Positions 1-38,669 of a stretch of 38,669 nucleotides of DNA are shown in pieces. Positions within the stretch are counted from its first letter, which is position 1. Each line of letters opens with the position of its first letter. Under the pieces are notes generated by a model that was not told the origin of the DNA, searched no databases, and saw nothing but the letters and a program-made list of their open reading frames with translations. The position numbers and the translations under genes are program-made. The DNA is from Candidatus Taylorbacteria bacterium RIFCSPLOWO2_01_FULL_45_34b (GTDB taxonomy: Bacteria > Patescibacteriota > Minisyncoccia > Phycocordibacterales > DSPV01), in the NCBI GenBank assembly GCA_001822675.1, contig MHRY01000013.1, forward strand, positions 2,024 to 40,692, written 5' to 3'.

Positions 1-1253
1 ACTGCCCGGGAGCCCCACGAAATAATACTCTCCGGCGCGCGATACAGCCCTGAAGGCACCGTAACCGAATTTTTATCCAAAGCGTCGCCACTAATTTTAA
101 GTTCAACTTCGGCGTCGATAATGCGCGTCGGCAGATTGTTGGCTATCGTAATCGTGCCACGCACATTGCCGCCGTCCGAAATGGTAACATCTTTATCTAA
201 TTGGCCATTCAAAACGAGATCAAAACTAACAAAGGGTTTTTTAATGGTAATATCCTGTGAAATAGAGAGAAGCGGCACATCAATAGTTTTGGAGAGAGCG
301 GTATTAGTCGTCCCAATAGTGAAACGAATGATTCGGTCTTCATCATCCTGACCTTCAAGTTTACCGTGGACTTTAATAATCCGCTTCTCCCCGGGTCTAA
401 GATCGCCGATTTTCCAAAGCGAATCGTTGGCGGAGGTCTGCGGATTCGCGCTTATAAACGAGAAGCCAAAACCATACTCCGCTTTAACCAACACGTTTGA
501 AAGGGTGATGGTTGAGTTGGAAGAAATAGTGAGAGATAGGTCGAACGGTTGGCCGGAATTAACTTCTTTCAAGGAATCGACGGCAAGCGAAATCGGAGCG
601 GACGAGAGCACGACTTCGTATTTTTTCTCCTTAAAGAAAACGGCGCTCGAACCTTCCACACGATACTCCAAAGAAATCATTATCTCTTTTTTCGCCCCTT
701 CTTCGCCATAGAGCACCGCTCTAATCTGCCGCTTGATATTCTCACCCGAAGCAATGACGCCGAGCAGATCATTTTCCCTAATAAGTTCACGGGTTAGGTC
801 AGTCGAAGAACGCGTGCCTTCCGGATATGTTATTTCAAGCGCGACACTCTGAAGCACCGCGTTGTTGTTGTTACTAACAATGATTTCAAGCGGCAACTCC
901 TCTCCTCCAGCAACGGATACCGGCCCAATAATCGAGATGTCAACATTCTCTGAAGAAACCACATTCGCCCCACGGTAGAAAGTAAAAAAAGCAAAAACGG
1001 CCGCGCCAAAGAAAAAAATAAGCGAAAAAGCAAGAAGCAATGTCGCGATCGGTTTTTCTTTCATACCAAGTAGTTTGTAACGCAGCTTATCGGCAAGCGC
1101 CTTCTCTTTATCATCCTGCCAATCTTCTCGAACATCTACCTTTTGTTCTGGCAGATGGGGGGCACGCTTGATGCCGAGTGCCCCGGGGTCTCTGGCATAG
1201 AGATCCTCCTCACGCTCGAGCAGTTTGCTCTTTTGATCCGCTCCATATTCCAT
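1..1253 (-). CDS. Single-pass membrane protein with extracellular beta-sandwich domains (C-terminus outside window)
   Basis: I read this frame from ATG at 1253 to the window edge (about 417 codons, no stop), so the C-terminus is missing. Residues 1-65 are charged and probably cytoplasmic. A hydrophobic helix at about 68-92 (IATLLLAFSLIFFFGAAVFA) is the only membrane segment. The rest looks like repeated immunoglobulin-like or DUF11/CARDB-like beta-sandwiches with phrases such as GPVSVAGGEELPLEIIVSNN, SGQPFDLSLTISSNST and KIGDLRPGEKRIIKVHG. No catalytic motif is seen, and the family name is inferred from the strand pattern. It follows recO by 21 bp but has its own TATACT box 7 nt before the ATG. 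A role in cell-surface architecture is likely; the exact function is unknown. Confidence 0.75.
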   Translation of the reverse strand, partial: MEYGADQKSKLLEREEDLYARDPGALGIKRAPHLPEQKVDVREDWQDDKEKALADKLRYKLLGMKEKPIATLLLAFSLIFFFGAAVFAFFTFYRGANVVSSENVDISIIGPVSVAGGEELPLEIIVSNNNNAVLQSVALEITYPEGTRSSTDLTRELIRENDLLGVIASGENIKRQIRAVLYGEEGAKKEIMISLEYRVEGSSAVFFKEKKYEVVLSSAPISLAVDSLKEVNSGQPFDLSLTISSNSTITLSNVLVKAEYGFGFSFISANPQTSANDSLWKIGDLRPGEKRIIKVHGKLEGQDDEDRIIRFTIGTTNTALSKTIDVPLLSISQDITIKKPFVSFDLVLNGQLDKDVTISDGGNVRGTITIANNLPTRIIDAEVELKISGDALDKNSVTVPSGLYRAPESIISWGSRA

Positions 1254-1260
1254 ACGAAAA

Positions 1261-1266
1261 AGTATA
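1261..1266 (-). promoter_or_regulatory. -10 box giving a probable leaderless start
   Basis: On the minus strand TATACT is followed by 7 nt and then the ATG at 1253, with no Shine-Dalgarno sequence. A transcript starting at the usual distance from this box would begin at or beside the start codon. Confidence 0.5.
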
Positions 1267-1274
1267 CCATACCA

Positions 1275-1865
1275 TTATAAATGGCTCTCTTTGAGAGATT
1301 TATTAATGGTGAAGAGAGCCTCCCGTCGAAGAGGGCTAAGAGAGCGAAGTAACTCGATATCCCAAAGCGCACTCTCGACAAAAGGCGATAGGGTTTTTGA
1401 ATCCCCAACGTATCCCAAATTGTGCAAAATCCGAAGCACCAACGCCGCTTCAGCGCTTCGAACTTCATCCAAAGTAAACACCTGGCGCTCAAAAAAAGAG
1501 CAACCATTTTCTACCATCAGAAAAAGAGGTTCATTCCGTTCTTCTTCCGGGATAAGACGGCGCAAAAGCGAAAATACTCGCGCCACGACATTTCGAAGAG
1601 AGGTGTCAGCGAGCGCGGCGTAAAAATTTTTTTGAAATACCGCGTTCACGATTTTCCAACCATTCTTACCATGAACAAGCGCCACATCGGCAAGTGAAAA
1701 ATCCTGGAGGCTGTGCCGTAATTTTGACTTGAGATACCGCACGCCTTGCGCGCTTCCACGAATAAGTCCAAGGTCCTTGGTAAACAGCGAAAACACTTTA
1801 TTCGCCTCGCCCCGAGGGGATGAATGAATAACAAATGTCCGCGTGTGGTAAATATGATGAGACAT
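1275..1865 (-). CDS. recO: DNA repair protein RecO (short form)
   Basis: RecO binds DNA and works with RecR to load RecA onto SSB-coated single strands during RecF-pathway repair. The 196-residue protein has the N-terminal OB-fold region with the family phrase RTFVIHSSPRGEANKVFSLFTKDLGLIRGSAQGVR. After that come KSKLRHSLQDFSLADVALVHGKNGWKI and a helical C-terminal half ending in LRREALFTINKSLKESHL. Typical RecO proteins are about 240 residues and many carry a zinc-binding CxxC cluster. None is visible here, so this is a reduced version. It begins 6 bp after the ileS stop and is probably co-transcribed with it. Identification rests on the N-terminal motif and the length. Confidence 0.85.
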   Translation of the reverse strand: MSHHIYHTRTFVIHSSPRGEANKVFSLFTKDLGLIRGSAQGVRYLKSKLRHSLQDFSLADVALVHGKNGWKIVNAVFQKNFYAALADTSLRNVVARVFSLLRRLIPEEERNEPLFLMVENGCSFFERQVFTLDEVRSAEAALVLRILHNLGYVGDSKTLSPFVESALWDIELLRSLSPLRREALFTINKSLKESHL

Positions 1866-1871
1866 GATAGG

Positions 1872-4800
1872 CTATTTTTTAATATCAAGGATAAAAGACA
1901 TGTCATCAATCTCGACTGTCTCACCGAACGTCTCCGCAAAACGCACACCCTTAAGAAGAGTGTTTTTGATGATTTCGGATTTGTTTTTTTCAAGAAAATC
2001 CCTGCCTGCCGGAGATGTTTGGATCGTGAGCGTGGCAAAATCCGAAATGGTAAGACCACTATTTTTACGAAGTTCTTGAACACCGCGAATAAATTCTCTG
2101 ACTTTCCCCTCTTCTTTTAATTCCGCTGTCAACTCGAAATCGAGCTCTACCTCTTCTTCTTGATCTTCAGCAAAAATAACCTCTTTAACATTGATCTCAT
2201 CGGCAATCAAATCCAAAATCTGCTTGTCTGAAACTTTTAACTTTTTACTTTTCACTTTCAACTTCTTAAGAGGTTGCCTCACTTTAATTCCCGCTTTGGC
2301 TCGAAGTTCCAAAGCAATGGAAACAATCCTTCGCACTTCGGCCATGTTCTCGATGATTCCTGAATCCTGATTCCTGATTCTTGATTCTACTTTTGGCCAC
2401 GACTCAAGATGGACGCTCTCGGGGTCGGAGCCTCCGCGAAGTTTCTGATACATTTCTTCGGCAAAAAACGGAGTGAGCGGCGCCATAATTTTGGAAAGTT
2501 CGAGAAGCACAAAGTGGAGCGTTTGGAGCGCCTGCTCCCTATCCCCAGTTTTTTCTCCATTCTTGAATCCTGCCCGCCCGAACGACTGATATTGTTCAGT
2601 CGGGCGGGAATCCAAATTCCTGAATCCACCCTTAAATCTCTCTCTTGAACGGCGAAGATACCACGTCGAAAGGTCATCAATAAAATCGGCAACCGGTCTT
2701 GCGGCTCGATCAAGTTCGTAAGCTTCCAGATTAACTGTCACCTCTCTACCAAGTTGAGAGAGCCGCGCCAAGATCCAGCGATCTAAAACATTCGCATTTG
2801 GTGATTGTTTATTGGTATTTGATGATTGCTTTTTTTCTGCATAAAGCAGAAAAAAGGCTAAAACATTATCAAGTCGCTGAATAACTTTTTTCAGAATCTC
2901 GCCAACCTCTTTCTCACTAAAACAAAAATCTTGAGCGCGTGAAGCGGGTGATGCCAAAAGATAATAACGCATAGCGTCAGCACCGTATCGTTCTACCACC
3001 TCCATCGGGTCAGGGTAATTTTTAAGATGTTTTGACATCTTCTGGCCATCCTCGGCAAGCACCGTACCATTCACCACCACATGCTCATACGCGGCTCTAT
3101 CGAAAAGTCCGACAGAAAGAACGAGCGTGGAATAAAACCAGCCGCGCGTTTGGTCTAATCCTTCCGCGATAAAATCCGCCGGATAACCTTTTGGTTTTTT
3201 GAAAAATCCGCCTCTCGGATCAAACGTATCCTTATTTTCGAACGGGTAATGAACTCCCGCGTACGGCATCGATCCGGATTCAAACCAGCAATCAAACACC
3301 TCGGGAACCCGCCGCATAATACCGCCACAAGAACAAACAAAAACCACACTATCAATGTACGGACGGTGGAGGTCGAGCGCGTAATGTTCGTTATGGGGAA
3401 GCGGCACAAACGGTATTTCTTTGACTTCAGCGTTTTTGATAAAGAAGTCAGTTGTTCCTCGGGCTGTAACCGCACGGTCGAGATCGTGTCCCCCCGCGAC
3501 AGACTCAAGAAGCCACGCCGGAGAATCATGTGTTACCATTAAAATGTTTTTTCCTTCGTATCGCTTGTCGATATTATATATAAACTCACCGACTCTCTTT
3601 GCGATATCAACATAATGCTCGCCGCCCGGGCACGTTCGCTTGAATTGCTCCTCACCGCTCCGGCAATTCAAATGGTATTCGCCGATGGGGCGACCATTAA
3701 AGAGATCGGCCTTAATTTCTCTAAGACGTTCGTCGTATATAATTTTCTCTTTTGGAAACCCGATATGATCCGCGACAATTTCCGCTGTTTCTTTAGTCCG
3801 AAGAAAAGGCGAAGAAATAATAAGGTCAATCTTTTTCCCGAGAAGCGTCTTCACAGCCGCTTTAACCTGCTCTTTGCCTTTTTCCGTCAAATGATGGGGG
3901 TTGTTGGGGTAAGAACTGACCACGCCGAGCACATTGTTCTCCGCCTCGCCGTGACGCATCAGAAGATAATTGTTTCGAGGCTTCGCACTGTCTTTCAGAT
4001 CTTCAATTGAACCGACAAACTTCATCTTTTCACACTGCTCGCATTTCCAAACCGGAATAGGCGCGCCGAAGTACCGTGAGCGTGAAATCGCCCAATCTCG
4101 AATGCCGGAAAGCCAATCACCGAAACGATTCTCTCCCACTTCCCTCGGCACCCACCTGATTTTATTATTTTCCGCGATGAGCTTTTCTTTGAGAGCCGTT
4201 GTTTTGACAAACCACGACGACGAGGCGAAGTTGAGAAGCGGCGTTTCGCAGCGCCAGCAGTGTGGGTAGGAATGCGTGATTTTTTCCTTGGCAAAAAGCA
4301 AACCGCGATTGGCGATATTTTTGAGAATTTCAATATCCGCCCGAGAAGGATCGTCTTTCGGTTTTACGTCGATACCAGCGAAATCTTTGATCTCCGGAAC
4401 AAATTTGCCGTCAGTCGAGACATGCCGGATAAGCGGCAGACCTTCGAGCTCCGCCAAAGCAAGATCATCTTCACCGAAAGCTGGCGCGATATGAACAACA
4501 CCGGTGCCTTTTTCCAAGGTCACAAACGGCGCGACATACACCTTCCACGCTTTTTCGATGCCCTTGATGCGTGCATCTTTGTAATAATTAAAAACCGGTT
4601 TATAAGAAAGGTCAACAAGCTCGCTTCCTTTATATTCCTCGACAATCGTGTACTCCTCTTTTATAAGAGAAAGTTTTTCCTTGGCCAAAATATAGCGACT
4701 CTGCCCCACTGCCACTTTGACGTAGACAATGTCGGGGTGGACCGCGAGCGCCACGTTCCCCGGCAGCGTCCACGGCGTCGTCGTCCAAACCAAAAAACAA

Positions 4801-5459
4801 GTGCCCGGCTCACGGGTCAGTTCAAATTTCACATACACCGAAATGTCGGTAACGTCTTTGTAACCCTGACTGACTTCAAAATTAGAAAGGGTGGTGCCGC
4901 ATCGAGGACAGAGATGCATTGATTTGAATCCTTCGTAAATCAGACCTTTTTTATGGAGTTCTTTGAAAGCAAACCAGACGCTCTCGGTGTATCTCGCGTC
5001 CATGGTCTTGTAGTCATCATCCATATCAACCCATCGTCCGGTACGCGGAATAATTTCTCTCCACTCTTCGGCGTAGCGAAGCACTGCCTCTCTGGCCACA
5101 CGGTTGAATTTTTCAATACCGAGCGTTTCGATATCGCGCTTGGTTTTAAGCCCCAGTTCTTTTTCAACGAGATTTTCAACTGGCAATCCGTGACAATCCC
5201 AACCCCATCGTCGACGAACATGATACCCTTGCATGGTTTTGAACCGCGGGATGACATCTTTAATCGTGCCTGCCAAAATGTGCCCATAGTGAGGCAGGCC
5301 AGTCGCAAACGGCGGGCCATCATAAAAGACAAACTCGCCTTTTGGCGCTGGCTTTTCAAGCGACTTCTCAAAAATCTGTTTGCGTTTCCAAAAAGCGAGA
5401 ACAGCCTCCTCTCGTTCGGCAACCTTTAACTTTTGTGGGTTTTGTTCCTGCTCTGGCAT
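1872..5459 (-). CDS. ileS: Isoleucyl-tRNA synthetase with embedded histidine-phosphatase domain
   Basis: This enzyme charges tRNA-Ile with isoleucine and edits misactivated valine. The 1195-residue protein has the class I HIGH motif as HYGH (57-60), GWDCHGLPVE (86-95), the CP1 editing domain (about 180-400), DWAISRSRYFGAPIPVW (455-471) and KMSKH (807-811). The ISRSRYFG form and overall layout resemble the eukaryote-like IleRS type. A complete histidine phosphatase fills residues about 494-690, between the CEQC zinc pair and LHRPYIDSVVFVCSCGG, where ordinary IleRS proteins run straight on. Three intergenic-type repeats also lie in frame in the C-terminal half (near residues 944-967, 1027-1037 and 1064-1078). 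Start ATG 5459; no strong Shine-Dalgarno sequence. It is followed by recO. Confidence 0.97.
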   Translation of the reverse strand: MPEQEQNPQKLKVAEREEAVLAFWKRKQIFEKSLEKPAPKGEFVFYDGPPFATGLPHYGHILAGTIKDVIPRFKTMQGYHVRRRWGWDCHGLPVENLVEKELGLKTKRDIETLGIEKFNRVAREAVLRYAEEWREIIPRTGRWVDMDDDYKTMDARYTESVWFAFKELHKKGLIYEGFKSMHLCPRCGTTLSNFEVSQGYKDVTDISVYVKFELTREPGTCFLVWTTTPWTLPGNVALAVHPDIVYVKVAVGQSRYILAKEKLSLIKEEYTIVEEYKGSELVDLSYKPVFNYYKDARIKGIEKAWKVYVAPFVTLEKGTGVVHIAPAFGEDDLALAELEGLPLIRHVSTDGKFVPEIKDFAGIDVKPKDDPSRADIEILKNIANRGLLFAKEKITHSYPHCWRCETPLLNFASSSWFVKTTALKEKLIAENNKIRWVPREVGENRFGDWLSGIRDWAISRSRYFGAPIPVWKCEQCEKMKFVGSIEDLKDSAKPRNNYLLMRHGEAENNVLGVVSSYPNNPHHLTEKGKEQVKAAVKTLLGKKIDLIISSPFLRTKETAEIVADHIGFPKEKIIYDERLREIKADLFNGRPIGEYHLNCRSGEEQFKRTCPGGEHYVDIAKRVGEFIYNIDKRYEGKNILMVTHDSPAWLLESVAGGHDLDRAVTARGTTDFFIKNAEVKEIPFVPLPHNEHYALDLHRPYIDSVVFVCSCGGIMRRVPEVFDCWFESGSMPYAGVHYPFENKDTFDPRGGFFKKPKGYPADFIAEGLDQTRGWFYSTLVLSVGLFDRAAYEHVVVNGTVLAEDGQKMSKHLKNYPDPMEVVERYGADAMRYYLLASPASRAQDFCFSEKEVGEILKKVIQRLDNVLAFFLLYAEKKQSSNTNKQSPNANVLDRWILARLSQLGREVTVNLEAYELDRAARPVADFIDDLSTWYLRRSRERFKGGFRNLDSRPTEQYQSFGRAGFKNGEKTGDREQALQTLHFVLLELSKIMAPLTPFFAEEMYQKLRGGSDPESVHLESWPKVESRIRNQDSGIIENMAEVRRIVSIALELRAKAGIKVRQPLKKLKVKSKKLKVSDKQILDLIADEINVKEVIFAEDQEEEVELDFELTAELKEEGKVREFIRGVQELRKNSGLTISDFATLTIQTSPAGRDFLEKNKSEIIKNTLLKGVRFAETFGETVEIDDMSFILDIKK
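2231..2266. repeat. AAAGT-type short repeat cluster inside ileS
   Basis: Degenerate repeats of aactttt and actttca encode the lysine-rich KKLKVKSKKLKV stretch near residue 1070 of IleRS. A similar AAAGT-rich run lies between thyA and folA (15443-15472), which supports a dispersed simple repeat. Confidence 0.55.
2355..2387. repeat. GAATC/GATTC short repeat cluster inside ileS
   Basis: Five to six near-copies of a 7-nt unit (gattcct, gaatcct, gattctt) run in tandem and encode RIRNQDSGII near residue 1030 of IleRS. The composition is that of intergenic simple repeats, not of conserved synthetase sequence. Confidence 0.65.
2573..2608. repeat. REP-like 36-bp hairpin inside ileS
   Basis: An inverted repeat with GC-rich arms CCCGCCCGAACGACTGA and TCAGTCGGGCGGG lies in frame in ileS and is flanked by GAATC-type repeats (2557-2632). 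Apart from one base it is identical to the reverse complement of the intergenic element at 19254-19289. It encodes residues around 952-964 of IleRS, a stretch absent from ordinary IleRS. Confidence 0.85.
3390..3980 (-). other. Histidine-phosphatase (phosphoglycerate-mutase-like) domain inside IleRS
   Basis: Residues about 494-690 of IleRS hold every signature of the histidine phosphatase superfamily. They are LLMRHGEAENN with the phospho-accepting His503 and Arg502, SSPFLRTKETAE with Arg554, RLREIKADLFNGRP with probable acid Glu581, and MVTHDSP with His644. The active site therefore appears intact. The flanking residues match ordinary IleRS on both sides, so this is an in-frame domain insertion rather than a frameshifted neighbour. 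The substrate cannot be read from sequence. Confidence 0.9.
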
Positions 5460-5461
5460 AT

Positions 5462-5756
5462 ACCCGATAAACTTTTTAGCTATTAAAAAAGTTGCATAAT
5501 ACTTTCTTTATATAATTTCGACCCCATTGCGTTTTTAAATACTTTTCGCGTTGAAACGCGTCTTTTTGATTTAAAAATGCTTCGTAATAAATCAACCGTA
5601 AAGGCACTCTTCTAGCGGTGGAAGCAACTTTTTTTGCATTATGCAGTTGCAATCTTTTCCGCAAATCGCTCGTACAACCGGTATATAAGTTATGATCAGC
5701 CCTGCTCTGTAAAACATACACATACTGCATAATGGTAGCTAAAAAGTTTCGCGGGT
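5462..5756. mobile_element. Putative small element: GIY-YIG ORF between 21-bp inverted repeats
   Basis: The 21-bp segments 5462-5482 and 5736-5756 are inverted copies of each other with 19 of 21 matches; the mismatches are at positions 6-7. They share ACCCG followed by AAACTTTTTAGCTA. They bracket the GIY-YIG ORF, and the right end directly abuts the DGR-flanking repeat at 5757. No target-site duplication is obvious. Mobility is inferred from the arrangement only. Confidence 0.5.
5476..5730 (-). CDS. GIY-YIG nuclease family protein
   Basis: The 84-residue protein is a stand-alone GIY-YIG domain. YVYVLQSRADHNLYTGCTSDL carries the paired YV-L and YTG elements of the fold. RKRLQLHN gives the conserved Arg and His, LRLIYYEAF the tyrosine strand, and AFQREKYLKTQWGR the helix with the catalytic Glu. 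Single-domain proteins of this kind (UPF0213/YhbQ-like) are plentiful in CPR genomes; their substrate is not established and some relatives are mobile nucleases. ATG 5730 is the only good start, without an evident Shine-Dalgarno sequence. It lies 16 bp upstream of ileS on the same strand and between the inverted repeats described for 5462-5756. Confidence 0.9.
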   Translation of the reverse strand: MQYVYVLQSRADHNLYTGCTSDLRKRLQLHNAKKVASTARRVPLRLIYYEAFLNQKDAFQREKYLKTQWGRNYIKKVLCNFFNS

Positions 5757-5789
5757 AAAAAAGCGCTAGAATATGATGATTCTAGCACT
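5757..5789 (-). terminator. Terminator of the reverse transcriptase gene, copy 1 of a 33-bp direct repeat
   Basis: On the minus strand GCTAGAAT, a 6-nt loop and ATTCTAGC are followed by GC and six T, a canonical intrinsic terminator that overlaps the rt stop codon. The whole 33 bp recurs identically at 8420-8452 in the same orientation. Confidence 0.8.
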
Positions 5790-6774
5790 ATTTCAGGAAT
5801 TTTGAAATTTTATTTTGCAAACCATATGCATTACCATGCTTCAATAATCCAATATATGAAATGATACTTTGAGGTGTTGGATTCTCGTTAATTCGCTTTA
5901 TCATTCTTCTTTTTGTACTTGTCCTCAAAACTCGATGTTTTGGAAAATTCACCCAGCCTAAAAAATCAACTCCAGAAGCAACTGTTTGTATGAAAACTTT
6001 GTCAGGGTGTAATTCTAGTTTTAACTTCTCATGTAGATATCTTACGATATATCGTAAGACAACTTTCAACTCTTTTTTATCTCCAGATAAAATCACAAAA
6101 TCATCAGCATACCGAATGTAGTATTTAATTTTTAAATTATGTTTAACATATTGATCAAATTCGTTCATGTAAATATTGACTAAAAGCTGGGAGGTCAGGT
6201 TACCGAGTGGTAATCCTATTCCCTTATTTGTGGAGCAAAAACTTTCTACTATATTCTGGATAAGCCACAAAATATCTTTGTTTGGTATGTATTTGTCGAG
6301 AATTTGATAAAGCAAAAAATGGTCAATGTTCGCAAAGAATTTTTTTATATCACACTTAAGCACCCACACTGTTTTTGTATTATTTTTACTAACACGAAAA
6401 AAATATCTTCTGAATGTTTCCACTGCTTTATGTGTGCCCTTCTGAAGTCGGCACGAGTACGAATCAGTCGCAAATACTCTGTCAAAAAACGGGTACAACT
6501 TTCTATACAAGGCACGATGAAGCAGTCTGTCCCTCACACTTGCCTTGTGAATATCACGGGGTTTCGGGTCAGAAATTTTGAAATGCTTATACGGTTCATG
6601 CTGATATGTCTTATCTTTAAGCTCTTGATGCAAAGAGAAAATATTGTCCATAAGCCGTAATTGAAATTCCTGTACATCCTTTTTTTTCCGCTTCCCTTTT
6701 ATAAACTCTTGCCATGCACCAAGTAAATTCTCGATAGAAATGATATCGTTATATGTATGAGCGAATTGAATCAT
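5788..6774 (-). CDS. DGR-type reverse transcriptase
   Basis: This error-prone reverse transcriptase copies a template RNA with random substitution at adenines and supports replacement of the variable repeat of a target gene. The 328-residue protein has the palm motifs in order: VLKCDIKKFFANID with catalytic Asp142, GIGLPLGNLTSQLLVNIYMNEFD (185-207), and YYIRYADDFVIL with Asp224/Asp225. FLGWVNFPK follows near 272. The GNLTSQ and NE-LDQ-type wording and short length are those of DGR reverse transcriptases rather than group II introns; there is no maturase or endonuclease domain. The start is ATG 6774 with AGGAG 4 nt upstream on the minus strand. A G10 tract lies just beyond that ribosome-binding site. 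Template repeat and target lie upstream in the same orientation. Confidence 0.95.
   Translation of the reverse strand: MIQFAHTYNDIISIENLLGAWQEFIKGKRKKKDVQEFQLRLMDNIFSLHQELKDKTYQHEPYKHFKISDPKPRDIHKASVRDRLLHRALYRKLYPFFDRVFATDSYSCRLQKGTHKAVETFRRYFFRVSKNNTKTVWVLKCDIKKFFANIDHFLLYQILDKYIPNKDILWLIQNIVESFCSTNKGIGLPLGNLTSQLLVNIYMNEFDQYVKHNLKIKYYIRYADDFVILSGDKKELKVVLRYIVRYLHEKLKLELHPDKVFIQTVASGVDFLGWVNFPKHRVLRTSTKRRMIKRINENPTPQSIISYIGLLKHGNAYGLQNKISKFLK
6040..6059. repeat. Perfect palindrome within the rt gene
   Basis: TCTTACGATATATCGTAAGA is a perfect 20-bp palindrome encoding part of LRYIVRYL in the reverse transcriptase. The same 20 bp form the core of the 32-bp intergenic palindrome at 26949-26980. 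Confidence 0.7.
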
Positions 6775-7189
6775 TCTCCTAACGATACCCCCCCCCCGAG
6801 CACTTTTTCAACAGAAACTCGTTCCCGTTATTCTTAAACTTAAAGACGCCTATGGTTTGTGGCAAAAGTATCTGGCACATTTTCCCAAAGCTAATCGTTT
6901 TACTCTTGGATCAAAAATAGACGAGGTATTTCTTGCGACCATTGAATATTGCTTCCTTGCAAGTTACGCAAACGTACAGGAAAAAATGCCCCTGCTTAAT
7001 CGTTGTATTTCAAGAGTTGACCTTCTTAAGTTATTGCTTCTCCTTGCATGGGAAATCAAAGCGCTTGATACAAAAAAATATATTCATCTCTCCGAACACA
7101 TGGTAGAAGTAGGTAGAATGCTTGGAGGCTGGAGACGTCAACTCGTAAACAAAACTCCCCTACCTAAAAAGGAAGGGGAGAAATCGTGA
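6757..7189 (+). CDS. avd: DGR accessory protein Avd, reading frame broken at a C10 tract
   Basis: Avd forms a five-subunit four-helix-bundle barrel that binds the DGR reverse transcriptase and template RNA. The frame 6770-7189 encodes LFQQKLVPVILKLKDAYGLW, HFPKANRFTLGSKIDEVFL, LLNRCISRVDLLKLLLLLAW and the family-typical ending MVEVGRMLGGWRRQL. It has no ATG, GTG or TTG before TTG 6857, which would delete the first helix. The upstream ATG 6757 reads MSELNHSPNDTPPP and joins this frame only if the C10 tract at 6788-6797 loses one C (or gains two). The gene is therefore either switched off by slippage, read by frameshifting, or affected by an assembly error. It runs opposite to rt, TR and target, and its presumed start overlaps the 5' end of rt by 18 bp. 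Confidence 0.85.
6788..6797. repeat. C10 homopolymer tract at the rt/avd junction
   Basis: Ten consecutive C lie inside the 5' part of avd (plus strand) and upstream of the rt ribosome-binding site (minus strand). Nine or twelve C would restore a single avd frame from ATG 6757. Such tracts are classic sites of slipped-strand phase variation. Confidence 0.85.
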
Positions 7190-7194
7190 TAGTG

Positions 7195-7320
7195 GCGCAC
7201 CGCGAGGAACCGGTAGTTGCCATTCCAGTCATTGTCAAACCAATTGAGGTTGAGCTTGCGCTTCGAGTCATACTTGTCGAGGTAGAGGACGTTGCGATTA
7301 CCGTTGACCTTCGCGACGGA
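7195..7320 (-). repeat. DGR template repeat (TR)
   Basis: This 126-bp segment matches 7654-7779 base for base except at 21 positions, each of which is A in the TR when read on the minus strand. TR has 31 adenines on that strand; no non-adenine position differs. Read in the target frame, TR carries AAY codons where the target has Arg, His, Asp, Tyr or Gly. It begins 5 bp after the avd stop and lies between the target gene and rt in the same orientation as both. Confidence 0.97.
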
Positions 7321-7647
7321 GCTTTGTATAAAATACCTTCCAAACCACTGCCTGTCGAAAACTCCGCAGTAGTCTCAAGGCTGTATCGTATTCGTGATGT
7401 ATAGTATCACCTAGTATTTCACACCAACTGTCTCTGATTTTTTACGGAAACCAAGTGGCACTCTTCGGGAAGCCATAACCGCCCGAACTCTCACCTCTTG
7501 GGTTGCGGACAAATTACCCAAAGCCGTAACCTTGGATTTTTCATTTGTCACTTTTATTTTAGCAAAAAAAATGACCCTCCAAAACTTTTTCAAGTTTCAA
7601 AGGGTCAAAGTGCCTAAGGGCAAAACCGAGAGACAAGGTGCAGAGAA
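7321..7647. other. Non-coding interval between TR and target gene; probable TR RNA leader
   Basis: No convincing gene is seen here. The target terminator occupies 7561-7606. The rest on the minus strand probably holds the promoter and 5' leader of the template RNA. A 60-codon frame at 7411-7593 runs through the terminator and has no recognisable motif. Next to VR at 7613-7622, GCC-TAAG-GGC could form only a very small hairpin. Confidence 0.4.
7561..7606 (-). terminator. Intrinsic terminator of the DGR target gene
   Basis: On the minus strand GACCCT and a partly paired AAACTT/AAGTTT extension close on AGGGTC, followed by an eight-T run. It lies about 40 bp after the target stop codon and separates it from TR. 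Confidence 0.8.
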
Positions 7648-8283
7648 CTATTTGCGCACCGCGAGGAACCGGCAGTAGCCACCCCAGCCACAGTCAAACC
7701 AATGGAGGTAGAGCCGGCGCCCCGAGCCACACTCGTCGAGGTAGAGGACGTAGCGATCACCGTGGACCCGCGCGACGGAACCAAGTTCTACAATTGGAAA
7801 CTCTCTCTGCACTTGGGGATTGTGTTCCCCGAAAGCCAGAAGTTCTTCAGTCGCCGCCGGTCGGTAGCCTTCTTTATCCATTTCTTTGATGGCGTCTTCT
7901 GACGAAATGTACCGCCCGAAATGAAACAGGGCGGATTCCACCTGACGGCTTCCTATACCTTTTATCGGAAATCGCTCTTCAGTGATCTCGGAATTCGTCC
8001 AGTCGTACTTGCCCGCCCCAATCATCTCCGGAAGAGGGCGACAATTGACAGCGAACGTGTATGGAGTGATTGTAGGTTTCAGAATGGGCGGGGTAATTAG
8101 AGGAAGACCAAGAAGTGCACGAATGCCATCGCGTTTCGTTGTATCAAGACTTCCGGCCTTGGCGGCTTCGAAAACGTCGGTGATAATGCCGGAGCAAATC
8201 GCCGTCTGCAGTTCCTTGTCCGTAAGCTCTTTTTGTTGAGCAAGCTCGAGCAATTTGCCTGCCTGTTTGAGGGTTGCGTTCAT
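7648..8283 (-). CDS. DGR target protein with C-terminal variable repeat (C-type-lectin-like fold inferred)
   Basis: The 211-residue protein is the diversified product of the DGR. An N-terminal helical part (LKQAGKLLELAQQKELTDKELQTAICSGIITDVFEAAK) is followed by a linker and a C-terminal domain. That domain opens with YRPAATEELLAFGEHNP and ends in the variable segment, where WFD, W and RFLAVRK are invariant. This ending is usual for DGR targets with a formylglycine-enzyme/C-type-lectin-like fold, in which diversified residues line a binding face. ATG 8283 is preferred because GAAAGG lies 6 nt upstream; the frame opens earlier (ATG 8367) but without a ribosome-binding site. No signal peptide is evident. 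The ligand is unknown. Confidence 0.9.
   Translation of the reverse strand: MNATLKQAGKLLELAQQKELTDKELQTAICSGIITDVFEAAKAGSLDTTKRDGIRALLGLPLITPPILKPTITPYTFAVNCRPLPEMIGAGKYDWTNSEITEERFPIKGIGSRQVESALFHFGRYISSEDAIKEMDKEGYRPAATEELLAFGEHNPQVQREFPIVELGSVARVHGDRYVLYLDECGSGRRLYLHWFDCGWGGYCRFLAVRK
7654..7779 (-). repeat. DGR variable repeat (VR)
   Basis: These are the last coding bases of the target gene, 126 bp aligned without gaps to TR 7195-7320. Substitutions fall at 21 of the 31 TR adenines and nowhere else. The invariant GC-rich end CCGGTTCCTCGCGGTGCGC next to the stop codon is the likely IMH (initiation of mutagenic homology) site. Confidence 0.97.
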
Positions 8284-8419
8284 CGCAAGCCTTTCTGTGT
8301 TTTGCAGTCCGTGTTTAGCGGGTGCGTTGATTATCAAAACCAGCGTCATGCCGATTTCTACTGACAAAATACTAGCATAAGTAGGCTATATTTGTCAATA
8401 GCCGTTGCAGAAACGTATT

Positions 8420-8452
8420 AAAAAAGCGCTAGAATATGATGATTCTAGCACT
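8420..8452 (-). terminator. Terminator of the 8475-8864 gene, copy 2 of the 33-bp direct repeat
   Basis: This 33-bp sequence is identical to 5757-5789: an 8-bp stem, a 6-nt loop and a T6 tail on the minus strand. It ends the small gene just upstream and marks the outer boundary of the DGR block. Confidence 0.8.
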
Positions 8453-8474
8453 TTAGCGACAGAGTTTCAAAAGC

Positions 8475-8864
8475 CTATGCCTCCGACGACTGTTTCAAAA
8501 AAACGAGTGTCTGCACAAAACCGGAAACTTCACCTTCAAGATATGCCATAGTACTTATAGCTGTTACTGGATTAAACGGACGCCCCTCATCAATCTCCTT
8601 GACACATTCCGCAAGAATTTTGAGTCGTGCCAGCCACAACTCATAACGCAAAGTAAACGGCCGCATACCACCATCTTCACTACCAAAAAGCAGTAATGCT
8701 TCCTTGTAACATCGACTTACCCGTTTAGAAATCTGCTCTTGAAACTCGCGGACAAAATCGGCTCCCTCGGTACTCGTTACCTTGTCCGAGAAAACGTTCA
8801 CGAAGGTAATGGCGCTAAGAGCAGTTGACTCCGGTGTGTCCAGTGGACTCCGTTCGTATTGCAT
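8475..8864 (-). CDS. Small helical protein of unknown function
   Basis: I do not recognise this 129-residue protein. It is predicted mostly alpha-helical and soluble, with no signal peptide, membrane segment or catalytic motif; the middle reads EFQEQISKRVSRCYKEALLLFG and LRYELWLARLKILAECVKEIDEG. A start at ATG 8864 is supported by AAAGG 7 nt upstream. Its terminator is the 33-bp repeat that also closes the rt gene. It lies directly beside the DGR block on the same strand, and could be a bystander or cargo of that block. Confidence 0.7.
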   Translation of the reverse strand: MQYERSPLDTPESTALSAITFVNVFSDKVTSTEGADFVREFQEQISKRVSRCYKEALLLFGSEDGGMRPFTLRYELWLARLKILAECVKEIDEGRPFNPVTAISTMAYLEGEVSGFVQTLVFLKQSSEA

Positions 8865-8933
8865 AATAAACCTTTCGTTCAGTTTTTGTTGTTCTGTTTT
8901 ACTTATCCCTACCGATACTACAACAAGGAAAAG

Positions 8934-8965
8934 AAAAAGGCCAGAGTATTCCGACTCTGGCCTTT
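8934..8965 (-). terminator. Intrinsic terminator
   Basis: AAAGGCCAGAG and CTCTGGCCTTT form an 11-bp stem followed on the minus strand by TTCTTTTCC. It closes the 8983-9252 gene. Confidence 0.8.
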
Positions 8966-8982
8966 GGTTTGAAGGAGTCGGA

Positions 8983-9252
8983 TCAGACTTTGATCAACTC
9001 ATGTGTACCTTTGAATTTGAAGGAACCGATAAGAAAGGAGGGAAAACCGCTCTGAATGATTCGAAATGCTCGCAAGGCCACACCATCTGCCCCATCCCAC
9101 TCAACAAAAACATGTGAGATGTTAGGGGCACCACCGTCTTTCTTGAAAAAGTCGTCCACTACACCGACGACGATTTTTCGGTCTTCGTCGCTAAGGGAAC
9201 ACCTTTGGAAACGGATAGGGATGCCGTCCAAATTAAATACCGGATTAGTCAT
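8983..9252 (-). CDS. Small conserved-looking hypothetical protein
   Basis: This 89-residue protein is not recognised. It appears as an alpha/beta protein: MTNPVFNLDGIPIRFQRC, a charged helix DEDRKIVVGVVDDFFKK, then strands with ISHVFVEWDGAD and SFLIGSFKFKGTHEL. There is no signal peptide or membrane helix. AGGAG lies 5 nt before ATG 9252 and a strong terminator follows, so it is probably a real monocistronic gene. It lies between argS and the DGR flank, and neither neighbour suggests a function. Confidence 0.65.
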   Translation of the reverse strand: MTNPVFNLDGIPIRFQRCSLSDEDRKIVVGVVDDFFKKDGGAPNISHVFVEWDGADGVALRAFRIIQSGFPSFLIGSFKFKGTHELIKV

Positions 9253-9326
9253 ACTGACTCCTGGGGTTCGTTGGTTTCACCATCAAGCCACACCCTAATA
9301 CCACTTCGAGAGCTTGTCAACAACAA

Positions 9327-11042
9327 CTACATTTTTTCGGGCGTAGGAATACCAAGAAGCGCGAGACCATTTTTTAAGACGATGGCAAAAGCAGAGACAA
9401 GTGTCAGTTTGTATGAAGCCGATTCGTTTGCAGTATCAACAATTTTTCCTTCCGCGTAAAAAGCGTTGAAGGTAGCGACGAGTTCGGTCAAATAGGTAAC
9501 GAGATGGTGCGGAGAAAATTCTTCGGCCGAGCGGGAGACGATTTCGGGGAAACGAGTGAGGAGTTTTTCGAGCGGCGTGGTCGTCCAGTCGGCAGGCATT
9601 TTTGGCTCCGCGCCTTCGCCAAAAATGCCTGCCTCTTTACCTTTTTCCAAAAGAGACTTTGCCCTAGCCAATCCATACTGGAGATACGGCCCCGAATCAC
9701 CTTCAAAAGAAATGGATTTTTCAAAATCAAAAATAATGTCGCCACCGACAGCTTGGCGTAAAATCGAATACTTGATGGCCCCAATCGCCACCTTCTCTTT
9801 AATTTCTTCCGCAAGCGCCGCATCATACCCACGATCTTTTATCTTTTCCGCAACCAGCTTTTTAATATCGTTAATTAATGACTCCGCCGTTATCACATCA
9901 CCCTTACGAGAAGACATTTTCCCTGACGGTAATTTAAGCAGACCATGAGCAAGATGTTTCGTCTTCTTTCCTATGGCTGGATAAATGAGCGACAGCACTT
10001 TCAAAAGAACACTGAAATAGCCGCTCTGTTCATTAGCCGTGATGATAATTGATTCCGAAAGATCCGGCTCGACTTCAAACTTCTTTCTATTAAGCCCGAG
10101 TTCTTTTGCTTCGTAGGTGGGCAAACCCTTGGAGTTAATAAACACCCTCGTATGTAAACCGTATTTTTCACCCCTAAACACAATAGCCCCTTCACTCTCT
10201 TCAAAAACTGCCTTCTTTAAAAATTCCAGTATCACCGCTTCACCGTCTCTTCCCTCTTTGCTTTCAAAAAAATTATAATCAAAATGAGTATCGAGTCGTT
10301 TATAAATCTCTTCAAATGCTTCGAGAGAAATTTTTCGTCCGCTGTCATAGAGAGCGTTTATTTTTTCGTCGCTCCGCTCATAGACTTTTTTATTCAATTC
10401 CTCAATTTCTTTTTTGGCCAAAACATCATCTTCATACGCAGTTGAACCTGTGGCATAGGCCTTACCCCACTTTGCCGGATTTTTCGGCTCGCCATTTTTA
10501 AGCGCCCCCCAAATAGCTTTTGCCACATGCAACCCGACATCCCCTTGCCATGTGGCGCGTTTCACCTCCGCCCCTTCGAAAGCAATAAGCCGACAAAGAC
10601 TTTCACCAATGGTATTCGACATCAAGTGGCCGATGTGAAATTCCTTGAATGGATTCGGATCGGTGAATTCCACCATCACTTTTTGCCCCGCTCGTTTTTT
10701 GTTTTTGCCAAAACCATCCCCAACTTTTATAATCTCGCTTACCTCGTTAGCAAAGTAATTTTTTGAAAGATAAAAATTAATAAATCCTGCTCCGGCAATT
10801 TCAACTCTTTCAAGGCTCAACCTTTCGGCCGCCGAAAGGTTGAGCCTTTCTTTAATCCTCTCCGCCAATTCTCTCGGCTTCATGCCAAGCTCTTTCGCGA
10901 ACACAAGGGCCACATTTGTCGAAAAATCTCCGTGACCAATATCTGCCGGATGCTCCAAAAAAACTTTCGGATTTGAAACCGAAAGAGCTTCCAATGTTTC
11001 GGAAATAAGATTCTTCAAAACTTCCTTTATCATCTCTGTCAT
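9327..11042 (-). CDS. argS: Arginyl-tRNA synthetase
   Basis: This enzyme charges tRNA-Arg. The 571-residue class I synthetase begins with an Add1-type N-terminal domain (HPADIGHGDFSTNVALVFAK, VEIAGAGFINFYL). VEFTDPNPFKEFHIGHLMSN follows with the HIGH motif at 136-139, then LKLPSGKMSSRKGDVITAE as the KMSKS loop. A DALR anticodon-binding domain closes the protein and reads SYKLTLVSAFAIVLKNGLALLGIPTPEKM at the end. AAGGAG lies 11 nt before ATG 11042. A 37-bp inverted repeat in the coding sequence adds about 9-12 residues (NLSAAERLSL region) just before the conserved VEIAGAGFIN strand. The neighbouring HD gene is on the same strand 21 bp upstream, so they may form an operon. Confidence 0.97.
   Translation of the reverse strand: MTEMIKEVLKNLISETLEALSVSNPKVFLEHPADIGHGDFSTNVALVFAKELGMKPRELAERIKERLNLSAAERLSLERVEIAGAGFINFYLSKNYFANEVSEIIKVGDGFGKNKKRAGQKVMVEFTDPNPFKEFHIGHLMSNTIGESLCRLIAFEGAEVKRATWQGDVGLHVAKAIWGALKNGEPKNPAKWGKAYATGSTAYEDDVLAKKEIEELNKKVYERSDEKINALYDSGRKISLEAFEEIYKRLDTHFDYNFFESKEGRDGEAVILEFLKKAVFEESEGAIVFRGEKYGLHTRVFINSKGLPTYEAKELGLNRKKFEVEPDLSESIIITANEQSGYFSVLLKVLSLIYPAIGKKTKHLAHGLLKLPSGKMSSRKGDVITAESLINDIKKLVAEKIKDRGYDAALAEEIKEKVAIGAIKYSILRQAVGGDIIFDFEKSISFEGDSGPYLQYGLARAKSLLEKGKEAGIFGEGAEPKMPADWTTTPLEKLLTRFPEIVSRSAEEFSPHHLVTYLTELVATFNAFYAEGKIVDTANESASYKLTLVSAFAIVLKNGLALLGIPTPEKM
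10812..10848. repeat. 37-bp inverted repeat within argS
   Basis: AAGGCTCAACCTTTCGGC, one base, then its exact reverse complement. It contains the CAACCTT/AAGGTTG core seen in many intergenic palindromes of this window and encodes RLNLSAAERLSL in ArgRS. Confidence 0.8.
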
Positions 11043-11063
11043 TTTATCACGAACTCCTTATCC

Positions 11064-11654
11064 CTACTTGCCCGCCTTTGGCATTTTGACCCATTTGTTG
11101 GCAGTCATATGCCAACTCGCCGGATCGCTTTTTTCGATAAGCTCCCAAAGTTTTTTGGCGGATTTTGTATACAATTTTTCATCCCGCACTTTTCTCCGAA
11201 ACGCTTTCCATTTTTTCGGCAAAAGCGAACCCTGTTCTTCGAATTCTTTCATCTCAATATCAACATCGAGATTGTCCGCGTCTTTCACAATCTTGGCCTC
11301 AATACTTTTCCGCTCCTCGTATTCAGAAAGAAATGTCTGACGAAGCGAATCGAGGACTGTGCCGGCGAACAAATCCTTGGCCGCGCGATGCTCGTCCGGA
11401 TCCACATAGACTTTTTGCACATAATTAAAATCACCTGTTCGAGTTTCCGCCAAATCATGCACCAAAACCATTTTAAGAATTTTGCCCTCGTCTTTCACTC
11501 CCTCGCTTCGAGCGATAATGAGCGCGAGAAACATGACCCGAACCATGTGTTCAAGGTCATTGGCAACATCCATGCCCAAAACCTGCTTCCAGCTTCGAGG
11601 TAGATTCCGAAGCGTTCCTATTTCATACAAAAATTCCACGTCTCGTTTGTTCAT
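11064..11654 (-). CDS. HD-domain phosphohydrolase (5'-deoxynucleotidase YfbR-like)
   Basis: The 196-residue protein is a metal-dependent HD hydrolase. The signature is spread as LEHMVRVMFLALIIAR (His ligand), KMVLVHDLAETRTGD (the HD pair) and KDADNLDVDIEMKEF (distal Asp). This pattern is that of the HD_3/YfbR group, whose characterised members remove phosphate from deoxynucleoside 5'-monophosphates. A role in dNMP balance would suit the neighbouring tmk, but the exact substrate is inferred. It lies 10 bp downstream of tmk on the same strand. No signal peptide. Confidence 0.8.
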   Translation of the reverse strand: MNKRDVEFLYEIGTLRNLPRSWKQVLGMDVANDLEHMVRVMFLALIIARSEGVKDEGKILKMVLVHDLAETRTGDFNYVQKVYVDPDEHRAAKDLFAGTVLDSLRQTFLSEYEERKSIEAKIVKDADNLDVDIEMKEFEEQGSLLPKKWKAFRRKVRDEKLYTKSAKKLWELIEKSDPASWHMTANKWVKMPKAGK

Positions 11655-11664
11655 TGTTGTGTAT

Positions 11665-12276
11665 TTACTTGATTAAATTTTCCACTATTTTCATACATTC
11701 TGTTTTCACTTCTTCAAACGGCCGTCCCGCGTCAACTATTTTACTCGGGACGTGCTTAGAAAATAGGCGGTAACCCTCTCGAACAGTCCGATGAAAAGAA
11801 AGTGATTGTCTTTCAAAAAGATTGAGCTTGTTGTTTTGCGAATACTTGCGCCGAAGCCCCACTTTAGGATCGAGATCAAGAAAAATATAGAGATCCGGCA
11901 TGGCTTCCCGAAACATTACTTCTCGCATTTTAAAAAACACCCCTTCAAGATTCGCGCCATTTTGAGCATGCACCTGATACGCGAAACCGGATGAATCGAA
12001 ACGATCAGAAAGAACAAGCTTGCCCACTTTAAGCGCGGGTACAATTGAATTCAAGATCCGTTCCCTAAAACTGGCAAAAGAAAGAGCGAGCAGAACGCCT
12101 GGGTCGGCAATCTTCTTTGCATTATGTAAAAACGTGGTAAGGGTTTTGCCGAGAAAAGTATCGGAAATTTGGTTCACCATGGCACGCTTACCAAACGTCC
12201 GAGCTATTTCAGAAATGATGCTGGATTTTCCTCCTCCATCGATCCCATCGAAGACAACAAACTTGCCCTTTTTCAT
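11665..12276 (-). CDS. tmk: Thymidylate kinase (dTMP kinase)
   Basis: This enzyme phosphorylates dTMP to dTDP with ATP. The P-loop is GIDGGGKSS near residue 10, preceded by GKFVVFD. The substrate segment is LSDRFDSSGFAYQV and the LID region is LDLDPKVGLRRKYSQNNKLNLFE. I start it at ATG 12276 (MKKGKFVVFDG). The longer frame from 12336 adds 20 residues unlike the family N-terminus. The resulting 203 residues are normal for the family. Several positions depart from the E. coli-type consensus, but no key P-loop residue is missing. It is followed by the HD hydrolase and preceded by glyA, which places it in the thymidylate/one-carbon cluster. Confidence 0.88.
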   Translation of the reverse strand: MKKGKFVVFDGIDGGGKSSIISEIARTFGKRAMVNQISDTFLGKTLTTFLHNAKKIADPGVLLALSFASFRERILNSIVPALKVGKLVLSDRFDSSGFAYQVHAQNGANLEGVFFKMREVMFREAMPDLYIFLDLDPKVGLRRKYSQNNKLNLFERQSLSFHRTVREGYRLFSKHVPSKIVDAGRPFEEVKTECMKIVENLIK

Positions 12277-12342
12277 ACTCGTAAGCCTATCAGGCCGAAA
12301 CAAAAAACGAAAGCTGTGTCGGCAAAAACTTTGCAAGTCTCC

Positions 12343-13527
12343 TTACCCCCGCAACACCTTGTTTATTTTTTGCGCAATTTTTCGAAAATCTTTTTCTTTC
12401 TTGCCTCGCGTGGTTTCGGCCGGAGAACCTAAGCGGATACCAGAAGGGTCAAACGGCGACCGTTTTTCTCCCGGAATGGTATTTTTGTTCACAATGATGG
12501 CGGCTTTCTCAAGTTTTGCTTCTGCTTCCTTTCCAGAAATACCTTTCCCATTCATCCACGTGTCCACGAGGACAAGGTGAGAATCGGTGCCACCTGAAAT
12601 AACTTTCCAGCCAAGTTTTTTTAATTCATCCGCTAACCCCCGCGCATTCTTCACGACCTGTTCAGCGTATTTTCTAAATGCGGGCCTAGCTGCTTCTTTT
12701 AAAGCCACTGCCACAGCCGCAATCTGACTCATGTGCGGCCCGCCCTGTAGGCCGGGGAAAACCGCTTTGTCTATAAGAGTTGAAATATCTTTTTCTCCCA
12801 TTTTTTTGTCTCGGCGAGAAAAAATAATAGCGCTGCGAGGCCCGCGAAGTGTCTTATGGGTAGTAGTGGTAACAACGTCGGCATAATCAAACGGCGAATT
12901 ATAAACACCGCCCGCAACCAGTCCAGCAAAATGGGACATATCAACCATGAGAAACGCGCCGCACGCGTCTGCGATCTCTTGGAATTTTTTGAAATCAATC
13001 ATACGTGGATATGCCGTAAAACCAGCCACAATTAAATTTGGTTTTTCTTTGAGCGCCTGTTCCTTGATGGCGTTGTAATCGAGAACCTCTGTCTCTGGAT
13101 CAACTCCGTATGAAATCTGCTGCCAGGCTTTGCCCGTCATAGAAACTTTTTGGCCATGAGAAAGATGTCCTCCGGCAGTAAGCGTCATACCCATTATCTT
13201 TCCACCGATTGGAACAAGAGCTAAATACACAGCAAGATTGGCCGGTGAACCTGAATGAGGTTGGACATTTGCGTGCCACTTATCAGCTGAAAGTTTGAAC
13301 AACTTCAGAGCTCGGTCTTTTGCTAGATCTTCGAGCGTGTCTGTGTAGGTCTGACCGCCGTAATATCTTTTACGTGGATACCCTTCGGCATACTTATTAT
13401 CAAAGATAGAACCAAGAGCTTCTAAAACATCCGCCGAGCAATAATTTTCTGATGGAATGAGATTGATGACTTTTTTTTGTCGAGCTCCTTCAGCTTTAAT
13501 AAGTTTTTTAATTTGTTTATCTTTCAT
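12343..13527 (-). CDS. glyA: Serine hydroxymethyltransferase
   Basis: This PLP enzyme interconverts serine and glycine while loading tetrahydrofolate with a one-carbon unit as 5,10-methylene-THF, the donor used by thymidylate synthase. The 394-residue protein has INLIPSENYCSADVLEALGS, NKYAEGYPRKRYYGG, the glycine-rich HLSHG region and DMSHFAGLVAGG. DVVTTTTHKTLRGPR carries the PLP lysine at about 225, and the C-terminus has FDPSGIRLGSPAETTRG. It is slightly shorter than the roughly 415 residues usual in other bacteria. ATG 13527 is the natural start. tmk lies downstream on the same strand. Confidence 0.97.
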   Translation of the reverse strand: MKDKQIKKLIKAEGARQKKVINLIPSENYCSADVLEALGSIFDNKYAEGYPRKRYYGGQTYTDTLEDLAKDRALKLFKLSADKWHANVQPHSGSPANLAVYLALVPIGGKIMGMTLTAGGHLSHGQKVSMTGKAWQQISYGVDPETEVLDYNAIKEQALKEKPNLIVAGFTAYPRMIDFKKFQEIADACGAFLMVDMSHFAGLVAGGVYNSPFDYADVVTTTTHKTLRGPRSAIIFSRRDKKMGEKDISTLIDKAVFPGLQGGPHMSQIAAVAVALKEAARPAFRKYAEQVVKNARGLADELKKLGWKVISGGTDSHLVLVDTWMNGKGISGKEAEAKLEKAAIIVNKNTIPGEKRSPFDPSGIRLGSPAETTRGKKEKDFRKIAQKINKVLRG

Positions 13528-13796
13528 AGGAAAAAATTAGATAAGTAAAACGGAAAACAAAATTGAGTGAAAAACTTATATCATAGTAGTGTCGTGATAT
13601 TGCTATTCTACCAGCCGTTACAAAAAAGAAAAGCTAGCAAAACAACTCGCCGGCTTGTGTGAATGAACAGGTGGCCAAAAAGATCAGACAATATGTTCTC
13701 CTTATAATTAACCACAAATAACGAAAAACGGCAATGGAATGATAACTATGCTATAGCATAGTTATCATTCCATTGCTAAAAGATAAATGTTAAGAT
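13528..13796. other. Intergenic region upstream of the PaaX/Cas2-like gene
   Basis: No gene is seen. A TATAAT at 13703-13708 on the plus strand is a plausible -10 for the downstream gene, which would put the 46-bp palindrome at 13731-13776 in its 5' untranslated region. Confidence 0.4.
13731..13776. repeat. Perfect 46-bp palindrome upstream of the PaaX/Cas2-like gene
   Basis: Each half reads GCAATGGAATGATAAC then TATGCTA toward the centre, and the halves are exact reverse complements with no loop. The inner 20 bases of each half match the palindrome at 14398-14439 at 16 positions, and the four differences are mirrored in both halves. Confidence 0.95.
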
Positions 13797-13802
13797 GTGA
13801 TC

Positions 13803-14378
13803 ATGGGAAAAATGGAAATTGAGGTGCAGAAGATCACTCGTAAAACAAAGATTCAGAAAATTATTCTAGCCTCTGTTGCTACTGCCGGAATTTTAAGCAT
13901 GGCCATGCTCGCCCCAAACGCCATCCAGACGCTGAAGCTTTTTGATAAAAGAAAATCTCGTACTTTTAGACAAACGCTTAATAATTCACGTCGCCGGCTT
14001 ATCCGGACAGGACTCCTTGAAAATAAAGAAGGTTTTCTAAAATTGACGGAGAAAGGTCGGCAGAAACTAGAGGAATTCGAGCGGCGAGACTACAAACTCA
14101 CCCGCCCCAAGAAGTGGGACCAAAAATGGCGAGTGCTTATTTTTGATATTCCGGAAAAAAGAAAGGGTACGCGAGAAAAAGTCCGCTTAACATTACAATC
14201 CCTCGGATTCAAACACCTCCAAGACAGCGTTTGGGTGTTTCCTTATGACTGCGAAAATTTAATCACTCTGCTCAAAGCCGACTTCAAAATCGGCAAGGAC
14301 ATGCTCTATCTTATTGTCGAAAAAATCGAAAACGATAAAAATCTTATCGACTACTTTGGTTTAGAAAAAAAGAAATAG
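13803..14378 (+). CDS. PaaX-like winged-helix protein with Cas2-like C-terminal domain
   Basis: The protein (191 residues from ATG 13803; a GTG at 13797 is possible) belongs to a family common in CPR genomes and often annotated as Cas2 or PaaX. Residues 1-45 hold a basic start (KITRKTKIQK) and a hydrophobic helix, ILASVATAGILSMAMLAPNA. A winged-helix part follows (RRRLIRTGLLENKEGFLKLTEKGRQKLEEFE). The C-terminal part is KKWDQKWRVLIFDIPEKRKG, LGFKHLQDSVWVFPYDCE and KDMLYLIVEKIEN, a ferredoxin-like fold like that of Cas2 and the PaaX C-terminus. No CRISPR array or other cas gene is present. Two covarying perfect palindromes lie 27 bp before the start and 19 bp after the stop, suggesting binding or processing by its own product. 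Confidence 0.8.
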   Translation: MGKMEIEVQKITRKTKIQKIILASVATAGILSMAMLAPNAIQTLKLFDKRKSRTFRQTLNNSRRRLIRTGLLENKEGFLKLTEKGRQKLEEFERRDYKLTRPKKWDQKWRVLIFDIPEKRKGTREKVRLTLQSLGFKHLQDSVWVFPYDCENLITLLKADFKIGKDMLYLIVEKIENDKNLIDYFGLEKKK

Positions 14379-14397
14379 ACCCGACCACTTCCCAAGT

Positions 14398-14439
14398 CAT
14401 GGAATAATAAGCTTGCTATAGCAAGCTTATTATTCCATG
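14398..14439. repeat. Perfect 42-bp palindrome downstream of the PaaX/Cas2-like gene
   Basis: Each half reads CATGGAATAATAAGCT then TGCTA toward the centre; the halves are exact reverse complements. It lacks a T-tract, so it is not a standard terminator, and its sequence is related to the palindrome on the other side of the gene. Confidence 0.95.
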
Positions 14440-14516
14440 GTGGAAAATACAATTGCGCAAATTACAATATAGAGAAAGTTATTATGATGTCAATAACTAG
14501 ACATAAAATTATGTAG

Positions 14517-14522
14517 TATACT
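14517..14522 (+). promoter_or_regulatory. -10 box of thyA, probable leaderless start
   Basis: TATACT ends 7 nt before the thyA ATG at 14530 and no Shine-Dalgarno sequence is present. Confidence 0.5.
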
Positions 14523-14529
14523 TTTCTCT

Positions 14530-15441
14530 ATGAAACCACTAAGCGAACGGACAATTGATTCTCAATATCAGCAATTACTCAAAGACATTCTGGAAAAAGG
14601 AGTGCGGACACCGAGCCAGCAAGGCGAGGATGCGTTGACGCTTATCGGCCCCAACCCGCTTCATTTCAAACTCGACAACGGCTTTCCAATTATCAATGAG
14701 CGAAACATGGCACCGAAGGAATCGGAGAATTTGCCGGTAACTGTCTGGCGCCAGGCCATCGCCGAAATTTGCGCTTTTATTAACGGCGTTCGAACACAAA
14801 AAAGTTTGGAAGAATTTGGCGTCTCGTGGTGGAAATCCTGGCTCACCGAAGAGAAGTGTAAAAAGCGTGGTCTCGAAACCGGCGATCTCGGTCCCGGCTC
14901 ATACGGAGCGGCTTTTCACGATTTCCCTACCGCCGAAGGTGAGAAATTCAATCAATTTAAATTTTTGATTCAGCAGATAAAAGAACAACCTCAACTACGT
15001 ACTCATTTTGTCACACCATGGATTCCGCAATACACGTATCGCGTTAAAGACCGCCAGCAAAAGGTAGTGGTTTGTCCCTGCCACGGCTGGATTCATATTC
15101 GAATCATTGATAACAAATTGACCTTGCACATGTTTCAGAGATCAGCTGATGTGCCAGTCGGTGTTCCTTCAAACATGGTTCAGTACGCCGCCCTCACCAT
15201 GGCTATCGCGCAGGCGACAGGACTTGAACCGTACGAATACGTCCACAGCTTTTCCGATGCTCATATTTATGTGAACCAGGTGCCAGCAGTCGAAACCATG
15301 CTCTCGCGCGAACCGAAAAAATTGGCGACCATGACACTTGGCCCGAAAGTGAAGGATATTTTTGAATTACGGAAGGAACATTTTACTCTGTCGGATTATG
15401 AACCGCACCCGGGAATTAAAGCGATACCCGTAGCTATCTAA
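14530..15441 (+). CDS. thyA: Thymidylate synthase (ThyA type)
   Basis: This enzyme makes dTMP from dUMP with 5,10-methylene-THF, which is oxidised to dihydrofolate. The 303-residue protein has the catalytic Cys184 in VCPCHGWIHI, FQRSADVPVGVPSNMVQYA with the phosphate-binding Arg and substrate Asn, and FSDAHIYVNQ for sugar binding. The N-terminal arginine loop (GVRTPSQQGEDALTLIG) and the Cys motif differ from the usual RTGTGT and PPCH wording, so it is a divergent ThyA. It reads toward folA, 45 bp downstream, which regenerates the folate. The start lies 7 nt after a -10 box. Confidence 0.95.
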   Translation: MKPLSERTIDSQYQQLLKDILEKGVRTPSQQGEDALTLIGPNPLHFKLDNGFPIINERNMAPKESENLPVTVWRQAIAEICAFINGVRTQKSLEEFGVSWWKSWLTEEKCKKRGLETGDLGPGSYGAAFHDFPTAEGEKFNQFKFLIQQIKEQPQLRTHFVTPWIPQYTYRVKDRQQKVVVCPCHGWIHIRIIDNKLTLHMFQRSADVPVGVPSNMVQYAALTMAIAQATGLEPYEYVHSFSDAHIYVNQVPAVETMLSREPKKLATMTLGPKVKDIFELRKEHFTLSDYEPHPGIKAIPVAI

Positions 15442-15486
15442 GTAGAAAGTGTAAAGTAAAAAGTATAAAGAAGGAGAGGAAAAAAA

Positions 15487-15981
15487 ATGATTTCTATAAT
15501 TGTCGCCGCGTCGGATAATAATGTTATCGGTCATTTGAATAAACTGCCATGGTACTTGCCAAGCGATTTAAAACGCTTTTCTAAATTAACTACAGGCCAT
15601 ACGGCTCTCATGGGACGTAAGACTTTTGAGTCAATCGTGGCGAGACTCGGTCATCCTCTTCCCAATAGAAAGAATGTGGTTATAACCCGAGATAAAGGCT
15701 ATAAAGCAGAGGGCGCCGTTGTGGTAATGTCTTGGGACGAGGCGACGAAAGCGACGGCGGGCGAGGAAGTGTTTGTCAGCGGTGGTGCTGATATCTATGC
15801 CATGGCCCTCCCCTATGCCGACAAGCTTTACCTCACTCGTGTTCACTTCCAAAGCGATGGTGATGTTTTTTTACCAAAAATAGATATGAGCGAGTGGAAA
15901 GAGGTCAGCAAAGAATCTCACCCGAAAGACGAAAAAAACCAATATGATTCAACTTTTTACATATATGAACGAAAAAAATAA
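15487..15981 (+). CDS. folA: Dihydrofolate reductase
   Basis: This enzyme reduces the dihydrofolate left by thymidylate synthase to tetrahydrofolate with NADPH. The 164-residue protein has the full family pattern: IIVAASDNNVIGHLNKLPWYLPSDLKRF, TALMGRKTFESI, RKNVVITRD, EEVFVSGGADIYAMALPYADKLYLTRV and a C-terminal YDSTFYIYERKK. AAGGAGAGG lies 7 nt before ATG 15487, a strong ribosome-binding site. It is probably co-transcribed with thyA; an AAAGT-type repeat fills the short gap between them. Confidence 0.97.
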   Translation: MISIIVAASDNNVIGHLNKLPWYLPSDLKRFSKLTTGHTALMGRKTFESIVARLGHPLPNRKNVVITRDKGYKAEGAVVVMSWDEATKATAGEEVFVSGGADIYAMALPYADKLYLTRVHFQSDGDVFLPKIDMSEWKEVSKESHPKDEKNQYDSTFYIYERKK

Positions 15982-15984
15982 ATG

Positions 15985-16082
15985 CGACACAAATCCACGA
16001 ATTCATGCGAATAACACGAATGAAAATCCAGATTAAAGGAATCTTCATTCGCGTCATTCGTCTTATTCGTGTATTGGTGTCG
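15985..16082. repeat. Imperfect inverted repeat of ATTCGTGT type, MITE-like
   Basis: The left arm starts CGACACAAATCCACGAA and the right arm ends TTCGTGTATTGGTGTCG. About 40 bp on each side pair with several mismatches around a central AT-rich loop. It separates folA from the HIT gene. Confidence 0.65.
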
Positions 16083-16140
16083 TGTTAATTCTATGAAAAA
16101 ACCTGGTCAAGAAAAAATCGAGGAGAATAAATTTATAAAC

Positions 16141-16593
16141 ATGAAAACCATCCGACGCGCCGATCAGCACGCGGTTATGGAAGAAATCAGAAAACAAGGC
16201 CACTGCCCATTCTGCCGCGAAAATTTGGCCAAGTACCACAAGAGTCCGATTCTCAAGGAAGGAAAATATTGGCTTCTCACCGACAACCAATGGCCGTATG
16301 AGAAAGTAAAACACCAGATGCTCGCTATTTATAAAACCCACGTTGAGCATATTAAAGATCTAGACCCACAAGCTGGCGCAGAATTATTTGAAATGTTCGG
16401 CAAAGTGTCAAAAGAACGAAATATGATTGGCGGCGGCGTGGCTATCCGCTTTGGTTCTTCCATTCATGGCAACTACGGCTCGTCAGTTCTCCACATTCAC
16501 GTTCATCTTGTTGAGCCAGACCTAGAGAAACTCAACGAAACCGAAGCGTGGAAATTTAAATTCGGCCAACCAAAAAATTACAGAAAAAATTAA
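16141..16593 (+). CDS. HIT-family protein
   Basis: The HIT superfamily covers nucleotide hydrolases and transferases. The His triad is SSVLHIHVHLVEP, preceded by GGGVAIRFGSSIHGNYG; an N-terminal CPFCRENL supplies a CxxC pair often used for zinc in this group. I start it at ATG 16141 (MKTIRRADQH), with AGGAGA 14 nt upstream. An earlier in-frame ATG at 16094 without a ribosome-binding site is possible. The substrate is not determined by sequence; hydrolysis of adenylylated or dinucleoside compounds is typical. It follows folA beyond the inverted repeat and converges with the deaminase gene. Confidence 0.85.
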   Translation: MKTIRRADQHAVMEEIRKQGHCPFCRENLAKYHKSPILKEGKYWLLTDNQWPYEKVKHQMLAIYKTHVEHIKDLDPQAGAELFEMFGKVSKERNMIGGGVAIRFGSSIHGNYGSSVLHIHVHLVEPDLEKLNETEAWKFKFGQPKNYRKN

Positions 16594-16622
16594 AGATTCG
16601 CTTAGGGTAAAATTTCAGACTA

Positions 16623-17459
16623 CTAAAATTTCACAAAAATAATTTCAACGCCTTGGTCTTTGAGGACTGGAACACCGTCGAGCACCGCGTAACCACCAGA
16701 ATAAAAAAGACGTTTGATACCAGAATATGCAATGGATTTTGCGCAGGGCGGGCATGGGAAGGTTGAAACGTACATATCGAGACCTTGAAGTGCCAAACCT
16801 CGCCGTGCGGCCTCGGCAATAATTCCTGCTTCCGAATGAAGAGACGAGGAAAGCTCGACATGAATACCCTGGCTGAAATCGGAACGCGGATCCCCCGCCA
16901 CATAAGGCGCGTGCTCACTCGGGACATGTTTGTTATAAGTTTCTAAAATAACCTTGCCATCTTTCACAATAGCCGAACCGATACGGCGCCAGAAATCGGA
17001 GCTTTTCTTTTCCGCGCGCTCTCCGAGCGCGCGAATTATTTTCTTGTCAAATTCTTCTACAGAAATTTTTTGATCTATCTCAACTACCTGTTCGGCCTGC
17101 GATTTATGCTTGTCCCAACGCAGAAATATGGAATCAAATTCAATGTCCGTTCCTTTAAAGGATCTCTCTGCAATATCACGTGACACATCTTCATCTGGCA
17201 TGATAACTTTCGATTTCTGTAACGTGAGACCCGAAAATCCTTCCTGCTCAAGAATCTCAATGTTTTTAAAAAGTTTCCACGGCAGAAGGGATTCTTTCAC
17301 CAATTCTGGATCAAGAGCCCGAATGTCTTTAACAAGCGGCCTGTACTGTTTTGTTATTGATGTACCCAAAATATATAAAGTCTCCGCGTCTTTGTGTTTC
17401 TCAAAAAAACGCCAATAGCCTTCGTGAATAACCGGGATGTAAGCGACGATTATTTTCAT
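16623..17459 (-). CDS. dCMP/cytidine deaminase-family protein fused to an N-terminal nucleotidyltransferase-like domain
   Basis: The C-terminal half (about 150-278) is a zinc-dependent deaminase. LHSEAGIIAEAARRG carries the His ligand and catalytic Glu, and STFPCPPCAKSIAYSGIKRLFYSGGY the two Cys ligands, as in dCMP deaminases. The N-terminal 130 residues start MKIIVAYIPVIHEGYWRFFEKHKD and have alternating strands and helices. HEGY sits where HxGH lies in nucleotidyltransferases, and FLRWDKHKS could be the second motif; this assignment is tentative. ATG 17459 overlaps the upstream nucleotidyltransferase stop by 4 bp (ATGA), implying translational coupling. A dUMP supply for thyA is plausible. 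Confidence 0.75.
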   Translation of the reverse strand: MKIIVAYIPVIHEGYWRFFEKHKDAETLYILGTSITKQYRPLVKDIRALDPELVKESLLPWKLFKNIEILEQEGFSGLTLQKSKVIMPDEDVSRDIAERSFKGTDIEFDSIFLRWDKHKSQAEQVVEIDQKISVEEFDKKIIRALGERAEKKSSDFWRRIGSAIVKDGKVILETYNKHVPSEHAPYVAGDPRSDFSQGIHVELSSSLHSEAGIIAEAARRGLALQGLDMYVSTFPCPPCAKSIAYSGIKRLFYSGGYAVLDGVPVLKDQGVEIIFVKF

Positions 17460-18067
17460 CCCTTGATTTCCTTTAATGCCTGCTCAACAGCTGTCATCAT
17501 TTTCGGTAAGAGCGTTTTCTCGAACTTTGACGCCATGCCGATCTGGAGCCGTCGGAGTTTTGCGCTGGTTGATGTCGTCGCTTGCGGATTGAGCACCACC
17601 ACCTTGCCACAATATTTTTTCAATCCTTGTAGTTGCCCTTTGTCATATGTTTCTTTAGTAGCAATAAGAACATCAGGACGAACCATCTTGATCAAATTCC
17701 ATTTCGGCGACTTATAGTGTTTCAAAAATACAGCGTCAACCGGCCGCAGGTGACACACCATTTCAAGTCGTTCGGCTTCCGGTACCACAGGACGATCCGG
17801 ACCTTTTCTGGCCCGCACCTTTTCATCACTATCCACACCGACAATTAAAATATCCCCGTGTTTCTTGGCCTCTCCAAAATAGCGAGCATGGCCAATATGA
17901 GCCATGTCATACGTACCCGAGGTAAGGACAATTTTCAAACCCAAACCACGGCTGTGGTTTACAAATTTTTTCATCGCCGCCTCGTTTTTGATATAGCGAT
18001 TGTCGAAATTAGTCTCATTGCTAAAAATTCCTTTATGGAAACCGTTAAAAATCATACCGCTAAGCAT
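17456..18067 (-). CDS. Cytidylyltransferase-like (HldE C-terminal/TagD type) nucleotidyltransferase
   Basis: The family transfers a nucleotidyl group from CTP or ATP to a phosphorylated alcohol or sugar. The diagnostic stretch is VLTSGTYDMAHIGHARYFGEAKKHGDILIVGVDSD, with HIGH and the N-terminal G-YD, followed by KVRARKGPDRPVVPEAERLEMV and DAVFL. The 203-residue frame from ATG 18067 has an unusual 35-40 residue lead; starting at ATG 18055 or at MKKFVNHSRG (17974) would be closer to the family. The product is not predictable. It is translationally coupled to the deaminase fusion, so the two may act in one nucleotide pathway. Confidence 0.82.
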   Translation of the reverse strand: MLSGMIFNGFHKGIFSNETNFDNRYIKNEAAMKKFVNHSRGLGLKIVLTSGTYDMAHIGHARYFGEAKKHGDILIVGVDSDEKVRARKGPDRPVVPEAERLEMVCHLRPVDAVFLKHYKSPKWNLIKMVRPDVLIATKETYDKGQLQGLKKYCGKVVVLNPQATTSTSAKLRRLQIGMASKFEKTLLPKMMTAVEQALKEIKG

Positions 18068-18146
18068 ACCGAAAAAATTTTAATACACAAGTATAAAAAA
18101 GGCGGGCCGTGGTGACTCGCCTTTCAATGTGAATACCCTAAGATAC

Positions 18147-18611
18147 CTATCTAACTTGGAGAAGTGGGACGTACTGTTGCTTTTTCCTTTGCCGAATTTC
18201 GGCAAGAAAAGCAACACCATCGCTTAGCGTTTCGTACCAACGATAAAGGCATGATTCATGCCCAACAAGATTGAGTCCTCGGTAGATTCTACCTACCTGT
18301 GGAATAAGTGCGACGCTAAGAACCCTTTTCTCAATCATATGGCTCCACGCGACCTCACCAAACCCGAGCGAGGGAAAGCTGCATAAACAAACGACGATGT
18401 CTGCGGCATGAACACATTCATCAATCTCAAATGTCTTTTCGCTTCCTGCTTCAGTGACAACTTGATCACCCTTAGCCAAATTCACGATATCAAATTTTTC
18501 CTCCTGCAAGAGCGACTGCAACTCGCTCACTTCCCGCATGAAATCGGATTTCGCCGATGCGGATTCCCGAGCATCTAAACTGACAGCAACAAACACTTTA
18601 AACACTTTCAT
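18147..18611 (-). CDS. Nucleoside 2-deoxyribosyltransferase-like protein
   Basis: From ATG 18611 (AGAAGG 8 nt upstream) the protein has 154 residues. It begins MKVFKVFVAVSLDARESASA and has EIDECVHAADIVVCLCSFPSLGFGEVAWSHMIEKRVLSVALIP. A strand-loop start, an alternating core and a late G-G-E motif followed by a conserved hydrophobic strand are the layout of the nucleoside 2-deoxyribosyltransferase/DprA-like Rossmann group. The match is moderate and no catalytic residue is certain; the Glu of GFGEVAW is the best candidate. A longer frame to 18692 runs into the upstream terminator and is rejected. It is separated from rplK by that terminator. Confidence 0.55.
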   Translation of the reverse strand: MKVFKVFVAVSLDARESASAKSDFMREVSELQSLLQEEKFDIVNLAKGDQVVTEAGSEKTFEIDECVHAADIVVCLCSFPSLGFGEVAWSHMIEKRVLSVALIPQVGRIYRGLNLVGHESCLYRWYETLSDGVAFLAEIRQRKKQQYVPLLQVR

Positions 18612-18654
18612 AAAAGAACCTTCTGTTAAACTGGCTAGAAAATACCACAAACAA

Positions 18655-18690
18655 CAAAAAACCGCAAAGTTTTCGCGGTTTTTCTTTTTC
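18655..18690 (-). terminator. Intrinsic terminator of rplK
   Basis: AACCGC, an 8-nt loop and GCGGTT are followed on the minus strand by a T-rich run; T-runs on both sides would also let it work for plus-strand transcripts. Confidence 0.8.
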
Positions 18691-18710
18691 ATTTCTTCCT
18701 TATACTTATA

Positions 18711-19133
18711 CTACTTGACTTCAACTCCCATCGATCGCGCCGAGCCTTCGATAATTTTCATGGCGGCGGGAACATCGTTGGCAGTCAAATCTTTCAGTTT
18801 TTTCTCGGCAATTTCTTTGATTTTGGCGCGGCTGATTGTTCCAACTTTGTTTGTCACATTTTTCCCAGATCCTTTGTCTTTGGAAATAGCTTTGAGAATG
18901 AGGTTGGTAGCTCGCGGTGTTTTGACCACGAAATCAAACGTGCGGTCTTCATACACAGAAATAACAACGGGTACCACATCCCCCATCATCTCTTTGGTAG
19001 CGGCGTTAAAGCGCGTTACGAATTCGCCGATATTCACTTTGGCTTGACCTAGCGCCGGGCCGATCGGCGGCGCAGGATTCGCCTTGCCGCCGGCGATAGT
19101 TAGCTTAAGTTGTCGAACAAGTTTTTTTGCCAT
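18711..19133 (-). CDS. rplK: 50S ribosomal protein L11
   Basis: L11 binds the 23S rRNA GTPase-associated centre with the L10/L12 stalk. The 140-residue product has the canonical start [32 protein letters not shown] and [32 protein letters not shown]. It ends [17 protein letters not shown]. Length and sequence are standard. It follows nusG and secE on the same strand in the usual bacterial order, but rplA, normally next, is absent; a terminator and an unrelated gene follow instead. Confidence 0.98.
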
Positions 19134-19138
19134 AATGG

Positions 19139-19307
19139 TTTAAATTACAATAACCAAGATACAATAACCAAACAATTCCCAATAATCAAGCTCCAATCTA
19201 CAAATCATAGTTTGGTTATTGAAGTTTGAGATTTATCTGGAACTTGTTTCTTGCCCGCCCGACTGAACGATATCAGTCGTTCGGGCGGGGTGTTTGGTTA
19301 TTTTGAA
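19139..19307. repeat. Intergenic repeat block between nusG and rplK with REP-like hairpin
   Basis: It contains several CAATAACCAA/TTGGTTATTG inverted units and, at 19254-19289, a 36-bp hairpin CCCGCCCGACTGAACGA...GGGCGGG. With one mismatch this is the reverse complement of the hairpin embedded in ileS at 2573-2608. No gene is present. Confidence 0.85.
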
Positions 19308-19853
19308 TTAGATTTTTCTGATTTGTAGAAAATCTAATTCAACTGGTGTTTCTCGTCCAAACATTGAAACGAGCACTTTGACCTTGCCGCGATCCGCGTC
19401 AACTTCGTTCACTTTGCCTTCTAAATCCTTGAAAGGTCCGTCAACGATGGTGATCGCGTCATCAACATCAAGATCGACGGTGTGAACAATTTTGTCCGCG
19501 TTCATACGCTTGAAGAGCACGTCTACTTCGCCTTTTTCAAGCGGCACTGGGTACACTCCGGAGCCGACGAAGCCAGTCACCCGCGGAGTGTTTCGAACCA
19601 CATACCACGAATCGTCGGTCACAATCATATTGACCAGTACATAGCCGGGATAAATTTTTTCCTCCTCTTCCACCCGTTTGCCGCCTTTGACTTTTATCTT
19701 TTTCTCCGTTGGCACAAGCACTTCAAAAATCTTGTCCTCCATACCAAGTGATTCGATGCGCTGTTTTAAGTTACGCGCCACCGCGTTCTCATAACCGGCA
19801 TAGGTATGGATTGCATACCAATTTTTCTCTTTTTCAAGCTTCTGTTTCGACAT
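19308..19853 (-). CDS. nusG: Transcription termination/antitermination factor NusG
   Basis: NusG binds RNA polymerase and couples it to Rho or the ribosome. The 181-residue protein has the NGN domain (KNWYAIHTYAGYENAVARNLKQRIES, IYPGYVLVNMIVTDDSWYVVRNTPRVTGFVG). The C-terminal KOW domain is VDGPFKDLEGKVNEVDADRGKVKVLVSMFGRETPVELDFLQI. The segment KKIKVKGGKRVEEEEKIYPGY is usual. It starts 9 bp after the secE stop and forms an operon with secE and rplK. Confidence 0.98.
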   Translation of the reverse strand: MSKQKLEKEKNWYAIHTYAGYENAVARNLKQRIESLGMEDKIFEVLVPTEKKIKVKGGKRVEEEEKIYPGYVLVNMIVTDDSWYVVRNTPRVTGFVGSGVYPVPLEKGEVDVLFKRMNADKIVHTVDLDVDDAITIVDGPFKDLEGKVNEVDADRGKVKVLVSMFGRETPVELDFLQIRKI

Positions 19854-19862
19854 TGTGAAAAA

Positions 19863-20054
19863 TTAGGAGATAAATTTCGTAAGCAATTCTTGAATGCCAA
19901 GTGAAAAAAGAAAATCAAAAAAGCCAAGAAATGCCGCTGTCAAAAGCGACACAATAATAACGATAACGGTGTAGGTCATCGCTTGTTTGCGAGTCGGCCA
20001 CGAGACATGCTTAAGCTCACCTCGTGTTTCTTTGATGTATTCTGAAACTGTCAT
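19863..20054 (-). CDS. secE: Protein translocase subunit SecE
   Basis: SecE clamps SecY in the Sec translocon. The 63-residue short form has the amphipathic lead YIKETRGELKHVSWPTRKQA and one membrane helix, YTVIVIIVSLLTAAFLGFFDFLFS. The VSWPT motif is diagnostic. It leads the secE-nusG-rplK operon. Confidence 0.96.
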   Translation of the reverse strand: MTVSEYIKETRGELKHVSWPTRKQAMTYTVIVIIVSLLTAAFLGFFDFLFSLGIQELLTKFIS

Positions 20055-20343
20055 GGGTATAAATTATATTATTGTTCCCCTTATTAAAAAAGGCCTACTG
20101 GCCAGTTTTACGAATCCATAGTACACCTTTTGTAACTGTTGTCAACGAGAGTGGACGCTAGGATTATCAGAACCCCGAGGTTGAACCTTGGATCCGGAGA
20201 AAGGTTCAACCTCGGGGTTCTAGACCTTCCAAAAAACCCGACTGGAGAATCGCGCCAGATAATAAAGAGCGAGAAAGAAAATAGAACATGTACTAATAAT
20301 CCTTTACTGCAAGGTTGTGCTACAAGGTCGAACCTTGTAATCT
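20055..20343. repeat. Intergenic region with two AAGGTTNAACCTT-type inverted repeats
   Basis: At 20170-20220 two 20-bp arms (GAACCCCGAGGTTGAACCTT and its exact complement) enclose 11 bases. At 20321-20339 TACAAGGT-CGA-ACCTTGTA follows the SIMPL gene stop directly. Neither has a T-tract. No gene is seen. Confidence 0.75.
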
Positions 20344-21180
20344 TTAGCGAATTTCGTAAGTAATCGTCACATTCGAGACAATTTTATTCTCCCCAGTTGG
20401 AATCTCGGGCGTTGGAGCAACCCCGCCGCCACGACCATCCACATATGCTGCTTCCGCTTTCATGTAGTAGATCGGTGGATAATTTCCTGATTCAGAGAAG
20501 CTCACGATTCGAACGAGCCTCACTCCAAGATCACGCGAGAGCACTTCCGCCTTTTCTCTGGCATCATCAATTGCTTTCTTTCTAGCTTCCGCCTTGAGAG
20601 CGTCTTCATCGTCAATCGAGAAAGATAAACCGCTTAAATTCGAAACTTCAAAGGAGCCAAGACTAGCGAGAATAGACCCTGCATCGGCGACTTTTCGGAT
20701 TTTAACCTCTACCGTGTGCGTAACTGTGTAGCCGACAATAACTTGATTGACTGGGTACGGCGGATAGATGTACTCTCCGCCGACTGCCTTCGGTTCATTT
20801 TGGTATTCATACTTCGGATAGACGCTGTAATTGATTGTCTTTATGTCTTTTGCGTCAATACCGCTTCCTTTAAGAGAAGCGATGATTGCGTTCATTCTCT
20901 CGGTTACTTTTGTCTGCGCGGCCGGAACCTCTTTGGCTTCTTCTGTAATATCAAAAGTAATGTTGGCGGTATCTGGCACGGAGACTACTTCCCCTTCGCC
21001 AGAAACACTAATGACGTTCTCGGGGGAATAATCACGCCCGATTGAACCTGATAATTTAAATTCATTGATTGTCTTCGCCAAAAGAAAAAGAGAAAGTATA
21101 ACTGTAACAAGTAAAATCCCCTTCCCGACGGGACCATTTTGACCAGACGTCCATTTGCCTTCCATGTTTGTTTGTTCCAT
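20344..21180 (-). CDS. SIMPL (DUF541/YggE-like) domain protein, membrane-anchored
   Basis: The 278-residue protein has one N-terminal membrane helix (GILLVTVILSLFLLAKTI, about 21-38). A SIMPL domain follows with VISVSGEGEVVSVPDTANITFDITEEA, the pair VGYTVTHTVEVKIRKVADAGSIL, and the helix DALKAEARKKAIDDAREKAEVLSRDLGV. Family members are periplasmic or surface proteins linked to oxidative or other stress; the biochemical role is poorly known. A tyrosine/proline-rich insertion (EYIYPPYPVNQ) is present. It appears to be monocistronic, with hairpin repeats after its stop. Confidence 0.9.
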   Translation of the reverse strand: MEQTNMEGKWTSGQNGPVGKGILLVTVILSLFLLAKTINEFKLSGSIGRDYSPENVISVSGEGEVVSVPDTANITFDITEEAKEVPAAQTKVTERMNAIIASLKGSGIDAKDIKTINYSVYPKYEYQNEPKAVGGEYIYPPYPVNQVIVGYTVTHTVEVKIRKVADAGSILASLGSFEVSNLSGLSFSIDDEDALKAEARKKAIDDAREKAEVLSRDLGVRLVRIVSFSESGNYPPIYYMKAEAAYVDGRGGGVAPTPEIPTGENKIVSNVTITYEIR

Positions 21181-21256
21181 ATTTTTATTAATAAATTAAA
21201 TAATCAAAATCAAAAAAGATACACCCAACTATTATGCTATGAAAAATTAAAAAAGA

Positions 21257-22126
21257 CTACGCTTGATTGGCCTCGATAAGATCGAGTAGGTTCTCAAAGA
21301 GTGAGGCGACGGTCATTGGGCCTACCCCGCCCGGCGTGGGCGAAATCGCCGAAACGACTCCTTTAACCTCTTCAAAATAGACATCACCGACAAGCATCCG
21401 TCCGCCAATTTCTTCTTCAAGCTTACTGCCGGGGGCTTCGTTAATCCCAACATCAACCACAACCTGCCCTTCTCTAAAAAAATTCCGCGTAAAGAAACGT
21501 GGCTTTCCAATTGCCACGATGACAATGTCGGCTGTTTTTGTTATATCGTCCAGATTGGTTGTCTTGCTGTGGCAGATCGTTACCGTCGCGTCTCTATTTA
21601 AAAGAGCGAGCGCAATCGGCTTACCAACCAAGGCCGAACGGCCAACCACGACAACTCGTTTCCCTGAAACAGAGATGTTGTATGCGTCGAGAAGCGCCAA
21701 AACTCCTCTCGCGGTTGCCGGCAGAAGCGTTTTTTTGTTTCCTTCCAAAAGCCGCTTCACATGATATGACGTCAAAGCGTCCGCATCCTTACGAGGAGAA
21801 ATCGTGTCGAGAAGCTCGCTCGAATCGAGACTTGGAGGAAGCGGAAGCTGAAGAATAACTCCATGGACACTTTTGTCATTATTTAATGACTGAATAAGCA
21901 TTTTGATTTCCTCTATTTTCACCTCTTTAGGAAGGGCGTGGTGGACGACCGAAACGCCGATTTTTTCTCCAAGTAGTTTTTTCTGGCGCACATAGGTATT
22001 CGAATCGGATAAATTTCCAATCTGAATAATAGCCAAAGACGCCGCAAAAGAAAGGGCTTTGACGCGCTCCACTAGCCGCTCTTTCATTTTCTCCTGAATT
22101 GGTTTTCCAAAAAGAATAGTAGCCAT
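21257..22126 (-). CDS. folD: Bifunctional methylenetetrahydrofolate dehydrogenase/cyclohydrolase
   Basis: FolD oxidises 5,10-methylene-THF and hydrolyses the product to 10-formyl-THF using NADP. Motifs present are SNTYVRQKKLLGEKIGV with the catalytic Tyr/Lys region, VHGVILQLPLPPSLD, ISPRKDADALTSYHVKRL, VVVVGRSALVGKPIALALLN (Rossmann) and ISPTPGGVGPMTVASLFEN. ATG 22126 (MATILFGK) fits the family; the frame opens four residues earlier. The product is about 289 residues, normal length. It complements glyA and thyA in one-carbon supply, though it is several genes away. Confidence 0.96.
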   Translation of the reverse strand: MATILFGKPIQEKMKERLVERVKALSFAASLAIIQIGNLSDSNTYVRQKKLLGEKIGVSVVHHALPKEVKIEEIKMLIQSLNNDKSVHGVILQLPLPPSLDSSELLDTISPRKDADALTSYHVKRLLEGNKKTLLPATARGVLALLDAYNISVSGKRVVVVGRSALVGKPIALALLNRDATVTICHSKTTNLDDITKTADIVIVAIGKPRFFTRNFFREGQVVVDVGINEAPGSKLEEEIGGRMLVGDVYFEEVKGVVSAISPTPGGVGPMTVASLFENLLDLIEANQA

Positions 22127-22181
22127 AACAAAAAGCACTATACCATAGAGAAGTTGATTATGTCTTTCAAACTCTCAAAAA

Positions 22182-22202
22182 TGTCAAGGTTAAACCTTGA
22201 CA
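22182..22202. repeat. AAGGTTAAACCTT palindrome
   Basis: TGTCAAGGTTAAACCTTGAC plus a final A is a 21-bp inverted repeat with a one-base centre, identical to 22701-22721. It lies in the divergent gap between folD and the pterin dehydratase. Confidence 0.75.
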
Positions 22203-22235
22203 TGATACCATCGTAAATCTCGCTCATTTTTGGGT

Positions 22236-22241
22236 TATAAT
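22236..22241 (+). promoter_or_regulatory. -10 box of the pterin dehydratase gene, probable leaderless start
   Basis: TATAAT ends 6 nt before ATG 22248. The intervening bases ACCCC carry no Shine-Dalgarno sequence. Confidence 0.55.
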
Positions 22242-22247
22242 AACCCC

Positions 22248-22580
22248 ATGAGCGACAAAGAAACACAAAAACATTGCATTCCCTGTGAATTAAAAACCAA
22301 ACCCTACAAAGGCAACGAGATTACTTTTCGGCTGATGGGGCTTCCAGGCTGGCACGCGGTTGACGAGCATCATATCATCAAACGATGGAGTCTTATTGAT
22401 TTCAAAAGCGCGTTGGCGTTTGTAAATAAAATTGGGGAGATTGCCGAAGCGGAAGGCCACCATCCCGATATTTCTCTTTCATGGGGACGAGTTGAAGTTA
22501 CCCTTTTTACTCATTCGATAGACGGCCTATCCGAAAATGATTTTATTATGGCAGAGTTAATAGAGGGGGTAGGAAAATAG
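22248..22580 (+). CDS. 4a-hydroxytetrahydrobiopterin dehydratase (PCD/DCoH family)
   Basis: The family dehydrates 4a-hydroxytetrahydrobiopterin; many bacterial members work with other pterins or have unclear roles. From ATG 22248 the protein has 110 residues. The family pattern is LPGWHAVDEHHIIKRWSLIDFKSALAFVNKIGEIAEAEGHHPDISLSWGRVEVTLFTHSIDGLSENDF, with the catalytic His pair in EGHHPD and a further His in THS. An N-terminal CIPCELKTKPY is a short lead. No aromatic amino acid hydroxylase is seen nearby, so the physiological substrate is open; a folate-linked task is possible. Confidence 0.9.
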   Translation: MSDKETQKHCIPCELKTKPYKGNEITFRLMGLPGWHAVDEHHIIKRWSLIDFKSALAFVNKIGEIAEAEGHHPDISLSWGRVEVTLFTHSIDGLSENDFIMAELIEGVGK

Positions 22581-23134
22581 CTGCAAAAGCTACCAAAGTT
22601 TTAAGAGGAGAAAAATAAAATATTACCAAGGACTAACCTTGGGGATAAATGAACGAATATGTTCAGACGGGCTTCCGAAGCTTCACGAGCTTTGTTCCTA
22701 TGTCAAGGTTAAACCTTGACATTAAAACAGGAAAAAATAAATAAAAAGGGACCCTCTCCTGAAATCGAGAGGGTCTTGAGTGGCCGGCCAAAGCCGGTTT
22801 CGCCGTCGTTTTATTCCATTTAACTATGGCGAACACTGATCAACATGATTTTCTTCATATTTTCTTAGCCTAAAGATCGCCGACTCGAGAGACCTCCACA
22901 CGGAGTTGCTCGGAGTGACCCCAGGCCACATTTATAATATCAAAGGTACCTTGAAAATACAACAAGCGTGGACTATTACTAAAAACTAACCTTTGGGATA
23001 AAAAACTTTAAGATAAGAAAAGTGTCCCTAAGGTCGAACCTTTCTCCAGATCCAAGGTTCAACCTTGGAAAATTTCTTTTTTATCTTTTGTTTTTCTTAA
23101 AGCTAATGGAGCTTCGGCAGCTTTTGAAGCTCTC
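22581..23134. repeat. Intergenic region with palindromic repeats and a candidate ncRNA
   Basis: No protein gene is seen. AAGGTTNAACCTT-type palindromes or variants occur at 22626-22647, 22701-22721, 23030-23042 and 23052-23068. A fragment resembling the REP element of 37481-37530 (CGGGCTTCCGAAGCTTC) lies at 22669-22685. The candidate ncRNA occupies 22741-22927. Confidence 0.65.
22741..22927 (-). ncRNA. Candidate structured RNA of about 185 nt, unclassified
   Basis: On the minus strand TATTAT precedes a GTGG start at about 22927. Foldable segments include CTCC-GTGT-GGAG, TTCGCC pairing with GGCGAA, and CCGGC-TTTG-GCCGG. GTGG at the 5' end can pair with CCAC just before the terminator. Transcription would end at a 9-bp hairpin (22750-22775) with a T5 run. 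The middle TTCGCC could also pair with an upstream GGCGAT. It shows no signature of tmRNA, RNase P or SRP RNA. Size is like 6S RNA but I cannot confirm that. Confidence 0.45.
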
Positions 23135-24379
23135 CTACTCGTACCTCAAGGCATCGATCGGATTCTTGCGTGCCGCTTGGCGGGCGGGATACAAACCAAA
23201 CACAATACCAGTGACTGAAGAAACCAAAACCGCGGAGACGACTGCTGAAAATGGTAGGGCAAAAAACCATGTCGTCGCGACAATCTTTACCAAAATAACG
23301 TACACCAAACTGACCAAAAGCGCTCCGAATAAAATACCAACTACTCCCCCAACAAAGGTGAGCATGATAGATTCGAAAAGAAATTGAATGAGAATGTCGC
23401 GGTTGGTTGCGCCAAGCGCTTTACGGAGGCCGATTTCTTTTGTTCGCTCAACCACCGAGACAAGCATGATGTTCATGATGCCAATACCTCCAACAATAAG
23501 AGAGATCGAAGCGATGGCGCCGAGAAAAATCGTCATAATCGTAGTTATATTTCCAAGCAAAGACAGCGCGTCTTCTTGGGTGTTGACGGTAAAATCGTCT
23601 TTGTCCGGATCCGTAATGCGATGGTTTTGTCGGAGAATTGAAATCACCCGAGATTTGGCGAAATCGATGGTGTAGGCGTCCGCCGCCTCGACATTGACCA
23701 CGCTGTAATAATCCATGCCAAGAAGTTGTTTTTGAGCGACAGTAACCGGAATAATAATTAAATTATCCTGATCAACTCCGAAAGGGCCGAGACCTTTTTT
23801 ATCAAGCAGTCCCACAATCTTAAACGTAATATTTCTAAGCCGAACAGTTTTTCCGACCGGATCTTTCCCCCCAAAGAGCGTCGTCGCCAACTTCTCACCG
23901 ATGACCGCGACATGAGCATAGGAATCAACATCTGTGTCAGTAAAAAAACTGCCTTTCTTAAGCGCGAAATTGCGAATTTGGAAAAAGTCTTCGGTGGTAC
24001 CTTCAAAGGTAACCGTTGTGTCGTTGTTCTCAAAAACCACCTTGGCCTGACCACGCACTTCCGGCGCGGCTCTCGCAATTGACGGCTCGCGTTTGAAACT
24101 TTCAACATCTTGTTTCACCAACGTTTTAATAATCACACCTTGAACAGAGGCGGGTGAAGAAAACTTGGAACCCTTGGTCGCACCCGGGATAACAAAAATG
24201 AGATTTGAGCCGACTCCCTGCACTTGATCTAAAATAAGTTTCTGCGCGGAACTGCCGATCGACACAAGCAAAATGACCGAAGTAATACCAATGACAATAC
24301 CGAGCATGGTTAAAAGCGAGCGCACTTTGGCGTGCAATAATCCTTTAAAAGCAGTTTTGAAAGCATCGTGAAATTTCAT
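23135..24379 (-). CDS. ABC transporter permease, MacB/FtsX family
   Basis: This is the membrane subunit of a MacAB-like export or mechanotransmission complex. The 414 residues begin with MKFHDAFKTAFKGLLHAKVRSLLTMLGIVIGITSVILLVSIG, the first membrane helix. A large extracytoplasmic MacB_PCD domain follows (about 45-270). The FtsX block has three helices and the signature GGIGIMNIMLVSVVERTKEIGLRKALGATNRDI. It ends with FGLYPARQAARKNPIDALRYE, a typical family ending. The ATPase gene lies upstream on the same strand, beyond an AT-rich repeat. Confidence 0.95.
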   Translation of the reverse strand: MKFHDAFKTAFKGLLHAKVRSLLTMLGIVIGITSVILLVSIGSSAQKLILDQVQGVGSNLIFVIPGATKGSKFSSPASVQGVIIKTLVKQDVESFKREPSIARAAPEVRGQAKVVFENNDTTVTFEGTTEDFFQIRNFALKKGSFFTDTDVDSYAHVAVIGEKLATTLFGGKDPVGKTVRLRNITFKIVGLLDKKGLGPFGVDQDNLIIIPVTVAQKQLLGMDYYSVVNVEAADAYTIDFAKSRVISILRQNHRITDPDKDDFTVNTQEDALSLLGNITTIMTIFLGAIASISLIVGGIGIMNIMLVSVVERTKEIGLRKALGATNRDILIQFLFESIMLTFVGGVVGILFGALLVSLVYVILVKIVATTWFFALPFSAVVSAVLVSSVTGIVFGLYPARQAARKNPIDALRYE

Positions 24380-24384
24380 CAGAA

Positions 24385-24500
24385 TGAGCTTAAATTTTCA
24401 ATTTTTAATTTAAAATTTTCAATGAATTTCCAATGTTTAAATTTTCAAAATTGAGACATCTCGGGCTTTGATTGAAAATTGCAAAATTTTAAATTGAAAA
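24385..24500. repeat. AT-rich repeat between ATPase and permease genes
   Basis: Multiple direct and inverted copies of AAATTTTCAAT and AATTGAAAATT fill this gap. They can pair into a long hairpin and may reduce expression of the distal permease gene. Confidence 0.6.
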
Positions 24501-25208
24501 TTATTTCAGTAGTCCCGCGTGCTGATGTCTCTCCCTAATCGGTTCATCCACTTCTATTTCTCCATCTTTGAGCCTGATCAGTCTTCGCCCGAACTCTGCT
24601 GTATAGGTCTCGTGGGTTACCAAAATGATAGTCTTACCGTTATTGTTTAGCACCTCAAGAATTTCCATGACTTGCACGCCTGAATGCGAATCAAGGTTCC
24701 CCGTAGGTTCATCGGCAAAAATAATATCCGGATCATTAACGAGCGCGCGAGCGATAGCAACCCGCTGTTTCTGGCCACCGGAGAGACGCCCCGCGGTAGT
24801 GTTAATCTTTTCGGAAAGCCCGACGGCGGCGACCGCTTTTTCAATTACGCTTTGTCGCTTTGAAATATCCATGTCTGAATACAAAAGCGGCAATTCAATA
24901 TTTTCATACACCGTTGATGTGCCGAGCAGATTGAACGCCTGAAACACAAAGCCCATCTCTTTGTTTCTAATTCTGGCCAATTCAATATCCGACAAATCGC
25001 TCATCTTACGCCCAGAAAAAGTATACTGGCCGCCGGTCGGCCGATCGAGAAAACTTAAAATGTGGAGCAAGGTGGATTTACCGGAACCAGAAGGACCCAT
25101 GATCGACACAAACTCACCTTTTTTAATCTTGCACGAAACGCCACGAAGAGCGTCTGTCTTAACTTCGCCTTCCTCGTAGGTTTTCCAGAGTTTGTCTAGA
25201 CTAATCAT
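24501..25208 (-). CDS. ABC transporter ATP-binding protein, MacB/LolD type
   Basis: The 235-residue ATPase powers the adjacent permease. Walker A is GPSGSGKSTLL (about 38-48), followed by the Q-loop GFVFQAFNLL, the signature LSGGQKQRVAIARAL, Walker B IIFADEPTGNLDS and the H-loop LVTHE. The SxxE/NLLGTSTVYENIELPL phrasing is that of the LolD/MacB/FtsE group. The start ATG 25208 overlaps the stop of the upstream adaptor gene by 4 bp, so the two are translationally coupled. Confidence 0.96.
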   Translation of the reverse strand: MISLDKLWKTYEEGEVKTDALRGVSCKIKKGEFVSIMGPSGSGKSTLLHILSFLDRPTGGQYTFSGRKMSDLSDIELARIRNKEMGFVFQAFNLLGTSTVYENIELPLLYSDMDISKRQSVIEKAVAAVGLSEKINTTAGRLSGGQKQRVAIARALVNDPDIIFADEPTGNLDSHSGVQVMEILEVLNNNGKTIILVTHETYTAEFGRRLIRLKDGEIEVDEPIRERHQHAGLLK

Positions 25209-26755
25209 TTCGTTTTGAGTCCGACCAAAAGCACTTGATCTCCCTCTTTTAGACCTGCGGTAATTTCAACCTTCCCTTCCGCTCCCCGAAGTCCAAGCGT
25301 TACCGGCACTTCCACCTCTTTGCCGTTTATGATTTGTTTTACAAAAGTGCCTTCGTCGTTTTCTATAATCGCAACATCGGGAAGAGTTAAAACATTTTGT
25401 TTTTCCGCGGTTTTAATTTGGACATTAGCCGTCAATCCGCTCTTCATAGGCCTCGTCTCGCCGATAAACCGAATGGTTACCTTAAAATTAACCACACCGT
25501 CAATAATAGTTTCCGCGGGATCAACTAAGGCAACAACACCGCCAAAAATTTCACCCGAATAAGCGTCGATAGTAATCGAAACAATGTCACCAACCTTAAC
25601 ACGGCCAATATCAACTTCAGGTACATTCGCTTCAATTTCATACGCGCCTTCGCTCATGATAGTGACTACAATTTCTCCAGCAGGAGTGATCTCGCCGACA
25701 TGCGGACCAATTTTTGTGACTACACCGGCAAGTGGCGCGCGAATGGTCATTTTTGCAAATTGCACCTCGTAATTAAACACTTTGGCCGAGGCCTGCTCCA
25801 CCGCGGCTTCCTCGGCGGCAATTTCTTCAGGACTGCTACCGGCGAGCGAGAGCGCCAGTTGCTGTTTAGCAAGAGTAAGCGCAGACTCTTCGCCCCGAAC
25901 AGCCGACTCTGCGGACAAAAGATTCGAGGAAGCCGTGCCAACATTCGTTCGCGCGGCGGCGATATCAGCCTTCCATCCATCAATAGTGTTTTGGCTCACG
26001 GTCGGACTTGGAGAAAGAGCGTTAACTACTCGAGACAGATCGTTTAGAAAAAATCCGATAAGAGAAAGTGTCTCCTTTGAAAGAAAAATCATGGAGGTGA
26101 TATTTGAAACGGTGAGCGTTGGAAGGGGTGCTTCGAAGTCAGATAATTTTTTCTCTAGAATTACCCGGCCGTTGATCAAACTATTTTTTAGTTCAGGGTT
26201 ATACACAAAAAAGTTAAGCTCCGGATTAGCACTACGAGGATTGCTAAAAAATTGATCGGCTTTATTCCTAACGGCATCGTCTGCTTTTGAATAGGCGTCC
26301 CTCACGCTTTCCACCAACGCTTGCTTGGAATCTTGGAGTGCTGTTTCTCCATTTCGAACTTTTACTTCTTCGACGGCAATTTCTTCAAGCCGAGTCCCTC
26401 GCCGAAGTTCGGAAAATTTTGCTTCCGCGGCCTTAAGAGAAGCTTTTGCTTCAAGAAAACCGGCATACGTCTCTTCACTGTCTTGACGAACCAATTCTTC
26501 CCCCGCCGCGACTCTCTTTCCAACAACCGTTCGAATTGCCGCGACCTTGCCCGTTTTTTCAAAAGCTAACTCGACTTCCTCAAGAGCTTTAACTTGACCG
26601 GTCAAAGTTACCACTTCCGAAACAGAGGAGCGGGAAACAGCGACAAGAGAAGCTTGATCGCCACCCTTTTTGGCAAACAGAGTGCCCAAAATGCCACCGG
26701 CCAAAAGGCCTATTCCAGCAAGAGAAATAAGGACTTTTTTAGAATAAACAGCCAT
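25205..26755 (-). CDS. HlyD/MacA-like periplasmic adaptor (membrane fusion) protein
   Basis: This adaptor links the MacB-like transporter to the outside. From ATG 26755 (MAVYSKKVLISLAGIGLLAGG) it has 516 residues and an N-terminal membrane anchor. A lipoyl/barrel part follows (SSVSEVVTLTGQVKALEEVELAFEKTGKVAAI), then a long coiled-coil hairpin (about 90-330, rich in EAKASLKAAEAKF and EIAAEEAAVEQASAKVF). The second barrel half reads MTIRAPLAGVVTKIGPHVGEITPAGEIVVTIM, and the beta-barrel VGDIVSITIDAYSG. The hairpin is long for a MacA, implying a tall complex. In an organism with no evident outer membrane genes here, the partner is unclear. It is coupled to the ATPase gene. Confidence 0.92.
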   Translation of the reverse strand: MAVYSKKVLISLAGIGLLAGGILGTLFAKKGGDQASLVAVSRSSVSEVVTLTGQVKALEEVELAFEKTGKVAAIRTVVGKRVAAGEELVRQDSEETYAGFLEAKASLKAAEAKFSELRRGTRLEEIAVEEVKVRNGETALQDSKQALVESVRDAYSKADDAVRNKADQFFSNPRSANPELNFFVYNPELKNSLINGRVILEKKLSDFEAPLPTLTVSNITSMIFLSKETLSLIGFFLNDLSRVVNALSPSPTVSQNTIDGWKADIAAARTNVGTASSNLLSAESAVRGEESALTLAKQQLALSLAGSSPEEIAAEEAAVEQASAKVFNYEVQFAKMTIRAPLAGVVTKIGPHVGEITPAGEIVVTIMSEGAYEIEANVPEVDIGRVKVGDIVSITIDAYSGEIFGGVVALVDPAETIIDGVVNFKVTIRFIGETRPMKSGLTANVQIKTAEKQNVLTLPDVAIIENDEGTFVKQIINGKEVEVPVTLGLRGAEGKVEITAGLKEGDQVLLVGLKTK

Positions 26756-26850
26756 AATCTGAATTAAAATGCCCCGAGAGTATAACACAAAAAATCGACT
26801 TCGCTAGGGGAACCCTTGCCTTGACCAAAAAGGCTGTGTTACACTTTAAA

Positions 26851-26951
26851 GTGGCAGTTCCTACAGCTTTTGGGAATTGCTGCTTCTGACCAGAGTGCGG
26901 TTCCACGATGGAACCACACGAGTCCTGCCAACTGTTTTGGCAGGATTTTTT
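26851..26951 (+). ncRNA. Candidate small RNA of about 100 nt with three hairpins
   Basis: TTGCCT at 26816 and TACACT at 26840 (18-nt spacer) could be the promoter. The RNA would fold as GGCAGTTCC/GGAATTGCT (9 bp with G-U pairs), GGTTCCA-CGA-TGGAACC with an outer GTG/CAC, and the terminator. No open frame or downstream plus-strand gene is present. The 5' GGCAG is also complementary to CTGCC in the terminator stem. No known RNA family is recognised. Confidence 0.5.
26923..26951 (+). terminator. Intrinsic terminator of the candidate small RNA
   Basis: TCCTGCCA, 7 nt, TGGCAGGA, then T6. This is a strong plus-strand terminator although no plus-strand protein gene precedes it. Confidence 0.85.
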
Positions 26952-26980
26952 ATCTCTTACGATATATCGTAAGAGATAAA
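26949..26980. repeat. Perfect 32-bp palindrome
   Basis: TTTATCTCTTACGATA and its exact reverse complement meet without a loop. The central 20 bp are the same as the palindrome inside the rt gene at 6040-6059. It lies between the candidate small RNA and the end of the large surface-protein gene. Confidence 0.85.
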
Positions 26981-27035
26981 TTTTCTATCTTCAATTCTAC
27001 GTTGCAAAACTTCGGACAACCTCCTCTTAAGACTC

Positions 27036-29699
27036 TCAAAAACTAGCGAATGAGTTCCGAAACCCTCCACTATAAAACCGGTTGAGTGAGATTCCAACAA
27101 GCGCCAAAATAAGAGCGGCGAGATCCATTCCCCGATACAAAGGAATCGGTTTTGTGGTAACAACAATGGCTGTTCCTCCGCCGCCGCCAAACAACTGGTT
27201 GGGACCTCCGAAGTCAACCGGGAATGTGGGCGTGAGTGGCGGGAAATTTGAATTCAAATTTTTCAAATCATTTTCGTTTGTCACTTCAACTACTGGAGGT
27301 TTTATAATTCGATCGATGGTGGTGGTTGCTGGGGCTTCTTCTATCTCTTCTGGCGGCTCAACTATAATCGGGATCTCCGGAATCTGGTCTGGCGCGAGAA
27401 TAATAATAGAACTCGTCGCGATATTTGAATCGGCGTTATTGCCGTAAAAGGGATTCAGGATAGGGCTCCGGCCGACAGCTTTGACTTGCGCGAAGTTTGT
27501 ATAGCGGCCCGGTGGCGCATCGGGATTAAAAAACGTGCCATAATTTACTGTAATTTCCTCGTCCGGCAAAATGGTGCCAAGATCAAAATTTTCTTGTCCA
27601 ACCACCTCCCCCGCCTCATTTTTGAGAACATCTTCCAGGACGGCATGATAAGCTGGCCCGCCTCTGTTTTCAATCGTAATTGTGTACCCGACCGTGGACG
27701 AAGCGTTCACGCCAAACGGCGCGTTATTAAGTTTTTTAACGGAAAGAGCGGCCTCGGGCGTGAAGTTAACCGTCACGCCATCCTGCGCCAAAATATTACT
27801 GTGCACTAAAAGACTGGCGTAATCCGCGTTATCAGCTGTATCGCCATCCGGTTCATATGAATAAACCCTGGCTTGATTCGCAACGTTTGTATTGCCATAT
27901 TGCGCGTCGCGGCTGATTTGCGCGCTATATGTAAATTCTTTGACCGCGCCAGCCGGAATCCCCCCCAAATCGAACCTGTCAGGGTCGGTTCCCGCCAAAG
28001 TTGATCCGGCTTGGAAACCCCTGAAAGAAACAAGTCTGCTATTAAAACGATTCTCCAAAATGACATTGGACGCATCGGCGTCACCCCTGTTTGCTATCGT
28101 AAATTTGTAGTCAACTGAGGAACCGGGCTCCACTCCTTCCGGCTTCGCCATAATTTCCGTACCCACCCAAAGATCCGGCCGGCCGAAAGCGACATTACCC
28201 GACCAATTACCGAAAATATTAAAAACAGCCAAAATCCAGTTTCTGCCAAAAATATTTGTGTTCGCAAGATTAACAATGTTGGCCGCGGCGTAAGCGTCAC
28301 CAGTCGCAACCGCGGCGCCGGAATCGCCTTTGGCCTTGTTAGCGCCGGTTAAAGCGTACACCGTGACATTATTTTTTATGCTGGCATCATTTTTGTTTGT
28401 AACGGAAATGCTTGCCCCGCTATCACTATTGTTACTTTCACTCCCATCCGTCCCGCCAGAAATCTGTTGGTTAGCGGTATCTTCATCGTACATAATCTGC
28501 AAACCTTCCTCGGTTTCCTGCCAAGACATGCCGGGGGGAGCACTGAAAACGTTCCCTGTCCAATTACCAAAAACTCGAAAAACAACAAGAAAAGAATCGG
28601 AACCGAAAAAATTTTTATTAACGCTGTTTACCACGTTGCTAGACGACACAGCTTCTCCCGTGTGAATCGAGGCGCCACCTCCTTCGGTTTCTGCTCCATT
28701 TCCGCCAGTGTCGGAAACAACACCCACTCCATTTTCCACATTGGCGCTGTTTTCACTACCAACTGAAACGGAAGACCCGCCGCCATTGCTATTTTGGTTA
28801 AGAGACGGTGCCGCCGGATTGAAAAATTTGCTCCAATACTCTTTGCCCGGCAAAACCAAATCTCCGCCCCAGTCGCCTAGATTATTGAAGGCGACGACCA
28901 TGTAGCTTGAATTGGTGATATTGGTATTAGCAATATTGACCAAGTTGACTCCAGCAAAAGCCTCGCCGGTATCTATAAAAGCATTGTCGCCCTCCGCCCC
29001 ATTACTGCCGGTTGAAGCCCTGGCAATAATATTGTTTGTGACTGAAGCGGTGGAAGATGAATTTAAATTAACGGAAGATGGAAAGAAAGCGCAATTCCCG
29101 CCACAAGGAATGGTCGGGTTGGAGTTCCCGGACATAAGAGGACGCGTATCAATTGTCCCAACTTCGCCGAATAAACCGTTAAGCAAGAGGATAAAACCTT
29201 GCGAATTAAAAATAGTAGTATTGACAACATTCGCGATGTTGACAGTCGACACCGCGTTGCCGGTTGAAACGGTTGCGTCGCCGCTATTCGAAGTGGCGCT
29301 GTTGTCGCCAGTTGAAGCCGTACCCGAAGCGTTATTTAAGACTTCGGCTTCGTTTAGAATATCGGCGCTTACCGTTGTCGGCGTCGTGGTCGCGGAAGAT
29401 TCCGAATTTTGCGCTTGCCCTTGTTCGCTTGCCGGAAGCGACTCGCCCGAAGTTTGCTCGGGAGTAGTCGAGGGGTTGGTTGCGGTGGTATTAACCACAT
29501 TCACCGCATCCGTGACCGAAACGGCGTCGCCGGTTGTAATTGTAGCATCGCCGCTTGGACTAGAAGAATTCTCGACTGGGGAGGTAGTCGTGGACGCGGA
29601 ACTCGTTGGATCTTCAGCAAAAACAAAACTAGCCGGCGTTGTCGCCAAAAGCATTGAAAACATGAGTATTCCCGACAGTTTTTTCTTGAAATTTTTCAC
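27036..29699 (-). CDS. Large secreted surface protein with TGDA-type repeats and DUF11-like domains
   Basis: The 887-residue protein has a signal peptide (MKNFKKKLSGILMFSMLLATTPASFVFA). A Ser/Thr-rich stretch follows, then repeated modules around 50-70, 140-180, 240-280, 345-385 and 465-505. Each runs as A-TGDA-A--N-VN--NTNI followed by a hydrophobic F-N-FGNW-G phrase. Two DUF11-like beta domains follow (about 512-635 and 645-765). The C-terminus has a Pro/Glu-rich linker and a membrane helix (LAALILALVGISLNRF) with a short Arg-containing tail, so it is probably anchored at the cell surface. No sortase LPxTG motif is seen. Two smaller secreted proteins with similar style lie upstream on the same strand. 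Confidence 0.85.
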   Translation of the reverse strand: MKNFKKKLSGILMFSMLLATTPASFVFAEDPTSSASTTTSPVENSSSPSGDATITTGDAVSVTDAVNVVNTTATNPSTTPEQTSGESLPASEQGQAQNSESSATTTPTTVSADILNEAEVLNNASGTASTGDNSATSNSGDATVSTGNAVSTVNIANVVNTTIFNSQGFILLLNGLFGEVGTIDTRPLMSGNSNPTIPCGGNCAFFPSSVNLNSSSTASVTNNIIARASTGSNGAEGDNAFIDTGEAFAGVNLVNIANTNITNSSYMVVAFNNLGDWGGDLVLPGKEYWSKFFNPAAPSLNQNSNGGGSSVSVGSENSANVENGVGVVSDTGGNGAETEGGGASIHTGEAVSSSNVVNSVNKNFFGSDSFLVVFRVFGNWTGNVFSAPPGMSWQETEEGLQIMYDEDTANQQISGGTDGSESNNSDSGASISVTNKNDASIKNNVTVYALTGANKAKGDSGAAVATGDAYAAANIVNLANTNIFGRNWILAVFNIFGNWSGNVAFGRPDLWVGTEIMAKPEGVEPGSSVDYKFTIANRGDADASNVILENRFNSRLVSFRGFQAGSTLAGTDPDRFDLGGIPAGAVKEFTYSAQISRDAQYGNTNVANQARVYSYEPDGDTADNADYASLLVHSNILAQDGVTVNFTPEAALSVKKLNNAPFGVNASSTVGYTITIENRGGPAYHAVLEDVLKNEAGEVVGQENFDLGTILPDEEITVNYGTFFNPDAPPGRYTNFAQVKAVGRSPILNPFYGNNADSNIATSSIIILAPDQIPEIPIIVEPPEEIEEAPATTTIDRIIKPPVVEVTNENDLKNLNSNFPPLTPTFPVDFGGPNQLFGGGGGTAIVVTTKPIPLYRGMDLAALILALVGISLNRFYSGGFRNSFASF

Positions 29700-29760
29700 G
29701 CTTCTTAAATAAAATTAACTACTCGCTGTAGACTTGAGATGTCTACAGCTTTATCGATCA

Positions 29761-30507
29761 TCAGCGCCTGAAAATTGAAAAGATATTTTTAAGGAAGTCT
29801 CGAATCGCTTCCTGGATGTTCCTGCCAAACTCCTCTCTGCCAGCAATAGCCGTATCGGCGGATGTCGCTTCTACCAAAACGTCCGGGCTGGAAGTCGTGG
29901 CGAAAGTATCGCGAGTGTCAACATCATCGGTATCATCTGTATCATCATCTTTGTCGCCCCAAAACGGCCAGAATTTTGAAAACCAACTGCCTTTTTCTTT
30001 AATCCGCGTTTCTTCTCCACTATTTTCATCTTCATCAGAAGTCGACGTAGCTACGCTAGACGTACCGCTATGGACCTCCACCTTGATCTTCGTTCTAACC
30101 GTTCCGCTGGTATTTTCAAATTCCTTTTCGACGTCCGCTTCGCCTTCGTATGAATCATAAACGTCCTCTACGACCTCGCCGTTCACTTCCGTCTTAACTC
30201 GCACTTCCGCTTTGGCGGAACCGCCTGTTATAGAGCCAGCATCTTTACCGATGGAAGTTGACGGTCTGCCAATTTGCGCCGCGTCATCACCAGAAATGTT
30301 TTGACCGCCGGAATTGGCCGAGATGGATATGTCATTGGTAATAGAAACGCCTCCGCTTCCGTCATTAAATACGGAAACTTCTGAAGATTCTTCAAGGTTC
30401 AACCTTGAAGACAACTGCGAAAAGTCCTCTCTCGCCGAAACAAAATCGGCTGTGAAAAGAGCTATTCCAAGCAAACCTATGAAAAATATCGTTCGTCGAA
30501 AACCCAT
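29761..30507 (-). CDS. Secreted acidic protein of unknown function
   Basis: From ATG 30507 (MGFRRTIFFIGLLGIALFTADFVSA, a signal peptide) the protein has 248 residues. The frame extends to 30615, but that lead is unlike a signal peptide. The mature part has GSGGVSITNDISISANSGGQNISG, a beta-rich middle (KAEVRVKTEVNGEVVEDVYDSYEG), and an acidic Asp-rich segment (DKDDDTDDTDDVDTRD). The C-terminus is amphipathic (FGRNIQEAIRDFLKNIFSIFRR) and could touch the membrane. The family is not recognised. It lies between two TGDA-type secreted proteins, suggesting a shared surface role. Confidence 0.7.
   Translation of the reverse strand: MGFRRTIFFIGLLGIALFTADFVSAREDFSQLSSRLNLEESSEVSVFNDGSGGVSITNDISISANSGGQNISGDDAAQIGRPSTSIGKDAGSITGGSAKAEVRVKTEVNGEVVEDVYDSYEGEADVEKEFENTSGTVRTKIKVEVHSGTSSVATSTSDEDENSGEETRIKEKGSWFSKFWPFWGDKDDDTDDTDDVDTRDTFATTSSPDVLVEATSADTAIAGREEFGRNIQEAIRDFLKNIFSIFRR
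30391..30409. repeat. AAGGTTCAACCTT palindrome inside a coding sequence
   Basis: TTCAAGGTTCAACCTTGAA is an inverted repeat in the gene for the acidic secreted protein, encoding SSRLNLEE right after the signal peptide. The encoded RLNL matches that of the palindrome in argS. Confidence 0.75.
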
Positions 30508-30650
30508 AATGTAATCGAGGGGGCAACTCTCCAATGTCCCTCGCCACCGAGCTCCTGTCACAAGCAGAAGCTCGATTCGCGAAGAGAGAAACTTATGAAA
30601 AAATAAGAAAGTCAAATTTCAGAGAAGTTTCTCAACTTCAAACACCGTTA

Positions 30651-31307
30651 TTAGATCTTGCGAACGCGAATAACGGTCGAGTTGACAACACTGCCAACAC
30701 TTGAGGTCGCCTTAGCTTCGCCTGCCGTGACCGTACCGCCATTACCACCATCGGAATCAGTGGTGCCGCCACCGGTCGTGTTGTTATCGTCCTTGTCACC
30801 GTTGATGTTGCCACTGTCCTTCACTTTGGTCGTAGCGCTGCCGCCGTCTGTTGAATTCAAACCGGTGTCAGCCAACGTACCCACCTCATTCACAACAGTG
30901 GTGTTCTTATTCTTCACACGAACATCAATATCACCCTTGCAACCGCACTCGGTCTTGACCTTAATGTCGGTTGAATTAACATCGTTCCACACGGTTGAAT
31001 CTGCCTTAGCTTTGCCTGTCGTGACCGTACCGCCATTACCACCATCGGAATCAGTGGTGCCGCCACCGGTCGTGTTGTTATCGTCCTTGTTGCCGTTGAT
31101 GTTTCCGCTATTCTTTACCTTAGTGGTTGCGCTACCGCCGTCGGCAGTATTACCGCCAGTGTATGCGCCCGTGGAGACACCATTTACAACAGTGGTGCCG
31201 CTATTCTTCACGTAAACATCAATGTCAGATGCCCAGTGAGAAGCAAAAGCTGGCGAAGCCGCAACAAACATCGCGGCCGCCGCAATTCCTGCAATAACTT
31301 TATTCAT
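30651..31307 (-). CDS. Secreted low-complexity protein with two tandem 98-residue repeats
   Basis: A 218-residue protein with a signal peptide (MNKVIAGIAAAAMFVAASPAFA) and two repeats of about 98 residues. Each has a DIDVYVKNSGTTVVNGV-like start, GGSATTKVKNSGNING, KDDNNTTGGGTTDSDGGNGGTVT and a TGKAKA--N-VNST ending. The wording relates it to the TGDA modules of the 887-residue protein. One CGCKGD lies between the repeats. It is rich in Gly, Asn, Asp and Thr with no aromatic core, so a fibre, matrix or cell-surface coat is more likely than an enzyme. A long leader with hairpins precedes it. Confidence 0.8.
   Translation of the reverse strand: MNKVIAGIAAAAMFVAASPAFASHWASDIDVYVKNSGTTVVNGVSTGAYTGGNTADGGSATTKVKNSGNINGNKDDNNTTGGGTTDSDGGNGGTVTTGKAKADSTVWNDVNSTDIKVKTECGCKGDIDVRVKNKNTTVVNEVGTLADTGLNSTDGGSATTKVKDSGNINGDKDDNNTTGGGTTDSDGGNGGTVTAGEAKATSSVGSVVNSTVIRVRKI
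30726..30796. repeat. Internal direct repeat, copy 1
   Basis: About 70 bp are identical to 31020-31090, 294 bp (98 codons) away, in the two-repeat secreted protein gene. Identity at silent positions implies recent duplication or gene conversion. Confidence 0.8.
31020..31090. repeat. Internal direct repeat, copy 2
   Basis: This is the partner of 30726-30796, in the same orientation. Confidence 0.8.
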
Positions 31308-31445
31308 AATTTTTCTTTCTTATGTCTATTAATGATTCATTCCTTCCTCCGTCCCTTAAGGGAATACGGAACAAGAAAATGATGTATCGACCATGGGACT
31401 TTTTTGAAGTCCAGACCTCAACCATTTTCCTCCACAAAAGAAAAG

Positions 31446-31475
31446 CCCGCACTTTTTTAAAGCCTGCGGATACAC
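31446..31475 (-). terminator. Second terminator-like hairpin in the leader
   Basis: CCGCAGGC and GTGCGGGC pair imperfectly around an AT-rich loop and are followed by TTTTCTTTT on the minus strand. Confidence 0.45.
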
Positions 31476-31544
31476 ACTCTTCTGTAAGATAAGGAATAAA
31501 AGGTCTTTGGCTGAAGTCTGAACTTACTTTTTCCGTAAACAAAA

Positions 31545-31577
31545 AACCACCCTCGCGGCGACGCGTTTTGGTGGTTC
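31545..31577 (-). terminator. Terminator-like hairpin in the leader
   Basis: AACCACC, an 18-nt GC-rich loop and GGTGGTT are followed by T-rich sequence on the minus strand. Confidence 0.6.
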
Positions 31578-31787
31578 TACATGAAAAATTTTGTTTGGGA
31601 AACGTATTTCATCAGTCTTCCCTTTCATTTTGGTTTCCCCACAAAATGAAAGATATTTTAGGCTACAAATACAATTGTATAACGCCTAGATTTTATGTCA
31701 ACAATTTTTAACATGTTTTTCTTTTATGATATACTGAAAGTGGCTTGTCAAACTTTTGCGGCCAACATAGTAATAACTTCTATAAAC

Positions 31788-31867
31788 AAAAAACCCGAGA
31801 AGGGACGCTAACCTGGGAAACTGGCCCTATAGGGGCAAGTGGTTTGGCGTCCCTTCTCGGGTTTTTT
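31788..31867. terminator. Long bidirectional terminator-like hairpin
   Basis: AAAAAACCCGAGAAGGGACGC pairs perfectly over 21 bp with its complement at 31847-31867 around a 38-nt loop. That loop contains a smaller GGCCC-TATA-GGGGC hairpin. Tails of A and T on both sides allow termination in either direction. It follows the PAP2 gene on the minus strand. Confidence 0.75.
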
Positions 31868-32003
31868 ATAATACGGAGAACTTTTTAAGTAGGCCTTGAT
31901 TCTAGGCGTCAAAAATGGTTTGTCAACCATTTTTTGAAAAAATCATTTCCAAAACACCAAGAAAAACTATTTTCTTGGAAGAAAGCTTATTTAAAAACGA
32001 ACC

Positions 32004-32645
32004 CTAGAAACGTTTTTTAAAAAGAAAGATACTCCACTGCCAGAGGATATAACAAAAAAATGAAGAAAAAAGACCGAGGAGAAAACCACCGAGAATGTCG
32101 CTCGCAAAATGAACATTGAGATACACACGGCTTGCCCCAATTAACAAAGGGATTAAGAAACAAAGAAAAAGAAGCAACTTTCTGATTTTTGAAGAAGACA
32201 CGTTTTGAAAAAAAATGAACCAGATCGAGAAAAAGAAGGCCGTACTTGATGTCGCGTGGCCGCTTGGGAAACTAAAACCACCCTCCGGAACAAAAGATGC
32301 AAGCGGTCTCTCTATCAGGAGGCCATTTTTCAAGAGCGCAGTTAGAAGATATGACAAAAAAATGGCCGCAGCAAAAAAAACTGCCGCGCTGTATCTTTTT
32401 TTACTAAACAAATAGGCAATAACGAACAGAGAAAAAATAATAATTGATGTGGTACTGCCAAGAAAAGTGAAAAAGAGCATAATGTTACTTAACGGCGGAA
32501 ACCATAAAGAAGGCGCCACGAAGGAGATAAAATGGTCTGCCACGGTAAGCGGCCCATCACTCGTCACCAAAAAAACGAGACCTGCGAAAACCGCAAGAAC
32601 AAGTGCGTCAAAAAAAACGAGGGTGGTAAAATTTCTCCTCTCCAT
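32004..32645 (-). CDS. PAP2-family membrane phosphatase
   Basis: Members dephosphorylate lipid phosphates such as phosphatidic acid or undecaprenyl pyrophosphate. The 213-residue protein has about five to six membrane helices. The three catalytic blocks are LLIERPLASFVP (KX6RP-like), FPSGHATSSTAFFFS with the essential His, and GASRVYLNVHFASDILGGFLLG with the second His and Asp. Undecaprenyl-PP recycling for the cell wall is plausible. Its start lies 4 bp from the stop of the coiled-coil gene, so they are probably one transcript. Confidence 0.92.
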   Translation of the reverse strand: MERRNFTTLVFFDALVLAVFAGLVFLVTSDGPLTVADHFISFVAPSLWFPPLSNIMLFFTFLGSTTSIIIFSLFVIAYLFSKKRYSAAVFFAAAIFLSYLLTALLKNGLLIERPLASFVPEGGFSFPSGHATSSTAFFFSIWFIFFQNVSSSKIRKLLLFLCFLIPLLIGASRVYLNVHFASDILGGFLLGLFSSFFCYILWQWSIFLFKKRF

Positions 32646-32649
32646 TGAC

Positions 32650-32934
32650 TTAAATCTCTACGTGATGGTGACCTTGCCCTTGGCGGTTTTTTTCTTCGAG
32701 CTGTTTTTGGAGTTCAGCAACTTCCCTATTACTCCTCTCATTCTCTCCATGAAGATGTTTTAAATTTTCTTCTTCTTTCTGTAACGCCCTTTGTTTCTTT
32801 TCAAACTGAGACTTTACTTCCTGGGTTTCAGTCCGCAGCCGCTCCACCTCCGCGGATTGTTTATGCAAATTTCTCTCCTGCTCCGCTATCTCTCTTTTAA
32901 GATGTTCGATAGCGGAAGTTATATTTGAGTTCAT
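32650..32934 (-). CDS. Small coiled-coil protein
   Basis: Nearly all of this 94-residue protein is a heptad-patterned coiled coil from about 8 to 82 (IEHLKREIAEQERNLHKQSAEVERL, FEKKQRALQKEEENLKHL). It ends in a His-rich tail, GQGHHHVEI. There is no signal peptide or membrane segment. The His cluster could bind metal, but that is speculation. It lies between the ferric-reductase-like gene and the PAP2 gene on the same strand, with 24 and 4 bp gaps. Confidence 0.75.
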   Translation of the reverse strand: MNSNITSAIEHLKREIAEQERNLHKQSAEVERLRTETQEVKSQFEKKQRALQKEEENLKHLHGENERSNREVAELQKQLEEKNRQGQGHHHVEI

Positions 32935-32958
32935 AGATTTATATTACTCTAATAATAA

Positions 32959-34305
32959 TTAATACGAAAACTTTTCAAAGTGGATAAAACGTCGCTCAAC
33001 TCCGAGTTCGCGAAGTATTCCGCGAACCGCGTCCATCATGGGCTTCGGGCCGCAGATGTATATTTCGCGTTCTTTGAAATCCGGAACGAGCCGAACAATC
33101 TTTTCTTTATCAATACGACCTCTTTGAAGTGGCGGCAAAACCTCGGTAGAAGCTTCAGAAATTGGGAAATACTGCCGGATTGGAAGACTCGCAAGCTCGC
33201 TTTGAAGTGGAATGTCTTTCGCCGACGAGTTGGCATAAAAAAGCACTGCATCTTTCTTTTCCTGCCCCAACGTCTCTGCAAGGGCTCGAAGCGGTGTGAT
33301 GCCAATGCCGCCAGCAATAAGGAAAAATTTCTGTTTCACCGCCTGATCCAAAGTAAAAATACCAAGCGGTCCGTCAATAATAACCTTAGCGCCAGCTTTG
33401 AGGTTTCCTAACTTTGAAGTAAAGTCCCCCAAACTTTTGACACTAACCCGAAGGCCACGGCCATTTGGCGCGGCGGAAAAGGAAAACGGGTGGGTAAACC
33501 AAAAACCTTTCCGTAAAAAAGTGAAGTTGGCGTACTGGCCAGATTTGAAACGGAATTCCTCCATGCGTCTCCCTGTTATGTAAATAGAAACGACCTCATC
33601 GCTTTCAACCACGACTTTTTCTACTGTAAACCGATGTTTGTAAAAAAGGTAGAGCGGCCGGAGAAACCGGAAAGCGATGAGGAGACCGAATATCAAGAAA
33701 TTTAGCGCGAGCCAGTAATAAAGAGCTACGCCCTCCGAGACATCACCCAATTCTATTTGGTGCCCAAAAACCAACCCAATGGCAACGTACATGAGAAGAT
33801 GAGTAAAATACCAGGTTTCGTATCGAAGCGCGCGCCGAATGGGCGCGATGGAAATGAAAATGATAAACAGAAAAATAAGAAAGGCTATAAAAGCATTGCG
33901 TACGTGTTCATAATCGGTGAAAAAAGTCATGAATTGTGACAGAAACCCAACATGATTCAACGCGCCAAAACCAAGGATAAGCATGAGCGGGTGTCCCACG
34001 ATAAAAATGGTCAGCGAGTAACCAAGCCAGCGGTGCACGATATTCATGCGATCAAAACCAAAAATCCGCTCAACGGAGGCGACTCTGCCAATAAGCACGA
34101 GCTGGATCAAAATGGCATATTCCGCTAGAAGGCCGAACAATTTCCCAAAAGCAATCAAAAGGCTTCCCTTCGGTGCCGCTCCCCCAAATGAGGCGCTAGA
34201 CCCCTGCCACCAGAAAAAGAATATGACAAAAAGGTTCACGAAAAAGAGCGCGCCGAGCACCAACCAGCCTTTGTTTTGTTTGGTGAGGGAATGGGTCATG
34301 AACAT
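32959..34305 (-). CDS. Ferric-reductase-like transmembrane flavo-oxidoreductase
   Basis: This multi-domain enzyme passes electrons from NAD(P)H through FAD to haem in the membrane and on to an external acceptor. The 448-residue protein has about six membrane helices in residues 15-215. Candidate haem-ligand histidines lie in IVHRWLGYSLTIFIVGHP and WYFTHLLMYVAIGLVFGH. The FAD-binding part is FKSGQYANFTFLRKGFWFTHPFSFSAAP. The NAD-binding part is FLIAGGIGITPLRALAETL with a late EIYICGPKPMMDAVRGIL. Starts are ATG 34305 or ATG 34299. TATACT lies 4 nt (or 10 nt) upstream, suggesting a very short or absent leader. Confidence 0.92.
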   Translation of the reverse strand: MFMTHSLTKQNKGWLVLGALFFVNLFVIFFFWWQGSSASFGGAAPKGSLLIAFGKLFGLLAEYAILIQLVLIGRVASVERIFGFDRMNIVHRWLGYSLTIFIVGHPLMLILGFGALNHVGFLSQFMTFFTDYEHVRNAFIAFLIFLFIIFISIAPIRRALRYETWYFTHLLMYVAIGLVFGHQIELGDVSEGVALYYWLALNFLIFGLLIAFRFLRPLYLFYKHRFTVEKVVVESDEVVSIYITGRRMEEFRFKSGQYANFTFLRKGFWFTHPFSFSAAPNGRGLRVSVKSLGDFTSKLGNLKAGAKVIIDGPLGIFTLDQAVKQKFFLIAGGIGITPLRALAETLGQEKKDAVLFYANSSAKDIPLQSELASLPIRQYFPISEASTEVLPPLQRGRIDKEKIVRLVPDFKEREIYICGPKPMMDAVRGILRELGVERRFIHFEKFSY

Positions 34306-34334
34306 AATCAGTATACTACATTGCCTCGGCCAAA

Positions 34335-34368
34335 ACAGAAAAATCCCCTATCAGGGGGATTTTTCTGT
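34335..34368. terminator. Bidirectional intrinsic terminator
   Basis: ACAGAAAAATCCCC and GGGGATTTTTCTGT pair over about 15 bp. It ends the zinc-ribbon gene on the minus strand. Confidence 0.8.
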
Positions 34369-34385
34369 AAGCGTTCTAACCTTTC

Positions 34386-34502
34386 TTAGGCAATCTTAGT
34401 GCCACAACCCGGGCACGTACCATCTTCTTTCGGCGTCACTTCCATGTTGCATTTTGTGCAAAGCACTTTAGCTCCTCCTGCCGGTGTATGATCTGTAGTC
34501 AT
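34386..34502 (-). CDS. 38-residue zinc-ribbon peptide
   Basis: A short gene reading MTTDHTPAGGAKVLCTKCNMEV and then TPKEDGTCPGCGTKIA. Two pairs, CTKC and CPGC, 13 residues apart make a classic zinc ribbon. It is bounded downstream by a strong bidirectional terminator. The stop is TAA at 34386 and the start ATG at 34502, with no clear Shine-Dalgarno sequence. Tiny zinc-ribbon proteins are common in bacteria with reduced genomes; the partner is unknown. Confidence 0.7.
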   Translation of the reverse strand: MTTDHTPAGGAKVLCTKCNMEVTPKEDGTCPGCGTKIA

Positions 34503-34612
34503 ATTTTTTACTAAATTGATAAGTGAAACTTTCCGTCACAAGTTAGTATAGCACATCAAACATCAAAAAGCTCTACTTTCTGTGAAAAATATCTGGGAAC
34601 GACATAAACTGC

Positions 34613-34650
34613 AAAAAAAGAAATGGGGTGAGCTCTGGTGCTCACCCCAT
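34613..34650 (-). terminator. Intrinsic terminator
   Basis: ATGGGGTGAGC and GCTCACCCCAT make an 11-bp stem followed by TTCTTTTTTTG on the minus strand. It ends the frame at 34667-35059. Confidence 0.85.
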
Positions 34651-34666
34651 AGTGGATTCGATTATG

Positions 34667-35059
34667 CTATGGTTGGAGATGTGTCTTCCCTTCACCTTCG
34701 TACATACCTTTGATGCCACGATATTGAGTCTCGTAGGCCGTAGCCGCGATGACGCAATCAAGAAGGTCAAACGCCTTTCTTTTTTCCATTAGTTCGGCAT
34801 TCTTCAAGAGAATTCCAACGTAAGACCCGCAAGTCTCAACCCTTGCAATGTATTCCTCCTGGTCTTCGGTCTCTTCGGTGATCTTCCGAACTTCAGCGCG
34901 TATTTGCTCAAAAGACCGCGCAATGTAAAAGACCTCGCGACACCATAGGACGTTAACCCTGTGGGTCGCTGTGATATTTCGAGCCTGTGGTAACTCGACC
35001 CTGCGCCAGAGAACGCAAGGAGTTCTTTTAATTAAAACATGAGCTTTTGGTTGGTTACC
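34667..35059 (-). pseudogene. Open frame without a start codon, downstream of the Fic gene
   Basis: A 130-codon frame stays open from just after an in-frame TGA at 35060 to TAG at 34667. Its second half looks like a real helical protein: LWCREVFYIARSFEQIRAEVRKITEETEDQEEYIARVETCG and AFDLLDCVIAATAYETQYRGIKGMYEGEG. A proper terminator follows. Yet there is no ATG, GTG or TTG before TTG (LLKNAEL region) deep in the frame. The upper end overlaps the Fic stop codon (35055-35057). Either the 5' end was lost at a junction with the Fic gene, a frameshift hides the start, or a rare ATT codon is used. The family is not recognised. Confidence 0.5.
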
Positions 35060-35987
35060 TCACATCTGAGCGACCTAAAATCTTGAATCCGTCAATAATG
35101 GCTTCACACAAAAAATCTTCCAATTGGCTCTGATCCTCTTTAGTCTGAGCTTTATAGAGATATGTATAATAAAGCTGTTTTTGCTCTTGACGGATGATTG
35201 CCGGAGTAAAATTTGCACTAAGTAACATTGCGTTCATAAGCAAACGACCGACACGACCGTTACCATCCCCGAATGGATGAATCTGTTCAAATTTACTATG
35301 TACGCCGGCAGACAAAGCAATAATATCTTTGGTTTTTGGAGTTATGCGAGCCATAACTTCTGGTACAAGTTTAGGAACGCTCATATAATTTGCAGTAGGC
35401 AAATTAACACCGGTGATTCTGACTCCGTGACTGCGATAAACACCAGCATCTGGACGAACACCGTTCATAAGGATGCTGTGGAGTTTAAGTACCAGAGTTT
35501 CATCAACTTTTTCTTTCTTGGCGACGTGATCAAATAAGTAATTCAAAGCTGTCTGATGGTTTTTTGCCTCTAGTTGCTCTGTCAGACTTTTATTTGGTAA
35601 AGCGGCATTATCAAAAAGAATCGCGGCCGTATCCAGTTCGGTAAGAGTACTACCCTCAATGCTGTTGCTGTGATAGGTGAGCTTCAAAATAAATTGATCA
35701 CGGATATCCGGATTAGCTAAAATTTCATTTATAACACTTTTATGTTCTCCTGATTTTTGCCGGAGAGCCTGTTTCTTTGCTGTTAGTTGATTAGAAGGGA
35801 TTGTTTTTTGCCCAGTCACTTCCAAAAAGAGCTCGTCAATGGAAGCCTGCATTTTTGGTCTGGGACTAGATCTACCGGTCCACCAGCTGTTGAAAGCTGC
35901 AAAAGACACGCCGAATTTTTCAGCGAGCTTGGTTTGGGTTAGCCCCAACATTCTTTGAATTACTTCTAGTTTTTGACGTATAGTCAT
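35055..35987 (-). CDS. HTH-Fic family protein (AMPylator-like, class with N-terminal inhibitory helix)
   Basis: Fic proteins transfer AMP or other nucleotides to target hydroxyls. Residues 1-60 are an XRE-type helix-turn-helix (LEVIQRMLGLTQTKLAEKFGVSFAAFNSWW). The Fic core carries the inhibitory S-xxx-EG motif (YHSNSIEGST, about 105-114). The active-site motif is HPFGDGNGRVGRLLMN, matching HxFxDGNGRxxR with every catalytic residue present. The flap region is VYRSHGVRITGVNLPTA. It is 310 residues. Two palindromes, AACTTTATAAAGTT, lie upstream and are the likely operator for its own HTH domain. It may be a self-regulated toxin-like unit. Confidence 0.93.
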   Translation of the reverse strand: MTIRQKLEVIQRMLGLTQTKLAEKFGVSFAAFNSWWTGRSSPRPKMQASIDELFLEVTGQKTIPSNQLTAKKQALRQKSGEHKSVINEILANPDIRDQFILKLTYHSNSIEGSTLTELDTAAILFDNAALPNKSLTEQLEAKNHQTALNYLFDHVAKKEKVDETLVLKLHSILMNGVRPDAGVYRSHGVRITGVNLPTANYMSVPKLVPEVMARITPKTKDIIALSAGVHSKFEQIHPFGDGNGRVGRLLMNAMLLSANFTPAIIRQEQKQLYYTYLYKAQTKEDQSQLEDFLCEAIIDGFKILGRSDVR

Positions 35988-36027
35988 AGATATCTTACTT
36001 TATGAGCTAATAAACATTATGTTAACA

Positions 36028-36074
36028 AACTTTATAAAGTTAGTCAAAATACTCAAACTTTATAAAGTTTGAGT
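36028..36074. promoter_or_regulatory. Paired palindromic operator upstream of HTH-Fic
   Basis: Two copies of AACTTTATAAAGTT lie at 36028-36041 and inside a 24-bp perfect palindrome at 36051-36074, with centres 28 bp apart. They lie 41 to 87 bp before the Fic start. Confidence 0.6.
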
Positions 36075-36178
36075 ATTGCTTGTACAGCCTTTCATCCTTG
36101 AAGCAAAACTTCGAAGTAGTATCGGACCCAATAAAGACCGGCCATGAGTTAGCTAATTTTTATTATAATATGTTACGT

Positions 36179-36253
36179 TGGGGTGACTATCGGGAGTTGA
36201 ACCCGAACTAAAAGCTCCACAGGCTTCTGTGCTACCGCTACACCATAGTCACC
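36179..36253 (-). tRNA. tRNA-His (anticodon GTG)
   Basis: The minus strand folds as a full cloverleaf: acceptor GTGACTA/TAGTCAC, D-arm GTGT/GCAC with GCGGTA loop, and anticodon stem GAAGC/GCTTT with loop CTGTGGA. The T-arm is CGGG-TTCAACT-CCCG with an outer T-A pair. It has the His hallmarks of an extra G at -1 opposite C73, and CCA is encoded. Confidence 0.95.
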
Positions 36254-36321
36254 ATGTATTCTGAATAATTTTGTCTACATTGTGCCTCTTTACCTTATCA
36301 CACCACGCAAAATGAGCGCAA

Positions 36322-36594
36322 TTACTTCCCATACAAATTTGAGTGCGTATACACATCAACAAATCGCACTGTGTCGATATCTACGAACTCGTACACCGCG
36401 CGAAGATCTCCGCCGATATTAATACTCCAAAAACCAGCGTACTCGCCGATCAATGGGTGATTATCAAGAAGTGGGTGAAAAGAATTCTGCTCAAACAAAA
36501 GTAGTCGTGCATCACACCTTTCTCGCTCACCAGCACGAAGTTTTTTGTATTGCTTCTTGAAGGAAGAATGGAATATGACCACTAATTTACGCAT
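36322..36594 (-). CDS. YafQ/RelE-family toxin
   Basis: The 90-residue protein is a RelE-superfamily mRNA interferase, closest in layout to YafQ. VIFHSSFKKQYKKL gives the basic first helix, HPLIGEYAGFWSINIGGDLRAVYEF the core strands with the Arg, and VRFVDVYTHSNLYG the C-terminal catalytic region with His and Tyr. YafQ-type toxins cut ribosome-bound mRNA. It overlaps its antitoxin gene by 8 bp on the same strand, so both are made together. Confidence 0.88.
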   Translation of the reverse strand: MRKLVVIFHSSFKKQYKKLRAGERERCDARLLLFEQNSFHPLLDNHPLIGEYAGFWSINIGGDLRAVYEFVDIDTVRFVDVYTHSNLYGK

Positions 36595-36859
36595 GTAAAT
36601 ATTTGATCGCTTCTTTCATGGAAACAAACGCTGGAGAGAGATTTTGTCCGGCTTCAACGTCGGCAACAATCTTGCCGAGTCGACGTTCAAGCTTTTTGCT
36701 CATTTTACGCGGCACGGCAAAAACAATCCGGCGATCTTCAATAAAACGCTGAAGATTAGCATTAACCACAATTGAAAGCGGCAAACCAAGCTCGGCCGCC
36801 ACTTTTTGGGCTTTTTGCTTCACCTCTTTGTCTACTTTTACATTTAAAACAGTTTTCAT
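36587..36859 (-). CDS. RelB/DinJ-family antitoxin
   Basis: The 90-residue antitoxin has the ribbon-helix-helix N-terminus TVLNVKVDKEVKQKAQKVAAELGLPLSIVVNANLQRFIEDRRIVFAV, typical of RelB/DinJ. A basic C-terminal tail (KMSKKLERRLGKIVADVEAG) would cover the toxin. A perfect inverted repeat spans its start codon and -10 box, the expected autorepression site. Confidence 0.88.
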   Translation of the reverse strand: MKTVLNVKVDKEVKQKAQKVAAELGLPLSIVVNANLQRFIEDRRIVFAVPRKMSKKLERRLGKIVADVEAGQNLSPAFVSMKEAIKYLHA

Positions 36860-36884
36860 AACCGAAGTATATACAACGGTTATG
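36857..36884. promoter_or_regulatory. Toxin-antitoxin operator overlapping start codon and -10 box
   Basis: CATAACCG and CGGTTATG are perfect 8-bp arms 12 bp apart. On the minus strand TATACT lies 6 nt before the antitoxin ATG, so the repeat covers both the promoter and a probable leaderless start. Confidence 0.65.
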
Positions 36885-36898
36885 TGGTCGTCAACGTG

Positions 36899-37462
36899 CT
36901 ATTTGTAGTTAGGCGCGTGCTCAACAATGCCCACTTTGTGATTTGAGAGGCGAGCGAGGGCGTAGAGAATACTTGATAGACGATTAAGAAAAGCGAGGGT
37001 GTGTTCAGAAAGCGTGACTTCCCCACTCTCAACTGCTTGAATAACCCGCCGTTCGGCTTTCCTCGCAAGTGTACGCGAAACATCAAAAAGCGCGGCTTGC
37101 TCGGAGCCACCAGAAATAAAAAAGGTTTTAATCGGCGGGAGTTCTTGTTCAATCTCATCAATAAGCATTTCAAGTTCTTTAACCTTAAATTCTTCAATTT
37201 TTTTAGGCGCGCCGGCGAGTTCCGCTTGAACAATAAACAAATTTTCCTGTATGAGGTGCACTATGTCCCGAAAAAGCATACCGTCTTCGCCAATTCGAAA
37301 GGCCCATTCCGCCGCCGAGACTTTGCACAAACCGAGAAATGAATTGAGTTCATCCATGGCGCCAAGAGCTTCTGTTTGACACGAAGCTTTAGAGATTCGC
37401 TCTCCGGGAAGCGAATTAAATACTTTAGTGGTGCCACTGTCCCCTTTGCGTGTATAAAGCAT
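36899..37462 (-). CDS. Cob(I)yrinic acid a,c-diamide adenosyltransferase (PduO type)
   Basis: This enzyme makes adenosylcobalamin from cob(I)alamin and ATP. The N-terminal ATP-binding motif is MLYTRKGDSGTTKVFNSLPGERISK and the core has ALGAMDELNSFLGLCK. The helix SRTLARKAERRVI has the conserved Arg pair, followed by LNRLSSILYALARLSN. I start it at ATG 37462 because MLYTRKGDSG is the family N-terminus; the frame opens 14 codons earlier. It has 187 residues, normal for the family. No cobalamin-biosynthesis gene or B12-dependent enzyme is in this window, so it probably serves salvage for an enzyme elsewhere, such as a class II ribonucleotide reductase. Confidence 0.92.
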   Translation of the reverse strand: MLYTRKGDSGTTKVFNSLPGERISKASCQTEALGAMDELNSFLGLCKVSAAEWAFRIGEDGMLFRDIVHLIQENLFIVQAELAGAPKKIEEFKVKELEMLIDEIEQELPPIKTFFISGGSEQAALFDVSRTLARKAERRVIQAVESGEVTLSEHTLAFLNRLSSILYALARLSNHKVGIVEHAPNYK

Positions 37463-37480
37463 AAAGAATAGCTTCCTAGC

Positions 37481-37515
37481 GCCTGCCCGACTGAATACAG
37501 TCATTCCAGGCGGGC
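37481..37515. repeat. Degenerate REP-like hairpin
   Basis: GCCTGCCCGACTG and CAGTC-ATTCC-AGGCGGGC make an imperfect inverted repeat related to the elements at 2573 and 19254. It is followed by CTTCGGAAGCTTC as at 22669. Confidence 0.6.
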
Positions 37516-37747
37516 TTCGGAAGCTTCATAATCTGCAAAAGCTTTTAGATGAGAGAAGAAAGTTCAGACCCCTCCTTATCTTTTAAGCTCTCGAAGCTAG
37601 TGCAGCTTTTGAAGCTACTGTAGCTCCAAGCTATTTTTAGAGATTACTCCTCCAAAAGTAAATTGCAAGAAGAATTTTCTCTCTGATACCTTCCACCTCA
37701 CCCTTACTTAGCCGGATGGGATTTTTGGTAGCGACTGGAAAAATTGA
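37516..37747. other. Intergenic region with AGCTTC-type short repeats
   Basis: Repeated GAAGCTT, GCTTTTGAAGCT and related units occur here and in 22661-22700 and 23101-23130. No gene is seen. Confidence 0.4.
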
Positions 37748-37820
37748 CACCCTCGGCAGGATTCGAACCCGCAAGTCCTCATTAGATATAGAGGCAGTTT
37801 ATCCGTTAGCTTACGAGGGC
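37748..37820 (-). tRNA. tRNA-Arg(UCU)-like gene with enlarged anticodon loop, possibly degenerate
   Basis: The minus strand gives acceptor GCCCTCG/CGAGGGT and a good T-arm, GCGGG-TTCGAAT-CCTGC. The anticodon region, CCTCT-ATATCTAA-TGAGG, has a T-T mismatch and an 8-nt loop; a normal tRNA would need CCTCA and a 7-nt loop. The D-stem (AGCT/AACT) has one mismatch and CCA is not encoded. UCU is the likely anticodon if one base is extra. It may be a pseudo-tRNA or a four-base decoder. Confidence 0.6.
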
Positions 37821-38160
37821 AAGATAAAGAAACGCGCAAGGGCGTTGAACAATCTTTATTTTCTTTTCCTCGTAAGCGAAAACATAATTGTATATTAGCA
37901 AAAACAGATAAGCCCTGCAATGCAAATACTATGAGTCAAAATTGGTTCTGATTTCGCACCTCCTCCTCGGCGAAAAAACCCTCCGTCCCGCCGAAGGCGG
38001 GAATCCGAATTCGTTTGGAAAATCAGACGAAACAGCGTGGGCGTGCCTTCGGCACGCCCACTCCTTGGTTGGTTCTCAACCGTTGAGTTCCTTATTGGTG
38101 TCTGTAATTATACACTTTGCGCGAACTTTTTTCGAGCGGAAACTGAACGGATGAATCAGC
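37821..38160. other. Non-coding stretch with strong hairpins and a promoter-like box
   Basis: Two UUCG/GAAG-capped hairpins are evident: CCCGCC-GAA-GGCGGG at 37987-38001, and GTGGGCGTGCC-TTC-GGCACGCCCAC at 38037-38061. On the minus strand TATAAT (38107-38112) precedes a possible RNA that would include both hairpins and run to a T6 stretch near 37970. No protein-coding frame is convincing. This could be a small RNA or repeat remnants. Confidence 0.4.
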
Positions 38161-38305
38161 CCCGCCACCGCCTCGCAGAGCCTCGGCGGACACCAAAGAA
38201 AAATGTTCCTTACTTTTCGGATTTGCGCGCGACCAATTTCTTCTAAAAAGGAAAGGACATTTTTCTTTGGTGCTCTGCCCTAGAAGCTTCTGGGCAGGTG
38301 GCGGG
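38161..38305. repeat. Nested inverted repeat of about 145 bp
   Basis: CCCGCCACC (38161-38169) pairs with GGTGGCGGG (38297-38305). Inside, CACCAAAGAAAAATGT (38191-38206) pairs with its exact complement at 38257-38272. CTGCCC/GGGCAG forms a small hairpin at 38274-38297. The 101-codon minus-strand frame across it is Pro/Ser-rich, lacks domain features and is not accepted as a gene. Confidence 0.7.
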
Positions 38306-38505
38306 ACTAATGCGGACTCGGTTTTACGAAAACTATTTTTTGGGGAAAGGATTTCGCAAAACTTCGGCTGATTTGTTTTTGAATTTGGATGTCGCAAATG
38401 GAAAAGGAGGGGATTGGGGAGGAATCCTCCGCTTGCTCCGCTGTTTTCTTTTGGCGAATTTCGGGCGGGATTATTTGTAAAGACATCAGTTAATAATCCA
38501 GTGAC
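38306..38505. other. Intergenic region downstream of the truncated glycosyltransferase gene
   Basis: GC-skewed sequence with a short GGAGG/CCTCC hairpin near 38420. No gene is seen; the plus-strand frames here are antisense shadows. Confidence 0.35.
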
Positions 38506-38669
38506 TTATCCTAGGATTTTTCTGTACAATGCAAGCGTTTTTTCAATCATCGTGTCAGACCTAAATTGCTTTGCAGTTTCTCTGATGGCTAATGCTAAAC
38601 GATGTCTCAAAGCTGTGTCGTTTAGTAAAAGTTTTATTTTTTCTTCAGCTTCTTCGATAGTATGAACAA
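38506..38669 (-). CDS. C-terminal end of a probable glycosyltransferase family 4-type protein (N-terminus outside window)
   Basis: Only the last 53 codons are visible: VHTIEEAEEKIKLLLNDTALRHRLALAIRETAKQFRSDTMIEKTLALYRKILG, then TAA at 38506. An A--LL-D--LR--LA-A-RE-----F--D-M-EKTL-LY pattern is the usual C-terminus of GT4/GT1-type glycosyltransferases, where a helix crosses back to the N-terminal domain. The substrate cannot be inferred. It reads into the window from the right. Confidence 0.6.
   Translation of the reverse strand, partial: VHTIEEAEEKIKLLLNDTALRHRLALAIRETAKQFRSDTMIEKTLALYRKILG

Follow-up and report, generated by a model that had tools for sequence, protein, structure and literature searches.

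A simple sequence repeat in avd as a candidate phase-variation switch of Patescibacteria diversity-generating retroelements

The diversity-generating retroelement (DGR) analysed here, which belongs to an ultra-small (CPR) bacterium, carries a run of ten cytosines near the start of avd that separates the first ATG from the part of the gene encoding the Avd core, and a simple sequence repeat recurs at this one site in a large number of related elements. We consider it highly likely that avd is a contingency locus, in which slipped-strand phase variation switches the DGR on and off at random and in a heritable manner. It is also likely, if held with slightly less assurance, that such a stochastic, heritable switch governs Patescibacteria DGRs on a large scale: simple sequence repeats, acquired convergently at the avd 5′ end, would enable targeted hypermutation in the smaller share of cells, and a target variant that has proved successful would be retained in all others. 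Such an element would be a phase-variable mutator that stacks one programmed source of variation upon another. The presence of a Patescibacteria-type DGR is in itself ordinary; the C10 tract in avd is the real novelty, and it was overlooked in the preliminary description of this DNA.

The element and its parts

The window, by which we mean the whole stretch of 38,669 nucleotides that was analysed, contains the following features:

5756 to 5789, no strand assigned: left-hand copy of a 34-bp direct repeat without mismatches; seen from the minus strand, a terminator-like hairpin with T's after it, at the 3′ end of the reverse transcriptase gene
5788 to 6774, minus strand: DGR-type reverse transcriptase (RT), 328 amino acids, YADD motif, Pfam RVT_1 at 8e-25
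6757 to 7189, plus strand: avd gene; ATG at 6757, N-terminal codons, C10, four-helix core from about 6824, stop codon at 7187-7189; frame broken in the assembly
6788 to 6797, plus strand: C10 homopolymer, the proposed phase-variation tract; one of four runs of at least eight C in 777 kb
7195 to 7320, minus strand: template repeat (TR), from the alignment with the variable repeat
7654 to 7779, minus strand: variable repeat (VR); differs from the TR at 21 of the 31 TR adenines and at no other base
7648 to 8283, minus strand: target gene, 211 amino acids; likely start ATG at 8283 with AGAAAGG upstream; C-terminal domain resembling C-type lectin folds
8419 to 8452, no strand assigned: right-hand copy of the direct repeat, 34 bp, identical to 5756-5789

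Read along the minus strand, the target (8283-7648, with the VR at its 3′ end, 7779-7654) is followed by the TR (7320-7195) and the RT (6774-5788), and avd occupies the space that separates RT from TR, on the plus strand. The element is a DGR of Patescibacteria type, as judged from its RT, its Avd fold and its C-type-lectin-like target domain; the placement in the Patescibacteria group follows from the RT relatives, since those with a lineage given in the title belong to CPR bacteria. Identity of the RT to many Patescibacteria RTs reaches at most 65-68%, and to BPP-1 Brt it is 33%. That a DGR-type RT and Avd adjoin the repeats, as first described, is borne out by the RVT_1 match, the YADD motif and a match of Avd to Pfam bAvd (PF22296) above the cut-off; the NCBIfam Avd model also matches, below that model's cut-off. 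The Avd core is modelled as a four-helix bundle (pLDDT 93) whose best solved match is BPP-1 Avd (4DWL, TM 0.79/0.89). The target reading frame ends with the VR, and modelling of its C-terminus, which the preliminary description had suggested, gave a confident structure for the last 140 residues, with top PDB matches that are weak and mostly C-type lectin domains.

On the minus strand TR and VR align over 126 bp without gaps and with 21 mismatches (13 A>G, 4 A>C and 4 A>T), all of them at the 31 template adenines and none at the 95 other bases, exactly as previously reported; were the mismatches random, the probability of all 21 landing on adenines would be about 1e-16. A whole-genome scan in which the A positions were left free found no copies or VRs matching this template beyond the TR and VR themselves. 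Because the adenine-only pattern is exact, the DGR was active in the past, and the earlier statement that it has worked in this lineage is upheld; the rider that it did so “probably more than once” does not follow, since one round and several rounds leave the same pattern.

The interval 5757-8452 is bracketed by the exact 34-bp direct repeat that holds the terminator-like hairpin. With just two copies of its 22-bp core in the genome, the repeat cannot be a genome-wide terminator family, and a mobile cassette between such repeats is rejected as a general feature, given that direct repeats of at least 18 bp surround the DGR in 3 of 64 relatives. One other DGR (L056) is flanked by a similar 33-bp repeat pair, and the 34-bp copies are possibly the trace of a cassette insertion. 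Elsewhere in the window, an open reading frame with a GIY-YIG domain (5476-5730, minus strand, Pfam 3.5e-15) lies between the large reading frame 1872-5459 and the DGR, and a 140-bp direct repeat (30709-30848 and 31003-31142), whose 14 mismatches show no adenine bias, is unrelated to the DGR.

The avd gene is divergent from the RT gene and overlaps its start, such that ATG 6757 is antisense to it. Its open frame (6770-7189) lies only around and after the C10 tract; ATG 6757 is in a different frame from the core, the tract separates the two, and either C11 or C8 would join them. As assembled, no ATG, GTG or TTG leads into the avd frame before helix 1. The element had been called complete, which holds in that all parts are present and fails in that avd is out of frame at C10 in the assembly, with the proviso that tract lengths in metagenome assemblies may be off by one, leaving single on/off calls, this one included, unsure. 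A second DGR in the same genome (contig C42, locus L003) has RT and avd laid out in the same way, with C9 at the equivalent site, out of frame; the only other runs of at least eight C in the 777-kb genome are two intergenic ones. The VR of the second DGR falls inside a run of 76 N (L003 4422-4497), as if the assembler had failed at a hypervariable repeat. A further reading frame, whose end is at L003 7262, encodes a DGR-target-like C-terminus.

The repeat at the avd 5′ end across relatives

Among 111 related RT loci, 108 had a recognisable divergent avd, and 106 of these have a simple sequence repeat placed directly ahead of the Avd core, a frequency that overstates the one in the phylum because the loci were picked by RT similarity to the window. 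The repeat is C6-C14 in 95 cases, a dinucleotide in eight, (CT)n and (CA)n among them, and a tetranucleotide in three, (GTCA)n, (AACC)n and (ACGA)n at one locus each. The two exceptions are a fragmentary hit (L045) and a degenerate, in-frame ACCCCACCAGCC (L064). A phylum-wide sample of 380 genomes, 119 of them with avd, provided 86 distinct loci that were read: 56 have the repeat (41 C, 13 dinucleotide, one tetranucleotide and one pentanucleotide) and 30 have none, and (CAAT)7, (AGGAC)7 and (GA)23 are added to the catalogue. The units found are thus of 1, 2, 4 or 5 nucleotides, and neither sample holds a single unit of 3 or 6 at the avd site, an absence expected only if the repeat acts on the reading frame.

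Outside this site the loci are nearly devoid of such tracts. In 80 loci (750 kb), 69 C/G tracts of at least 8 lie at the avd site versus two elsewhere, and for dinucleotide tracts of at least 6 the counts are six versus none. A comparison set of 29 DGR loci (196 kb), taken from viral contigs, from phages such as BPP-1 and from plasmids that belong to other bacteria, contained no C/G tract of at least 8, no dinucleotide of at least 5 copies and no tetranucleotide repeat; the four IMG/VR loci that share the divergent avd layout have in-frame ATGs.

Related avd genes with similar flanks (L016, L084, L102 and L148) carry different tetranucleotide units (GTCA, AACC, ACGA and CAAT), indicating that the unit turns over while the site stays, and tract length differs in 6 of 7 homologous pairs with equal-length flanks, these being differences between species. 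On a tree of 190 Avd cores, which rests on a short alignment and has many open forks, presence of the repeat changes 12 times, at least seven of them on well-supported branches, and the dinucleotide type changes at least six times. The MutS_V domain is absent from the window genome and from 58 of the 60 genomes searched, and present in 11 of 14 control genomes; since it is mostly absent, long tracts should slip often.

Reading frames and competing accounts of the repeat

Scored relative to the nearest open upstream ATG, 24 of 105 avd genes of the first sample are in frame, and 40 and 41 are in the two other frames (chi-square against thirds, p=0.07). In the phylum-wide sample an in-frame ATG precedes the core in all 30 genes without a repeat versus 20 of the 56 with one (Fisher p=4e-10), such that repeat-bearing avd genes are in frame in about a third of cases or fewer. 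Avd cores of the out-of-frame genes are nearly all full length, and close pairs of such genes give dN/dS of about 0.02-0.09 where it could be computed; judging from these comparisons, out-of-frame avd remains under strong purifying selection. The adenine-specific record is likewise present in both groups: 1200 of 2074 template adenines are changed in out-of-frame DGRs, with 40 other mismatches, and 365 of 669 in in-frame DGRs, with 18 others, where the informative part is the comparison of the two groups, given that the TR/VR search favours few non-A mismatches. If Avd is needed, the out-of-frame DGRs would have had it recently.

As at contingency loci, therefore, a repeat whose unit is not a multiple of three lies inside the avd reading frame, relatives differ in frame, and the downstream avd frame is conserved. 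In this account the slippery repeat, C10 in the window, follows the start codon of avd and precedes the region coding for the four-helix bundle, and replication slippage within populations would add or remove units, never in multiples of three, with avd entering and leaving frame randomly, reversibly and heritably. We infer that the frame controls the level of Avd and that the DGRs of this clade depend on Avd. When avd is in frame, Avd would be made and, as in BPP-1, the RT would then copy TR RNA with errors at adenines into the VR; when it is out of frame, retrohoming would stop and the current target variant would be passed on unchanged. On these premises most cells would have the DGR off at any given time.

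Other accounts of the repeat can be envisioned. The tract might belong to an untranslated leader, with Avd starting downstream and tract length acting as a spacer that tunes how strongly avd or the divergent RT is transcribed or translated. Many loci do have a TTG just before LPV at helix 1, translation in a good many out-of-frame loci could begin at an in-frame TTG, GTG or ATG located after the tract and ahead of helix 1, and the tract lies within about 65 bp upstream of the RT start in most. However, 40 loci, the window included, have neither an upstream in-frame start nor any ATG, GTG or TTG between tract and helix 1, and in 22 of them there is no start codon even to +30; all 30 repeat-free avd genes begin at an in-frame ATG upstream of the core, and the lack of units of 3 or 6 is again what only a frame effect predicts, making the leader account unlikely. 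Long C runs can also be slippery for polymerases and ribosomes, and it is conceivable that one or the other slips on the tract in a programmed way and supplies a low, steady level of Avd with no switch at all. RNA polymerase slippage would yield some in-frame message from any phase. Were the ribosome programmed to shift, a single frame should be fixed, yet all three occur among relatives (24:40:41); moreover, the C run is replaced in places by di-, tetra- and pentanucleotide repeats, which are poor slippage signals. We regard programmed slippage as decidedly unlikely, with the mixed frames speaking against a programmed frameshift in particular.

Assembly errors in homopolymers, or decay of avd into pseudogenes, would also break frames. 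The exact length of C runs of at least 9 is difficult to recover in assembly, and one locus has an N adjoining the tract (L017) and another a gap one base after it (L083). Error would nonetheless have to strike a single site in more than 160 loci and in several unit types, and decay is at odds with avd cores that are intact and under purifying selection; artefact or decay is thus very improbable. A phase-variable avd is the reading that we prefer.

Relation to known systems

The closest well-studied counterpart is the BPP-1 DGR (mtd-avd-TR-brt), which shares with the window element an RT, an Avd four-helix bundle, a TR/VR pair, adenine-specific changes and a lectin-like target C-terminus. Avd is essential for BPP-1 retrohoming, also when the system is rebuilt in E. 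coli, and RT-Avd is recruited there by a spacer located in the interval between TR and RT (PMC12875486). The BPP-1 avd gene has an intact start and is placed after VR and before TR, on the strand that carries both, whereas avd in the window is divergent from the RT, runs antisense within the TR-RT interval and has its frame broken by a repeat near the start. Were an avd transcript to continue into the TR, it would be antisense to the template.

CPR bacteria are already known to carry DGRs (PMC8144416). DGR clade 2 of Roux et al. 2021 (Patescibacteria/CPR; PMC8144416) has in common with the window the host lineage, a cellular DGR and a target without a recognised domain, the likeness resting on these features rather than on clade placement; the available part of that paper mentions neither a repeat nor phase variation in the clade, and it does not decide whether selection or a control of RT activity lies behind the slower target turnover of cellular DGRs. 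No report of a phase-variable DGR was found in the literature searched, mostly titles and abstracts, a scope outside which lie bioRxiv and most subscription journals, with the CPR-DGR surveys published there. Three candidate papers, in their available parts, concern host phase variation (PMC10053308), a reference (PMC12386605) and VR change itself (PMC8778435). CPR DGRs and repeat-driven phase variation are each known, and their joining is new as far as this literature goes.

The natural regulation of DGR activity has been called an open frontier (PMC12875486). If true, the avd repeat switch would answer the question for a large bacterial group in a way that is simple and can be tested, and it would explain how diversified variants are kept and later released to vary again; by the same token, it would be wrong to discount out-of-frame avd genes as absent or defective. 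The proposed switch resembles the simple sequence repeat contingency loci of Neisseria, Haemophilus and Campylobacter, with which it shares C/G runs and di- and tetranucleotides early in the frame and mixed phases among relatives. Those loci mostly switch surface structures or DNA methyltransferases, whereas the gene switched here would be the cofactor of a targeted mutator.

Follow-up and report, generated by a model that had tools for sequence, protein, structure and literature searches.

A short repeat between avd and rt as a very probable contingency locus of diversity-generating retroelements in Patescibacteria

How can a diversity-generating retroelement (DGR) make its accessory protein Avd when the start codon upstream of the avd core is out of frame with it? 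This question is raised by a tract of ten C residues in the window, by which we mean the whole stretch of 38,669 nucleotides analysed here, taken from a Patescibacteria-type genome of 778 kb in 50 contigs (Candidatus Taylorbacteria bacterium RIFCSPLOWO2_01_FULL_45_34b). The tract (6788–6797, pure C on the + strand and G10 on the rt strand) is a slippery repeat that sits between two divergent genes, the DGR reverse transcriptase gene rt (5788–6774, − strand; PF00078, RVT_1, E 8e-25), whose relatives are 59–68% identical, and the core reading frame of avd (6797–7189, + strand, 130 amino acids). Beyond avd lie a template repeat (TR, 7202–7319, − strand) and a variable repeat (VR, 7661–7778, − strand), the latter at the end of the DGR target gene (7648–8367, − strand, 239 amino acids), which has no Pfam or NCBIfam match. 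Comparison of TR and VR over 118 nt gave 21 differences, all 21 of them at TR adenines, which is the signature of a DGR; the reverse transcriptase gene thus stands beside a TR/VR pair with changes at template adenines, and the divergent VR suggests that mutagenic retrohoming has occurred in the past. On the far side of rt are a small GIY-YIG nuclease gene (5476–5730, − strand; PF01541) and then an isoleucyl-tRNA synthetase-like gene (1872–5459, − strand; PF00133), which contains a whole inserted histidine phosphatase domain at residues 499–661 (PF00300, E 3e-29).

The product of the avd frame was assigned by profiles and structure together. It matched NF033474 (E 4e-18, below the curated cut-off) and PF22296 (E 2e-12, above the cut-off), and Foldseek with its AlphaFold model (AF2, pLDDT 89) matched Avd of the BPP-1 DGR (4DWL) and a DGR ribonucleoprotein (8UB7), although PDB sequences searched by profile yielded no match. 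Avd homology extends 5′ of TTG 6857, as the original prediction stated: the alignment to the NCBIfam profile began with profile position 2 at base 6824 of the window, and the avd frame is open upstream as far as ATC 6770, with a stop codon, TGA, at 6767. At C10, no ATG, GTG or TTG is found in this open frame 5′ of TTG 6857. TTG 6857 itself was ruled out as the true start by the Avd profile and the structure model, in which it is residue 21, in the middle of helix 1 (residues 10–26, 6824–6874), so that starting there would delete most of this helix. The upstream candidate, ATG 6757, opens an upstream start region (6757–6837, + strand) that overlaps the 5′ end of rt in antisense; at C10 it is out of the avd frame and encodes only MSELNHSPNDTPPPSTFSTETRSRYS before a stop after 26 codons. 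Because there is no start before TTG 6857, ATG 6757 is out of frame and the TTG lies inside helix 1, the assembled C10 sequence should not yield a whole Avd. Removal of one C would join ATG 6757 to the core, as had been proposed; the peptide given with that proposal was misspelled, and the correct N-terminus at C9 is MSELNHSPNDTPPRALFQQ, with two prolines, three prolines requiring C12. The residues directly N-terminal of helix 1 were modelled with low confidence, and this stretch is the place that would tolerate added prolines.

Runs of this kind are rare in the surrounding DNA. The window has only two C/G runs of at least 7 nt, and the 778-kb genome only four of at least 9 nt, two of which are at avd/rt junctions, since the same genome carries a second, diverged DGR (L133, G000 contig 42) whose C9 (3689–3697) occupies the avd/rt junction in the same divergent order. 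The Avd proteins of the two elements are 21% identical, and the upstream ATG of the second (3669) is also out of frame. This second DGR spans 2671–8076 of contig 42 and includes a pair of target-like genes. No ATG, GTG or TTG occurs in its rt from the tract to the conserved core; the reading frame of rt runs open across the G tract, beginning at a TTG. The remaining two runs, both of 9 nt, are intergenic (G000:C18:8436–8444, L003, and G000:C32:2686–2694, L004); one is presumably 5′ of a secA-like gene and the other beside a T9 run near what we take to be an efp-like gene, both names being read from translations.

We then turned to relatives. Loci were collected by searching 197 relative genomes for Avd, by a reverse transcriptase scan of genome and viral contigs, and by an Avd family search across 379 genomes of the phylum. 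After placement by HMM and removal of duplicates these gave 237 divergent avd/rt loci, found with query sequences of this clade and thus not a census of all DGRs, among which related loci are not independent, a kinship that the rt tree and the changes of repeat type described below address in part. A simple repeat was found just 5′ of the Avd core in 171 of the 237 divergent loci. In 146 of these 171 it is poly-C of 7–14 nt, always with C on the avd strand; in 21 the unit is of 2 nt (CT/TC, CA or GA), in three it is a tetranucleotide (AACC, ACGA or GTCA) and in one a pentanucleotide (AGGAC). Units of 3, 6 or 9 nt were found at none of the 171 loci when unit lengths of 1–9 were searched. In DGRs with avd and rt on the same strand no repeat was seen (0/59; 9 from the first locus set and 50 from viral contigs; Fisher p 3e-27 versus divergent loci). 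A chance origin of the tracts was excluded by background counts: the junctions of the first locus set contained 94 C/G runs of at least 8 nt against about 0.04 expected, and 724 kb of DNA flanking these loci contained two. Two IMG/VR viral contigs (L288 and L289) also carried divergent avd/rt DGRs, with C8 and (GA)19.5 at the junction; either the switch is carried by phages or the contigs come from hosts. A viral scan with a single Avd query gave no match.

The start codon upstream of the repeat is retained almost throughout. An upstream ATG is open to the repeat at 170 of the 171 repeat loci, usually in exactly one phase, and an ATG stands in frame at 64 of the 66 divergent loci that lack a repeat. 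An ATG open to the repeat within 60 nt was found in 97% of the repeat loci, compared with 42% of shuffles and 60–65% of windows shifted into rt. At numerous loci this ATG and the 5′ end of rt overlap in antisense; at some (L008, L039, L046, L051 and L070) the codon is located outside rt. A start codon 3′ of the tract was considered and rejected: just 7 of the 130 off-state loci have a downstream ATG, and the leucine codons of the conserved LPV motif are varied.

Frame calls, made from consensus assemblies in which short reads may miscount homopolymers by one, placed 41 of 170 repeat loci, those open in more than one phase included, in frame (on) and 129 out of frame (off). At the 151 loci with a single open phase, phases 0, 1 and 2 were represented by 30, 58 and 63 loci, an in-frame share significantly below one third (p 0.0004), and this deficit points to off as the more frequent state. 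An on fraction of 20–24%, against 33% for a free switch, means either that off is favoured or that another step rescues Avd. Tract length varied among relatives, where the original prediction had looked for it, from 7 to 14, with on and off states both occurring among species-level relatives and among paralogues; within one genome paralogous DGRs differ (C8 off and C9 on in G002, C10 off and C8 on in G161). Homopolymers are error-prone and one base less restores the frame in the window, so the true tract could be C9 and avd simply in frame; this we regard as extremely unlikely, since tracts stand at the same site at more than 140 loci in many independent assemblies, including the complete chromosome CP011209 (C14), and are replaced elsewhere by 2-, 4- and 5-nt repeats. 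One-base miscounts would scramble the frame calls, not the existence of the repeats nor the 2-, 4- and 5-nt units, and a wrong length at the window locus alone would leave the finding unchanged.

Repeat type has turned over repeatedly. On an rt tree of 210 loci it changed at least 23 times and repeat presence or absence at least 12 times, with CA, CT, GA and 4-mer repeats nested among poly-C relatives. At L200 a compound CT/C8/CT tract lies 5′ of avd, which may be a transitional form linking one type of repeat to another. That CA, CT, GA, 4-mers and a 5-mer can stand in place of C argues for switching at the DNA level and against roles in RNA slippage, as polyproline or as a quadruplex. At the same time, off-state avd genes retain their coding character: 28 independent pairs together showed 703 substitutions at first, 390 at second and 1460 at third codon positions, indicating from sequence that off-state avd is under purifying selection and not decaying.

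That most loci are out of frame yet avd is conserved, as if frame hardly mattered, could also be read as recoding, in which RNA polymerase or the ribosome slips on the tract and a constant low amount of full-length Avd is made at any length; CCC-C runs are known slippery sites. We consider this unlikely, because AACC, ACGA, GTCA, AGGAC and CA/CT/GA occupy the same place and are not RNA-slippage signals, because the homopolymer is always C and never A or T, and because about one quarter of the loci are in frame. Scarcely credible, in our judgement, is a purely structural element (a G-quadruplex, a DNA signal or a PPP linker) with no switch: pure C runs do encode prolines and G runs can stack, but a polyproline linker would use CCA, CCT and CCG and stay in frame, and the CA, CT, GA and 4–5-nt repeats form no quadruplex and encode not only proline. 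Switching of the Avd frame by DNA slippage is the reading that we retain.

The same tract had been proposed to tune rt from the other strand. Its closeness to the rt start held, the tract beginning 13 nt upstream of the rt ATG, and a weak, hypothetical rt promoter spans it (6782–6811, − strand), with TTGAAA at 6811–6806, an 18-nt spacer containing the tract, and TATCGT at 6787–6782. Of the proposed tuning through promoter spacing, the −10 side found support and the −35 side little: a TATAAT-like hexamer adjoined the tract on the rt strand at 32 of 146 poly-C loci, a raw count over related loci, compared with 7.5 in shuffles, whereas the −35 side was near background, the number of promoter matches in the window equalled that of shuffles, and non-C repeats showed no clear excess of the hexamer. 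Support for tuning of rt is thus only suggestive. That the tract acts mainly on rt as a promoter spacer, the effect on the avd frame being a by-product, would fit the hexamer excess and the putative promoter across the tract, but it leaves unexplained both the absence of multiple-of-three units and the conserved open ATG upstream of avd, and with the weak −35 side we find it very unlikely. The RNA fold around the tract was not unusual (z −0.14).

At 36 repeat loci (for instance L020, L049, L061, L073, L074 and L107), rt has no ATG, GTG or TTG in the interval from the tract to the RT core; at 35 of them its reading frame extends uninterrupted across the tract. Such genes either use rare starts (ATT/ATC) or rt also reads through the repeat. 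Frame control of rt was considered and found no support: of the 28 start-less loci with a single phase, just 2 have their upstream ATG in frame.

The original prediction of a frame switch of Avd by a homopolymer is strongly supported by repeats conserved in position and never of a multiple of three, by upstream starts that are kept, by scattered frame states and by intact Avd in the off state. From comparison of sequences, it is very probable that the tract is a contingency locus at which slipped-strand mispairing turns Avd, and with it mutagenic retrohoming, on and off, and that its usual state is off. In this mechanism the avd start, ATG 6757 in the window, would precede the repeat, which would run into the avd frame via a disordered N-terminal linker, and slipped-strand mispairing would add or remove repeat units. 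A total length aligning the ATG with the Avd core would give full-length Avd, and other lengths a short abortive peptide. Tract length would accordingly vary within populations, and the repeat would stochastically toggle the whole DGR in single cells, being off in most assembled genomes. In the BPP-1 DGR, avd nonsense mutations reduce activity to background (PMC12875486), and since Avd is required for retrohoming there, the switch would gate the whole DGR; off-state cells would lack Avd and diversification would then stop. MutS_V is missing from the window genome and from 28 of 30 relatives and is present in 11 of 14 control genomes; with MutS lost, the repeats would be unstable. A wider reading, to which we give limited credence, is a two-layer hypermutation across much of the phylum, in which a random, reversible repeat switch gates a targeted mutator and poly-C works on both strands, fixing the Avd frame on one and the spacing of the rt promoter on the other.

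The closest known systems are the contingency loci of Campylobacter, Neisseria, Haemophilus and Helicobacter (for poly-G/C in C. jejuni, PMC8355987 and PMC4965091). As in those, a short repeat with units not divisible by three lies near the 5′ end of a reading frame, placed so that a change by one unit alters the frame or promoter spacing, and G/C runs of at least 7 nt and mixed on and off states are common to both. Those loci switch mostly surface structures or DNA methyltransferases, whereas here the accessory protein of a targeted mutator would be switched, and unlike them the repeat is almost ubiquitous within a single DGR lineage of a phylum. Promoter-spacing phase variation, as in meningococcal nadA (PMC2791445) and nspA (PMC6389960), works through a repeat that alters the spacing of elements, as the tract could for rt, although here the rt promoter is putative. 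The BPP-1 DGR (4DWL; 8UB7; PMC12875486) shares the reverse transcriptase, the Avd fold and TR/VR changes only at TR adenines, but its avd, TR and rt are all on one strand, whereas here avd is divergent from rt and a repeat separates the start codon from the core. Roux et al. 2021 (PMC8144416) described a DGR clade 2 of cellular DGRs restricted to Patescibacteria, which is probably the same as the lineage studied here; avd, homopolymers and frameshifts are unmentioned in its main text. That no such DGR switch had been described, as the original prediction held, agrees with the open literature, in which we found no report of a phase-variable DGR; subscription papers lay outside the scope, and novelty is not fully secured.

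How DGRs are restrained from constant mutation is an open question, and their regulation in the wild was called an exciting frontier in 2026 (PMC12875486). The repeat described here offers a candidate answer for a whole lineage, namely that mutation is itself switched by mutation, which would mean that, in reduced genomes without MutS, a contingency locus controls a mutator gene. It predicts that these genomes will frequently show an avd that seems broken or is mis-annotated, and that the on or off state can be read directly from existing metagenomic reads. It would also give an on/off handle for DGRs. Populations of Patescibacteria would then be mixtures of diversifying and silent cells.
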